Below are positions 1 through 64,000 of a DNA stretch of 64,000 bases, in pieces. The stretch lies in NCBI RefSeq assembly GCF_030253575.1, contig NC_080557.1:48095501-48159500 (forward strand), given 5' to 3'. Position 1 is the first letter of the stretch; each line of letters begins with the position of its first letter. Source of the DNA: Rhododendron vialii (taxonomy: Eukaryota > Streptophyta > Magnoliopsida > Ericales > Ericaceae). Position numbers and translations under genes: made by a program. The notes under the pieces are model-generated. The model was not told where the DNA came from. It did not search any database and saw only the letters and a list, made by a program, of their open reading frames with translations.

Positions 1-181
1 TAAGTATATGTTATGGTAGTTTATTGAAGGAGTAATTGATGGTCTGTTTTTATGTTAGCTAGATTTGCACTGCTTTGGGTTTGCTTGAGCTCATTAATAA
101 AAGCTTAGAGCCTGTATGTTTCGCAAGACCTCTAAATTTCCTTTCTTTATTCTCTCATATGGAAAGGACTATTTTGTTTGC

Positions 182-252
<71 letters not shown>

Positions 253-1074
253 GAAAGTTCTGAATGACTTCTTTTTTAGGAATTGGTTGTGTCTTTTCGA
301 AAAGAAAGCTCATTGTTTGGTTAAAGAAAGAACACTTATTTTGTGGGTGCCTTTTGCTTTAGATGGTGATGGTATTACTAGCCAGGCAACCATTTTGAGC
401 TGAAAGCCAGTTTAGTTGTTGCTTTTTGTTTGTTGTTATAGTCTCTCAATGAACAAAGAATGGGTACCCCTATGGCCCAACGCATTCAAGTATTTTCTTT
501 TTGACAGTTGCTTTAGTTGAGATATTGGAAAAAGTTGAATGTGGTTGTTGTGGTCCAGTTGGGATCTAACTACGGCCCCAACCCCAACCCTACACAGTCA
601 AATTACTTGCCAAACCCTCCCTATTCATTCATGTGTGCAAAATCAAACGAAAGAAAGAGTGGAATGGCAACCGTGGAATGGCAACCGCGGAATGGCGGAC
701 TTTGAACTGTAGTTCCACTCTCACTTCTGTCAATTTTTGTGCTGAGTCAGTTCATATGGACTTTGTCCAGATTTTAATCGGGCTTTCTTGTCAGCGAACG
801 GTTGGATTGATCTTCAGATCAGTTAACCGATATCAAGTTGTAAAAAGAAGGAAGAAGGGAATGACAAAATGTAGCTAGAACGTACTGTCTGGTCCCCATA
901 TGATACAAAGCCCATTTGTTTTGAAGCAAAACTGACCTCCCAACCTCTCCTGCACCTTCCGCACATTCAAAGAGCAGATATCATCCTCCATACCATACAA
1001 AGAGCAATGGGTAGACTTATCCTGTCCCACATGCTACACCGTTAAGAGAAATCGTATCACCTCATCTTAATTAA
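1..1074. other. Intergenic, no gene recognised
   Basis: No conserved coding region is visible on either strand. The stretch holds a 64-bp TC microsatellite near 187-250 and A+T-rich sequence. It could be an intron or flank of a gene starting outside the window, but no exon can be supported. Confidence 0.5.
187..250. repeat. (TC)32 microsatellite
   Basis: An uninterrupted run of 32 TC units. An open reading frame through it encodes only Ser-Leu repeats and is not a gene. Confidence 0.95.
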
Positions 1075-1088
1075 CTACTCTATGACTC

Positions 1089-1204
1089 TCTCTTTTTTTC
1101 CTCGGCGAAAGTTAGTAACATTTGTTATAATTGATGAGGTTTGAACCCGTTAAATGCACAATAGTACATGACACTTACCATTAGGGTACGTCCACTCCAC
1201 TTGC
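1089..1204 (-). mobile_element. tRNA-derived SINE, minus strand, with target-site duplication
   Basis: On the minus strand the element begins with an A-box-like tract (AAGTGGAGTGG near 1200). It continues to a B-box-like GGGTTCAAACC near 1140-1150 and ends in GCCGAGGAAAAAAAG, an A-rich tail. It is flanked by 14-bp direct repeats that differ at one base (CTACTCTATGACTC at 1075-1088, CTACTCTATGGCTC at 1205-1218). A second copy with the same body and tail lies at 19889-19994, so this is a family. The near-identical repeats suggest a fairly recent insertion. Confidence 0.8.
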
Positions 1205-2103
1205 CTACTCTATGGCTCATCAAACCATAACACTCATGTTTTGACTATGTTATCAAACTAAATCAAAATGTAATAGATACTTTTTAAAAAGCTTTTTTTT
1301 TTTTTTTTTGGGTCTTTCAGTCGCTCATTAAATGGATATCTATGTTGTTTACCTCATTTTCCTTTTCATTCAAACAAAATAGGATTTTGAATGGAATATC
1401 TGGGATCGATCTATGGAATCTCTAGAAAAGTACTGCTACTTTTATTTCACAGAATTTTTCCAGCTTTTATATATACCAAGATAAAGTAATATTCTTTCCA
1501 GGAAATTGCCTGATAGCCATGGCCCTTGACCAGTCCCCAATTTGTTCACAAGGGCCCATGCAAGCCGCCCAACTGCAATCCCTTGCCTTGTATAGATACT
1601 AGGGTTTGAACTTTATAGAAAAGCAGGAAGTTTTTTAATATGTACTACTATTTCGATCTCCATATTCGATGAATTGGGACGATATCCAATGGTGTGTTCA
1701 CGATATATAGATAGGAAAAATGAGAGTAGCAAAAAGAATCAATCTCAATCCGAGGCATATGCTGGATAATGGTCCAGATAGAGAGATTTATTGGATTTGA
1801 CCAGATTTGGGAGAATTGAGAAATGCATAAGATTTTGAATCAGTAATTATTTAGAAAACTAAAAGAATTCCGAAAACAACTGTGGCATTGAAGAAAACAA
1901 ATAGAATAGCATGTAGGAAATTGATTTTGACATTTCAGTTTTAATCACTAGCACTCCATTTTGTGTGTTGATCATGTGAGATTACAAAGTTAAAAGTGAA
2001 GTGCCAAAATCACATCTCTAGCATGTATTCTTCTACAGTAGTTTGAAATGAAACAATCATAATAATTTAAGTCTCTGAGTCTGATAACAAAAGATAATAA
2101 TTA

Positions 2104-2344
2104 GGTCCGGTTCCCGAAAGGGAAATAAGTACTTATTTTTAAAAAAAGGCAATTTCAACCTAAAAAATTGTGTGCTTACGGAAATAATTTTTCTATCAAT
2201 ATGGATCTTGTTTGATAGATCTCATTGAGATTTTTTATACGATATAAAAAAATTAAAAAATTAATTTTCATTTACATTATTTTTTACTTTGAAAATGTGA
2301 AATAAATAATTATTTTTTAAGAAAATTTTCTGAAACTGAGCCTA
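2104..2344. mobile_element. MITE, GGCCCCGTTCC family, copy 1
   Basis: A 240-bp non-coding element with degraded inverted ends (GGTCCGGTTCC and GAAACTGAGCC). Subterminal palindromic tracts resemble AATAAGTACTTATTT. The same element occurs at 4003-4246 and 25492-25723 with matching internal sequence (for example TTTGAAAATGTGAAATAA). This is the most diverged of the three copies. Three-base flanking repeats at the other copies suggest a PIF/Harbinger (Tourist-like) origin. Confidence 0.75.
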
Positions 2345-2430
2345 GTCTCTTTAACAAATGTGAGTGCCATATCAACACACGTGTCCCTTCGCATAGAATT
2401 TTGAAACGTCATAACATTATAACATTATAA

Positions 2431-2866
2431 GAGTATCCCCATTGTAATAAGCAAATGAATGTGGATAAAAAAATTTAACAACAATGCTCAAAAAATATCC
2501 CACATTGTAATAAGCAAAGTTACAAGTCTTTTAACAAATAACCAAATTTCACTCATTCCATAACCAAACTTAACAATTTTTAACAATAACCAAAACTCAA
2601 TAACCAAACCTAATAACTAAAAAACACTCCACGTTGGAATCGTCTCATCAAGACGAATAATTTGGTGTGGTCGGACGTGTGATTAGAATTCGTTTGCGAT
2701 TGAATAAATGCGAATTGTGTATTGTGAGGGTTTTTTGGTTAAGGATGCAAAAATAACAAATGTAGAGGTAGAGGTTGTTAAGTTTGATTATGGACTAAAT
2801 TAATAATCAAATGCTGACGTGGCATATTTTGGTTATGGGTTTTGATTATTACCATTGCGGATGCTT
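2431..2866. mobile_element. Tourist-like MITE with TAA target site
   Basis: Inverted ends GAGTATCCCCATTGTAATAA and, read from the other side, AAGCATCCGCAATGGTAATA enclose about 436 bp of A+T-rich sequence. TAA lies directly outside both ends (2428-2430 and 2867-2869), the 3-bp duplication typical of PIF/Harbinger elements. No transposase is encoded. Confidence 0.6.
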
Positions 2867-2910
2867 TAAGTCTGATAACAAAAGTTTGTCATGCCTTTTT
2901 GTGTATCTTA

Positions 2911-3251
2911 AGAGTATGTACACCAGCATTGGTAAATACCTTTTTAGCTACTTTGGAGATGAGAAACTCAAAAAATACCCCTACGCCAGATTAGGTAAAA
3001 GGGCAGGTAAAATGCATTTATGAACAGGGCTTATCCACTTTTACCTAAACACTATTCACGCTCCTTTTTTATTGTTTCTTTCTCTCTCTCCTCGGGGAAA
3101 AAAATAATAGGAAAAGAGTGAAAAATGTATATTTTAATTGGTGCTAGGTAAAATAAATAGTATTTGTATAGTTGTAAAAAAAAGGTGATAGCTAAAGTAG
3201 AATTGTGAACTGTTCACAAGGTAATATACCTATCCACTAGTAAACTTGCTC
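2911..3251. mobile_element. Tourist-like MITE with TTA target site
   Basis: The left end AGAGTATGTACACCAGCATT matches the complement of the right end (GAGCAAGTTTACTAGTGGAT) at most positions. TTA flanks both sides (2908-2910 and 3252-3254). The 341-bp body is non-coding and A+T-rich. The layout is that of a non-autonomous PIF/Harbinger element. Confidence 0.6.
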
Positions 3252-3307
3252 TTACATATATACGACAGACTTAGGGATTGGTCTGGTGTTCTTGGTCTGT
3301 GACTTTA

Positions 3308-3452
3308 CTCCCTCCACCCCAATTTATCTGTCCCCTATTTGACTTATATATGTCCCAAATTAACTGTTCAATTTCAAAATTAATGGATCAGATTTGATTT
3401 TCTTAATAAGTTAGAAACCCGAGATTGGACAAAAAAATCGAAACGGAGAGAG
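3308..3452. mobile_element. Stowaway-type MITE, short copy
   Basis: It begins CTCCCTCCACCCC and ends in a related inverted terminus (ACGGAGAGAG), with TA on both sides. At 145 bp it is shorter than the better preserved relative at 23114-23358, which has the full CTCCCTCCGTCCC end. The Tc1/mariner Stowaway assignment rests on the terminus and the TA target. Confidence 0.7.
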
Positions 3453-4002
3453 TAAAAGTTTGCTTCCTTATAAGGTTGTGGGAGCACTGCTATAGGAATA
3501 AATATAACGTGCATGCAAATTAGCTCAAGACATCTTGCATTATTACCAATAAAAAGATGATAGACTTACCCCTTGGAAATTCCCTAGACATTCAACAAGA
3601 AATATATAAGTGTATTGGTCTCAGGTTAATTAATTGGTGAAGATCGAAGTGGTGAATGCTGAAAATGATAGTAAGTACGTACAACAATGGCACACTAGCA
3701 AAGTGGAAAGAAACAACTGGTTAAAGAGGTTGCCTAGAACTTTTCTGTTCCAGGGTAAGATTACACATAAACAAACGGTTGAGTTTGTGGGGGTAACTTA
3801 TGCGTCACAATAGATGCTAGTACAATTTTCCTCCATTTGTCAAATCAAACTGATGGATGTCACCAAATTTATCAACTATACAAGAGACATTGAAACAAAA
3901 GCAAATATAAGGAGGAACTATTAGTTCAATTATTTGGGAGTGGAATAGCACACGAGTTTACAATCAGGATCGAGAAAATAAAACAAACTGAATATAAACT
4001 AA

Positions 4003-4246
4003 GGTCCCATTTTCAAAAGGAAAATAAGTATTTATTTTATAAAAAGATAATTTTAAACTCAAAAATTATGTGTTTACGCAAATAATTTTCCTATTAATTT
4101 AGATCTTTTTTGATACTGTAGATCTTATTGAGATATTTTATACAATGTCAAAAAAATTAAAAAATTATTTTTCATTTAAATTATTTTTGAGTTTGAAAAT
4201 GTGAAATAAGTACTTATTTTTTAAAAATGTGTTCTGGAACGGGGCC
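4003..4246. mobile_element. MITE, GGCCCCGTTCC family, copy 2
   Basis: The right terminus is well kept (TTCTGGAACGGGGCC) and the left is diverged (GGTCCCATTTTC). TAA flanks both ends. Internal blocks match copies 1 and 3. A second isolated terminus (TGGAACGGGGCCTAA) recurs at 4303-4317, 55 bp beyond the end, which suggests a further broken copy or a local duplication. Confidence 0.75.
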
Positions 4247-4439
4247 TAAGCCCCTATACTTGGCGGGCACACGACTAGATAAGTACTGTATTGATTTTTC
4301 TTGGTGGAACGGGGCCTAATTTGTTGGAATTTATTTACGTGGCTCACATGCCACACCAATCCTATTTATATATTATAGTATTTATGTTCGTAACTAAAAT
4401 ATAGGTATTAGATTTAATTAAAATATTGCTTAAATAATT

Positions 4440-4531
4440 GGTGACTATTCACGAAAAGGTTTGGTGACTATTTGTGAATAGATATGGTGACTATTCATGA
4501 ATGGGTTTAGTAACCATTCATGTGTAAAGTT
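4440..4531. repeat. 23-bp tandem repeat, four units
   Basis: Four units of exactly 23 bp begin at 4440, 4463, 4486 and 4509. Each starts with GGTGACTATT or a close variant. The units differ at several positions, so this is an old or imperfect minisatellite. Confidence 0.8.
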
Positions 4532-5649
4532 GCAACTATTTAATAAATAGGTACCTTATTACTTCTTTGATGGAATGAAGTATAAAGAGTTGTGTCCATT
4601 GAGAAAGGGTCTCGATCTATCCATATAAAGACCTGTGATTACCATCAAGTGTGAAGAACATCTATATAGATTAAATTAGAAATTCTACCCATTGCTCTCC
4701 GAAAATAATTAGTGAGAGTTTGTGTTTGTGGAACATATTGGTTCAAGTTCAAAATGATTTCCGGACTTCTCTAGACAAACACTATGGCAGAAGGTAAGTA
4801 ATTTTTCCTATTCAAACTTCATAGCAAGTCCACCCTCGTTGCCAAATTTCATGCTAAAGTTATAATTTTGCACTAAAAATGATAACACAATTCTCTCCAC
4901 CCTTGTTTCAAATATAATGCCAATTTTTTGTTAATGTCATTCTTGGCAATTTGGCTTTAAAAAATTCGATTGTTAAACTTGTCCCATCATCTAAGTCACT
5001 TGATCTGCATCGAAAAACAAGAGTAGTTAAAGTCCGATAACCTACATTTGATGCTATACCAAATAGAACTAAACTGGTCCAATTTTATTATTATTTCCTG
5101 ACTTTTTGCACTGTAAGAAGCTTTAAAATGGATTTGAAAGTACTATTTAAGTTCTTACAAAACTTAAGTTTTGGAGGCTAATAAATCACTCTTGATGCCA
5201 TAAAAAGTAATAAGTTTAGGAACACTCCTATCAAGCACTCTCCAACCACACCTCTGTCACATATGTGTGGGACCTCATCTCATAATTAAATGCGCGGGAT
5301 CCACATATACGTGAGAGAGACGTGGTTGAAAAGTAGTCGATAGAATGTACATAACATTATTATGTAAAAGGTTTCCTAAAAAAGTATTATTTTATTCGTT
5401 GGAGAATTGTCCAGAAGAGAAGAGTGATAGAGGCAGTAATGAAAGCAACAAACACCAAATGAAGAATTTTCAACCTGCTGTAACACAATTGGGACTACAT
5501 ACACATTCCTATTGCAGCATCTTCCTTTACACCCAAAATGCCATAGAATTTATTCTTTGTGAATTGAGTGATTCCTATATCTCCTATGTTGTCGGTGATA
5601 TCACTCTTTTCTTTTGATAATTCAAGGCTCCGTGTGAACTGGACCAAAA

Positions 5650-5745
5650 GAAGTTGATAGCACAGAGAGATTTTGAACCTGAGATTTTAAAAAATATCAA
5701 ACTTTCAAGTCTCGGTTCTTAACGACTAGGCCAACTCCTTGAGGT
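5650..5745 (-). mobile_element. SINE-like fragment, minus strand
   Basis: Read on the minus strand, an A-box-like tract (TTGGCCTAGTCGTTAAG) is followed about 50 bp later by a B-box-like TCAGGTTCAAAATC. This is the spacing of a tRNA-derived polymerase III promoter. No A tail or flanking duplication was found, so it may be a broken copy of a family different from the SINE at 1089. Confidence 0.4.
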
Positions 5746-5832
5746 TTAACGCATTCTCACTCTTGAAAGTTAATGGAGTAACCAATTCGGAGGATCATTA
5801 TTGCTAATATTTTTTATTTATTTGCACATACA

Positions 5833-6097
5833 AGGAAAGTGCTACAATGCACACCCCTTATTTGGGTGTGTATCATGTGCACCTTCATTAAAATACACCA
5901 AAATGTTATGATTCCCAAAATGTTATGAATGTATTGTTAAAAAGTTACGAATCATTGATGAAAAGTTACGAATTTTTAGTATAAAAGTTACGATACGAAA
6001 TAAAAATGTTATGAATGACCGGTCCTACTAGTAATTTTTTATGAGGTGACACAATATGATATACACCTTAAAAAGGTGTGTGTTGAAAACTTTCCCC
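5833..6097. mobile_element. MITE-like element with subterminal hairpins
   Basis: The ends GGAAAGTGCTACAATGCACA and (complement of the right end) GGGGAAAGTTTTCAACACAC are partly inverted copies. Just inside each lies a short palindrome (ACCCCTTATTTGGGTGT and ACACCTTAAAAAGGTGT). The interior repeats GTTACGAA and GTTATGAA motifs and encodes nothing. The superfamily is not clear. Confidence 0.55.
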
Positions 6098-6252
6098 AAA
6101 TTCAGAGCACCGCCATCTTTAAAATAGTTAAACTACACGAATGCGTACAGAGTCTCGCACTTGAAAGTTGAAACAAAGATGGACTTAATTTTACAAGTTG
6201 GGCCATTAAATTCAATTATTAAGCTGATCTGTCCTCCACCAACATAATAATT

Positions 6253-6830
6253 ATTCTATGCCCCAAGGACACAGCCACGTGATATCTCAGGGCCTTCTTC
6301 GCCACACATTGTTATTGGTCTCCACAACAATGTGTGATGAAGAAGGAGAAATTATTCGTTGCCCCAAGGGCAATGCCAGGTGGTGCCTCCCACCTTAAAT
6401 ATCCACTGACAGCGTTTTCTTCTCTCCCCTGTCCCACTAGACACAGTCTTTTATTTATCTGATCATTTAATTCTAAAGGGTCATAATTAAATTTTGACTC
6501 TAGGGCTCTCGTTGGTTAGTCCTAAGAGATATTTGATTCTACGACTTTCTTAGGGTTAATCAACGAGAGCCCTATAGTCAAAATTTAATTATGATCCTTT
6601 AGAATTAAATGATAAAAAAATAAAATCTTCTCACCCATTCAAACGGATTGAAATTTGAAACACTTAATTTTAGAGGAAAGATTGTGTCTAGTGGGACAGA
6701 GAAGAAGAAAACGCGTGTCAGTGAATATTTAAAGTGGGAGGCACCACCTGGCATTGCCCTTGGGGCAACGAATAATTTCTCATGAAGAAGACTCTGGGAC
6801 ATCACGTGGCTATGCCACGGGGTATAGAAT
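6253..6830. mobile_element. Foldback element, about 578 bp
   Basis: Two long arms (about 6253-6515 and 6545-6830) are inverted copies of each other around a short centre. Matching blocks include the GTTGCCCCAAGGGCAATGCC tract and its complement, and CTAGGGCTCTCGTTG with its complement. The right arm has an extra block with CAAACGGATTGAAA that is also found in the foldback element at 29612-30525, so the two are related. There is no coding capacity. It ends about 130 bp before the TATA box of the small gene at 7031. Confidence 0.8.
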
Positions 6831-6960
6831 GAATTTTCCCACCAACATGACGAATCTATGCCATCCAAATAGAACTAGTGGACCCTCCCACCCACGTGAT
6901 CATTTTCCCATTTCACCCTGTTCATATATTCTTTTGTTGTTAGTGGGGTTTAGGTTCTTC

Positions 6961-6966
6961 TATAAA
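6961..6966 (+). promoter_or_regulatory. TATA box for the small gene at 7031
   Basis: TATAAA in a CTTCTATAAATGTGG context lies 70 bp before the ATG, which fits a transcription start near 6992 and a short leader. Confidence 0.45.
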
Positions 6967-7030
6967 TGTGGACCAAAACTCTTAATGTTAACTTCATTAT
7001 CTTGGCCTAACAAAACCAAACATATTGAGG

Positions 7031-7270
7031 ATGAAGCCTCAGAATTTCTCCGGCGAGAGCTCTTTGATTCAGGAATCGAAGAGAACGGTCGGAGAAAATT
7101 TCCGGCAAATTATTAAGGCGGCTATGGTCACCGTGGATGGAATAGGGAGTGGAAGTAGTCGTTCGATTTCTAATTCCAAAGACATAGAGAGACGGAATGG
7201 AAATATGGGCTATGGGGTGGAAGATCCTATTAGAACTATGATGTTCTTGGGATCTTGGAGCCACACCTAG
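7031..7270 (+). CDS. Possible small intronless gene, 79 aa
   Basis: The ATG at 7031 opens a 79-residue frame beginning MKPQNFSGESSL and ending in IRTMMFLGSWSHT. Arguments for a real gene are a well-placed TATA box 70 bp upstream, a short leader and a product rich in Ser, Arg and Lys. The final residues loosely resemble the LRxVMYLSCWG ending of small plant wound- or stress-induced proteins, but the typical Cys is Ser here and I cannot assign the family firmly. There is no signal peptide or membrane segment. An 85-codon frame on the other strand overlaps it and looks like a shadow. The gene could also be a chance frame. Confidence 0.4.
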   Translation: MKPQNFSGESSLIQESKRTVGENFRQIIKAAMVTVDGIGSGSSRSISNSKDIERRNGNMGYGVEDPIRTMMFLGSWSHT

Positions 7271-7974
7271 CTTTGAACTTTATGATTCATTTTCATGGTG
7301 GATCGAATTTGGAAAATGAATTGACGCTCGATAGTGATCATTGTAACAATTATTTATTAGTCAGATGAGGTTAACGATGGAAAAAGTTGTAACTTTGTAT
7401 ATGATCATCTATCTCGTAATAGCCATACATGTATTATAGCTTGTAAGGTATGTTGATAAGAATGGAATAAGGATTTGCTCCTTCACTTTGTACATGCGAA
7501 AAGCTTGTGGACTTCTCTGTTATGTGCAATAGTGTCAAATCGACATTTTATCCTTCTTGTTTATCAACTAGTAGATCTCTCCCTCTCTGTTACTCTCCCT
7601 TACAGACTTCTGTACTTAATTCAATGGCAAGGAGGGACACAAGAAATTTCACACCCGTATCATTAACTCTCTCTTGAAGTCTTGAAGTGAGACACAGGAA
7701 ATTTCGCATGTGGCTCAACTCTAGTTTGCTTTTATGCATTTTTTTTTTTTTGCCATATTCATTTACACGGAATTAAAGGAAAATTAATTGATTAACAACC
7801 ATAGAGAGTTTAACGTGTCTCCATAAACTCGAATCCCAGACTTCCGATGGTATTCTATATTGTGATGAATAAGGCCCATGTAAGTAACAAGTAATGGGCT
7901 TATGCGTGTTGATTTGGGCCTTCTGGGCTCGAACGTGGTGAATTGAGTCTCCAGAAACAGAAACAGAGGCCACT

Positions 7975-7978
<4 letters not shown>
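7271..7978. other. Intergenic flank and FolD promoter
   Basis: No coding signal was seen. The part next to 7979 is presumably the promoter and leader of the FolD gene. A short poly-T run lies near 7740. Confidence 0.4.

Positions 7979-8007
<29 letters not shown>
7979..8007. repeat. (TC)n tract in the FolD leader
   Basis: A 29-bp TC run ends 32 bp before the FolD start codon and is followed by a short GT run. Similar CT tracts precede the start codons of the TSPO, ATPase and WD40 genes in this window. Confidence 0.9.
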
Positions 8008-8009
<2 letters not shown>

Positions 8010-8039
8010 GTGTGTGTGTGAATTTGGAGTGTTGTGACA

Positions 8040-10586
8040 ATGGAATCGCAGTCCGATCAGAAAAAGGAGGCCACCATAATCGACGGCAAAGCAATCGCTC
8101 AGACAATCCGATCTGAAATCGCTTCCGAAGTTCGCCATCTTTCCGACAAATACGGCAAGGTCACCTCTCCCTCTCTCTCGTGAACGTCACAAGACATACT
8201 TAACAAGTGTTTGATTTACTTGGAATCAGAGCTACAATTTTTTCCAGCAATGTATAGTAGAATAGAAAAGGATCAAGAAGGATTCGATTTCTCTGTTTAC
8301 TTTCGCCATTTGGTACCTTATCATCTGCTTTTGGGGATTATATTTACTTTAACTATGCAAAAAGAGAGTAAAAGGACTTTAACTTGATTGTTTTTTGGAA
8401 ACCAAGCATATAGACAGACGCTTATCAATTGTTTGCAACTATCCCCAGGATTAGTCGAGGTGTGCATAGCGTAAGCAGGGCCGGACACCTGAGTTAACAA
8501 AAAGCTGTCTGTTTAACTTATAAACTACGGTTGAACAAGTATAAAGCTTTGTTGCTATTGGGTTTGGAATTTGGATATACCAATCGTAGATTCTCTGTGC
8601 TGATTTTACATAATAGCAGCTTAATGGTTTCAATTGGACGAATTTTCTGTGGCTGCTGTAGATGAGTGTTACATTTTGGGATGTTTTGTGGATTATTGTT
8701 TCGAACCTTTGTCTAGAATTGAATAAAGTGGTTATATTTTGGAATACCGATTTGAGAAATGGTTGTGAATTTGGTCGAATCTCAGGTCCCAGGACTGGCT
8801 GTAGTCATTGTAGGCACAAGGAAAGACTCTCAAAGCTATGTGAGCATGAAGAGGAAAGCTTGCGCTGAAGTAGGGATTAAGTCGTTTGATGTGGACCTTC
8901 CGGAACAAGTACCAGAAGCTGAATTGATTGGCAAGGTCCACGAGTTGAATGCAGATCCTGATGTACATGGTCAGTTTCTCGTTATCAGAGAAGTGAAAGA
9001 TAAATAGTTCATGAATTTGTTCTGCCGCTATTATCAAGATCAAGGCGCTTCTATGAATTATTTCCGAGTTTCTTGTGTGTTCGTTTCCTGTATTCATGTA
9101 ATAGTCATTTATGTGCTTATCGATTGTTGTTTGTCAATCTAGCACCTGCAATGAATGAAACCGATTGCAGATGCTATGAACTAAAAACACATGTTTGTAC
9201 ATCCAGTTTGACTGTACACAAAATGGAATCCTAAGTTCACATTAACTGGAGTAGGTAAGTCTTTTGTTGAGATCTGATGCAAATGTTTGATATCAACTAT
9301 TCCTCTTAGTTTCTTCTGGCATCCCAGAAAATAACATTTCTAATATGAGAATCGGTTCACAATTTCAAAATAAAGACAGTCAATGCCGTGAAATTTTCGT
9401 TAATGCTTAAATAGATAGCAAGCAATTTTACTGGTTCTTCAACCAGCGTATCATATTTGTTGGTATTTGAAGTAATCATCTAATGGATTTGCTTTATGCA
9501 GGTATATTAGTTCAACTTCCTTTGCCGAAACACATAAATGAAGAGAGAGTTTTAAGTGAAATCACCATTGAGAAGGATGTAGATGGCTTTCATCCTCTGA
9601 ACATTGGCAAGCTCGCCATGAAAGGCAGAGAACCTCTGTTCCTTCCTTGCACCCCCAAGGCAACATATCTAGTCTTAAAGTCGGAGGGTTATTCTAAAAT
9701 TGTTTAATTTATGTACAGCTATTCTTGTTGTTCCAGAATTATGTTGATGTGGGTGTGAGATAGAGGATCCTCTATGAACACTCTCAAGTCTAATGAGAAT
9801 TGTTTTGTCAACAGGGATGTCTTGAGCTTCTATCACGGAGTGGTATTAGCATAAAGGGAAAGAAGGCAGTTGTGGTGGGTAGAAGTAACATAGTTGGACT
9901 GCCCGTTTCACTATTACTTTTGAAGGCAGATGCCACGGTTACTGTTGTCCACTCACATACTCATGATCCAGAGAGCATCATCCGTGAAGCAGACATTATT
10001 ATCGCTGCAGCAGGACAAGCAATGATGGTTAGTAGTGGCATTTCATATTTATATTCCGGGGCTAAGATCTTCGATATCCTGGTTATTTACAACTTGGCTT
10101 TTCATTTTCCATTTTTCCTGATGGAGTTCTGGAATTTTTCTTTAAGCATTAATTAGATAACATAAGTTGACTATTGGTTTAGTAAAGAGTAAAAGCCGCT
10201 ACTGCATTACAAGTATCAAGATGTAAACTGAGTGTGGCATGAATATCCCCAGGCAAAACAAAATGGTTACTACCTTCTTCGCTTGTCATTGTTCTGACTT
10301 TTGATTTCATTCAAGATATTTTAGATCCTTGACTTAATTCTTTATCTAATATCAGATTAAAGGCAACTGGATCAAACCTGGTGCTGCAGTTATTGACGTG
10401 GGAACAAATGCTGTAGATGATCCAAGTAAAAAGGCAGGATATAGACTTGTGGGAGATGTGGATTACAAGGAAGCATGTAAGGTTGCAGGATGGATAACTC
10501 CGGTTCCTGGTGGTGTTGGCCCGATGACTGTAGCTATGCTACTCAAGAATACATTGGAGGGTGCCAAGCGAGTAATTAAGCAGTGA
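8040..10586 (+). CDS. FOLD2: Bifunctional methylenetetrahydrofolate dehydrogenase/cyclohydrolase (FolD)
   Basis: The enzyme interconverts 5,10-methylene-, methenyl- and 10-formyl-tetrahydrofolate with NADP. The five coding exons are 8040-8159, 8786-8969, 9502-9659, 9815-10027 and 10356-10586, giving 301 residues, the usual length. Visible landmarks: YVSMKRK with Tyr58 and catalytic-type Lys62; QLPLP at 106-110; DVDGFHP with Asp129; the NADP-site motif GRSNIVGLP at 176-184; and the family signature PGGVGPMT near 276-283. No transit peptide precedes the enzyme, which points to the cytosolic plant form (Arabidopsis FOLD2 type; the symbol is inferred). Intron 3 seems to use a GC donor (AAG|GCAACA), because no GT fits the conserved reading CTPKGCLELL. 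A CT tract lies in the leader. Confidence 0.95.
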
Positions 10587-11313
10587 ACTAACAATGTCAA
10601 AGCTTTTAGTTGGATGTTGCTTGTTTTGAAATTACAAATTTGTTGAAGTCGCTTCTCTAATGTTCAGTGATTGTGCACATTTTTTCCCTCTTTGATCAAT
10701 GATGATTATGCTTGTTTAGTGTTGTAATTTTGAGATAAGTGTTCAGACCTTCTTTAAGTTTCTAACAATAACACAGATTTTGAAAAAGAAATATCAATGG
10801 TGCAATGCCTTGTACCAAAGCAATATAATGAGGCTTCATGGTGTTAGTTAAGATTCATCGCATTGTTATTACGGACTGGCGTACTATATCAAAAGTCTCT
10901 GTCATGGGACTGGATGTTTTGAATTAGGAGGCTTTGTGGCAACATTTGAACGTTGCAGCTTTTTGTTATGAAACTTTGTAAGTAGTCATGACTCGTGAGG
11001 CTCCGCAGTTTCTGGTCATTTTTTGTGGTTTGAGTTATTGGTTAGCATTGTGTTGCACCTATGAGAAGGCATACAGTGTCTCTTTTTGCAGTTGTTACGC
11101 GTTCTCCATATAGTGCATCAAAAAGTGCATACAACATCACACCATCAATCATATATAGTGACGATTGGTAAGACAGGTATAACCTCCACATGAGAAAAGA
11201 TTAATAAGACGGGTAACTTACCTCATGGTCATCGCAGTATAATTGAATCACACCAATTAGTTCAATTCCGCAATGTTCATTAAAGTATCTGAAATGGAAC
11301 CAAATAGGACAAT
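10587..11313. other. 3' flank of FolD and intergenic
   Basis: This holds the presumed 3' untranslated region of FolD and A+T-rich sequence. No coding exon or clear repeat was recognised. Confidence 0.4.
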
Positions 11314-11463
11314 ATGGTGTCTCTCTCCTCTTTCCCTGTAGCATCTCTTTTGATCATATTCTTGGCAGCCCCAGGGGCAGTATTAGTCTGCTGCACTGAG
11401 GATTTCAGCAGACATGACTTCCCACCTGATTTTGTTTTCGGCTCTGGGACCTCTGCCTACCAG
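11314..11463 (+). pseudogene. Orphan first exon of a GH1 beta-glucosidase
   Basis: The ATG at 11314 opens a 50-codon exon. It has a signal-peptide-like start (hydrophobic SLLIIFLAAPGAVLVC) followed by FPPDFVFGSGTSAYQ, the conserved N-terminus of plant family-1 glycosidases. It ends in CAG|GTATAT, exactly where intron 1 of these genes normally falls, before VEGA. Functional enzymes need about 12 more exons and roughly 450 residues, including the two catalytic glutamates. None of this is visible before RPS21 begins at 12476 on the other strand. The exon itself is intact, so the fragment may be young or may be spliced into another transcript. Confidence 0.75.
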
Positions 11464-12475
11464 GTATATATGCTTTCCTCACTTGATTTTCGTCCCTTCT
11501 CTTTTTGCAAGACATCAAACCGCCTGCCTATCTCGAAGTAGTAGTCGTGCCCAATGTTGTCAAAACTGGATGCACTATTGTGTATCATTTTTCTTGCTAA
11601 CCAGCATAGTTACAAGTTTAGAACGAAAACAAATGTAAAAAACAAAATCTGTGGCATATTTTAGAAGAAAACTCTAATAATACAAAATTTCACGTCTTCA
11701 ACATTATACCATTGTTTTTATAACAGGGTCGTATGAGTATCACAAGAATACTCTATGCTGACCTCCAGTAGAATACAATCCGTTCATTTAAAGCAAATTA
11801 AAAATAGAATGTTCATATTCTAGAGGCATTTCAAATACATTAGACAAAAGCCAATTTGAATATTGCCAATCTAAATACTACTCCGCATAGATAGAGAAGG
11901 TCAAGCCATAGGATCAAGTCAGAGGATTGTTAACCCACCACACACTGTTTCAGTCCCCAGGGGAATGGTTATGCATATGCACTCTTATACTCCTTTCACG
12001 ACACTGTCAAATTAAACCATTTTCACAGACAACTTGAATCTTGTGCAACACTTCAGGGCAGATTTGTATGTACGATAAATAAAAAGGAAGATGGGAGCCG
12101 GGAGATTCCCTATTTAAGGTGCACACAACTGTGGTGCACAAAAAGGACCTTATGGCAGAGAGATCAATATGATTTCCGAATAAAACTCAAGCAATAAATG
12201 TTATTATAACAGGGTTTAAACAACTAAATTTATTGTGACACTAATTAGTTCAATTTTGGCACCGTTCATTACTTTGTCTGATGAAGAAGTTTATAATCAA
12301 ACATGAGCAAAGTGTAATGTCTTACAGAGGTGCATAATAGGTGTAAAATGTCACTAAAACAGATAAAGGAAAGGCACAAAAGCGATTACATCAGACCCGA
12401 GCAACTACTAATAAGCAAGAAAATTCTCTCAATCAGCAAAGCGCCAACTATAGGGCCCCTCATCTCCCAGCTTCT
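11464..12475. other. Intergenic between GH1 fragment and RPS21
   Basis: I looked for further GH1 exons here on the plus strand and saw none. The right end should hold the 3' untranslated region of the minus-strand RPS21 gene. The rest is A+T-rich with no recognised repeat. Confidence 0.45.
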
Positions 12476-13100
12476 CTACTGACGAAGTTCAGCTTTCTTC
12501 TTCTGCCAGATACGATCAAGTGCACTGTCGGCATCTCCCTGCAATAGAAATAGCCAAAAGTGTCAGAGTAGTAGGCGTGATAAAGCTTTGGCATGCAATT
12601 ATGAGGAATTATCAGTTGTCTAACGAAACAAAATTAACAGCAAAAACTGGCTTCTTTCCCACATATCTATATACCCTGTTTAAAGAGAAACATTATCTCC
12701 TACTCGTGGGATAGTTACAAGACCATATTTATACAAAAAGTTCGTAATGTCTCATCCGTTTAACATGTGATGTTCATGCCAAGACCAGGAAAAATGTAGC
12801 AAGAAGAATAACCTGAGCCCGGATGTAACCACAGAGCGCTAGAGTGGTAAATTGGCCAGTGTAGATACCATTCGCATCCAAATGTCCAACATTAATCTGC
12901 ACAGACGCGTGGTCCTTCGCTATGATTAGCCTATTTGTGGCAGAACTGCAATTGGAAGCAAAATACCAATTACGATCACCATTTCCAATAGTAACGGCCC
13001 CAGGAAAGAAAAAAAAACTGAAACCCCAAAAACTATACTTCATCACATACCATTTCCTGGGGATGTAAAGGTCCATGTTTTGCCCCTCATCATTCTGCAT
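12476..13100 (-). CDS. RPS21: 40S ribosomal protein S21 (eS21)
   Basis: A small-subunit ribosomal protein of the cytosolic ribosome. Coding exons on the minus strand are 13100-13051, 12945-12813 and 12538-12476, giving 81 residues, the normal length for plant eS21. The product starts [16 protein letters not shown], continues [20 protein letters not shown], and ends [18 protein letters not shown]. Both junctions keep the frame (AGGAAATG|GTATGT joined to TTCTGCC, and CGGGCTCAG|GTTATT joined to GGAGATGCC). The acceptor for the start-codon exon lies just upstream, at about 13122. The leader is split by an intron of about 940 bp, as is common for plant ribosomal protein genes. Confidence 0.95.
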
Positions 13101-14130
13101 CTTTGCTACGAGATTAAAAGCCCTATAGAAGATCCAACTTAATTAACAAAAGCTAAATCAGTGCATGACTCAGCAAGTTTCAGATTTGAAAATAAATATC
13201 TAAATATGTAATCACCTAAAGGAATATTATGCTAAAGAGGTACACATTTCATCCAGTTTGGTGGATCCAAACAATACCAGGGATACCACACCACAATAAT
13301 AATGGACAGCCGTCTACTACGCATGCCCATTTCTACAGCATAATCTACTACATGCAGATCGACCAATTTTCTATCCTCCTTGCATACATTTTAATTTTAT
13401 GGTACCTATACATAAACACTTCTGGCTTAAGAAGCAGTGGAGTACAAGATTCCACCCAACCAACAACCAACAACCCACATAAGAACGACATTTTGAAGAC
13501 CAAAAATATATTCCAGTTCAAAGAAGTCCAATAAGTACCCAAAGTACAACTAACTAAACTAAAGAGATTCAAGCCAGACCTCCCAAACTAGATAGATCCT
13601 AACTAGACTCGTTTCCCACTCCCCAAGCGTGACCGAAAAAGGAGAGTCGAAATCCGCATAAAGCCTTAAAGAACTGCACAACCATCAATCAATCTTCAAC
13701 TGAGAGTATAAATTATTAAACACCAAGTCCCAAACCACCCCTTCGCTACAAAACCCTCCTTCCCAATGCCAAATGAAATCACACACCGAGTCATGAAGAG
13801 GTGCTGCCCCATCCAAGGAAAAAAGGTCAATAAGTGGTCTTATAATACTGCATAGATGCAATGTTCTACGAGCCAATCGCACGTGGATTATTCCTAAGAG
13901 ATCATGCCATCTCTGCACTTATATATGTTACACGAATCCCCCAATCGACACGACAAGACACTGGTGCGGGATCTGCACCAGATCCTCCCATAAAATTCCG
14001 GACACGTTAGCTAGATGAGGAGGATGAAGAACTAAGAAGAAAGAGGAGGAAGAAGAGAGAGACCTGGACGAAGAGCTGCTGCTGCTGCTGCTGCTGCTGC
14101 TGCGATTCCTATCGTCCGAACAATAGATTC
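13101..14130 (-). other. RPS21 leader exon and first intron
   Basis: On the minus strand a CAG|GTCTCT donor at 14064 closes a non-coding first exon that carries CAG repeats. The matching acceptor is CTATAG|GG at about 13122, a short distance before the ATG. The intron (about 13123-14063) has no recognised coding content. A 77-codon frame at 13685-13918 inside it has no family resemblance that I could identify. Confidence 0.6.
14075..14103. repeat. (GCT)9 trinucleotide repeat in the RPS21 leader
   Basis: About nine GCT units, read as CAG repeats in the RPS21 transcript. They sit just upstream of the leader-intron donor. Confidence 0.85.
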
Positions 14131-15823
14131 GTTTTAGGGTTCTGTTGTTTACGCCGGGTTTTGTTATTTACGCGGCATGGCTCTTTGCCTCTTTCTTTGC
14201 TTGGTTTGGGCCTAAAAAGTGGGTTGGGCCATTTAAGGCTTGTATTTCTCACATCAATCCTCTGCCTTGATCCACTGCGCACATTCTTTTTAAAAAAAAA
14301 AAAAATTAAAACGGCAATCCATTACACAATGGAGAAGTTCGAAGGCAATACAGATTACATTACAAAATATAGGATTGAACCAAAACTAACATAAGCTAGA
14401 CGCAAGCACATTCCAAAAAGGACACCACTACTCTTGACACTTCTGCAGAAGCAGGCCTTCAACTCGGTTGTCGGCACACATGAGTGTTACTAAATTGTCA
14501 TTCACGAATCTAAAATTTACCATTTTTCGAGTTTAATCCATTAAAATTAAATAATATAAGCCCAACCCCATTGCAATCAACATATGTCTTGGAGATGATT
14601 TTCTCATCAAGCTAAAAGAAGTGTAACCCCTAAATCAATATTCGGTGGTGTGTAGTTTCGTGCATGCGAAAAATTTAGTAAAATGTTAGGAGTAAATAAA
14701 ATTGTTAAGATGTATATAATGTTGTGAAATGCCAGTTGAAATTGTTTCCGAAAGTTATCATGCACGTGTTGCCTAAAATGGTTGTGGTAAAACTTGTTTA
14801 GGTGTTTGATTGATACAATTGAGAGTTAAAACTTGAAAGTTTAAACTGAATGCTGAAATTTCTAAGCTGGTTACTATGTGTTTGTGGTGGTGATGTTATG
14901 GTGGCAATGTAAGGACACCAGTGGTGGTGGCTGTAGTGGCATTTGGTGGTCAATTGGGGAGCTAAGAGCGAGGGTTTTAGAATAATGGCGATGGCAATTT
15001 TTTTTTATAGGGAAAATAGATATTAATTATAAGGTGAATACATTACAAAGGTGGCATTTGAGAGGGGTGATAGTGGAAGATCGCAATGGTATGGTGTAGA
15101 GAGATTATAGTGATGACGGTGGAGAATGATAGTATAGTCATGGTGGTAAAGAAGTGAATGATTAGCGGTGAAAAAAGGTGGGGAGGGATGATGGTGGTGG
15201 TGGTAGAGAGGTGGCGTAGTCGTTGTGGTAAAATGGGTGAAGTGGTGGCCGTTGACTTAGTGATAATGGTAGTAGCAATGGGGGAGTGGCGGTGATTGTA
15301 GCAATGGTGGAGTAGTGCGGGTGGTAGAAGCGGTGGAGTGGTGGTGATAGCGATGTAGTCGTGGTGTATTCTTCTATGAATTACAGATAAATTACATACT
15401 AGGCCGTTTATTTTTTACAAAACTTTTAGCTTATATTATCAAAAGCTTTTAAATATTGAAGTTACAAAATAATACAATTTAAATACGCTTAAGTAATTAT
15501 TGTTAAATATATTTAATTATAAATGATAAAAATTGAGTTATCAAACTACAAGACCTTAAAACAAAAACACGAAGACCTTTGTTCATTATAGTAGTACTAC
15601 TATTTCGATAGATATATTGTGACTGCTGCAAATAAATAAATAAAATGGGAAAAAAGGTAAGAAAATGAAAACAAAATTGAATGGTCGGAACGAGCCCCAG
15701 TCGCAACGACTTCACAGAGGATTGTGAAGGAGTATCAATAGCAAAAGCCAGTTCAAGTGTCAAAACACACTATGGGCTATGGATAAATGAACTGATGAAT
15801 ACTTGTAGTATGTGAAATCTCCA
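14131..15823. other. Intergenic between RPS21 and LPA1, with a GTG-rich tract
   Basis: This divergent intergenic space holds the promoters of both genes. About 14880-15370 is strongly biased toward GGTGGTGG and GATGGTGG motifs on the plus strand, resembling a decayed trinucleotide or minisatellite array, with no lasting frame. No other gene was seen. Confidence 0.55.
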
Positions 15824-18800
15824 ATGGCTGAAGCAACCTTTGCCCTGAACCAGCACTTCTTGTTCGGCTTATCAAACTCAAGAACAACAACGTGGCTTCC
15901 CAATAGGAAAACCCTCTTCCCATCCCAAAAGAAGCCCCCCCATCTTTCTCTCATCCGTTGCTCCTCTTCTACATCGCCGCCACCGCCGTCGTCTTCGACG
16001 GAACTTGATTCACCTACAGCGGAGTCCTGTGTCAACTTGGGTCTCTCTCTCTTCTCCAAAGGACGGGTACCCTTCAATTTATTTCTAATTCTTTACTATT
16101 AATCCTTTCCAAGTTGCAATTTTCGAAACTGGGCGGTCCTAGTTTTTTACCAATTGATGTTCTTATTGCATGAGTAAGATAATTCACAAATGGGAATAGA
16201 TAAATATTAACGAGTTCATATAAAAATAGTATAAGCACAATTGTCTTCCTCCATAAGTTTATCCATTCCAAAGGACGGGTACCCTTAAATTCTTTACGGC
16301 AATATCTTTTCCAAGTTGCAATTTTGTAAAATGGGCAGTCATAGTTTTGTGGAAATTTATGTTCTTATTGCATGAGTATGAAATGGTGGATAATGAGGAG
16401 TGGTCATGTGCATAGCACAATTCTCAAGTTGGATAGATAAATAAGAATATTAACGACTTCATACGAAAACAGTATAAGCACAAATACAATATTCTACCTC
16501 CATAAGTCTTTCGAATTCAAGTAATTAATATTGTTGTTTGAGATAGTATTGGCTGCACAAGTGCACTTCTAAATACCTCCCTAATTTCTTCATCTCGAAT
16601 TCATTAACGCCTGTTTTCAAACTACCTCTTGGTGTTGTTCAGGTAAGGAGTCAAATTTTTGATGTTCATATTTTCCTTAGAGTCAGGAAGCAAATTAATT
16701 TAACATGATAAGATCATAAGATATGATTCGAGGAGTTGTGTTTAACAATATTCCACGTAAGGATGCTGGGCTAGTGGGCTGTCATTGAACCCGTTGCAGT
16801 TGATTGTTTCCGAAGCTCTATAGTTGGGATAACAAATCGATTTTTAATGCTTTGTAAATCACAAACTTCTACGAGTTTTTAGAATTCCATCACTTGGTAG
16901 TTGTTAGTATCAGATTATCTGGACATTTGCATTGCTCTTCTAGGCTTGCAGTTTTGTGAATCATAAAGACAAACAGGTTGAAAGTTTCACTGTCCCGTGA
17001 CTCCTGAGTCCTGTCCATGACAATTGGTTTTCCAGGTCAAAGATGCTCTAGCTCAGTTTGAGACAGCACTTACTTTGGATCCTAATCCTGTGGAAGCTCA
17101 AGCTGCTCTCTACAACAAAGCCTGTTGTCATGCCTACAGGTGGCCATTCTCTGCTTTCCTTCCGATTGTGTTTTTCATTGCTTTTGCTGTGTTCCTTTGG
17201 TAAATCAGGTCTGTTGAAGTATTTTTTATACATGAGGTGATTTTGTACTCGTAAATGGGTTCATTATGGAAGGTAATGATGTAAATATGCAATAATGTCA
17301 CAAGAATTCCATGTACACGTAAAACTTGTATGATGGCCCTTTCATCAGTCTTCACCTTAGAAGCTCTCATATACTATCAGGATGCCTATATCCATATTTT
17401 CATAATTACTAGTAAATTTTTTCCTGAAAGGTACAAACCTATGGGTGCGGAAAAAATTCAGTTTGCTAAATTTGGTTTGTTGGAATGAGTGTGTTCCATG
17501 TTCTGGAATTCGTGTTCTACAGTTCTTACTGTATAAATCAGATGGGCTTTAGCATTTTCTACTAACTTTGAATCAACCCACTGGAAGGATGGGGTGCTGG
17601 TATCCTTTGGGATAGGGTCCGGCATGAGTTTTGGATCTTTTAAAGTTGGCTTGTATTTCTGCATATATGATTTCACCAGAGCAAGTAGACGTCATCGGAG
17701 CATGATCTCTCACCCCTTTCTTTCTACTGTGTCATGTCTTTGAATTCTGAATGAAAAGTTGTCATACGCTTCGCTTGGCCACAAGCTGATCAATCTTAAA
17801 TTTTTTGATTTCTTCTTTCTTTTGTTTTTCTTTTCATTTTGAGAAAGAGGGGAAGGAAAGAAAGCTGCTGAATGTCTGCGCACTGCTTTGAGAGAATATA
17901 ACCTCAAATTTGGTACAATTCTTAATGATCCAGACTTGGCCTCCTTTAGAGCTTTGCCTGAATTCAAGGAACTGCAAGAAGAGGTTGTTGCTTGATTTGA
18001 TCTTCATTATGTCTATATCTTTCTGTTGTGCATATGCTCATTTCATTAAAGCCTGTCAAGGTTATGTCATTTGATAATGCCAAGTTCACTTATCATTTTC
18101 TGTTAGGTTGTGTGTTGCACGTTGGAATAAATGTTGTCAGTTGGAACTTGAAAGTGTAGCTCAGTCGTTGAACACTTGAGTTTTAAGACATCACGTGCGG
18201 CCTCTTTTTTTATGCACAGGCTAGGCTTGGTGGGGAAGATATTGGCTACAGCTTCCGAAGAGATCTTAAACTAATTAGTGAAGTCCAAGCACCATTTCGG
18301 GGAGTTAGGAGATTTTTCTACGTTGCTCTTTCTGCAGCTGCAGGGATATCATTGTTTTTTACTGTACCTAGGCTAATACGTGCGATCCAGGGTGGCGATG
18401 ATGCTCCTGATTTATTGGCAACTGCTGAAAATGCTGCCATCAATGTTGGCGGTAAACGAAAACGCTCTTTTGCTTCCAATTATGATATTGAGACACCTTG
18501 CATATCTGTAACTAGATTTGCTGATTATTTGCATTAATTTTGTTACGGGCAACTGCTGAAAATGACTAAGCTTTTGAATCAGCAATCCTGCAGGTATTAT
18601 AATTTTCGTGGCACTGTTTTTCTGGGATAACAAGAAAGAAGAGGAACAGCTTGCTCAGATATCCCGAAATGAAACTCTATCAAGGTTGCCTTTGCGGCTC
18701 TCAACTAAACGGGTTGTTGAACTTGTTCAATTACGAGACACTGTCAGGCCTGTTAGTATCTATACTTTTTCCTTAATCAGATTCTTCATGTCTAAATGGC

Positions 18801-20630
18801 TTTCAATGAAATCATAATCATATAAATTATGAGTCGTAGATTTTGGAGGTTAGGGTAATATTTGGTACAAGGATGAAATGTTGAAAGGGGAGGAAAGTGG
18901 AAAATGCGTCCCAGGGGAGAGAAAGCTGCATCGCGTCTTCTGTTGGTTATATCGCGTCTTCTGTTGGCTAGGTCAATGAATATGTCTGTCTGTTTTAAGT
19001 TTCTCCCAGATGTGTATGGATATTTGTGTTGTCTAAATCTTCAGTTTCTTGGTGTGTTAATGTTATCACTGGTGATTGATTCAGGTTATTTTGGCTGGGA
19101 AAAAGGAGACTGTTTCTTTAGCCATCCAAAAGGCTGAGAGGTTCCGCACTGAGCTCCTCCGACGAGGTGTTCTTTTGGTTCCTGTAATTTGGGGACAAGC
19201 TAAAGCACCACAAATTACGAAGAAAGGTTTCGGCAATCGTCCAAAGGCTGCTCCGTCCCTACCTTCTATTGGGGTAAGGTTGAGAAAATCCCATAACATT
19301 CTTGCTTGGCGCTGCCTTTTTCCTGGGAGCCAACATGTTTTCCCTGTATCCCTTATTGGTTATCTTGGTTTCTTCAAACAATTGTGATGAAATGATAAGT
19401 TACTGAATTTGGTTTGTAAATTCGAGTAATAAGTTTTATGTGTCATGCGGTGCACGAGTCTTGATTATTCTGCACCAGTGCACCGTTGCAACAAATTTTG
19501 TTGTGAACTGTGTCGTGTGTATTCGATCAACATTTAGCCTTTAAAAAATCCTCTAACGCTGTGTATGGCATCCTGCTAGGAAGATTTTGACAAACGAGCT
19601 CTGTCAATAACTGCAAAATCGAAATTGAAAACTGAAGTTCGATTCAAGGCTGAGGTGGTATCACCTGCAGAGTGGGAAAGGTCAGCAGCTACTTGTAAAT
19701 TTGGTTTCAAGTTTTTTCGTTCTTGTTTCTTGATGGGTGGCAATTTTCCGTTCTCATTGTGTGGTCTCTTATGAAAGAGATTTGTTAATCATATATTCCT
19801 TTTGCCTCCTTTCTAGTTTATGCCAAGAAAGTGGGATATAGATTTGCTTACAGAATTTCCCTAAGAATAAGCTAAAACTTTCAAGTTCCAGCAAGTGGAG
19901 TGGTAGGCACCATATACTCCCATGCATTGGACAGGGTTCAAATCTCACTAACTACAACTAACAATACTAACATTAGCAGAGGAAAAAAAAAAAAAAAACT
20001 TTCAAGTTCTAAGTCTTGAAAAGGTTCTTTCCAGTTATAATTTGCTAGCTTCTGACTTTCCCTGAACTTGATTCAGTTGGATAGAGGATCAACAGAAATC
20101 TGAAGGGGTTACTCCTGGTGAAGACGTCTACATAATACTACGTCTAGATGGTCGTGTTCGAAGATCAGGGAAGGTCAGTGCTCAAAATGCATAATTCCTC
20201 CCCTACCTATTTTCCCTCTCAATCGGCATGATATTTTATATATGCAACATGGAGCGGGAAACTTTGGACTCTTCTAATGATCGTCCTTCATAGGTTGACT
20301 AGTCATTAGAGCTCATTGCTTTCTCAGTTTCTCCTATGTCTTGTCATGGTGACCGAACATGCATTTGGCCTTAAGGTTGCGAGTATTAAGTAATTAAGTT
20401 CATTCATTCAACTCTAGACAATGCAGTTGCCAGAAAAAAAAAAAAAGAAAAGAAAAAAAGATTGGAGTATATATTCTAGACAATGTAGGAGTAACTGGTT
20501 TTGGTCAAATATGGTGTTTCTTTTAATTCTAACATTCTCACCCTCTCTGCTGCAGGGCATGCCTGACTGGCAACAAATTGTGAAGGAGCTGCCACCCATG
20601 GAAGCTTTACTAAGCAAGCTCGAAAGATGA
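15824..20630 (+). CDS. LPA1: LOW PSII ACCUMULATION 1, chloroplast
   Basis: LPA1 is a thylakoid membrane protein that helps assemble photosystem II, with D1 as its known partner in Arabidopsis. Nine exons: 15824-16066, 17036-17139, 17848-17983, 18220-18451, 18594-18751, 19085-19273, 19580-19680, 20077-20173 and 20556-20630. They give 444 residues, near the family length. Residues 1 to about 55 look like a transit peptide (Ser/Thr/Arg-rich, few acids). A TPR-like segment spans about 70-130 (ALAQFETALTLDPNPVEAQ). Two hydrophobic segments follow, near 193-212 and 238-250. The C-terminal soluble domain includes RLPLRLSTKRVVELVQLRD and ends PPMEALLSKLER. All phases agree. The in-frame GTG upstream is not the start. 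Intron 1 carries a tandem duplication and intron 7 a SINE. Confidence 0.93.
16055..16514 (+). repeat. Tandem duplication across the LPA1 exon 1 donor
   Basis: Copy 1 (16055-16266) starts in the last bases of exon 1 and runs into intron 1. Copy 2 (16267 to about 16514) lies wholly in the intron. Both contain CCAAAGGACGGGTACCCTT, so the exon 1 splice donor GG|GTACCC is present twice. Copy 2 carries an extra block of roughly 35 bp. Both copies end near ACCTCCATAAGT or CTCCATAAGT. Confidence 0.85.
19889..19994 (+). mobile_element. tRNA-derived SINE in LPA1 intron 7
   Basis: The roughly 106-bp element contains GTGGAGTGGTAGGCACC (A-box-like) and a B-box-like GGGTTCAAATC. It ends in GCAGAGGAAAAAAAA plus more A. 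The 15-bp sequence AAAACTTTCAAGTTC occurs immediately before (19874-19888) and again after the A tail (19995-20009), a perfect target-site duplication. It belongs to the same family as the minus-strand copy at 1089-1204. Confidence 0.85.
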
Positions 20631-22463
20631 CATTTTCTTTTTTCCAGCCTACTGTCCCCTCTATTGTTTTCTTTTTCTTTTTCTTGGATCATATCTGTTC
20701 TTATGCCTGATTTGAACTGTAAATTGTTTGCTTATTGTGTGTCTTGAGTTTATCAATTTTTATATTTTCAGTGTAAAAAACGCTGAATGGTTGACAGATG
20801 TGTCTAGAGCCGTTCGATTTACAAGAATTATGTTTATGTACATGGGACAGGTATGGATGTTATGAACCGTCATGTTAGGTTCTGTGTCTGCATATTTGCA
20901 ACGGTAAGGATTGGAAATGAAATGCACCGGGTGATCTACTCCATTAATTTTAGAATCCAAGCATTTAGTTAGATCTCCAACCGAGAGTAAAGGCTAGACC
21001 TCCTTGGTTTATCTATCTAAATTTTCTATTAGGACCTTCGTATCTTCTGGGGAAGCTTTTTTTTTATTTTAACATCTTCTGGGGAAGCTATTGAGTACCA
21101 TTTTTTTCCCCCCCGGTAACAGTACTTTTCATTGAAACCCCAAACAAGGAAACGAGGGTAGAGAAATCCAAATGGATTGAAGCAATTCGATTGTTTCGAA
21201 ACCTGCAGTTTTACGGGATTCGGGAATTGCTCCTGAAATTAATAGTATCTATTCTGGAAACGAGGGTAGGGACAATAGATGATAGCATCAGTTGAACCTC
21301 CATAGCCACCGACTTTGCTACTATAATTTATCCACTCGAGGTAGAGAAAACGCTCTATATGGACCGCCTAAAATGAGTTCATTTTCATTTTAGATGAGAG
21401 ATAGCAAATCGGATACTTTTATGCTGTGATTGTAAAATAAGAACCGTCATTATTTCATTTGATGATTCAAGCCAAAGGTTTTACAGGTCTTGTCTATAAA
21501 TAAATAAAATTGATCAAATATTGTCAATCATTCAAACTAATAATAGATGATTTGTGGGAAATTGACAGTCATATGATCTGTTTGGTTATCAATAACCAAG
21601 AGTCCGCATTCTCACCGTCTTTTTTTTTTTCTCCCAAAACGAAAATAATTCAATTAGGCACCTGCGATGTTCCATTAACATGATACAGTCTCTGTTTTTT
21701 TATTATTTGATCAGAGTATAAGGTTTATTCCTATATGGACCGGAGATGCTGCCAAGCACCCCTGCCAAGCGGGTGTTGAGCGGTCGGATGCCGATCTGGC
21801 TGTTTATTTTGACAATCGACAGTTTGAATTGTGACCAAGCAATGGACGGTTCAGATCTATATGCTCTCAGATTCAATCTGAACCATCCGCGCCGAGATGA
21901 ACAGCCGGATGCCGTTCGACCAATATCTCGAAATCTCTTCTGTTCCAGCTACATGTCACGACGTGCATCTCTCTCCTGTCCGAGAAATCAGCTTGAAAAT
22001 GGATACAAAGCTGTCATCAAGATTATAAAAGCCACTATGTTAGTAGATGCCTGAGAGAGGCTTTTCGGAAATTCCAATGCAATTTCCCACGAATGTGCTG
22101 CTCTTGCTTTGATATTTTGTATCTTTCCTAAATAAAAAAAGAAATTGATTTTCGCGCTCCATTTTTGTACGCAGGCACTCCACTTTATACATGAAATTAA
22201 TAGCTTGCGTACAAAAGTGGAGAACCAAAATTAGCATTCAGAAACAATAAAAAATATCGTACTTTTTTTTATAGTTTTTTTTGGGGGGGCACTGGCCAGA
22301 TACAAATATATTTTTCCTCGAATCCTTTGCAGGACTTATGGTATTTGAATAGCATAAATGCCGCCGTGCCGGGCTGCACCATCGTAGGAAAGCCACGGGC
22401 ATAACATAAACTAGAAGAGAGGTCAGAGAAGAAAGGAGGAGGAAAAAACGATAGCGAAAGAAA
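20631..22463. other. Intergenic between LPA1 and RALF
   Basis: This holds the LPA1 3' region and, at the right, the RALF promoter and leader. A stretch at about 21740-22030 is markedly richer in G+C than its surroundings and carries GCCAAGC- and CGGTC-type motifs, but no conserved protein. No clear TATA box was picked out for RALF. Confidence 0.4.
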
Positions 22464-22841
22464 ATGACGAGCTCTTCTTCTTCCTTCCCCTTCTTACCAC
22501 TAGTTGTTTCTCTGGTGGTGGTCATGATCTCGTTGTCCACCGCCGGAGCAAGCGGAGGCCACCGCGAACAGGGGAGCTGGGCCGCGGTGAAACCCGGCGG
22601 ATGCCGAGGGTCGGAGTGCATCACGGGGGAGGGCGAGTTCGACGTGGATTCGGAGATCAAGAGGCGCAAGTTGTATTCGGGGTACTACATCTGTTACGAA
22701 GCGCTGCAGAGCGACTTCGTGCCGTGCTCGCAAAGGGGTCAGTCCTATTATAACTGCGACGAGGGCGCTGATGCTAACCCCTACTCCCGTAGTTGCAATG
22801 CCATTACCCAATGCCGCTCCGACTACGGTTATTATTATTAA
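22464..22841 (+). CDS. RALF peptide precursor, divergent RALF1-locus type
   Basis: RALF peptides are secreted, processed and bind FERONIA-type receptor kinases, LLG co-receptors and cell-wall LRX proteins. This single exon encodes 125 residues. Residues 1 to about 27 form a signal peptide. The propeptide has Cys47 and Cys52 and a DVDSEI stretch before the RRxL site RRKL (67-70), the S1P protease motif. The mature part keeps the four family cysteines (88, 98, 111, 117) and YYNC and ANPYSR blocks. Oddities: the receptor-binding YISY is YICY (75-78), adding a fifth cysteine; the mature part has six acidic and only three basic residues; and the C-terminus is extended by DYGYYY. Canonical RALF1 is strongly basic. 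Its position beside LPA1 matches Arabidopsis RALF1. Confidence 0.9.
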   Translation: MTSSSSSFPFLPLVVSLVVVMISLSTAGASGGHREQGSWAAVKPGGCRGSECITGEGEFDVDSEIKRRKLYSGYYICYEALQSDFVPCSQRGQSYYNCDEGADANPYSRSCNAITQCRSDYGYYY

Positions 22842-23113
22842 GTCAACGGTTTAATGCCCTCTTTTTGGTTCAAAATGTTTTTCGGTTTTTTTTTTTTTTT
22901 TTTTAAGTCCTCGGGGTTTTCCCTGTATTTCTCTTCTACTTGCAGCAAATAAGCCAGCAATGTAATGAGTTGAATTGATTCAACGATTGTCCTTTTATAG
23001 ATTTGCAATTGTGATAGCCAAAAAAATGTGGCTTTTGTGAACCGTATATTTTTCTCAGTTTAGTTTTTAGAAGAATGTTATCAAATTATATAGAGTCATA
23101 GACAAGTGAGTTA

Positions 23114-23358
23114 CTCCCTCCGTCCCGGTTTGTTTGTCTCCTTTTTGATTTTTTGAGAGCGTTTGACCTCTCAAAGAATTAACTATAATTTTCAATTCGT
23201 AATATTTTTAATATGCAATATGAATCTTATTTGATAAATCTTAATTAGTTTTATTATACAAAATCTTCAAAAAAAAAAATTATAAAATGTAAGATATAAG
23301 TATATTTTTGAAAGACACGTATTTCGACAATTGGACAAATAAATTGGGACGGAGGGAG
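23114..23358. mobile_element. Stowaway MITE, well preserved
   Basis: A 245-bp element begins CTCCCTCCGTCCCGGTTT and ends in the inverted terminus TTGGGACGGAGGGAG. It is flanked by TA at 23112-23113 and 23359-23360. The A+T-rich interior has no coding capacity. This is the classic Tc1/mariner-derived form, about 270 bp after the RALF stop codon. Confidence 0.9.
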
Positions 23359-23421
23359 TATGAGATTATATGGATCTCAAGATCAATCAAGATGGCACGT
23401 AAGGAGGCCTACAACTTGGTT

Positions 23422-23739
23422 TGCGGGATCTACTTCGGTCTCGCTCCGATGATCGAAAACATTCATTTCGTAGAGCTCGTCAAGTAGAACCATCATGTGT
23501 AAAATCAGTTCGATTGGATATCATTAAATGTCTGATCGAAACATTTTTATTTTGAAAATAATGGATCCGGAAAATACTGGATCAAATCCTCTGGATTCCA
23601 TTATTGGCAAGTTGTATGTGTTCAGATTAGGTACTTAATGATATCCGATCAAGCTGATTATTCGCATGATTTTCTTCTCGACGAGCTCTTCGAAGTAAAC
23701 GTTTGCGATCATCGGAGCGAGACCTGAGAGGGCCCCGCA
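23422..23739. mobile_element. Foldback MITE with 105-bp arms
   Basis: The left arm contains GGTCTCGCTCCGATGATCG and the right arm its exact complement (CGATCATCGGAGCGAGACC, 23706-23724). The match continues inward with GAGCTCGTC and GATATCATTAA blocks and outward to GCGGG and CCCGC. It lies directly before the LPA1 exon fragment. The superfamily was not determined. Confidence 0.8.
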
Positions 23740-23803
23740 AGGCCGGGACATCACCGTGCCGTCCCTTGGAGGGCACAGCACGGCCCCTCATTTCAGACAC
23801 TGA

Positions 23804-23985
23804 TTTTCCAGGCTAAAGATGCTATATGTCAGTTTGAAACAGGGCAGAGAGGCACTTTGGACCCTAATTTCGTGGAAGCTCAAGTTGCCGTCTCTCTCTA
23901 GCTGTAATGAAGGATCACAGGTGGCCATTCTTTGCTTTCCTTCCTGTTCTGTTTTTTTTCTTGCTTTTGAACTGTTTGTTCGATG
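23804..23985 (+). pseudogene. Broken copy of LPA1 exon 2 and flanking introns
   Basis: The sequence aligns with LPA1 17025 to about 17205. It shares TTTTCCAGG at the acceptor, AAAGATGCT, CAGTTTGA, GGAAGCTCAAG, CACAGGTGGCCATTCT against TACAGGTGGCCATTCT at the donor, and GCTTTCCTTCC in the intron. Flanking intron is included, so it arose by DNA duplication and not from mRNA. Relative to exon 2 it has substitutions, small length changes and an in-frame TAG, and cannot encode the TPR segment. No other LPA1 exon is seen nearby. Confidence 0.85.
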
Positions 23986-25124
23986 CGTTTGTGCTTCGTA
24001 CTAATCAACTTGATTGAAGTAAGTCACACAAAAAAAAAAAAAACCAGAAAAATACTTGATTGAAGATTATCTGAAAACATTAGCGAAGCAATTCAAATTA
24101 ACTTACTGATTGGTACGCAATGGGTGTTTTGTCATCAGAAATTAAAAGGGGAATCAATTAGTATCAATTAGACTACACTTAATTAGCATCATATAGGTAT
24201 GTGCATGGAACTCTAGTACTGTACCTATGTCGATCAAGACCGAAATCAAGATCTCACCTTTTGGTATGAGCGCTAAAAAAATATCTTTAGTCCCACCAAA
24301 GCGACTACCAAGACTTGAATCCAAGCATTGAGTGAGAAAATACAAGTAGTTACCCATAGCGTTGGGCCGATGGGCACTCTAATGCAAAAGTCCGTCTCTC
24401 TTGCAATGGAAAGATCTTAATAGTAGAGGTAGAGAGAGCACAGAGCACCTTCCTAGGGTTGGGGGGCGTGAATTTTTTGGTACTTTTTGTTTTGATAATT
24501 TTGTTCGTCTTTTCTCGCTAAGTTCAAATATTTTTTTTTAATATTTTTTTTTAGAAAATTGTGTTGTAGATTGGATGATAGATTTACCGACGTACAACAT
24601 AATTCTTATTCTTTACTGTCTTGACACATTGACCGAAGACTTATTTATCTCATCGATACAGTTAATAGGATTATTGACAACCTTTAAAGAGTAAACAATC
24701 TTGATGAAAGTACGCGCGAAAAGATCTCACAAAAAAATCTGGATTGGAAGAGAGAATAGAATTCCTTGATGATGAAAGAGAGATCGAGGACATGCATTTT
24801 CCTATATATATATGAATGGTGATGAGACACACTGCGAGCAAAGCGATAACAATAATTAATGGTAGTACACGTAATGTTTTTCCAGATTCATCTTATTATA
24901 ACACCGACGATTTCTGAAGCTGAAGAGACAAATGTCTCTGAAACATGACGAATGTATCCTCATTAGCTCATACAAGTATATGTTTTTTTTTTGATCCGCT
25001 CATACAAGTATATGTAGGGTCCTCTTCTAACAACTACTCCACTATATAGAATCATAATAATAATAATACCTTTGTGAATCTATTACGTAATGCATGGCCC
25101 TGTTCGAATGATTAATTTATGTAC
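23986..25124. other. Intergenic, A+T-rich
   Basis: No gene was recognised. The stretch has poly-A and poly-T runs and a short duplicated phrase (CTCATACAAGTATATG at about 24967 and 25002). Confidence 0.4.
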
Positions 25125-25423
25125 CATAATTTTTTGATTTTTTTTTTTTTAGGTTTGTTAGTTTTACGCCAATCTTTTATGTGATATGAGTGAGTTAGAA
25201 TGAGAGGAACCAGAAAGTAAAAAATTGTGATATTTACACAAGTATTTTGGGAAATATATATCTAAGAAAATGTCCACAAACTGATTTTTTGAGCTTTTAT
25301 TTGGATATTTTTCAAAACACTTGTGTAAAAGTCATGGTTTTTGCTTTTTCGGTTCCTCTCATCCATATCACATAAAAGTTTAGTGTAAAACTAATAAATG
25401 CAAAAAAAAATTGAATAAAAGAC
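25125..25423. mobile_element. Foldback MITE-like element
   Basis: Left (AGTTTTACGCCAATCTTTTA, TGTGATATGAG, GAGAGGAACC) and right (GGTTCCTCTCATCC, ATATCACATAAAAG, TAGTGTAAAACTAA) blocks are inverted copies in the same order. They enclose a second inverted pair around ACACAAGTATTTTG and CAAAACACTTGTGT. A related partial sequence lies at about 25780-25860. It is non-coding. Confidence 0.65.
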
Positions 25424-25491
25424 AACCAAAAAAATATTCTGCGTTAGTCACTAGCCAACGTAAACACCCTCAGGCCCACTAATCAGGTTGA

Positions 25492-25723
25492 GGCCCCGTT
25501 CCAGAACGATAAATAAGTACTTATTTTTTAAGAAGACAATTTTAAGCTCAAAAATCATATGCTTATGCAAATAATTTTTCTATCACTATGGATCTTGTTT
25601 AATAGATCTCATTGAGATCTTTAATATGGTGTAAAAAAAATTGAAAAAATAATTTTCATCTACATTATTTTTGAGTTTGAAAATGTGAAATAAGTATTTA
25701 TTTTTTAAAAAGGTGTTCGAGCC
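25492..25723. mobile_element. MITE, GGCCCCGTTCC family, copy 3
   Basis: The left terminus GGCCCCGTTCCAGAACG is intact and mirrors the right terminus of copy 2. The right end is decayed (GTTCGAGCC). TGA lies directly outside both ends, a 3-bp target duplication consistent with PIF/Harbinger. The interior matches copies 1 and 2, including AATAAGTACTTATTTTTTAA. Confidence 0.8.
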
Positions 25724-25913
25724 TGAGTTATACTAAGCAAAAAGTGCAAAAAATGAGTTGTCATATATTATTCAATTTTTTTCTATTTTTTTAGTTTTAC
25801 ACCTAACTTTTATGCATTATTGATTCGTCTCGGTGTGATGAATCGGAAAATCCAATTTTTTTTTTACTTTTACTTAAATATTTTAAGAAATGTCAACTTT
25901 TAAGTTAAAAAGA

Positions 25914-26130
25914 AGGTTGTCAACCCCGTGTTGGCCTAGTGGTATTGACCGAGAACTTATGAGTTTGCTCAATGATAAGATTTCATACGTGTTCACTTCT
26001 TCCATTGCATGTGTAGTAACTTTTGACTTTCGAGACCACCTCAGCCCACGATGTAAAAGTTCAAAGGATTATGAGAGGAATAGTAAAAGAATTAGTTTGA
26101 GATGTGTACAAATTTGTGCGAAAAAATAAA
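25914..26130 (+). mobile_element. Possible SINE-like fragment
   Basis: GTGTTGGCCTAGTGGTATTG at about 25930 resembles the tRNA-derived A-box head of plant SINEs. No convincing B box, A tail or target duplication follows, so only the head is supported and the right end is a guess. Confidence 0.3.
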
Positions 26131-26415
26131 ATAAAGGCGGTCCTTGATAAGTACTTATCAGAATTTCCTAATGACAGATTGTCCCCGCATTAAACGTGTC
26201 GCTGTTTCCGGAATCCACATGTACAGTCTCTCTCTCCCTCTCTCCCCACATCATCACAACAACTGAAGAAAGCCCCATACCCATCCCTTCCATCTTCTGA
26301 CCAAATCCTGAGGAGCACCGTCGGCACTAGCCTTCCATCCACGTGTACCACCACCCTCCACCCCTCCCCTCCTCTTTCGTCCACGTTTCACTCCCCCGAT
26401 AACCTCGTTCCCCTC

Positions 26416-26422
26416 TATATAA
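26416..26422 (+). promoter_or_regulatory. TATA box of TSPO
   Basis: TATATAA lies 91 bp before the TSPO ATG, followed by a CT-rich leader (about 26452-26481). Confidence 0.65.
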
Positions 26423-26512
26423 CACCCACCTGAAATTCCTCACTCCACCTCCCTCTCTCTCTCTTCTCTCTCTCTCTTTCTTCCTCTGTGTTTGAAGTAA
26501 CATCTGCATGTG

Positions 26513-27118
26513 ATGGAGCCAGAAACAGAAAACATCCGACAAAGAGGAACAAGGGGCGAGCCCACCGTGGACGAACCGAAAACAAATGAAAACTACGAAA
26601 ACAGCACCAAGACCTCCGAGGATCAAAGCGGCAGCAAAACCAAAGGGAGGAGGCCGAGGAGGATAGCGACAGCGAGACGCGGCCTCCGCTCGTTGGCCAT
26701 AGCCGTGGCGCTCCCTCTGTCCCTCCACCTCGCCGCGGTTGTGTTTCTCCACGTGGCCTCAGCCAAGCACCCCACGTGGTTCCGATCCCTGGCTTTGGAG
26801 GCGGTCTTCGTGGGCCTGCCCGCCCTCATGGGCTTCTGCGCCTGGCTGTTTTGGGTCGACGGTGGCTTTCACCGTCGGCCCATGGCGTTGGCGTTCTTTC
26901 TGAGCTACCTTGCTTTGAGCCTGGCGTGGGACCCGATTGTTTTCGGGTTGGGTGCGCCTTGGGTCGGGTTGGTCGTGAGCTGGGCGATGCTGGGGGCTTT
27001 GATTGCGTGTCATATGATCTTCAAGGAGGCGAATCCGATTGCGGGGGATCTGGTGGCTGCTTCCATGATATGGGCTGTGTTTGTGATTTGTTTGAATCTT
27101 AAGCTTTTGTTGTGGTGA
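26513..27118 (+). CDS. TSPO: TSPO, tryptophan-rich sensory protein (translocator)
   Basis: TSPO is a membrane protein that binds porphyrins and heme. The plant form is stress- and ABA-induced and acts in the early secretory pathway. This single exon encodes 201 residues from the ATG at 26513 (a GTG just before it is in frame but is not the start). A plant-specific hydrophilic N-terminus of about 55 residues, rich in Lys, Arg, Glu and Thr, precedes five hydrophobic segments near 58-80, 90-110, 118-140, 144-166 and 172-200. Signature blocks are ATARRGLRSL, WVDGGFHRRP, LAWDPIVF and NPIAGDLV. Being intronless and of this length matches Arabidopsis TSPO. The local G+C is much higher than in the flanks. 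An AATAAA at 27228-27233 is a likely poly(A) signal. Confidence 0.93.
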   Translation: MEPETENIRQRGTRGEPTVDEPKTNENYENSTKTSEDQSGSKTKGRRPRRIATARRGLRSLAIAVALPLSLHLAAVVFLHVASAKHPTWFRSLALEAVFVGLPALMGFCAWLFWVDGGFHRRPMALAFFLSYLALSLAWDPIVFGLGAPWVGLVVSWAMLGALIACHMIFKEANPIAGDLVAASMIWAVFVICLNLKLLLW

Positions 27119-27620
27119 AGTGGGGTGGGATAATCGTGGTATTCTAGCTTTGTTTTGTTACTGTATGTGGAAGTTGTGTTATGTAGATTGATGAAATCTG
27201 TTGTAACGATGATAAGAGAACGTGAAAAATAAAGTGTCATATTTTATATTTTATATAGTTAGGGGGATTAATGAAAAGTTAGCCAATGAGGGAGACTTTA
27301 GAGGCTATCATAATTCTGAAAGTTCAAATCCCGCTCCTCTTGAGATTCAACCTTGGTCTCCAGGAAGGAGACATGAGCGAATTCTCTCACCATGGTTTCA
27401 ATGAAAAATGAAATTTGAACGGAAAATATTGTATAGCTTTATTTTAGTTATTTTTATTTGTTTTAAGATGGTCTGAAATGAGAGAAACAAGGGTTCTGAT
27501 AATAAAAACAAAAAAAAGAAACAGGTTTTTACTACAATTATATTTGGATGAGGGTCGATGAGTATGTGTACACAATGTCAATAAATCAGCTTATTAAATT
27601 ATTTACACTAAATAATCTCT
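27119..27620. other. TSPO 3' flank
   Basis: Contains the poly(A) signal and A+T-rich sequence. About 27265-27420 has a tRNA-like AAGTTCAAATCCCGC and a phrase on oppositely oriented GGTCTCCAGGAAGGAGACA, possibly a decayed repeat. No gene was seen. Confidence 0.4.
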
Positions 27621-28500
27621 CTCATTTTTTATAGAAAGACTACAGCCACCGCATGCCATTTGGGGTCCACTCCTGGCCCCGCACGTACGATCCAATTCGT
27701 TCAATAATTTTTTTTTAAAAAACCGAGTGGGTTGCGCAAGAAATCAGCTTGATCCGATATGTGTAGGTAGGCCTGGGTAACAGGTCGCGTCGGGTCGTGT
27801 TCGTGTCGTGTTAGTTGGGTTTGTGTCACAAATCACCCAACCCGAACCCAACCCATTTAGAATTCGTGTTTCTTGAGTCGTGTCATTTTCGTGTTTCGTG
27901 TCAGAAATGCTCAACCCTAACCCGTTAACTTCGTGTCCGGTTCGTGTCGTGTTATCGTGTCTGTTGCCCAACTCTATATAGAATTACAGATATACCATAT
28001 ATTATGTATATACGTTCGTGTTAATGGGTGACACAAATTAGTAACCGTGTTAGTCGTGTCAATTTCGTGTCTTGCGTGTTCAACCCGAACCCAACCCATT
28101 TAGAATTCGTGTTCTCAAGTCGTGTCATTTTCGTGTTTCGTGTCAGAAATGTTCAACCCTAACCCGCTAACTTCGTGTTCGGTTCGTATCGTGTTATCGT
28201 GTCTCGTATCCGTTGCCCAGCTCTATGTGTAGGTGCTCAGATCAAGCTTTTCATCTTTGAAAAATCAGAAAAACAATCTTTCCATTTTTCCCAATTTTCC
28301 AAAGATGAGAAGCTTGATCCGAGCACTTAAACATATCGGATCGAGCTAATTTCTAAAGCGACCCACTCAATTTTTTTTTTATAAATTATTGAACGGATCG
28401 GATTGTCCTTGCAGGGCCCCGGAGTGGCTCCAAATGGCATGCGGTGGCCGGCTACCGCATTACACCTGCGGTGGCCGTAGTCTTTCTGCATTTTTTTATG
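27621..28500. mobile_element. Foldback element split by a nested insertion
   Basis: The left part (27621-27768) and right part (28224-28500) are inverted relatives. AGAAAGACTACAGCCACCGC pairs with GCGGTGGCCGTAGTCTTTCT, GCATGCCATTTGG with CCAAATGGCATGC, and TTGATCCGATATG with CATATCGGATCGAG. Between them sits a separate 455-bp element with its own target-site duplication. The right part also holds an internal hairpin (GATCAAGCTTTTCATCTTTG and AAAGATGAGAAGCTTGATC). It is non-coding. Confidence 0.75.
27769..28223. mobile_element. Nested non-autonomous DNA transposon, 11-bp target-site duplication
   Basis: Flanked on both sides by TATGTGTAGGT (27758-27768 and 28224-28234). The ends AGGCCTGGGTAAC and (complement) GAGCTGGGCAACG are imperfect inverted repeats. 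The interior is full of CGTGTCGTGTT-type motifs, with a block of about 130 bp present twice (starting CAACCCGAACCCAACCCATT at about 27838 and 28081). The target-site length suggests a Mutator-like origin, but this is inferred. No transposase is present. Confidence 0.8.
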
Positions 28501-29611
28501 CAAATCACGTGAATGATGTGACAAGTTTGATGACTGTGCATCCAATTTGGCGTTAAGAATAATTTGTCAAAATGGGTGGAAAAAGTTTTGCCATTGTTTG
28601 GTTTTCGGGTATTTTAGTTTGATCGAATAGTGGATGGAAAAAAAGAAAGGATAATGATTGGAGAGAATGTGTAATAAATAAAGTAAAGAGAGAGAAATGA
28701 AAGTAATATTTAGAGTAGGATATTGATTAAAAAATAAAAACAAAACAATGTTAAACTTGAAAACGAACAAAGTCACAATTCTTTATAATTTTAGCATAGG
28801 CATGGATCGAATTTGGCCTAATAATGCATTCGCCGTTACAAGGCGGAAGTTGATAGTGTCTAGTGTCTATCCCAACAACTTTCTCACACCACAACTAGAA
28901 GGCATCACGAAAGAATAGAAAAACGAAGTATTTTCGTAACATTCTATATGTTCACTTATTAATAAAGTTGCAGGACTTACTTTAGTGGGAATTTTTCACT
29001 AGAAATACTTTTTTGAAAAATAGATCCTATCAAAAGGGAGTAATTTAAGTTTCTTATAAGATTTTTTTGTCAAGAGAACAACACAAGTGAAAAAAACAAA
29101 TTTCATTTTTCTTTATTTAACCTTGCTATATTTATTCGAATTGATTTCTCACACATCGATCCCACAACTAAACAAGTCCGAAAGAAAGCTCACAATTACA
29201 TGTAGGAAAACGAGTCTTTTCAGATCTAATGGGTTTTAAAGTCGCTTGTAAAAGATTTTTCTACGTTTTACCTTTTTGTTTTAGAACATTGGAGATGAAT
29301 CCCGTATCACTTGTTTATGGCTAGTAAGTGGTGTTTTCGATAGTGAAAAATTTGTAAATTTTTATTTATGATTAAGAGGTTGTTAGGTGTTTCAGGTAGT
29401 GAATAAGTTGTTGAGAAATGTCAAATTGTTTTCGATAGTGAATAAGTTGTTGATGGGTTTGTGAGTGAGTTACTGTAGCAAAAAGAGTTTTTGTTGACAA
29501 CTTTTTTTTAATAGAAACGAGATAGTAAAATGTGAAACTTTTTTATTAGTGGAAAATAATATGATAAAATGCGTTAAGTTTTTTATTTTTTTGTAATTAA
29601 AGACACCCCCT
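28501..29611. other. Intergenic, A+T-rich
   Basis: No gene was recognised. A short phrase around GATAGTGAATAAGTTGTTGA recurs at about 29391 and 29436. Confidence 0.4.
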
Positions 29612-30525
29612 AAGGCCAGGTGGATAAGACGGCTCTGCTGCCCACCATGGTAGAGCATCCCCAACCCACACCTCACACACCTCACACGGCACCGTTTTGA
29701 TAAGGAAAAAAATAAACAAACTCTTTCGCTTGCAATTTTATGGAGCAAAAACGTGATTATGAAAGTCCTAAAGTTAAAATTTAATTATGTCTCTTTAGAA
29801 CAATATGATCAGAATAATAAGATCTGCGCGTCAATTCAAACGGATTGAAAATTGGAGTACTTAAATTTTTTAATCATATTTTTTAATATATAAACGGTCT
29901 AAAAAAATTTAGTACGCCAATTTTTAATTCGTTTGAATAAGTACGAATATCTTATTATTCTAATCATATTATTTTAAAGTATCATAATTAATTTTTATCT
30001 CTAGAGCTCTCATAATTAAGTATTTGCTCTTTATTTAAGATCCTGTAGATCAGAAACGTAATTATGAGAGTCCTATAAACAAAAGTTAATTATATCTCTT
30101 TAGAATAATATGATTAGAATAATAAGATTTTCGTACTTGTTCAAACGAATTAAAAATTGGCATACTTAAAAATTTAGACTGTTTATATATTAAAAAATAT
30201 GATTAAAAATTAAATGCTCAAATTTTCAATCCGTTTGATTTGACGAGAAGATCTTATTATTCTGATCATATTATTCTAAAGAAACATAATTAAATTTTAA
30301 CTCTAGGACTCTCATAATTACGTTTCTGCTCCATAGGATTGCAAGCGGAATAGTTTGATTCTTTTTCCCTTATAAAAACGGTGCCGTGTGAGGTGTGGGT
30401 TGGGGCTGCTGTGCCATGGTGGGCAACAAAGCCCCCGCGTCCTATCAAAACGGTGCCATGTAAGGTGTGGGTTGGGGCTGCTGTGCCATGGTGTTCAGCA
30501 GAGCCCCCGCGTCCAGGCGGATAGG
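29612..30525. mobile_element. Large foldback element with palindromic arms, about 910 bp
   Basis: The centre is near 30045. The left arm runs from GGCCAGGTGG (29612) through GGCACCGTTTTGAT and ATTATGTCTCTTTAGAAC. The right arm is its inverted copy, through GAAACATAATTAAA, AAAACGGTGCCGTG and a final GCCTGCTG. Each arm is itself folded: CAAACGGATTGAAAATTGG pairs with CCAATTTTTAATTCGTTTG within the left arm. The motif therefore occurs four times in alternating direction. The right end carries a tandem duplicate of about 70 bp (CGGTGCCATGTAAGGTGTGG). It is a relative of the element at 6253-6830. Confidence 0.8.
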
Positions 30526-32538
30526 CCTGCTGTGATCATTGCCAATGGTCAATCTGGTAAAAGAACTGCAAGGGTCGTGGCACTTATGTTTTGCCATTTT
30601 TTTTAGACGAAATTTGATTTTTCATATCTAAGAGTCGTTGATATTTTTTGCGAAAACAATCTCCATAAAAATTAGCTCAATTGAATATTCTTTAAAGTGA
30701 CCTGTTACTATATATTTTGTGTCCAACAGCTTTTTCTCTCCCTTTCTCTCAAATGGCATTTTGCCAAAATTATTGTCATATATGGCAAAAAATATGGCAT
30801 TTGCCAAATTTAAGAGGGAGTTGAGTTTGTAGGTGTCGCACGCATTTTGCCATGTCTTGTGCCATTTTTTGGTTAAGGCATAAATCTTGACATTTTAGTC
30901 CAAATGATCAGATGTTCTGATCCCTGTTATCTCTCTCCTTTGGATTTTGTTAGGGATCAATCTCCGATTCAATACTAACCTTTAATTATCTTTTATTGGA
31001 TTAAACCTTTTCCAACTCAAACCACACTCTTCATATGGGATAGGAGAAGTTTTTGGGTGCAAATACCCAATGCACATCCGAGCGATCCAAATATGCTTTG
31101 GATGGCCTAGATCTAAACAATGGACTTCTCGTGGGATAGGGTCATAGTGCGTGACAGCGAGGCCTAATCTGCATAAAGGCCAGATAACCAACCTCTTAAC
31201 CCGGCCCAAAAAATAGCCGGAGGGGTCAAGTTAACTGTGGTTTAGCCCACCAAAAAATGGGCTTTGATCTGAGTCGGGTGCATGCAGGATACTTCTGTCC
31301 TGGGTTTGGGCTAGCCCATTATCATCTTTTTCCTGGGATACGGCCCAAGATTTATTTTGTCCGACCAATTTTCTTTTTTCTTTCGGAATAATTTGTCGGT
31401 ATTTAAAAAGTTGAAAATAACTTTTCCCATTAAAGGGTAGTTGTTCAAAAGTTGTAGCTGAGTAGTATATATTTTTAAATAATGACGCAATGGAATCACG
31501 GGTTTGAACTAATTAGAATGATTCTAATTTATTTACGCACCGAAAATAGTAAAAATTATAGTGATTTTTAAAAGTCTCTCATTGGTGATTAAAAAAAAAA
31601 GGAAAAAAGAAGCCTCTCATTAATGTGGTAAGGTGACTCTCTCCTTTTCCAATCCACCAAGCTTCGAAAGTTTGACTTTTTTTCTTATCTATAGAAGCAC
31701 ACTCTTTTTAAATTGATAGAAGCGGCCATTTACGTTTTTGGAAGAGATTCAAATTCCTGACATTTTTGTGAGATGTAAGAGTATTTGACCAACTGATCTA
31801 GCCCCAATTGATTAACCATATCAACGTGTTGTAATGCTTATGATATAGGAAGAAGTGCAATTATCGGTAATTATTTATCTAATGTAGAATTAGATTGACA
31901 TATTTTTCCGTTACAAAAATTGTAGAATGACACTAGTAAAGTAAATATTTCAACATTTGCGGAAGGACAAGAAAAAATGAGAGAAAATAAACAAAAAGGA
32001 AATTGCGAAGAAAATGGGGAGAAAATATTGTTACAATTATTATTTTGTTTCATTATTTTCTCCTCACTTTCTTCTCCAACCAAACAATGGATGAATTTTT
32101 TTCTCTTGTTATTCTCTTCCTTTTCCTCAATTCCAAACAAAACACAAGTTCGGTCGATATTTCGATTTTGGAATAGAAAAAGTGTTCCCATATAAAAATA
32201 AAATAAAAATCTAAATCCAAGGATTACCCCAAAAAAAAAAAAAATCTAAAGAGATGGACAACACTTATCAGAAATGGCAGAGAGAGAGAGAGAGAGATTA
32301 GTAGATCCACTAGTACCCCTGACCTTTACCAAACCATCATTCAATATTGTTCGTTTCCTTCCCCTCTACGGAGTAACTCTCACCCGAACCGGTCCTTCCT
32401 ACTCCCCGCCGCTTCATTCCATTTCTCGCTCTCTCTCCCCCGCCCCCACTCTCTCTCTAGAACATATACTTATAAAATAAAATCCTGAAAAATAAACTGG
32501 ACGCTCGATAAACTGATCTCCCGCAATCACCCACCCTC

Positions 32539-32540
<2 letters not shown>
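30526..32540. other. Intergenic and ATPase promoter
   Basis: No gene was recognised. Short frames near 31871-32191 and 32274-32480 are low-complexity. A GA repeat lies at about 32280-32297. The last few hundred bases are presumably the promoter and leader of the ATPase gene. Confidence 0.4.

Positions 32541-32571
<31 letters not shown>
32541..32571. repeat. (CT)n tract in the ATPase leader
   Basis: A CT run of about 31 bp ends 38 bp before the ATPase ATG. Confidence 0.9.
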
Positions 32572-32573
<2 letters not shown>

Positions 32574-32609
32574 CAACAAACTTTCAGATCAAAGAGAAAG
32601 ACAGACGAA

Positions 32610-35600
32610 ATGGTTGAAACCAGGCGAAGCTCATCTTCATCGAAACGTCCGCTCTCTTCTCCCCTCCCCAGCGGCAAACGATCCAAGGTCCGTTCTTTCC
32701 CCTTAATTCCCTCTGATTTTGTCTCTTACATCTTCGAATCTTGTATCCCTGTCTAATATTCGTTAGATTTGTGGTAATTCTGTGAGTCTGACGTGGTTGG
32801 TTGGTTGGTTGCTCTGTAGGCGGCGGAGGACTCGTCGTCGACCACCGAAAAACCCTGTGCGCCGCCGCCGCCGACCGAAACCGTTGTTAAGGAATCGGGA
32901 TGCGAGGATCAAGGCCAGGAGGAGGCTCGATCTTCTGATCCGCCTCTTGTTCTTGAGAAATCTCCTGATGTCGAAGTAGAAGAAGCCGAGCCTCTGGCGT
33001 CTCCGGCGTTTCTAGGTAGAAGAAAGATTTTACCTTTCTTGCATGTGCTTTTGACTTTTCTTGGTTTATGATTCTTTTGCTATTTTCATCACTGTCTTTT
33101 TAATTGGGTTAGTAATTTCTCTTATAATTCAAACCAAAATAAAGAAGGCAAGGGGATGGCCTTGAACCCCATACAAACACACACACCATATCTCAGAAAC
33201 ACAGCTGAAACGTTTACATAGAAGCAGCACCACGCAAAACAAAACCACGAAACAGTCCTAACAGAGTACTATACATTCTCTGCCATTCTGTATTTTCATC
33301 GATATATTGTTTTTCTCACTCATACAGGTGATTCAAATGCTGATGCAGAGAAGTCAAAGTCAGTTCCTTCGGCACTTAATAGGGCGAAGAAACGGCAACT
33401 GAAACCACATGTGAAGGTCGCATGGGGAAAGCTTCTTTCTCAGTTCTCTCAGGTATGCCTTCAGTTTCCGGCCGTTTGTTGCTCTCTCTTGTTACTTGGG
33501 ACCAATTTGTTAGATGTACGAAGAGAAGGACTTGCAATTGGGATTCAACTGTAATTCCATTGGCCAGAAGTAACGTTTCTGTACTCAAACAGGGCATGAA
33601 GGTGGTTAGCCCAAGAATTTTTGTGGGTTTTTTTGTTCTTCCTTTTGAAAGTTGGGATCTTTGTTTGGGTATGGGTTTTGGAAGTCACCAAGATCGCCAT
33701 CAAATGTGGCTTAGATGTGAAGTTGTAGATATTTTGTATCACATCTTCTAGTTTTATGTCGTGGGTCCATGTCAAAATTGTTACTACTTTTTATGCTGTA
33801 GCAATATGATTTATTCTCTGTAGGGATATGAATTGTAATTGTTACAAACTAGCACTTTACGTGGAATTGTTCAGTATTTGAGCCAGGTGGTAGGCTACGA
33901 TTTCGTAAGAGTTTCTTAGACAACGCATGGCTGAACAACGGCTATGGTGAGAGAGCAATGTTGGGCTTGGTTTTCTCCACCACTGTCCCAAGATTCTTCG
34001 AAACCAATCTGATAAAGGGGAAGAGAAGAAGTAAGAAAAGGAAAACTAAGCCAATTGTGGCTTGTACTTGCTTGCTTGTGCTCAGTGTGAGAAATGAATT
34101 AATCTAAAGACAAGCTTGGCGAGCCATTCTGCAATTGTTAAGCTTAGTCAGTTACATCGGGAGAAATGGAGAAAAGCCACACATGCATACCCCTATTTGT
34201 ATCGCAGAACAGCATTATATGATTTTGGAACATTGAAACTGCCAAGAAAATATTGGGTATTAAAGTGTTGTGTCAGGTGGACTTGTGGGCCTGTGGCTGA
34301 GCTAATTTTTACTGCATTGTCAGCTTGAAACCAGTTTGGGCGCTTAAATTGAATTGAGCTCAGCTTGCCCAAATTTATCCGCAGCTTTGAATTGTCACTG
34401 CCACAATGGTGGCTGTTGTAGAAGCTCGGCCAGGTTGAGGTGCTAGACGCGATGAACCTCGCATGAAGTAATTTTATCCTGATGTTTGTCAACTTTTGGA
34501 TCCGATATTATATTGTGCATTGCGACCGTTGTCTAAGTTAGCAGTTCTCTATTTTGTTTATAATATTTTTACTGAGCAGTTTGTTCATTGGTAAGCTATA
34601 ATAAGCAGCGTAGAAACTTTTTTATTGAAGGCTTCTTCATCACCTATTATGTGTTCGTTTCTGATGCTGTTTCATTTTTCTGCAGAATCCCCATGTGGTC
34701 ATGAGTGGTCCTATTTTTACGGTTGGTCAAGGTCGTCAATGCAACTTGTGGATCAGAGATCCATCCATTAGTAAATCTTTGTGCAATCTGAGGCCCACGG
34801 AACAGCAGGTATAAATTTGTTCTTTCTTTTTTTGGAAAAATTTACTAGGTCAGGAAATAAATCCATAGCTTTGTCAAACATCCCATACGGTTATTTGTTT
34901 CAGCAGATTGGTCACAAAGCATAACATTTCTCTTTTATTATGATCAGCGGGGAGGTTCTCCTGGTACCTTACTGGAAATTATTGGCGGAAAAGGTGTTGT
35001 CCAAGTAAATGGCAAAATTTGCCCGAAAAGTTCTACTATTCCTCTGAATGGAGGCGATGAGGTGGTTTTTAGCTCATCTGGTAGACACGCTTATGTATCC
35101 TTTTTTCATATATTTTTTAACGCAGCAGCTGCATAGTTTTTTTGTTCATGGAAAATGGTCGAAGCGGACAGATGTGATGGGAACCAAGTGCACTATCTGG
35201 GACCCACACGTCACTTCCAATGAACAGTTAGCAGACGTTGGTTTCGGTTAAATTCTTTGTTTTCGGTTAAATTCTTTGTTTTAAGAAACATTATCGGTTG
35301 CTTATTGTCGTTAGGTTGTTAATTGTCGTTAGGTTGCCTTCAGTCTAAATTTATTTTTGGTAAGGAAAGTCAGTATTAGTTAACTTTTAGTTCGTCTCGA
35401 TGAGGGGAATGAGAAAAGAATAAATTTAGACTAAAGTTGAAAAGGTTCATGACGCTAACTTTCTTTCCCGAACTTTTTTCTTCAGTGAACTTTTTTCAAC
35501 TTTTGTCTATATTCGTATACTTTTCTGACTCCTCTCTCCAAGATGAACAGTAATAAAAAAATTTGACCCAAATCTAGTAAATAAGAGAGAACCAAAAAGA

Positions 35601-38600
35601 GTCGGTCAAAAAGACCCAAAAATTTAGGCCAAAGGCAGTCTTACCATTGCTTTCAAATTGCTTCATGTGGGCTTACTGAATGTTTGCACATCATTACTCC
35701 TTTGGAGGACATATCAAGTTTCCCTTAAACACATTCATTAGATTTTCCAGCAACTTGTGAATGATGATTTAGCTGCTGCTGGTGTGCCACCTTCATTGAG
35801 CATATTAGAATCCCATGGTGCTCCAATGAAGGGATTGCACTTTGAAACAAGATCTGGAGATGCTTCAGCTGTTGCAGGAGCATCAATTTTAGCATCTTTG
35901 TCAAATCTCCGAAAAGAGTTGTCTGTCCATCCACGTAACGAGGAGGATGTGCAACAAGGTTCTGAAATGCCTACATTACCTTCTGCTTGTGAAGCGCCTG
36001 ATAATTGTACTCTGGATGCTGAAATGAAGGATACTTCTGATCATGATGATGGGGCTGGGAGTGTTAAAGATGTTCCATCTTCTGACGCTGCTATTGAAAA
36101 CATGAATCTTGATAACATACTGGATTTTTCGGGGGATGCAGATATTGGGAAGGTCCCTGGAGGAACTCATGAATTAAGACCACTTATGCGGATGCTTGCA
36201 CGTTCACCTGCTGGAAGTATTGCTAAAGTACTCGATGAGCAAAGGGGAATCACAGAACTTCTCAAGGGGTTTGATACTCCAATTTTGGCAGCGACTAGGC
36301 GGCAAGAATTTAAAGATGGGTTACAACAAGGAATCCTCAGCGCCAGCAACATTGAAGTTTCATTTGAAGACTTCCCATATTATTTAAGGTGCAAAACTGG
36401 GCTCACTGTGTTAGGTGTCAGCAAATCTTGCATTTCTTGTTATATTTATCCTGATTGCTTTGTTGCGATTTTGTTGTGCTTTCTAGTCTCATGCAACTGT
36501 CTCTGTGGTTTCAAATAGGTTGTATAGGTGGATATATTTTAACCATCTCATGCCGGCTTTTTTGGTTTTGTGGTACCTTTTATTGCTGAAGCATGCTGAC
36601 TAGTTTGATATCAGGACATGGCACTCCAGTTTATGCTAAGTATTTATCTTTCTAGGCATGTGATGATAATAAATCTTGATAGGTTATTTTCTACCTACGA
36701 TGAAGTGATTTTCCTTCCAGTAAAACTGAAAAATCAAGTAATGACTCTAGGGGCATGGATTGCCATTTGAGATTCCGTAATAGAAGTGCCAATGATATTT
36801 TGAGTGCCTCTTAGCACACTTGCTCGAAAATATATGGCTGTTTTGTGTAGGTATATGATGTAATGTTAAGATGATAGAACAGATCTCTCGCATTTTTACT
36901 CTTGTGATTCAGGTGATGTCATCCTTGGTCATAGAGACAAAACCAGGGAATTTTGCTTACATGGGCTTCTCTTTTCTGTTTTATGGTATTGTAATAGTTT
37001 AAGGTTTTGCAATACCCAATTTTATTCCCACTTTTATGCTATTTCAGATTTAAGCATAGCTGTATTTTATACTTCTGTTTCAAACCAGATAAGGTCTGGT
37101 AGCCCATTTGGTGTCTTGATGCAGAGGGTGTAAAATATAGTATGTCAGAATTCGCTATGATAATCAATAATTGGTAAAACAATTGATAAATAGCTAAGGA
37201 TCAATATGGTGAGGTCATGTTAATAAGTATCACGTCCTCAGTGTCTATGCTGCTTAGCTTTCTTGGCATTCTTGCTTTCTTAACAACTTAAGCTTTTGGG
37301 ACTAGTGGTGCTCTAAACATGGTATTAGAGCTCACGTCGAGGGATGCCTTGGTTTCAAGTCTCTGTCTGCATTGATCTCTTATTGGAATGTGATTCTCCC
37401 GTCTTTGGATAATGGAATCTACACTTGCAAGTTATGCACAATGTTAGAGATCGAGATATCTATAGTATGTGATATGCATTGTTTTATCCCTATCATCCCA
37501 GTTTAAGATTTTCAGATTAGTGGTGCTCTGACAAAATATTTAATGGTCTTATAGTTCGTAAATTTTGTGCATGACAGTGCTTGCTCAAGTAGGCTTGGAT
37601 CTAAGGTTGTTATGACTTCGGTTTTCTGTTTTATTATTTTTGTCCTTATGTCCATTTGTGCACTGTTTTTGAAACTTTGGCTATCTGTCCTTTCTGCATG
37701 TTACCTTCGTTGTTTTTAGAAGACTTAGATGCGTGTCTCAGACCTGTGATGTGTTCTCTTGTCAGAGCACCACTAATCCCAAAATCTTAAACTGGGATTA
37801 TAGGGATGAAACAATGCATATCACATACTATAGATATCTCGATCTCTAGTAGCTTCTATTGTGCATAACTTGCAATTAGATTCCATTATCCAAAGACGGA
37901 GAGAATCACATGCCAATAAGAGATCAATGCAGACAGAGACTTGAAATCAAGGCAACTCTCGACGTGAGCTCTGATACCATGTTTAGAGCACACTAGTCCC
38001 AAAAGCTTAAGTTGTTAGGAAAGCAAGAAAGCTAAGAAGCATAGACACTGAGGACGTGATACTTATTAACATGACCTCGCCATATTGATCCTTAGCTATT
38101 TATCAATTGTTTTACCAATTATTGATTATCATAGAAAATTCTGACATACTATACTTTACACCCTCTGCATCAAGACACCAAATGGGCTGTCTTATAGTTC
38201 ATAAATTTTGTCCATGACAGTGCACAAGTAGGCTTGGATCTTAGGTTGTTATGACTTCTGTTTTGTTATTTTTGTCCATTTGTACACTGTTTTTGAAACT
38301 TTGGCAGTTTGTCTGTCCTTTCTGCATGGTACCTTCGTTGTTCTTAGAATACTTAGATGCATGCCTCAGACCTGTGATGTATTCTCTTCATTATCAGTTA
38401 GAATGTACCACATACTTTTTGTCGATAGATATTGATTGTATCTTTCTGCTGAACTTTTTCTGGAACGATGTATTTGTCAAGGGACTATCTATAACGAGGA
38501 TTGTTGTTAGATATGATACTGTTGTGTGAACTGTTTCTTCTGATTGCCATGATTTGAATCCCTGTCCATGTCAATTTGTGTTAAGTGTTTTCTAGGACAT

Positions 38601-41600
38601 TTGCATATATGCATCTGTTGATGTGTTTACTCTGCATATTTCCTCCTTTCCGGACTGGCTGGAATCCGTAAAATTCGGACTTACACAATCTTTATTCGTT
38701 GTGACAGTGAGACCACTAAGAATGTTTTGATTGCATCGACCTATATACATTTGAAGTGCAATAAATTTGCAAAGTACACGTCAGATCTTCCTACTGTGAT
38801 CCCAAGAATACTATTGTCTGGTCCTGCAGGTAAAGTTTCTTATTCCTGTTGGTGCATTTTGTTACACTTCAAATGTATGGCTTATTCTGATATTGGTCAT
38901 TTTTTCTTTCCAGGTTCAGAGATATATCAGGAAATACTGACCAAGGCGCTGGCCAAACATTTTGGTGCTAGACTTCTTATGGTTGATTCTCTCCTACTGC
39001 CCGGTGTAAGCTTCTTCTACATCTTTGTGTTAGTAATTTTTAGATGGAACTATAGAATTTTTTTTATGTAGCTTCTTTGTCATTCTAACACAATTTTAAT
39101 GTTTTCAGGGGTCTATTTCCAAGGATATTGATTATTATGTGAAAGAGAGTGCAAGGCCTGAAAGATCGAGTGTGTTTGCTAAACGGGCCGGACAGGCAGC
39201 TTTAATACATCTCAGGAAACCAACCTCGAGTGTTGAGGCAAATATAACTGGTGGGTCTACCATAAGTTCTCAGGCGCAGCCTAAGCAGGAGGCATCTACA
39301 GCTACATCAAAGAGCTACACTTTCAAGAAAGGTTTATACGAGTCTTTTTTTCAATCCATGCAGTCATAAACGAAATCTTATGGTCTGAGTAGTTCTCTTC
39401 ACCATTGTCCCCCATTTCTATTTTATTTTAATTATGTCTCTCTGAATTGGGTATTTATCTAGTAAGCTTCTCGTCTACCTAGTTGCATGACCGGTAGTTA
39501 TTCTGGCAGGTGATAGAGTAAAATTTGTGGGTTCCTTGCCGTCTGGATTTTCGCCATTGCAAAGGTACGTGTTGTACCAATACTAATACAATTATTCTCC
39601 TCTGCAACCTCCCTCAAGGTTGTTAGTCTTGTATTCCTGGAGAAATTTGATATGCCTTTGTAGACATTGTAAGCATGCATAGAAGTTAGTGAGATATGAG
39701 CATGTGGGTGCATCATGCACACATTACAAGACTTGACTCGGAACTTGGCAGGACTATTGTACTAGTAGTGATGCTATAGTTACTCGAGCAAAAAAAAATG
39801 ATGCTATAATGAGTAGTAATACCTGTGCTGATCAATCTGTTGACATTTAAAGTTACTTGGATAAGATGAAGGCAATTGTATTGTCGCATGATGCAGTCAT
39901 TTTGTTTATGTGAAGGGTAATATCCGTGTGGAATTGTGTGCAGGGGGCCCACATATGGTTCTAGAGGTAAAGTTGTTCTTGCATTTGAAGATAATGGTTC
40001 TTCCAAAGTGGGGGTTAGATTTGATAGATCAATTCCAGAAGGCAATGATCTCGGGGGTGCTTGCGAAGAAGATCATGGATTCTTTTGTGCTGGTAAAGAT
40101 CCTGGGATTCTTTGTTTACAAACACCATTTGTCAGCGTGATAGCAATTTGATTGTTTTCATTGCAGCTGACTTGCTTCGCCTAGATAGTTCTGTCACTGA
40201 TGATGTTGACAAACTAGCACTAAACGAACTCTTTGAGGTAAATATTGCCTGCTGTTTTTTGCGTGAAAGGATACTGAAAATGATTTGTTCATGTGTTATC
40301 TTGAGTCAGGAAGTGTCTTGTTCTATCTACAGTATGATGACCCAGGTGGTGCATTGTATAGGTTGCCTCCGAGGAGTGTAAAAACAGTCCGTTAATTATA
40401 TTGCTGAAGGACATAGAGAAATCAATGGCTGGTAATCCAGAGGCATATGCAGCTTTAAGGATCAAGCTGGAAAATTTACCAGAAAATGTAGTTGCCATTG
40501 CTTCCCATGCCCAAATGGATAACCGCAAGGAGAAAGTAAGAAGTTGATGTTGTTGAGTGTTGGTTTTGTCTTCGTATTTCTGTATTTGACGGTATACTAT
40601 ATTATCCAGTCTCACCCGGGGGGTCTTCTCTTTACAAAGTTTGGAAGCAACCAAACAGCACTTCTTGACCTTGCCTTTCCGGTATGTTATATACTGATTG
40701 TGTAGTTTCCATTTCTTCTTCTTCTTGCGCTCTATTTTCTTTTTTTGTGTGTATTTGTTGCTAGCACGTCCAAATGTCATGCAGACTCATGCGTAGTGGC
40801 ATAACTGTCTAACAACTTCAGTTGTTCCATATTAGGGAACTTGGCCCTTTAGCACAAGCTGTTGGCTTGCTATTTTTATTTCAGTTTTACAATTATATTG
40901 GTTTGTTCTATAATTTTTTGATTAACGATGAAATGGGATATTAACATGTTAGGATAAATTACAAATTTCTCCTTTGAGGTTTCTGAACATTATATTTGAC
41001 TCCTGATGAGGTGCCAAATATAGACTGCTCCTTGAGGTTTGAACTCATTACGATTCACCCCGATGATCCACCATTGGGTCAAGTAAAAGATAACGTGATG
41101 TCGCAAATGTTAATTTTAAGCACCCAAATTAGCCCTAAATAAGGTATCTTCTGATCCTTATTCATCACCAACATCCCTCCTACCTACCCCCTTCCACCAC
41201 CCCATCCGATCTCCTTCGTTTCCCCTCTTTTTTTTAAGTCAGAGTAGTAGTAAACAATCCTAATTTCTCTGAAAGTTAGCTTCAATTTCTCTCAGCCCTA
41301 TCAGAACTCATACTCTTCAGTGCAATTTCGCATATTTGCTGCGGCCACATTCTGACTGCAGCAACCACATTCCCCTGAAGCCATTTCAATTGGTGCTGAA
41401 GGGGGAGGTAGTCGCGTGATGGTTCTTGGTCAGTAAATGAGAAAAAGTGCGTAAGTGTGCATGCATGTGTTGATTGGAGATACGGTGATGTTTTAGTGGT
41501 AGAAGTGATGAGTTGGAGCTAGAGCTGGCAAAAGCGCGGTAGACCTGACTTAACAAGATACACTACGGGCTGTGTTGCCAGGTACTGTGTTGAGCTTTGG

Positions 41601-41851
41601 TTGGGTGATGGATATGAAGCATCAAACCCTCCTAACTCTACTTTTCTACTAAATCCTATATTGAAATTAGCATACACATGGCTTCTAGTTTGTTCTCTGG
41701 ACCACTGTGTATTTAAAGCATTTGGCCATATCTCCTCTCTTGTCATAGAGATCTCTGTCTAAAGCTCCTCTGTCTCTGTCTCTATCTCCCCATACTACAA
41801 ATCCTTCAATCGCTCTGCCCCCACATTCTCTCTACCCAATCTCTCTCTACC

Positions 41852-41913
<62 letters not shown>

Positions 41914-44900
41914 CCTCTTGTCCTGCAGACCCCCTCTCTGTTAGAGGTTTTTGTGAGTCTCTTTCTTCCCTATTGCGCTATCCGCTTTCACCTCCCACTC
42001 TTCCCTCTTCTCCTCCCTGATCTCCATCAACTCATCCTTTTTGCTGACAAAGTATTTCCACCAGTGCAGAGGTCATGATCAGACTGTTGAATATTAGTCG
42101 CTGGTGGTTGTAGTGTTCGGAGATTTTTTCCGGAAAATGGCAAAAAGTGGTGATAGGCGAGGCCAGTATTGTTGAACAACTTAATAAACGTTGTTGGCCC
42201 ACTTCCTAACAGTTTAAGCTCTTGGGACATTTGGTTACTTAACATGATATCAGAAATCAGGTTGGAAGAGGTCTTGCATTCAAGTCTCCTTAACCAAACC
42301 AAACCGAGCCTTACGTCCCAATCACTTGGGGTCGGCTACATGAATCCGTTTCCTCCATTGAGCTCTGTCAAGGGCCACTTGTTCACACTGACCCATTATA
42401 CGCATTCAAGTCTCCTTGTTTGCATATAATCCTTGTTACATTCTGCTTCTCCCCTTCATATTCTGATTCGATCTATATTACAGATATTTTCTTCCCCGCG
42501 TGCAAGACGGGGCTGCACTTGAGGGATGGGTTGTTGAATAGCTTAATGTACGTTGTTGGGCCCAATTCCTAATAGCTTAAGCTTTTTGGACAATTGGTAG
42601 TTAAAAGATGGGACCCTTGCCTCCCATTCCATCACCTTCTCCTTCCCCTCAGATTGCTGCTGAGTATAAAGAAAAGGGGAACAAATAGCCAAAACCCACT
42701 AGACTTCAATTGACATAAGGCTTGCTATTTCAACGTTCTTCTGGTCCAAAGCGGGTGATAATGTCTTCCACCTCAAGGGGTTGGTTGCGGTGACGGCTTG
42801 AGAGGAAAATCGTTGAGGGGAAAGTCGACTTGGCTCAACCTGTGAAACCCCATAGTTGGCGGTACATGCTCAAGGATGAGTGGGGGGGGCTGTGAGTTCG
42901 AGCTGACCTCGTGTTTTTCTGTGCAAAATAGAGAGGCAATAGTGGTAATTGAGCTTCCTCATTTAGTTCCAGGCCATTATTAATATCGGAAACTATGAAA
43001 GGAAGATGTATTTTGATGGATACCTTAGGGGAGTTAATGGTAGTTTCCGCCCATTTTAATATGTTTTGAACTTGTATATATAAATTTCCAACTCTAATAT
43101 CAACTATAACTATTGAGGGATAATTTTCTCATCATTGTAGTTAAGGAGTACTCCAGAGGAATTGTGAAATTGTATTACCTGATTAGAAGCGTGTTATGTT
43201 GATGATCACTATATCTTTAACACAAGTGAATGGTGTCAAACTTTGGGTTATAAACGATAGATATATGGACGCTGCTAAACTCTTTCCTGGTTAGTAAAAA
43301 ATCATGAATTGCTTTATTGAAGCATAATGTGTGTTAACTTTGCTGATGTTCAGGATAACTTTGGTAGACTTCATGATAGAAGCAAAGACACACCTAAAAC
43401 CATGAAGCAACTCACTCGTCTTTTCCCAAACAAAGTGACCATTCAGATGCCTCAGGTATTGAATCTATTGGTAGTACATCCTTTTATTGTCAAAGTTTTC
43501 TTTTTATCTCTGCTGGTGCCATGTTTACAAGTGTTTTTCCTGTCTCATAATAGGTGAAGTGTTTGAGGTTTGTACTTTTATTTTGGAACTGTGGCAGGAT
43601 GAAAATCTACTTTCGGACTGGAAACTACAATTGGATCGTGACGTTGAAACTTTGAAGTCGCAGTCTAACATTATTAGCATTCGCTCAGTGAGTATCTTTC
43701 GTGGTTGCCATTTTTTCCCAATTAGAAACATCTTCTTTCTATGGCCATTTATTATGTGCTTGCCTGAGTTGTTTGGGTATGTTTTATTATTTGTATCTGT
43801 TCCTGCTCATTGGTTGCATGGAAATGAACTAAAGAGTGGTATAACATGAGATGCCTGTTTGTTCCGACTTAGATGTTGGGTGCATATATTTAGTACCAAC
43901 TGTTTCTTTTCCTATTGTGTAGCCCCATGTTTCTAGTGGAAAGGGGTATACAGAATTTTGAGTCGAGGTTGAATTGCATTTACCTTTCATGTATCATCTT
44001 TAAGGTAACTTAACTTTGTCCATAGAGCAAGATTAGGAGGTATGTAGGATGAACTTTGAGCATGAGTGGGTGGTTGGCACAGAATGTAAACGGTTTGAAG
44101 TGTCGTTTTGAATTGGTTTTGTTATGATTGTTTTTTTTTTGTTATCATACGAGTTTGCAAGTTTCACCAAGGAGGGTATGGCTTGATGAATGTAGGATAT
44201 GTTTTTTCACAAATTTGAATGTTGGGTTAATATGATTTGGTATTTGGGTGGATAGTGATCTCTGATGTTAACGTCATGCTCTCAGTATATGCAACTGAAT
44301 TCTTGATTTCAGGTTTTGAGCCGGAATAGCCTGGAGTGCCCTGACCTTGAAACAGTTTACGTAAAGGATCAAGCCCTGACAAGTGAAAGTACTATCCTGA
44401 TTTATGGTTTTTCAGTTGCACAATTTGGATATTGAGGATTCCATTTTGATGTACTTATGTTCTTTTACTATTTCATATAGGTGTGGACAAAATAATTGGC
44501 TGGGCTTTGAGCCATCACTTCATGCAATGTGCTGAAGTGCCAGCTAAAGATGCCAAACTCACAATTTCCAGCGAAAGGTTGCTGCATATTTTCCTACTGC
44601 TTTGCCGTGTTTTTAAAACACAGAAAATGTTGATCTCATGTGTTCTCTCTGTGCTTTAATGCTAAGATTTTTCTTCATCTTGAGTTTTGCAGTATTAGGT
44701 ATGGATTGAACATTCTACAAGGAATTCAAAATGAATCTAAGAGTTCGAAAAAAACGCTCAAGGTAAAGTTGATGGTCCCTGCGGTATATACCTACTTTTT
44801 GTTCCATTTTTTTTAAAATCTCTTTATATTGTTTTTTATAATTACTTTTAGAGTTAGATTTATTACTTCATTTTGGAATGACCCACAAGACTTTCAGGAT

Positions 44901-47900
44901 GTGGTTACTGAGAATGAATTTGAGAAGAGGCTGCTTGCGGATGTTATTCCGCCAAGTGATATTGGGGTTACTTTTGATGACATTGGGGCATTAGAGAATG
45001 TGAAGGATACATTGAAGGAATTGGTCATGCTACCTCTTCAGAGGCCGGAATTATTTTGTAAAGGACAGCTGACAAAGGTTAAATCACTTATATATTTCAT
45101 TGCTTCCCTTTCAATTTACAAATTGGTGTTAGGTTTGAGGTAGTTTATTTTAGTTTTTCTAGTTCTGATAAGATACTGTCATCAGCCTTGCAAGGGAATA
45201 CTCCTTTTTGGCCCACCTGGTACTGGAAAAACAATGCTTGCTAAAGCTGTTGCAACTGAGGCTGGTGCAAACTTTATCAACATATCAATGTCCAGCATTA
45301 CCTCCAAGGTACTTCTCGAGTTTAACGGACAAGTTGCTGTTCTCTCTGCATGTGCTTCCTTCAGAATATAATCGGCATGTTTATTGATGACAGTGGTTTG
45401 GAGAAGGTGAGAAGTATGTAAAAGCAGTGTTCTCACTAGCTAGTAAAATTGCTCCCAGTGTTGTTTTCGTCGATGAGGTTGGTTAAATAACTTAGCAGTC
45501 ATTTTGATTGCTTGCTGTTGCTCTTTATCATTTGTGTTTTAAATTAGGACTTCTTTGTTTCCAATCTGTTTTCTCGTGTCTTTTCCTGTAACTATAGGGG
45601 ATTAGTTTCTACTATATTATCTACTAGTGTAGCTTCCAGTGATGATTAAAGTTCATTTCTTGTAATTGTACAGTGTAACTCTCCTACCATCCCCTTTCTG
45701 AAGTCTTCCCCCTTGCCCATTCTCTGTTTTAGGTTGACAGCATGTTAGGAAGACGTGAAAATCCTGGAGAACATGAAGCCATGCGCAAAATGAAGAATGA
45801 GTTTATGGTGAACTGGGATGGTCTGCGTACAAAGGATAAGGAACGCGTACTGGTACTTGCTGCCACCAATAGACCTTTTGACCTTGATGAGGCAGTTATC
45901 AGGAGACTGCCCCGGAGGTAAATACATGCTTTCTTTAGTTTGTGTCTTTCATTAGAAGTCTGTTTGTTAATGATTTTAAGTTCACATTTGGTGCAGATTG
46001 ATGGTAAACTTGCCAGATTCGCCGAACAGAGAGAAAATTCTCAGAGTTGTATTGGCTAAAGAAGAATTGACACCTGATGTTGATCTTGAAGTAGTTGCTA
46101 ATATGACTGATGGTTATTCAGGAAGTGACTTGAAGGTTGCTTACTAATTTCGTCGTAATCTGCAATTTTTTGCCCCGTGTTTTTAATCTTTTCAAACTTG
46201 GTTTTATGTAGTTCCTCTGATTAACTTTTTGGTTGCAGAATCTTTGTGTGACAGCAGCCCATTGTCCCATACGAGAAATTTTGGAGAAGGAAAAGAAGGT
46301 TAGTCGGATATATGAATAACTTACGAACGCCAATGTCCTTTCAGTATATTTGCTTTTGGGAGTTTCTGCTTGCAAACCAGCTTGTTCAAAGTTCCTTAAA
46401 GTTTCCATTGCAATAAACCATTTAGGTTTGGCATGTTTGATGAATCAGTTAATTTATTTCTGTAGGAGCAAAAATCCACTGCATGTTACATTTATATTTG
46501 CATACAGGTTGTCTGTTGACTCTGTTCTCTGAAGTGCATGCTATTTCCGTACAAGGGTATGCCAGTTGATGCTTTTGGAGATGAAATGTTCTTAAATTCT
46601 TGTGTCTGATTTGGACACATTCCATCGTTACTTGATCAAACATTAGTAGTACTCAGATATATTTGATAGTAATACAAAAGAATGCTTAAATCATGTAGCT
46701 ATAGCTCGTCAAATGGAATTGATAGTCTGTAGATTATAAGGAATCTGTGAAGAGTGGCCCCTGTTCATGAATGCTTGCATATTTGAGTCATGAATTTTGG
46801 GCAATTATAATTGAACATGGTTTCTTGGGCTCACTGTTGAGGACAGGGAGAGATAAAGGCAAAAAATAAGATAGAAGGGGATGGCATTGATTGCCCACGC
46901 TGAACAGGTGAAGCAAGTTTACATCTGAAGGGGAGAGATTTTAGTTAGCACGATCCATTATATGGTAATGTATCAAGGAGGGGTAAGAGTAGAGGGAGGT
47001 AGAGAAGGGGATGGATGTTTGTTGCCCTTGGATATTGGCTTATTTATGTTCTCTACTATTTTTTAGGGTTTTGAGCTGGTGCAGTGGTCGGTTTTTCTTC
47101 CTCCCGTATCTCTTAGTTTAAATGTTCTGAACTTGCTTAAAATTAGTACTTGTGTTGGGTCTAAGTCATTTGGTTATCACTTGGATAATAGGAAAACTTG
47201 TTACCGAGAGCTGAATTCTTGCCTTGTTAAGAAACATCCCTATTTTCTTGAACTGAATTTATGTCTTGTGGAGCAGCATTACTCTTCTTCTCCACCATTT
47301 TTTGTTGCAGACTGTTCCTTTCAATTAATAGCCTTTATGGCTAATGTTGTGGTTCACAGTTGGTAAAATGAATCCAGTCTTACAGATAAGCCATTTGTGC
47401 TTATTACTCTTCCCCATGAAAATCAGTTCTTCTCGTAGGTTATAAGATAGGATGTTAATGATGTTGCCTTATGTGCCCTAATTTTCATAAGCAATTTCTT
47501 CAGGTCGCTTTTATTCTTTTATGATAAATCAAGTTGAACTGAATTTTAACTCACTTATGCTGGTATTTATATATAGGACTGAATGCACTTTACGCAACAG
47601 ATAGGATTTTGGTTTACGAAGTTATGGTTTTGGGTACAACATATATTTATGTTTGTCTCCTTTAATCTATGAATATGACAATATATTTTCTCCAATTTTA
47701 GGAGAAAGCTCTGGCATTGGCAGACAACAGACCGTTACCTGCTCTGCATTCCAGTACTGATGTTCGCCCTTTAAACACTGAGGATTTTAAATATGCACAT
47801 GAACAGGTATGATAAATGGAACTGAAAATTTGCAATTGTCCTAGTATTTCTTTCCTTGTGTGTTGATTTTACTGGGTTTTCTGCTGACCAAAGTCAATGA

Positions 47901-48705
47901 TTTTGGTGACCAAAGAAAATTTTCAACATCTCTACCAATGAAGAGATGTCTCAAAGCACTTTTGTTTTGGTACCTGTGACAAGAGAATTATGCCCTTCTC
48001 TGGATCCCTGCGCTCTTGCAGTATAGTAAATTGATTACTGATATTCTGCAACTCGCTGTACCATATGGAAGGCACCATAAGCTGGTATTTTGGATCCATG
48101 AGACTGCAGTTGACATCTTAGGCAGAAGCGTCTTTAGTGGTTGAACAAATAAAATACTTTTTGATCAAATCTAATGTTTTCAAAATATAGCTTTTTGTTG
48201 TAGCTCACCTCGCAGGTATTTCTTGCAGTTTCTGCTGAAAGAGATCAGTTTTCATGTCTTGCTTGTTTTGTGTTTCATATATAAAAGTGTTTAGTAGTAT
48301 ATGCATTGATTTAGTTGGCTGCATATGCATCTGAAACCGTCTGTTTGCCTATAGGTCCACCCCATAACTTTACCGGCAGAAGAATCCGTTACTGTTCCTT
48401 TCGTTTTTCGACAAATTTGTGTTCATGTTTTGTTTGTTTTCAAGTATGTTTGAGTATCTTACTTTTAGGAGACATGAGCCCATTAGTGCTTGGAAGAAAT
48501 ATGGCCTTATTTAAAAAATGTATTGAGCATGAACCTATTGTTGTGTCGTAGGGGCAGTAGGAGTCAATAATCGATGTTTTCTCGAATGCAGGTATGCGCA
48601 AGTGTGTCATCGGAGTCTGCAAATATGAGCGAACTCCTCCAATGGAATGATCTATATGGAGAAGGCGGGTCAAGGAAGAAGAAATCCCTCAGTTATTTCA
48701 TGTAG
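32610..48705 (+). CDS. FHA-domain AAA ATPase, plant ATAD1/spastin-clade type
   Basis: A predicted nuclear or cytosolic AAA ATPase of the plant At1g02890/At4g02480 group; its biochemical role is little known. I assembled 27 exons with consistent phases, giving 1232 residues. Exon starts: 32610, 32820, 33328, 34686, 34948, 35742, 38708, 38914, 39109, 39510, 39944, 40167, 40362, 40610, 43354, 43598, 44313, 44481, 44693, 44898, 45186, 45394, 45733, 45997, 46239, 47702, 48592. Order of parts: basic Ser/Pro-rich start; FHA-like domain at about 134-223 ([16 protein letters not shown]), where the usual SxxH reads SKSLC; a degenerate AAA-like middle with GPAGSEIYQE; then the active C-terminal AAA domain. 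That domain has Walker A GPPGTGKT with Lys978, Walker B VVFVDE with Glu1032, sensor-1 Asn1078 in AATNRPFD, and Arg residues in RRLPRR (1089-1094). It ends KKKSLSYFM. Introns 6 and 14 exceed 2 kb and carry repeats. Confidence 0.93.
35332..35640. mobile_element. Possible MITE in ATPase intron 5
   Basis: TTGCCTTCAGTCTAAATTT on the left resembles the complement of AAATTTAGGCCAAAGGCAG on the right. Inside, CTTTTAGTTCGTCTC and GTTGAAAAGGTTC with GAACTTTTTTCAAC give further pairing. The boundaries are approximate. Confidence 0.4.
37101..38390. repeat. Intronic A-B-A(inverted)-B repeat in the ATPase gene, LTR-derived
   Basis: Arm A (37101-37532) and arm A-inverted (37761-38188) are inverted copies over about 430 bp with high similarity: AGCCCATTTGGTGTCTTGAT against ATCAAGACACCAAATGGGCT. 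Segment B (about 37546-37760) is repeated directly at 38189 to about 38390 (GTCTTATAGTTC through CAGACCTGTGATGT). Inside each arm, CTCTAAACATGGTATTAGAG and its counterpart CTCTGATACCATGTTTAGAG look like an LTR end followed by a tRNA-Met primer-binding-type site. The arms therefore derive from the 5' end of an LTR retrotransposon fossil. The element is incomplete. The host exons on either side (6 and 7) are intact. Confidence 0.85.
41855..41908. repeat. (TC)27 microsatellite in ATPase intron 14
   Basis: A 54-bp TC run preceded by shorter CT blocks. It sits in the 2.7-kb intron between exons 14 and 15. Confidence 0.9.
42170..42605 (+). mobile_element. TRIM-like LTR fossil in ATPase intron 14
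   Basis: Two direct repeats of about 75 bp (42170-42244 and 42532-42605) begin TGTTGAA and share CGTTGTTGG and TTAAGCT blocks. The first is followed at once by TGATATCAGA, a primer-binding-type site for tRNA-Met. The second is preceded by a purine-rich GAGGGATGGG, in the place of a polypurine tract. The spacing of about 290 bp leaves no room for proteins, so it fits a terminal-repeat retrotransposon in miniature. The repeats have diverged considerably, so it looks old. No target duplication was identified. Confidence 0.55.
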
Positions 48706-49328
48706 AGGAGGTACTTTTAGGTGTATAGAGTGCCTTGTTTAGTTTATGTCCTTTTTTCATAACCAAAGCTCTAGGTAAATCTATGGGCCCTGTATTGATG
48801 GAAGTTTCATTACAGTGCTCCCTCACCCACCCAAAGTCCCTTCCCTATTGCAGGCCCTTGTGTATCATATTTAGCTCATGGATATTTTCCCTCATCCATT
48901 TAAATTTTTTATTTTATTTCTAGGCTTGTTTTATACCAAGTCTTTTGCTACTTAAGGCCTTGTTTGTCTGTATATACAATTCGATTAATTTAATAAGCAT
49001 CCTTGTGCCTGTATCCCTTCTCTGAAACTCGTTTTTTTTTTTTAACCTCATGATACACGAGAATTTTCATCATTGAGAAGAGAAAGGAAGAAACAATATT
49101 CAGTCCAATATTCAATGTTATGGGGCTGATCAATGAATGATAAGAAAATGTAAAACGACTAGAAGCAAACTGGCTCTTCACTTGGATTTTCGTCTCTTTT
49201 GTGTTTTTAGGTCTATTGAATCTGAATATGCGAACGGTGTTATTTTGTACCCTCGTCAAATTGTTCATACTTTGTCAAGTTGTTCATACTTTATGCTGCT
49301 TGTATAATACCCTTTTGTGCACGTGTTA

Positions 49329-49541
49329 TTAACACCTGTTCATGTTTGTTCCTTCTTTCTATTTGACGATTAATAACACCTGTTCATGTTTGTTCCTTCT
49401 TTCTATTTGACGATATAACCGTATCAAAAACTTCCCTGAAGGAATAAAAAAAAAACGTGGGCTGTAGATTCAAGCTGGTCAGAGAAACTTCCCTGAAGGA
49501 ATAAAAAAAAAACATGGGCTGTAGATTCAAGCTGGTCAGAG
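49329..49541. repeat. Two adjacent tandem duplications (about 44 bp x2, 57 bp x2)
   Basis: The first pair (49329-49370 and 49373-49414) repeats AACACCTGTTCATG through TATTTGACGAT. The second pair (49428-49484 and 49485-49541) repeats AAACTTCCCTGAAGGAATAA through AAGCTGGTCAGAG, with a single G/A difference. The second pair must be recent. Confidence 0.9.
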
Positions 49542-51654
49542 TCGTGGAGGGTCTGGATGAAAGAAAGTGGGAAGTTGTTCGAATTTTCACGAGAAAAAAC
49601 AGACACAGAACATGGTAGTGGATGGATACTTATTTCTGATGTCGAACCCCCCTTCTTTTGCCAACCAGTAAGAAATTTCATCAGTAAAAATCAGAAAGCC
49701 CCAAACTATAGAAGTTGGAGACGACCACGAACCCAAAAAAATGGGGAGTTGAGCACTGGCCAATTGGACCGGCTATGATGCCCTAGTCTGGTTTGTGTGA
49801 TCGTACATTGTGATAAAGTATTGCCATACATTGTAGTGTGGCATGTGGAAAAATCAAAAAACCACATTATTTTTTGAGTCGTTTTGATCTAGTTGAAATT
49901 TATCCATTTTTCAATCTAAAGGTTCATATTATGGGGGCATTCATGCCCTAACACCAGTGTGGGGCATTATAGAAAAATTCCATTATGCACCTTGCAAACT
50001 TGTCTAAGGGGAAGGAGAACCTTTTTTCTTGTCCAAGTTTACGTACACACAAGAATGTCCAACAAAATTATTGATCAATTAAAGAAGACAAGTCCGACAA
50101 TATATGGCATCAAGTATACGATGAGATTATACAATTTTGGCATCAATCATCTCAGATGGAGCACAACTCAATTTATAAACTTATGGCCGAGTAAAAGGCA
50201 TTCTCTTATAAGTAACTTTCTGGCGCAATTAACGTGCACCCTGGGTGCGTCCGGTTCCCTATCGTTTTGATGCACCTTAGGCGCAATTAAACTGTATCCG
50301 GGACGCACTTGGTCGAATTTTCTTCATTTTTCTTGCGGGTAAGGCTCCAAAATAATGTCAAACTACGTGTAATCAGCTTGGAAACCTACAATTACAATAG
50401 CAACTTAAAATATCACCGATGATAATAGACATGAAAGTGACATAGCATACCTATGTTGGATGGCCTAAATGTGTATTACACTTATTGAGTGCACCTCGCT
50501 TGTCATATATTTTATCAATGCATTGATGTTATATCAAAAATTCAAAACAAATCAAGGAAGTGGAGGGAGGTTATGCCATAAAGTCATAATTCCAAAATCA
50601 AAACCGAAAGACATGATCAAGAAATTAAGAGCAAGACTAGAGACTCGACACGATTTATGTGTCATTAGCTTGCATTCCTCGTTCAAAATTCAAAGCATTA
50701 GTTTCATGGTCAAACACAAAATGAATGAGACTATATGATAGCACGTGTACATCTAATTTCACGCTCATTCAATTATAAAAGTACCATGTAAAGTCTTACG
50801 AAAATGCATGCTTGTGTACCCAGAGAGTCTTCCTCCCACACTGTTGATATAAAAAAATGAAAAAAATAAATAAACCCGAGTATAAAGGAAGCTTAATTTT
50901 TGCATCAACATAGTAATAGATAGAAAAGTTGGAATCTTTGATCAATTTGATTCTCATTCCAAAATCAGCATACGGCATTATTCTTTTTTAGAAAGAGAGA
51001 GAGCGCGTGGAATTGGAATCGAGTGGACCGAGTTCACTTATATCTGCGTGACCCGGGGGAAGAGAGAGAAATAGGCAGAGCGAACTAAAAAACCCCGCAA
51101 CAGCTCCAGCTCCAGCTCAGAAAAGAGCCATATTCAACCGATATCTCGTAGCTAGTAATTACTATTGTCTTTTTCTTTCTTGGATTTGGTTTTGTCGTAC
51201 ATATCTACTATGACCTCTCACAGCTTCACTGAGCTTCCTGTATAAAATACTAAAATACCATGGCTGCTTTAGATTTCACGATTGCGGCGGAATCAAGAAT
51301 TGATTTTATCTTGGGCTTATCAAAAAAAATTTTGGGTGGGCAAATTTTTTTTCAATTGTATAAATCGTATCGAATATGTATCGCGTATCGTAAAATATGT
51401 TCAAGATTTTTGGAGGAGGGAGAATATTAAAGATAAGAGTGTGGAAGGAGAGTGCTTGTATTATATTTGAACTCAAATCTTTTTTGGCCTCAAATCTTTT
51501 TTGGCTTTGTACAAAATGGTTAGAACCTATTCCTATTTAAACCACTTTATTTTCAGAGATAATTATGAAATTACACATGTAATTAATTCTCACAAAAAAC
51601 TCTACATACTTCACAAGGATATATTCTAGAGCTTCCAAAAACCAAGAGTGAACC

Positions 51655-52015
51655 TATGTTGGGGCCTGGGGTCCCGACCTAGAGTTTTAAATTTTATATA
51701 TTTTATATACTTGATTTTGAATATTATCGATAATTATTTATATAGTTACTTATAATCTTAATAATTTTTGTTTAATTTGATAAAGAATCAGTTATTTTAC
51801 ATCTCAATTTTTTCACAAATGAAAAATAAACACGTAACCGTTGAAATATAGCTTAAAGAAAAAAGCAAAATGATTGGTATACTTTAACTATATTAGACTA
51901 AAATTATTTCAATGTACAAATTTGATGTGTTGAAAAGTAAACACTTTATGATATAATAAATATCGTTCCGATAAAAAAATTATAACTATTAAGCCGGCCC
52001 TCTTCCGATCAATAT
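51655..52015. mobile_element. Degraded MITE-like repeat, relative of 59265-59647
   Basis: It shares GTTGGGGCC, TTTTATATACTTGATTTTGA, AAAATGATTGGTA, ACTATATTAG and GATATAATAA blocks, in the same order, with the element at 59265-59647. The termini are not preserved. Confidence 0.7.
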
Positions 52016-52282
52016 CGCTACTCTGCTACCCGGTAAAAACTAGTAGATATTTATAATTTTTTTACGGGTTTCTAAAATGGATCCGGGTTACAGCCCATGG
52101 TGGGTATACTTCCGCCCTTGACGATTACTTGGACGTTGTTTTTGTTTACATCGTACTCACGCGGAAGTTGAAAATTTTCATAGCAAGCTATTGGTACTGC
52201 TTTTGCTTTTCCATTGACGCCGACTATTATTGCAGGGCCTTTTGCGTCTGCTAGCTAGGTTTTGCTTTTCTGTGGCCTGAAG

Positions 52283-53276
52283 ATGGTAAAATTATCATTC
52301 GATTCTCTGTTTGTTTTTAGGGTTTTCTTTACGATTTGTTGTTAAGCTTTGTTTGAACTTGCTAAACTGTTTGGTGTTCAGCTTCCGCTTTCGCTGCTCA
52401 AGACCGCTCAAGGACACCCTATGGTACGATCTCATCTTTTGTTACCTCTGTTGTTACATTTTTCAAGTTACCGTGAAATATATCTAGGAACAAAAAAGTT
52501 GAGGGTTCAGCTATTTGAGAGAAGAGCGAGAATTTTGGGGAAAAGAACTCTCCTTTCCAATCACTTGTTTGGATAGTTTAAGAAGAGAGAGAGATAGGGT
52601 ATAATGGTACAGATTAGAGATTTTTTGGCTCGAGACTTGCGTTGTTGTATGCATATTTGGCTGGAAGTGAATGGTTGTGCGGATAAGATAGTTATCTGAA
52701 GGGCTGCATACATCACTGGCGGAAAATTGGAACTACTTTTAGTAGTTTGTCACACTCAATGTTCTTAATCGAGGATATCAAACTTAACTTAGTGTTTGTG
52801 TGCCTTGTGACAGTTGGTGGAACTGAAAAATGGGGAGACCTACAATGGGCATTTGGTAAACTGTGATACTTGGATGAACATACATCTTCGTGAAGTCATT
52901 TGTACTTCTAAGGTTTTCTATTCTTTCTTTCCTTTTTCTTTGTGTTTTTCTTTATTATTTTTGTCGGTGTTGCACACTTACAAACACATAATCACGTGTT
53001 TGGATGTAAGGATTACTAACCTTTTCAAATTCACAATGTATATCATTGGAATTCTCTATGTAGGATGGAGATAGGTTTTGGCGAATGCCTGAGTGCTATA
53101 TCCGGGGAAATACAATTAAGTATCTTCGAGTTCCTGACGAGGTACTATTGTTTTCTACTATTGTCTGCACTCTTCACATGCTGTACTTACTTTGAATGGT
53201 AACAAAGCCTTGTCCCATAGCCTTTGCACTTCCTTTGACACAACTTGCAGCTTGCTTAGTGGTTGTATTGTCGAAT

Positions 53277-53333
<57 letters not shown>

Positions 53334-55549
53334 TAACACAGTTGCTTTCCTTTGATGAGTTTCCACATTCTAACCCGGCATACTCAATCATCCCAATTCC
53401 CTAACTGTTCATCACGCCTTTTGTTATTGGTGTTATCATATCCTTTCCAACCTCTTAGGAAGGTCATGTATCTTTTAAATATCGTGTCCATCTGCATCTT
53501 GGGGATCATGTCATTACATCTTAAATTAGCCAAAATTTTCATATTAGCCTACTTGGTGTACGTGAGTTTTTGTTTTGAACTTGTTTGGCTGCTGCCTTGG
53601 AAAACTAAAGCAGCTAATTAAGCTCGGATAATCTTTGATTTTCAAGAAAGCCATCTAAATTTTGCAAGCATCTCTTGACTCTTGTAACTATTTTTTTCTG
53701 TTTTATTCAATGTAAACCCTTAGACTGATGTCTCCCTGGCACTCCCTGCCAAAAGAAGAGACACATTTAAGTTCTTCTTCTTCTTGGCCACTTTTATATA
53801 TAATTAAGGAATTCTTAGGGTTCAGTATTTTAGTTTGGATTGTATGCCACTTACGAACGATGCTTTTCAAGTAGGAGCTCACTGTTGTTTTTCTCTGAGC
53901 TTAAGAGATGGCTGTTTTTACTACTGTTTTTTGACGTCTGCTGATACCAGACTTACCTTTGTTCTTCTGTCTCCAGTCATGTGCGGTGGGTATGATTGTT
54001 TTAGAGTGACATGAGAAAAAATTGTGGGTTATGTGTAAGTGGTGGGTGTGACTAATGCATCCAATACTGTATTGGATGTCTATGCAAAACTTTATAAGAT
54101 CTTGCGGAGTGTTTTAGGCTTCTATTTCAGTAGCATGTGGGAGTGCTAGTTAACTATCAGGCAGCCAAACGGCAGCCTAACCACCACTCTTTTGGTCCAA
54201 GATTGGAGAATCCCTGTTCAATTTGGTTCACTAGTCCTCTAATGTGGCCATTTGCTTGATATTCATTTTTATTATCTCTTTGGCACCTCACATATTGTCG
54301 TCTTTACTTTTGTCCTTTTTAAATTGTTATCACACTGAAGTGTTGTTATGCCTCTGTTTCCCAGGTGATAGATAAAGTTCAGGAAGAGAGTAAGAGCCGT
54401 ACAGGTATATACTGCTCTTTGCTTTGCTTATTTCGCAGTTCTTTTATATTTTGATTGAACATCTGGTGTCTCTTGATTCCCTGTAGGCTGTATTTTATTC
54501 TTTCCTTTTTGGCTTGTAAAATATTTGTATGAACATTATCAAAAAAAATATTTGTATAAATTTTCCAACACAAGGCAGTCATTATTGGATAAATGTGGTA
54601 TGTGCAGAGGTGGTTATTGTCTAAGTTCAGTTAATTGCCATGTATCAGGCGTGTGGAAAATGATTTAGTACCCGATTTGTTGTTTTGTTAATTTAGTCTG
54701 CTTAATATCTTCATCATCTTCTTCTTCTTCTTTTTTGGGGTAACTTAGCTTGAAATAGAAAAAAGGCTAACCGAATATACAGCCTACAAGGGGCATACCC
54801 CAAGAGGAAAAGAAAATAAAGAAAAAGGAGAAAATCTAATCTTCATCTTCTTGTTGTCTTGTTCCCCATAGTCTATTAATTCTGCTTTAATTTCTGCCTC
54901 GTTTCTTTATTTGCTCATGAGGCGGCTGATAAATAATTTTATGATGTTGAGTTCTGTTGTAGTATTTTATATTTTTATGCATTCACTTGATTGTGAATTT
55001 TCTTGGTTGAAGTTATTTTTTTATAAGGATTGACAATGTTTCAGATAGGAAGCCACCTGGAGTAGGGCGTGGAAGAGGAAGAGGGAGAGAGGATGGCACA
55101 AGTGGGCGGCCAGCCAAAGGCATAGGACGTGGCTTTGATGATGGAGCTGCTAAAGGGATGGGTGGGGGTCGAGGCAGGGGTGGTCCTGGTGGAAGAACTG
55201 GTGGAAGCAGAGGTATAAGCTTTCCCCGCAATGTGTTCTATTTAGAGGGATTGCATTTTATAGTCTACTGATAAGTTCAACGTAGTCCATTCTAAGCATC
55301 CTACTTTTGGAGTCACCAATTACAAGTTGCCACTTCCACGGGAATTTGTTATTTTCTTGAAAACAGAAACCTCTAGTTTTTTAGTACACTTTGAGTCTTC
55401 ATCTTTTCTACTATTCTGACAAGAAAAGGATTGAAAAATCAAGTAGTCTAAGCATAAATTGAAGCTCTCATGATTTAGTTCTTATAGCATGTAAGCTCAT
55501 TTGCCATGTGTTTGAACTGCTGGCAGGTAGCTCGCGTGGCAGCCGATGA
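52283..55549 (+). CDS. LSM4: U6 snRNA-associated Sm-like protein LSm4
   Basis: LSm4 is a subunit of the LSm1-7 (mRNA decapping and decay) and LSm2-8 (U6 snRNA) rings. Seven exons: 52283-52285, 52382-52423, 52814-52912, 53064-53141, 54365-54404, 55045-55212 and 55527-55549, giving 150 residues. Exon 1 contributes only the ATG, which sits directly on the donor (ATG|GTAAAA). Joined to exon 2 it reads [15 protein letters not shown], the exact plant LSm4 start. The Sm1 motif lies at about 14-45 ([20 protein letters not shown]) and Sm2 at about 60-75 ([15 protein letters not shown]). The tail from about 90 is a Gly/Arg-rich RGG-type region ending SSRGSRR-like, typical of LSm4 and a likely arginine-methylation target. 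No coding oddity was seen. Confidence 0.95.
53275..53328. repeat. Compound (TG)n(GA)n microsatellite in LSM4 intron 4
   Basis: About 13 TG units run straight into about 14 GA units. Confidence 0.9.
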
Positions 55550-56723
55550 TCTGAAGCTGAGGCGTTGAAGGACCGAAGGAGGTTGACTGGTTTTGTGGGC
55601 ATTCTGCTCCGTTGTCCATTTTATATTGTCACGAAGTTGCTTTCTAATGTTCTGAATTATGCCGACCATTCTTTATCTAAGACAGTGAACGTTAAGACAG
55701 CATGAATGGTCGGAAGAGTGGAAAAACCTAAAAGATTGTTGAGAGTGAAAGATATAGGTAGTAGTATTGTAAGAGGAAACTTCCTTTTGGTATTGATTTA
55801 TTTCTACCTTTTGTGCTATCTATTCCTGAACACATTAGCTTCCTAATATTTCCCCTGGTTTTCTGCTTGCTGAATTTTGTGGAGTGACTACAAAAGCTTA
55901 AAATTTCTCTGCCAACTAGGATTGTGCTAATGATAATTCGACATTTTTCTGACAGCATTCTGCATAAAAGTCGTGTAACATTTCGCTCATTGTCGGCTGC
56001 GCATTATAAGCAGGACCAATTACACACATTGGTTATTCAGGTTCTATTCTAACCATGCATGGGACGATAGTGTTTAGAGTTGCATTCTGGATTTTTGTTT
56101 AGTATTCCCTTGTCTAAACATCAGCCGTCTGGTCATACTACATGCAAATCATCTCTCTCTCTCTCTCTCGTGTAAAATGCACCCATCAAAGTAAATTTCT
56201 GTCGTAGCCGGCCTTGCACTGGTTCTTGAGATCCCGGAGACAGCTCCTTCTCAAGCGAATGTCCCAGTGCGTTATTACAGGGGCGAATGTCCCTACGCAT
56301 TTGCTAGCAATTCAACTGTGCACGGATGAGTCGGCCTCTTGCTGTCTTCATTAGTGATTCTTAGGGTTCGGAGATGTTTTTCCGGCTAGGTTTTGTCTCT
56401 GTGTTTGCTGGTGGTTTTGCTGGCAAGTGTAGTAGACTTGGTGGGCTTTGTTTAAGCCGTTGTAATCCTGTTTTTCTTGTATCTCTGATCCGTTCATGGA
56501 TTTATTAATGAAGATTTGCCATTCAAAAAAAAGAGAGTAAATGCTCAAGCTATAGTGGCTTTTCATCCCTTACAATAGATTACAAACAACCGGATCACTG
56601 TCAAACTGGTTAATATCATGAACTATAAACTATAAAGGCATTCCAACGGTTCAAACGAAAGGACCAGATGAATGAAAACCATTATAAAACAGGGTACAAC
56701 ACGAAATGCTGATTGACAGACTA
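55550..56723. other. Convergent 3' flanks of LSM4 and the WD40 gene
   Basis: Holds the 3' untranslated regions of both genes. A short CT run lies at about 56153-56169. No further gene was seen. Confidence 0.45.
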
Positions 56724-59700
56724 CTAGTAGGGATGATGTCTGCTTTTCCTGCAGATCTTTGGTGACTTCATGACCAGTTTACTTGAAATCCAAGAACGAT
56801 TTGCATCCGACAATTCATCTGGCATCCAACAACATAAACGGCCATCCTCACCACCTGTCCATCCAAAGATGCCTCCTTGGGTATGGGTGGGCGCACCCTG
56901 CATGCCCGACAAAGGCAAGACACTCCTAACAATACCCGTGTGGCCACCGTGGAGAACGGCTTCTGGAGGCCCAATCGCTCCTTTTCCTTTGAAGTTCACA
57001 GGGAAGTAGCCCAAGGTTCCAGCGCTGGTTCCACCAATCACCCATAGCCGATCGTCTTGCCCCGAGTAGTGACAATCAACAAAATAGTCAATCTGCCACA
57101 GGTGAGCTCAATTAGAATAACCGATGAAAATTGGGAAAATGACGGCCAAGGACATGTTTTGATAATTAATACCCGCCAAGGACATTTTGTTCATTAAAAA
57201 TATTCTCAGCATGTCCTTGGCAAGTATTAATTTTCAAAACACGTCCTGGACCGTCATTTTCTCATGAAAATTTGTTGTTGCTCAGTCTAGAAAAACATGT
57301 ACTTGTTTGAAAATAAGGCTCGTAGCTTGCTCTTGAAAGTTTGTGTTGCTCAATATCAAGTTTTGAACCTTTCACAATTTAGCAAAACTCAAGTGGAAAA
57401 GACTGACATACATGATCCAATGCCCAGCTGTCAGAAGCTAAAGTACGAGCGTCCTCTATGTTCACTTCAATTTTTGCATCATTCCAGTCCCAAACACTAA
57501 CCAGCCAACAAAGTCATAGCAGAATGTTAGGGCTCTAGTACAGATAAAATACAGAGGTAAACAATCTGCATACTCAATCAATTCATTGAGACATGGAAGT
57601 GGTCCTCTGGCTCAAAGTCCAAACCCAAAAATACAGTTCTAATTCATTATCATAAAAACGTATGTCTTTTACAGCTCGATAGGTTAGGGCGAGGATTAGT
57701 CCATTCCATTGCCACCTATTCAATTTTGGAGAACTTCGATTTACGAGAGGAGAACTTCATACCAAAAAAACTACTATGCAGAGAACTTCACAATAGTACC
57801 TTAAGGTTTCAATGTGTGTCAAACACCAGAGCTTTTGGCTTGCCCCTCCAAGAAAGCCAACTTTTCCAATTGAAGTTCCCACATTAATCACCTAAATGGA
57901 TAGTACAGTACAGTGAGAAATTCAGAAAGCTCCTAACAGAAGAGCACGCATTTTGAAAATAAAGTTCCAGCAACAAATTAATGGCAATCCGAGATCAAAT
58001 GGACATCTACTACATAGTCTATACTCTACAGCAGCCCCCAGCATTAACAAAGAAGTACACAGAAACGAATCAAATATCAATTTGCACAAAATATTTAATC
58101 ATTGTAGAACTATTGGGAGCAATTCAATGCAGAGCTCAGCCTCCACTTAAGTGATGAGTAAAAAATTACCGTAGTCCTGCTGGTTGAAATTTACCAAAAA
58201 GTTAAAGCATCAGAATGGTCAAAAGAAGATAAGAGGACAGGGGAAGAAGACATTACTGACTCCAGATGATCATCGTCGCTGATACTTCCACGGGTATCAA
58301 AGATACACATTAGTCCATCTACAGAAGCAGAAAGAAGCTTGTTTTGATGGTCGGGGACAAAGTGGACCTATTAAAAATTGTCATGTCACTTTCTTAGTTT
58401 TCAGAAAAAACTCATCTCACTAACAGGCATCATAATCAAAATGTTTTATCAAATAACCACAATCACCATTGAGAACTGCAGAATCACTATGCATCATCAT
58501 AGCCAATACATAGGAGAACCAAGAACCCATAGAAGATTCAGTAAGCACCTGAGTAACATCATCCATATGAGATTCCTCCAAGCATGCAATCTGCTTCTTG
58601 GTTCTCCAGTCCCAGAAGAATATCTGCATGAATTTGTAAAGATGCAAAAAAATAAAAAATAAAAAGAAAGGCCACATAAACCAACCGCAATGTGTTTATC
58701 CCTCTCCCCCAATTTATTAGACAACCTTTGACATCCAAGTTTTTTATAACCTACACATAATCTACATGGCTACATGGTATTCCCTAATCAGTAAATCTTC
58801 AAATTTTGCATCACCTTTCCTCCTTTACCAAACTTACCAAAAAAGAAATCCAGAAGGCATTCTTCTTCCCAAGCCCACCTTTAACTTATCACTTCTTTTA
58901 TAGCACTATACTCCACTCAAACAAGTTGTATTCCTGGTGGATTATAATGTTACAAAGTTTAACTGATGCAAACCATTCCTACCTTATTTCCATTATATAA
59001 TTTCACATTGCACATAAAACAAAACAAAACAACAATCACCTACAAAAACATTTATTAGAAGTGTACCCTTGTATAATTGACAAGATTGGTCAAATTCTAA
59101 GCCAAAAAGATTTCACACCTGAGACTTACTTCCAGCGGCAAGAAGATTATCACCTGACCCACCAAACGAAAAGCTGAATATATCTTGTGACGGGCCAGCA
59201 CTTACTGAAGACACCTGCACAACACAAGTAAACACATATAGACCCAAAAATATTCCCATGAAAACAGTGGCGTAGCTATGTTGGGGCCCGGGGTGGCCCC
59301 GGCCCCCCTCCGAGCCCCTGAGTTTTAAAATTTTATTTTGTATATACTTGATTTTGAATATTATTGATAATTATTGTTGTATAGATACATATAATTTTAA
59401 TAATTTTGGTTTGATTTGATAAAAAACCGGTTATTTTACATTCTCATTTCTCAATCTGTTGAAGTTGCCTGAAGAAAAAAACAAAATGATTGGTATCTTT
59501 TAACTGTATTAGGCTAGAATTATTTTAGTGTACAAATGTAATGTATTGAAAAACAAAAAAGAAATTATGATATAATAAGTATAAGTTCTGATAAAAAAAT
59601 GTCTATTAATCCGGCTCCCCAAGTCAAAAATCCTGGCTTCGCCACTGCGCAAAAATCCCACGCCAGTTTAGGTCTTTCCCTCCAGGTTGCAACTCCATTG

Positions 59701-60415
59701 ACAAGAATCGTATTCTATCACATCTACTCAGCGTCTCTGCGACCAAATCACAAAAGTTTATGACCTGATGTTTCCACAACTTAGTGTTTGTATGTATGTT
59801 TGTCCTACTATTATAAAGGGTACACTCATAGGTGTGAGCGTACCTACCCCTTTAAACTACGTAAAGAAACTGCCAATAAGGAAGGGGGAATAAAATGCCA
59901 CCCCAAATTTCTTTCTCCCTTCTTCTGTGTGTGTGTGTCGCAGAGAGAGAGAGAGAGAGACCTGGTGGAATGATCTAGTGTCCCAAGCTCTGATGGTACC
60001 ATCAGAAGAGCAGGAGTGGAGGACGTTGGGAGTAGTTGGACCAGAGAAGGAGATTTGATTGATAGTGGAAGAGTGGCCTTTCAACTCTCCAAAGTATTGA
60101 CCAGTCGCCGGCGCGTACAATTTCACGGCGTTGGTAGACAGAGACACCCCCATCGACGTCAAATCATCCCTAACATTCCATAATTAATCAGAAGATAAGG
60201 AAACACAAACATTAAAATTCTGCTTAATTTAGACCCAAATACTTACTAATTGGAAAAGAGGAGAAATTGAGACTGACGTACTTGGGCACGATTTGAAAGA
60301 CGTAGTCTTCACCAAAGCTTGTTTGGACCGTGTTCTTCAATCCAAATCGCTTGGAGTGCTTTGAATTAGGAGTAGCTTCTGACTCTTCCACGTCCACCTC
60401 CATACCTTCTTCCAT
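56724..60415 (-). CDS. WDR89: WD40 protein, WDR89 homolog (GTS1 type)
   Basis: A WD40 beta-propeller protein. Its likely Arabidopsis counterpart is GIGANTUS1 (At2g47790), linked to growth and ribosome biogenesis; this is from memory. Eight exons on the minus strand: 60415-60282, 60169-59962, 59214-59119, 58623-58549, 58367-58257, 57891-57800, 57496-57412 and 57092-56724. They give 389 residues with consistent phases. The acidic start MEEGMEVDVEESE leads into repeats ending in WD-type dipeptides: GTIRAWDTRSF, IFFWDWRTKKQ, GLMCIFDTRGS, and GGEDGRLCCW near the C-terminus. The last residues, KSRHHPY, are basic. The (CT)n tract that follows the exon 2 donor (GTCTCTCT) is unusual for a splice site. 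Intron 7 has a small MITE and intron 2 a 383-bp element. Confidence 0.9.
57135..57261. mobile_element. Short foldback MITE in WD40 gene intron 7
   Basis: GAAAATGACGGCCAAGGACA on the left mirrors the right end (GTCCTGGACCGTCATTTTC). GTTTTGATAATTAATAC pairs with GTATTAATTTTCAAAAC, and CCAAGGACA occurs a second time facing TGTCCTTGG. At about 127 bp it forms a near-complete hairpin. Confidence 0.8.
59265..59647. mobile_element. MITE with CAGTGGCG ends in WD40 gene intron 2
   Basis: The left end CAGTGGCGTAGCTA and right end CTTCGCCACTG form short terminal inverted repeats. The 383-bp body is A+T-rich and non-coding. A degraded relative sits at 51655-52015. I saw no clear target duplication, so the superfamily (hAT or CACTA are both candidates for CAGTGGCG ends) is open. 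Confidence 0.75.
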
Positions 60416-60453
60416 TCTCTCTCTCTCTCTCTCTCCCTCTCTCTCTCTCCCTC
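60416..60453. repeat. CT tract directly upstream of the WD40 gene start
   Basis: A CT/CCCT-rich run that abuts the start codon. The gene is on the minus strand, so it reads as GA repeats in the leader. Confidence 0.85.
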
Positions 60454-61254
60454 CCTCGGCGGGAGAGATGTATCATTTATGAGCGCAAACCAGGGTTTTA
60501 GGGTTGGGCTTCCTCAAGTAAAGCGCCGCACGGTAAATTACAGTCGCCAATCACATACGTTGGCTCCATTTTCTTTTTCTTTTAATCATCTACCGTTACC
60601 GTATCGGGATTACTTTTCAATATACAATTTTTTTTATAAAGTTTTTTACTTATTCACGAAAAAATATTACTAGTATTAAGTTATAATAAATCTATTTGTT
60701 TCTCACAAATTTTTCACGTAGAAAAAAGATCAAATTTGTAAAATCTATGTAAATGTAAAGAGAGTGTGAAAATTACTATCCTAAATTCCTTTTTAAAGAA
60801 GATATTTAGGCCATGTTTGGTAGCACTTATGTTTCCTGTTTTTTGTTTTTATTTTCAAAATTTTTAAAAAATAGAAATGAAAATATGTTTGGTGCACTAC
60901 TTCCATTTCCAAATCATGTAAACAATTTTCACTATTTTAAAAATTTGAGGAAGTATCAAAACCTTACTTTCACTTTTTTTAAAATCGATAAACCGGCTGC
61001 CAAAAAATTCCCAACACCTTCCACTTGCACCAAAACCGTCTCCTTATCTCATCCCAAACTTTTTTGTCACTAAAAAAAATAAAAAAGATCTCATCCCAAA
61101 CCTATGTGGCCCTTTACGCTTGCTGACAGCGTGTGCCATATGGAAGCTTTGACACCACTCTATGGCAATATAATCCTATGTACTTGATACCACAAATAGT
61201 ACTTGGGTTGGGATCATCTTCCCCTATCTGATCATGTCATGTACCCAATTTACT
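60454..61254. other. Intergenic upstream of the WD40 gene
   Basis: Probable promoter of the minus-strand WD40 gene next to 60454, then A+T-rich sequence. No further gene was seen. Confidence 0.4.
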
Positions 61255-61640
61255 GACAGAGCCAATGTAGGCCCACCTGGGGCACAGGCCCCCACTGCAT
61301 TTTTTTTTTTGGTTACTTGAATCGAATCAGTCAATTAGCTATTGTTTTTTAACATATCAACTCGTCCAAATACAAACACATAAAGGATATTTTGTTCAAT
61401 AACTCAAAATTAGGGTGAATATGATAGCATTATCTACTTTATTTAGAATTCATAATAGATGGGTAAACAAAACACTGCTCCAAAATCTGAAATCTCTCAT
61501 TTGTATGTAACATGCAAGCCACTGTCGTATTGCCAAAAAACATCAAGTCATGGGTCGGTGGGATGTATGAGATTCGGTGTCATCGGAATTTTTATTTCAT
61601 AGTTCCCCTGCTAATGCATATTTCTGACTACGCCATTAGT
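61255..61640. mobile_element. Possible decayed MITE
   Basis: The left end CAGAGCCAATGTAGGCCCACC and right end TTCTGACTACGCCATTA loosely resemble the CAGTGGCGTAG termini of 59265-59647, and the length is similar (386 bp). The interior does not clearly match, so it may be another family. Confidence 0.35.
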
Positions 61641-61693
61641 ACCCATGATATTAGTCTCACGTGTTTGAAAACAAATCTCAACGTTAAACCCAG

Positions 61694-61697
<4 letters not shown>

Positions 61698-61789
<92 letters not shown>
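61698..61789. repeat. (TC)46 microsatellite
   Basis: A 92-bp uninterrupted TC run, the longest in the window. It is likely to be highly variable between individuals. Confidence 0.95.
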
Positions 61790-61792
<3 letters not shown>

Positions 61793-62267
61793 TTGTTTCG
61801 AAATTAGTGAAGAAATTGCAAGAGAGACAATTTAAGGAAAAGTAAAAACTGGTTTCAGAAATTGTTTTTTTGTTTTAAAAATAGGTTAACACAAACATGT
61901 TTTCTACTTTCACCTTTTTTTTAGGAAAAATAGAAATTGATTTTAGTAAATAGAAAACATGAAAAGAAAAGTGGCAGTATTACCCAACTTTCAGCTTCTT
62001 ACTAGAGCCAAAACTTGAATGGCTAAACCTTTTTAGAAAAATGATGTTCCAACTCCGCACTTGACCGTTGTACAATGCAAATATTCTCATTACGATTTTA
62101 TTTAAAGATTTGAGTTGTTCTTTTTATAGACCTTGAAGTATAAATTATTCATAAATAAAATAAAATTGATTGGACATTAATCAAGTTTTGGTTGGATCAT
62201 ATTATTGTTCGAGCAACATTAAACTATGACTATATATATAATTTTCAAATGGAGAGGTCTTTATTTT

Positions 62268-62640
62268 AGTTAAAATAAGGACCTCTCAATTTCTCCCATT
62301 TTCCATTCGAATTACGATAATCCGAGCCGCTCAATGTGTTTAGAACATAATTTTAAGAATACTCGCGAGGAATCAGCAAAAAAAATGACCGGGAAGGGCT
62401 TCATCCAAACAGTTTTTATTTGAACCGTTCAATAAAAAAACAAACAAAAACTATTCGGATGAAGCCTTTCCAGTCATTTTTTTTTGCTGATTTCTCACAA
62501 GTACCTTTAAAATCACGTTCTGAACACATTGAGCCGCTTGGATCATCGAGAGTACCTTTAAAATCACGTTCTGAACACATTGAGCGGCTTGGATCATCGT
62601 AATTCTATCGAGAAATGGAAGTCCTTATTTTATTAAGTTA
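62268..62640. mobile_element. Foldback MITE with internal tandem duplicate
   Basis: The left arm (ATAAGGACCTCTC, GAATTACGATAATCC, GCCGCTCAATGTGTT, AATCAGCAAAAAAA, GGGCTTCATCC) is mirrored in the right arm (GGATGAAGCC, TTTGCTGATT, AACACATTGAGC, GGATCATCGTAATTC, GTCCTTATTTTA). Within the right arm a 49-bp block starting AGTACCTTTAAAATCACG occurs twice in tandem (about 62500 and 62549) with one or two differences. Copies of ATAATTTTCAAATGGAGAGG lie just outside, at about 62238 and 62676. Confidence 0.75.
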
Positions 62641-63386
62641 ATGTGATTCTTAAGAGAAAGTAACTCATATAATATAATTTTCAAATGGAGAGGTCCTTAT
62701 TTTAGTTATATATATTACTATTATAAGAAATTTTATTTGTTCAAAAAATTATCGATATTTGATCAAATAATTTCATTCTTAAATATCATACATACCACAT
62801 GTCAAATCAACAACTTGGATCATCAAAATGAATAATCACGGTGATAAATATTCTGCATGACCCGAGTTGTTATATTAGAGGATCTTGATTTTTTATTTTT
62901 GAGCCACTACATCATAGCATTCCAGTAAAAATAATTAACAAGTCTTGGATCAGGGCACTTATACCACGATTACGATCTCGTTCGTTTTGAGGATTTAAAT
63001 TTTGGATTCTAATTATTATTTTATTTCTCTTCAATCATTATTTTTATTTTTCTCTCTCTATCTCTCTTCAATCATTACACTTATTATCTGTAAATTCAAA
63101 TTCAAAATTCCAAAACAGCCATAGCCAAATAATACTTCTGTTCTCCTTCTCGTGCAACTCTAAACTTCTAGTCGCGGAAATGCATAGAATTGCGTACAAC
63201 CGTTTGCGAAAAGATATTTGTTGCGGTGATCCATTAAAATTGTGCGGAAATAAAGAAAGGAGAGATTAGATTAGATTGATTAGATTATCCATTGGAAAAA
63301 GTAAAAGTAGAAGAGGATGAAAGAAACCGGTGGGTTTGTCTACACACTTCGATGGGCGCCAACCACTTTCTCCATTCCCTTCTCTC
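62641..63386. other. Intergenic and USP promoter
   Basis: A+T-rich sequence with no recognised gene, leading into the promoter of the universal stress protein gene. Confidence 0.4.
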
Positions 63387-63394
63387 TATAAAAA
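63387..63394 (+). promoter_or_regulatory. TATA box of the universal stress protein gene
   Basis: TATAAAAA lies 93 bp before the ATG, followed by a CT-rich leader. Position and spacing are typical. Confidence 0.65.
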
Positions 63395-63479
63395 GCAAAT
63401 TTCCCACTCGTCCATCTCCTCCTATCTCTCTCCCCCTCTAGAGCGCTTGAGTTCAAGAAACTTCTACACGACCACGAAA

Positions 63480-63660
63480 ATGGCGACATCAGAGAAACCA
63501 GTCATGGTAATCGGAGTAGACGACAGTGAGGAAAGCACGTATGCCCTAGAATGGGCTCTCGATCATTTCTTCGCTCCCTACGCTCCCAATTTCAACTTCG
63601 ACCTCGTCGTCGTTCACTCTAAACCTTCTCCCATTTCCGTCGTCGGAATTGCTGGCCCTG
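63480..63660 (+). CDS. Universal stress protein (UspA domain), first exon only
   Basis: UspA-domain proteins are small, often ATP-binding, alpha/beta stress proteins. The ATG at 63480 opens a 60-codon exon starting MATSEKPVMVIGVDDSEES, with the typical first beta strand, the Asp of the nucleotide-binding site, and the YALEWALDHF helix. It closes at a CCTG|GTACGT donor in phase 1 after GIAGPG. The remaining exons, including the GxxGxGS-type phosphate-binding loop, lie beyond the window. From 63661 to the end only intron sequence is seen. Confidence 0.88.
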
Positions 63661-64000
63661 GTACGTATATATATCTTCAATTCCCTATCGTAATGCTTGT
63701 TATGATTATTTGTTTTTGATGAGCTAAAAAAAGAACCGAACGACTCAACAAAAGTTGATTGTGTTTCAAGAGTTAACGAGTTTTAGAAATATGTTTGTGA
63801 GACAAACTGATCAGAGATGAGCTTTAATCAAGTCAATCACGAACCGATCTCGAGCAACTTGAATTTTTTACACTATGAGTCAAACGAGCCGAGTATTCGC
63901 AGCTTGGTTTTTTATATGTCCAAACTGATCTCAAACAAGTTTTTAATGAATGAAAATGAGCAAGTTTTTAATGAACAAACACGAGCTCCTAGTTTGGTTG

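Follow-up and report, generated by a model that had tools for sequence, protein, structure and literature searches.

Within a 64,000-nucleotide stretch of the Rhododendron vialii genome (the window), we identified an intact single-exon open reading frame at 22464-22841 (+) that encodes a RALF precursor of 125 amino acids, whose predicted mature peptide is net acidic and whose coding sequence carries a signal of constraint. Our tentative reading, to which we give a probability of roughly 0.4, is that this is a maintained RALF1-type gene whose product may be a mobile RALF uncoupled from pectin, acting on LRX proteins and/or LLG-FER and tuning, or competing with, the basic RALFs. The peptide may be a natural counterpart of a laboratory peptide made to test the link between charge and pectin.

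A RALF precursor at the RALF1 position

The open reading frame matches the RALF domain PF05498 with 73.2 bits against a cut-off of 22, and comprises the following parts (window coordinates, strand, feature):

22464..22841, +, coding sequence of the RALF precursor, 125 aa, single exon (open reading frame; PF05498 at 3.5e-20)
22464..22553, +, probable signal peptide, residues about 1-30 (hydrophobic N-terminus judged by eye)
22554..22673, +, prodomain with Cys47/Cys52 (CRGSEC) and an acidic GEFDVDSE stretch (sequence, alignment)
22662..22673, +, RRKL, predicted S1P-type RRxL cleavage site, residues 67-70 (motif)
22674..22838, +, predicted mature peptide, residues 71-125, 55 aa, net -3, pI 4.23 (sequence)
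22686..22697, +, YICY at the YISY position, including Cys77 (Ser in the 10 other aligned precursors)
22746..22751, +, Tyr95-Tyr96, the tyrosine pair (YY) for which LRX binding is predicted in RALF4/RALF23 (alignment; PMC13373830)
22755..22784, +, acidic loop CDEGADANPY, CKKRRRNNPY in RALF4 (alignment to 6qwn_F)
22821..22838, +, C-terminal tail DYGYYY, which contains DY (absent from the 15 other RALFs read)

The mature region holds four aspartates and two glutamates, i.e. six acidic residues, and three arginines as its basic residues, with no lysine or histidine. It has five cysteines (77, 88, 98, 111 and 117), of which C88, C98, C111 and C117 are the four spaced framework cysteines and C77 is extra, Cys47 and Cys52 being two further ones in the prodomain. 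At the YISY position both tyrosines and the isoleucine are retained and the serine is replaced. A recount of the sequence agrees with the sequence-only reading, which had listed six acidic and three basic residues, no lysine, YICY, Cys77 and DYGYYY. The prodomain cysteine pair is also present in the six nearest paralogues, where the counterpart of CRGSEC is CRGTIGEC, CRGSIGEC or CRGTIAEC, and RRxL is described as a feature of the RALF family (PMC9113046, among others).

When the window gene is aligned with ten paralogues (11 proteins), 23 columns are invariant, including both arginines and the leucine of RRxL, I76, Y78, L81, the four framework cysteines and Y95-Y96. At S77 and G110 the window gene is the sole departure (S77C, G110S), and G110S, which replaces a glycine retained in the 10 other aligned precursors, could be harmful to the fold. 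In RALF23 the YY pair is required for retention in the wall, and the tyrosines of YISY are part of LLG-FER signalling (PMC13373830).

That the gene sits at the RALF1 position, as had been proposed from the letters, is borne out by its two neighbours:

18187..18534, +, LPA1 exon, the locus-defining neighbour (PF11998, 5.1e-22)
45144..45918, +, AAA ATPase exons, the downstream neighbour (PF00004)

The LPA1 exon lies about 4 kb upstream of the RALF gene and, since RALF1 (AT1G02900) and LPA1 (At1g02910) have adjoining locus numbers, the LPA1 neighbour in the window supports the assignment. We take AT1G02890, the next Arabidopsis gene, to be an AAA ATPase. An open reading frame at 35742-36518, which has no Pfam match, was assigned by eye to the same AAA ATPase gene of the window. 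Throughout the genome there are three matches to the LPA1 domain, and only the one in the window has a listed RALF close by (in the next nearest pair, about 0.7 Mb separates the two); among these three and the two AAA matches, none is near the RALF genes on C10 and C13. Nor did a DNA search of the genome reveal a recent duplicate of the window RALF: apart from the gene itself, it returned weak hits on C13b and C10b. Genes with TSPO and LSM domains also lie within the window, as does a ribosomal protein S21e exon (12777-13142, -) between a FolD-type gene and LPA1. Just downstream of the RALF gene there are two inverted-repeat elements, one at 23112-23360 with 27-nt inverted ends carrying CTCCCTCCGTCCC, which is presumably Stowaway-like, and a long one at 23421-23740. 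Rfam at gathering scores gave no match in the window, and a search for relatives in viral contigs yielded 25 pattern matches and no confirmed one.

Charge within the RALF family of the genome

The predicted mature peptide has a pI of 4.23 and a charge of -3.3 at pH 7 and -2.7 at pH 5.5. The mature peptides of the RALF1 type are strongly basic and this one, at net -3, is not, so we file it by homology as a divergent RALF and not as a typical RALF1. A PF05498 search of the genome (532,647,506 bases in 13 contigs, with the window at C1:48095501-48159500) located RALF domains in at least 22 places, and 28 candidates were scored. Among the 21 charge-scored of the 22 RALF-domain matches found, the window RALF is the sole net-acidic one. 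In a set of 16 readings it stands at -3 and the 15 others at +2 to +11, counted over readings that are not all whole genes: the C8 and C2 copies (+4 and +3) lack an in-frame start and include residues of GA repeats, and C13ex was read solely from within its frame. Five further partial or atypical stretches range from +3 to +7, and the 22nd match, C4:38425649, has a stop inside and was left out of charge scoring. The C4 match and the C8 and C2 copies (C8:31139446, C2:47304564) are near-identical fragments without an in-frame start on three chromosomes, the latter two running into GA repeats, and perhaps represent a dispersed piece of RALF carried by a mobile element.

A check for canonical paralogues found basic RALF1-like genes with YISY elsewhere in the genome, namely C7 (+8) and C5 (+6). 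The nearest kin of the window RALF are four other YISY genes, the tandem pairs C13a/C10a and C13b/C10b, with charges of +2 to +4. A DNA tree of seven chosen genes groups the window gene with these pairs against C7/C5 with a support of 100/99, its exact place inside the tree being weak (57/68), and a protein tree of 15 rows recovers the grouping with the pairs at only 38/54. The two tandem pairs lie inside a segmental duplication (C13:1.310-1.315 Mb and C10:2.720-2.725 Mb), pieces of which are 78-92% alike across about 12 kb, with a coding dS of about 0.06-0.07.

By one and the same count, net charge is +9 for AtRALF1, -1 for the synthetic RALF1-KR, -2 for the 49-residue core of the window peptide and -3 for its full 55 residues. 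At the eight positions altered in RALF1-KR, a basic residue is kept at two in the window gene, C13a and C10a, at four in C13b and C10b, at five in C5 and at six in C7. The window gene lacks six of these basic positions, retaining Arg at mature positions 21 and 39, and shows newly acquired acidic residues at mature positions 9, 29, 30 and 33 as well as in the tail; Asp at mature position 14 is common to it, C13b and C10b. This distribution suggests that basic residues were probably lost first in the low-charge subclade, before the window gene turned acidic, with parallel loss also possible. In codon simulations started from the nearest relatives (2000 runs each, with a matched number of amino-acid changes and 24 shared sites kept constant), the core reached a charge of -2 or below with a probability of 0.0175 from C13a and 0.014 from C13b, and five or more acids arose in 2.7% and 5.3% of runs, respectively. 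The acidity of the core is mildly unexpected by chance.

In the relevant passages of two open-licence papers among those found for acidic, anionic, negatively charged or uncharged RALFs or acidic pI, there is no description of a natural acidic RALF; one phrase there calls RALF1 negatively charged, which looks like a slip. A search of the open-licence literature for YICY together with RALF found no paper. RALF precursors of low pI have already been published, such as BnRALF24 at 5.61, for which the available part of the paper gives no pI of the mature peptide (PMC9113046).

Predicted loss of pectin binding

In RALF1-KR, joint replacement of eight basic positions abolished oligogalacturonide binding and activity: the peptide had no root effect, and FER endocytosis and growth effects were lost, with its authors noting that other effects of the replacements could not be excluded (PMC11449480). 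Similarly, Arg-to-Ala versions of RALF4/22 disrupted pectin condensates (PMC11240277). By analogy with these engineered peptides the window RALF should be blind to de-methylesterified pectin, since a peptide that has lost its cationic surface should not bind it. The sequence-only reading had offered altered binding of pectin or receptors, antagonism and a Cys77-linked dimer as possible consequences of the unusual composition, and it is partly supported: the comparison, in which six of the eight RALF1-KR positions are non-basic and acids have been added, argues for altered pectin binding, a changed receptor interaction or an antagonist role is possible, and the dimer found no backing beyond the odd cysteine (see below).

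From these lost and kept features we infer the following course of events. The precursor would enter the secretory pathway, be cleaved at RRKL and fold with the four framework cysteines. Having exchanged its cationic surface for a partly acidic one, the mature peptide would neither bind nor condense de-methylesterified pectin. The retained YIxY helix would serve contact with LLG-FER and the retained YY pair contact with LRX proteins, and most likely a mobile peptide would take up LRX and/or LLG-FER sites and in this way tune or compete with the basic RALFs. With the LRX and LLG motifs kept in an apparently constrained gene, the guess we favour is a mobile competitor or modulator. Several points speak against this reading. 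The YISY kin C13a and C10a lack the same six basic positions and yet have a charge of +2, so the window gene shares this loss with other genes. RALF1-KR also alters positions 21 and 39, which are Arg in the window RALF. Furthermore, the excess of change in the window gene is not significant against C13b, and its omega comes from an in-house model with long branches.

It is somewhat unlikely that net charge has simply become less important in this lineage and that the peptide is an ordinary agonist, signalling through LLG-FER like its low-charge YISY kin. Such an agonist would account for the retention of YIxY, L81 and the four cysteines and for the persistence of a low-charge subclade of four sister genes, and position 3 of YISY is variable (S, G, N, D) in Brassica napus RALFs (PMC9113046); however, the loss of FER endocytosis and growth effects in RALF1-KR (PMC11449480) argues against it, as do the acids that the window gene adds beyond those of its kin.

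Constraint and rates of change

Branch omega for the window gene, estimated with an in-house codon model (seven genes, fixed topology, long branches, not cross-checked against PAML), was 0.16 over the secreted region and 0.22 over the mature region, in neither case different from the rest of the tree (p=0.78 and 0.53, respectively). An omega of 1 was rejected for the window branch in both the secreted (p=0.002) and the mature part (p=0.016). For the prodomain taken by itself it could not be rejected (p=0.068). The six other genes lie at large synonymous distances from the window gene (0.57 to 3.0). Relaxed constraint, which the sequence-only reading had named as a possible objection, was not seen, the in-house model giving a purifying signal instead. 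In relative-rate comparisons of the mature part, amino-acid changes were 9 v 0 (p=0.004; outgroup C7) and 8 v 0 (p=0.008) against C13a, and 8 v 4 (p=0.39) and 7 v 4 (p=0.55), a non-significant excess, against C13b, and in the prodomain there was no concentration of changes (1 v 2 against C13a, outgroup C7). The overall picture is of a gene that seems to be under constraint and carries an uneven surplus of changes.

These results bear on the idea that the basic copies C7 and C5 do the work and that the window gene is a degenerating paralogue drifting to loss, which we regard as unlikely. Degeneration would fit the long end branch of the window gene in the 15-row protein tree (0.86, i.e. 2.6 times the median of 0.33, though C9a at 1.14 and C9b at 1.76 are longer), its sole departures at two near-invariant positions (S77C, G110S) and its new 3' end. 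Against this, an omega of 1 is rejected, the frame, cleavage site and cysteines are intact, and third-position G+C is 0.71, like that of the sister genes (0.70-0.73).

The tyrosine-rich tail and the fifth cysteine

The DYGYYY tail is absent from the 15 other RALF readings, and none of them (0/15) has the dipeptide DY, which the window RALF has at D120-Y121. The tail also has a Y-G-Y triplet, of the kind that is cross-linked in extensins. Sulfated peptides of plants, GLV9 excepted, conserve DY as their sulfation motif, and CIF3 and CIF4 start with DYG; the TPST section of the same paper lists four families of sulfated peptides plus XAPs, with RALF not among them (PMC11534595). As a possible sign of sulfation the tail is only suggestive, and we set sulfation aside as the main reading, since a single DY carries little weight where tyrosines are so frequent. 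Sulfation would make the window RALF a member of the TPST peptides; cross-linking would attach it covalently to LRX or extensin, in place of a hold through pectin charge. We consider it quite unlikely that the gene encodes a charge-inverted natural RALF in which pectin anchoring has been swapped for the tyrosine chemistry of the tail RSDYGYYY. A simple stop-loss origin of the tail is not supported: Ser119 is TCC, compared with AGT/AGC before the stop in the six closest relatives, and none of the downstream readings examined (three frames, each followed to its first stop or for at most 40 residues) contains DYGYYY.

Because its cysteine count is odd, the mature peptide could form a dimer, or a bond to another covalent partner, through Cys77. 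Five or more cysteines arose in 49.5% of the simulations started from C13a and 58.3% of those started from C13b, which makes Cys77 alone unremarkable, and we found nothing beyond the odd cysteine in favour of such a dimer, which we hold to be very unlikely. We give next to no credence to an assembly or sequencing error at the odd codons, as the differences are many, in frame and spread along the peptide with the RALF pattern intact, a single-codon error would leave the many others unchanged and, if this is haplotype A of R. vialii, the assembly was built from about 60x PacBio HiFi reads (PMC10338486).

Comparison with known RALF peptides

With AtRALF1 (AT1G02900) and the RALF1 type, the window RALF shares the LPA1-adjoining locus, the prepro layout, RRxL, YIxY, the four framework cysteines, YY and NPYSR, and it differs from AtRALF1 in its net charge (-3 versus +9), YICY, five cysteines, the DYGYYY tail and G110S. 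Its nearest kin, the C13a/C10a and C13b/C10b pairs, have in common with it an ITQC/ITKC ending and a low charge, whereas they have YISY, four cysteines and no tail and are still net positive. The best solved relative by sequence is RALF4 (PDB 6qwn, 6qxp and 6tme; 4.4e-12); YY is present in both, and after the second cysteine the polybasic loop CKKRRR of RALF4 stands against CDEGAD in the window RALF. We take 6qwn to be RALF4 in complex with LRX.

The coupling of RALF wall binding and receptor signalling is described as an open question, with charge-dependent differences between RALFs named as a possibility (PMC12527185), and charge has been probed with engineered peptides (PMC11449480, PMC11240277). 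We believe that the window RALF, being natural, apparently kept, stripped of most of the cationic positions and equipped with LLG and LRX motifs, could serve as a ready-made test of receptor and LRX binding without pectin, for which the four low-charge sister genes provide an evolutionary series. Its closest parallel in charge is the synthetic RALF1-KR (PMC11449480), in which basic residues are likewise replaced, R48 (mature) is kept and the pI is 4.2-4.4 by the same calculation; the window RALF differs from it in being natural, in keeping Arg21 and Arg39, in having five acids compared with two in the 49-aa core, and in YICY and the tail.
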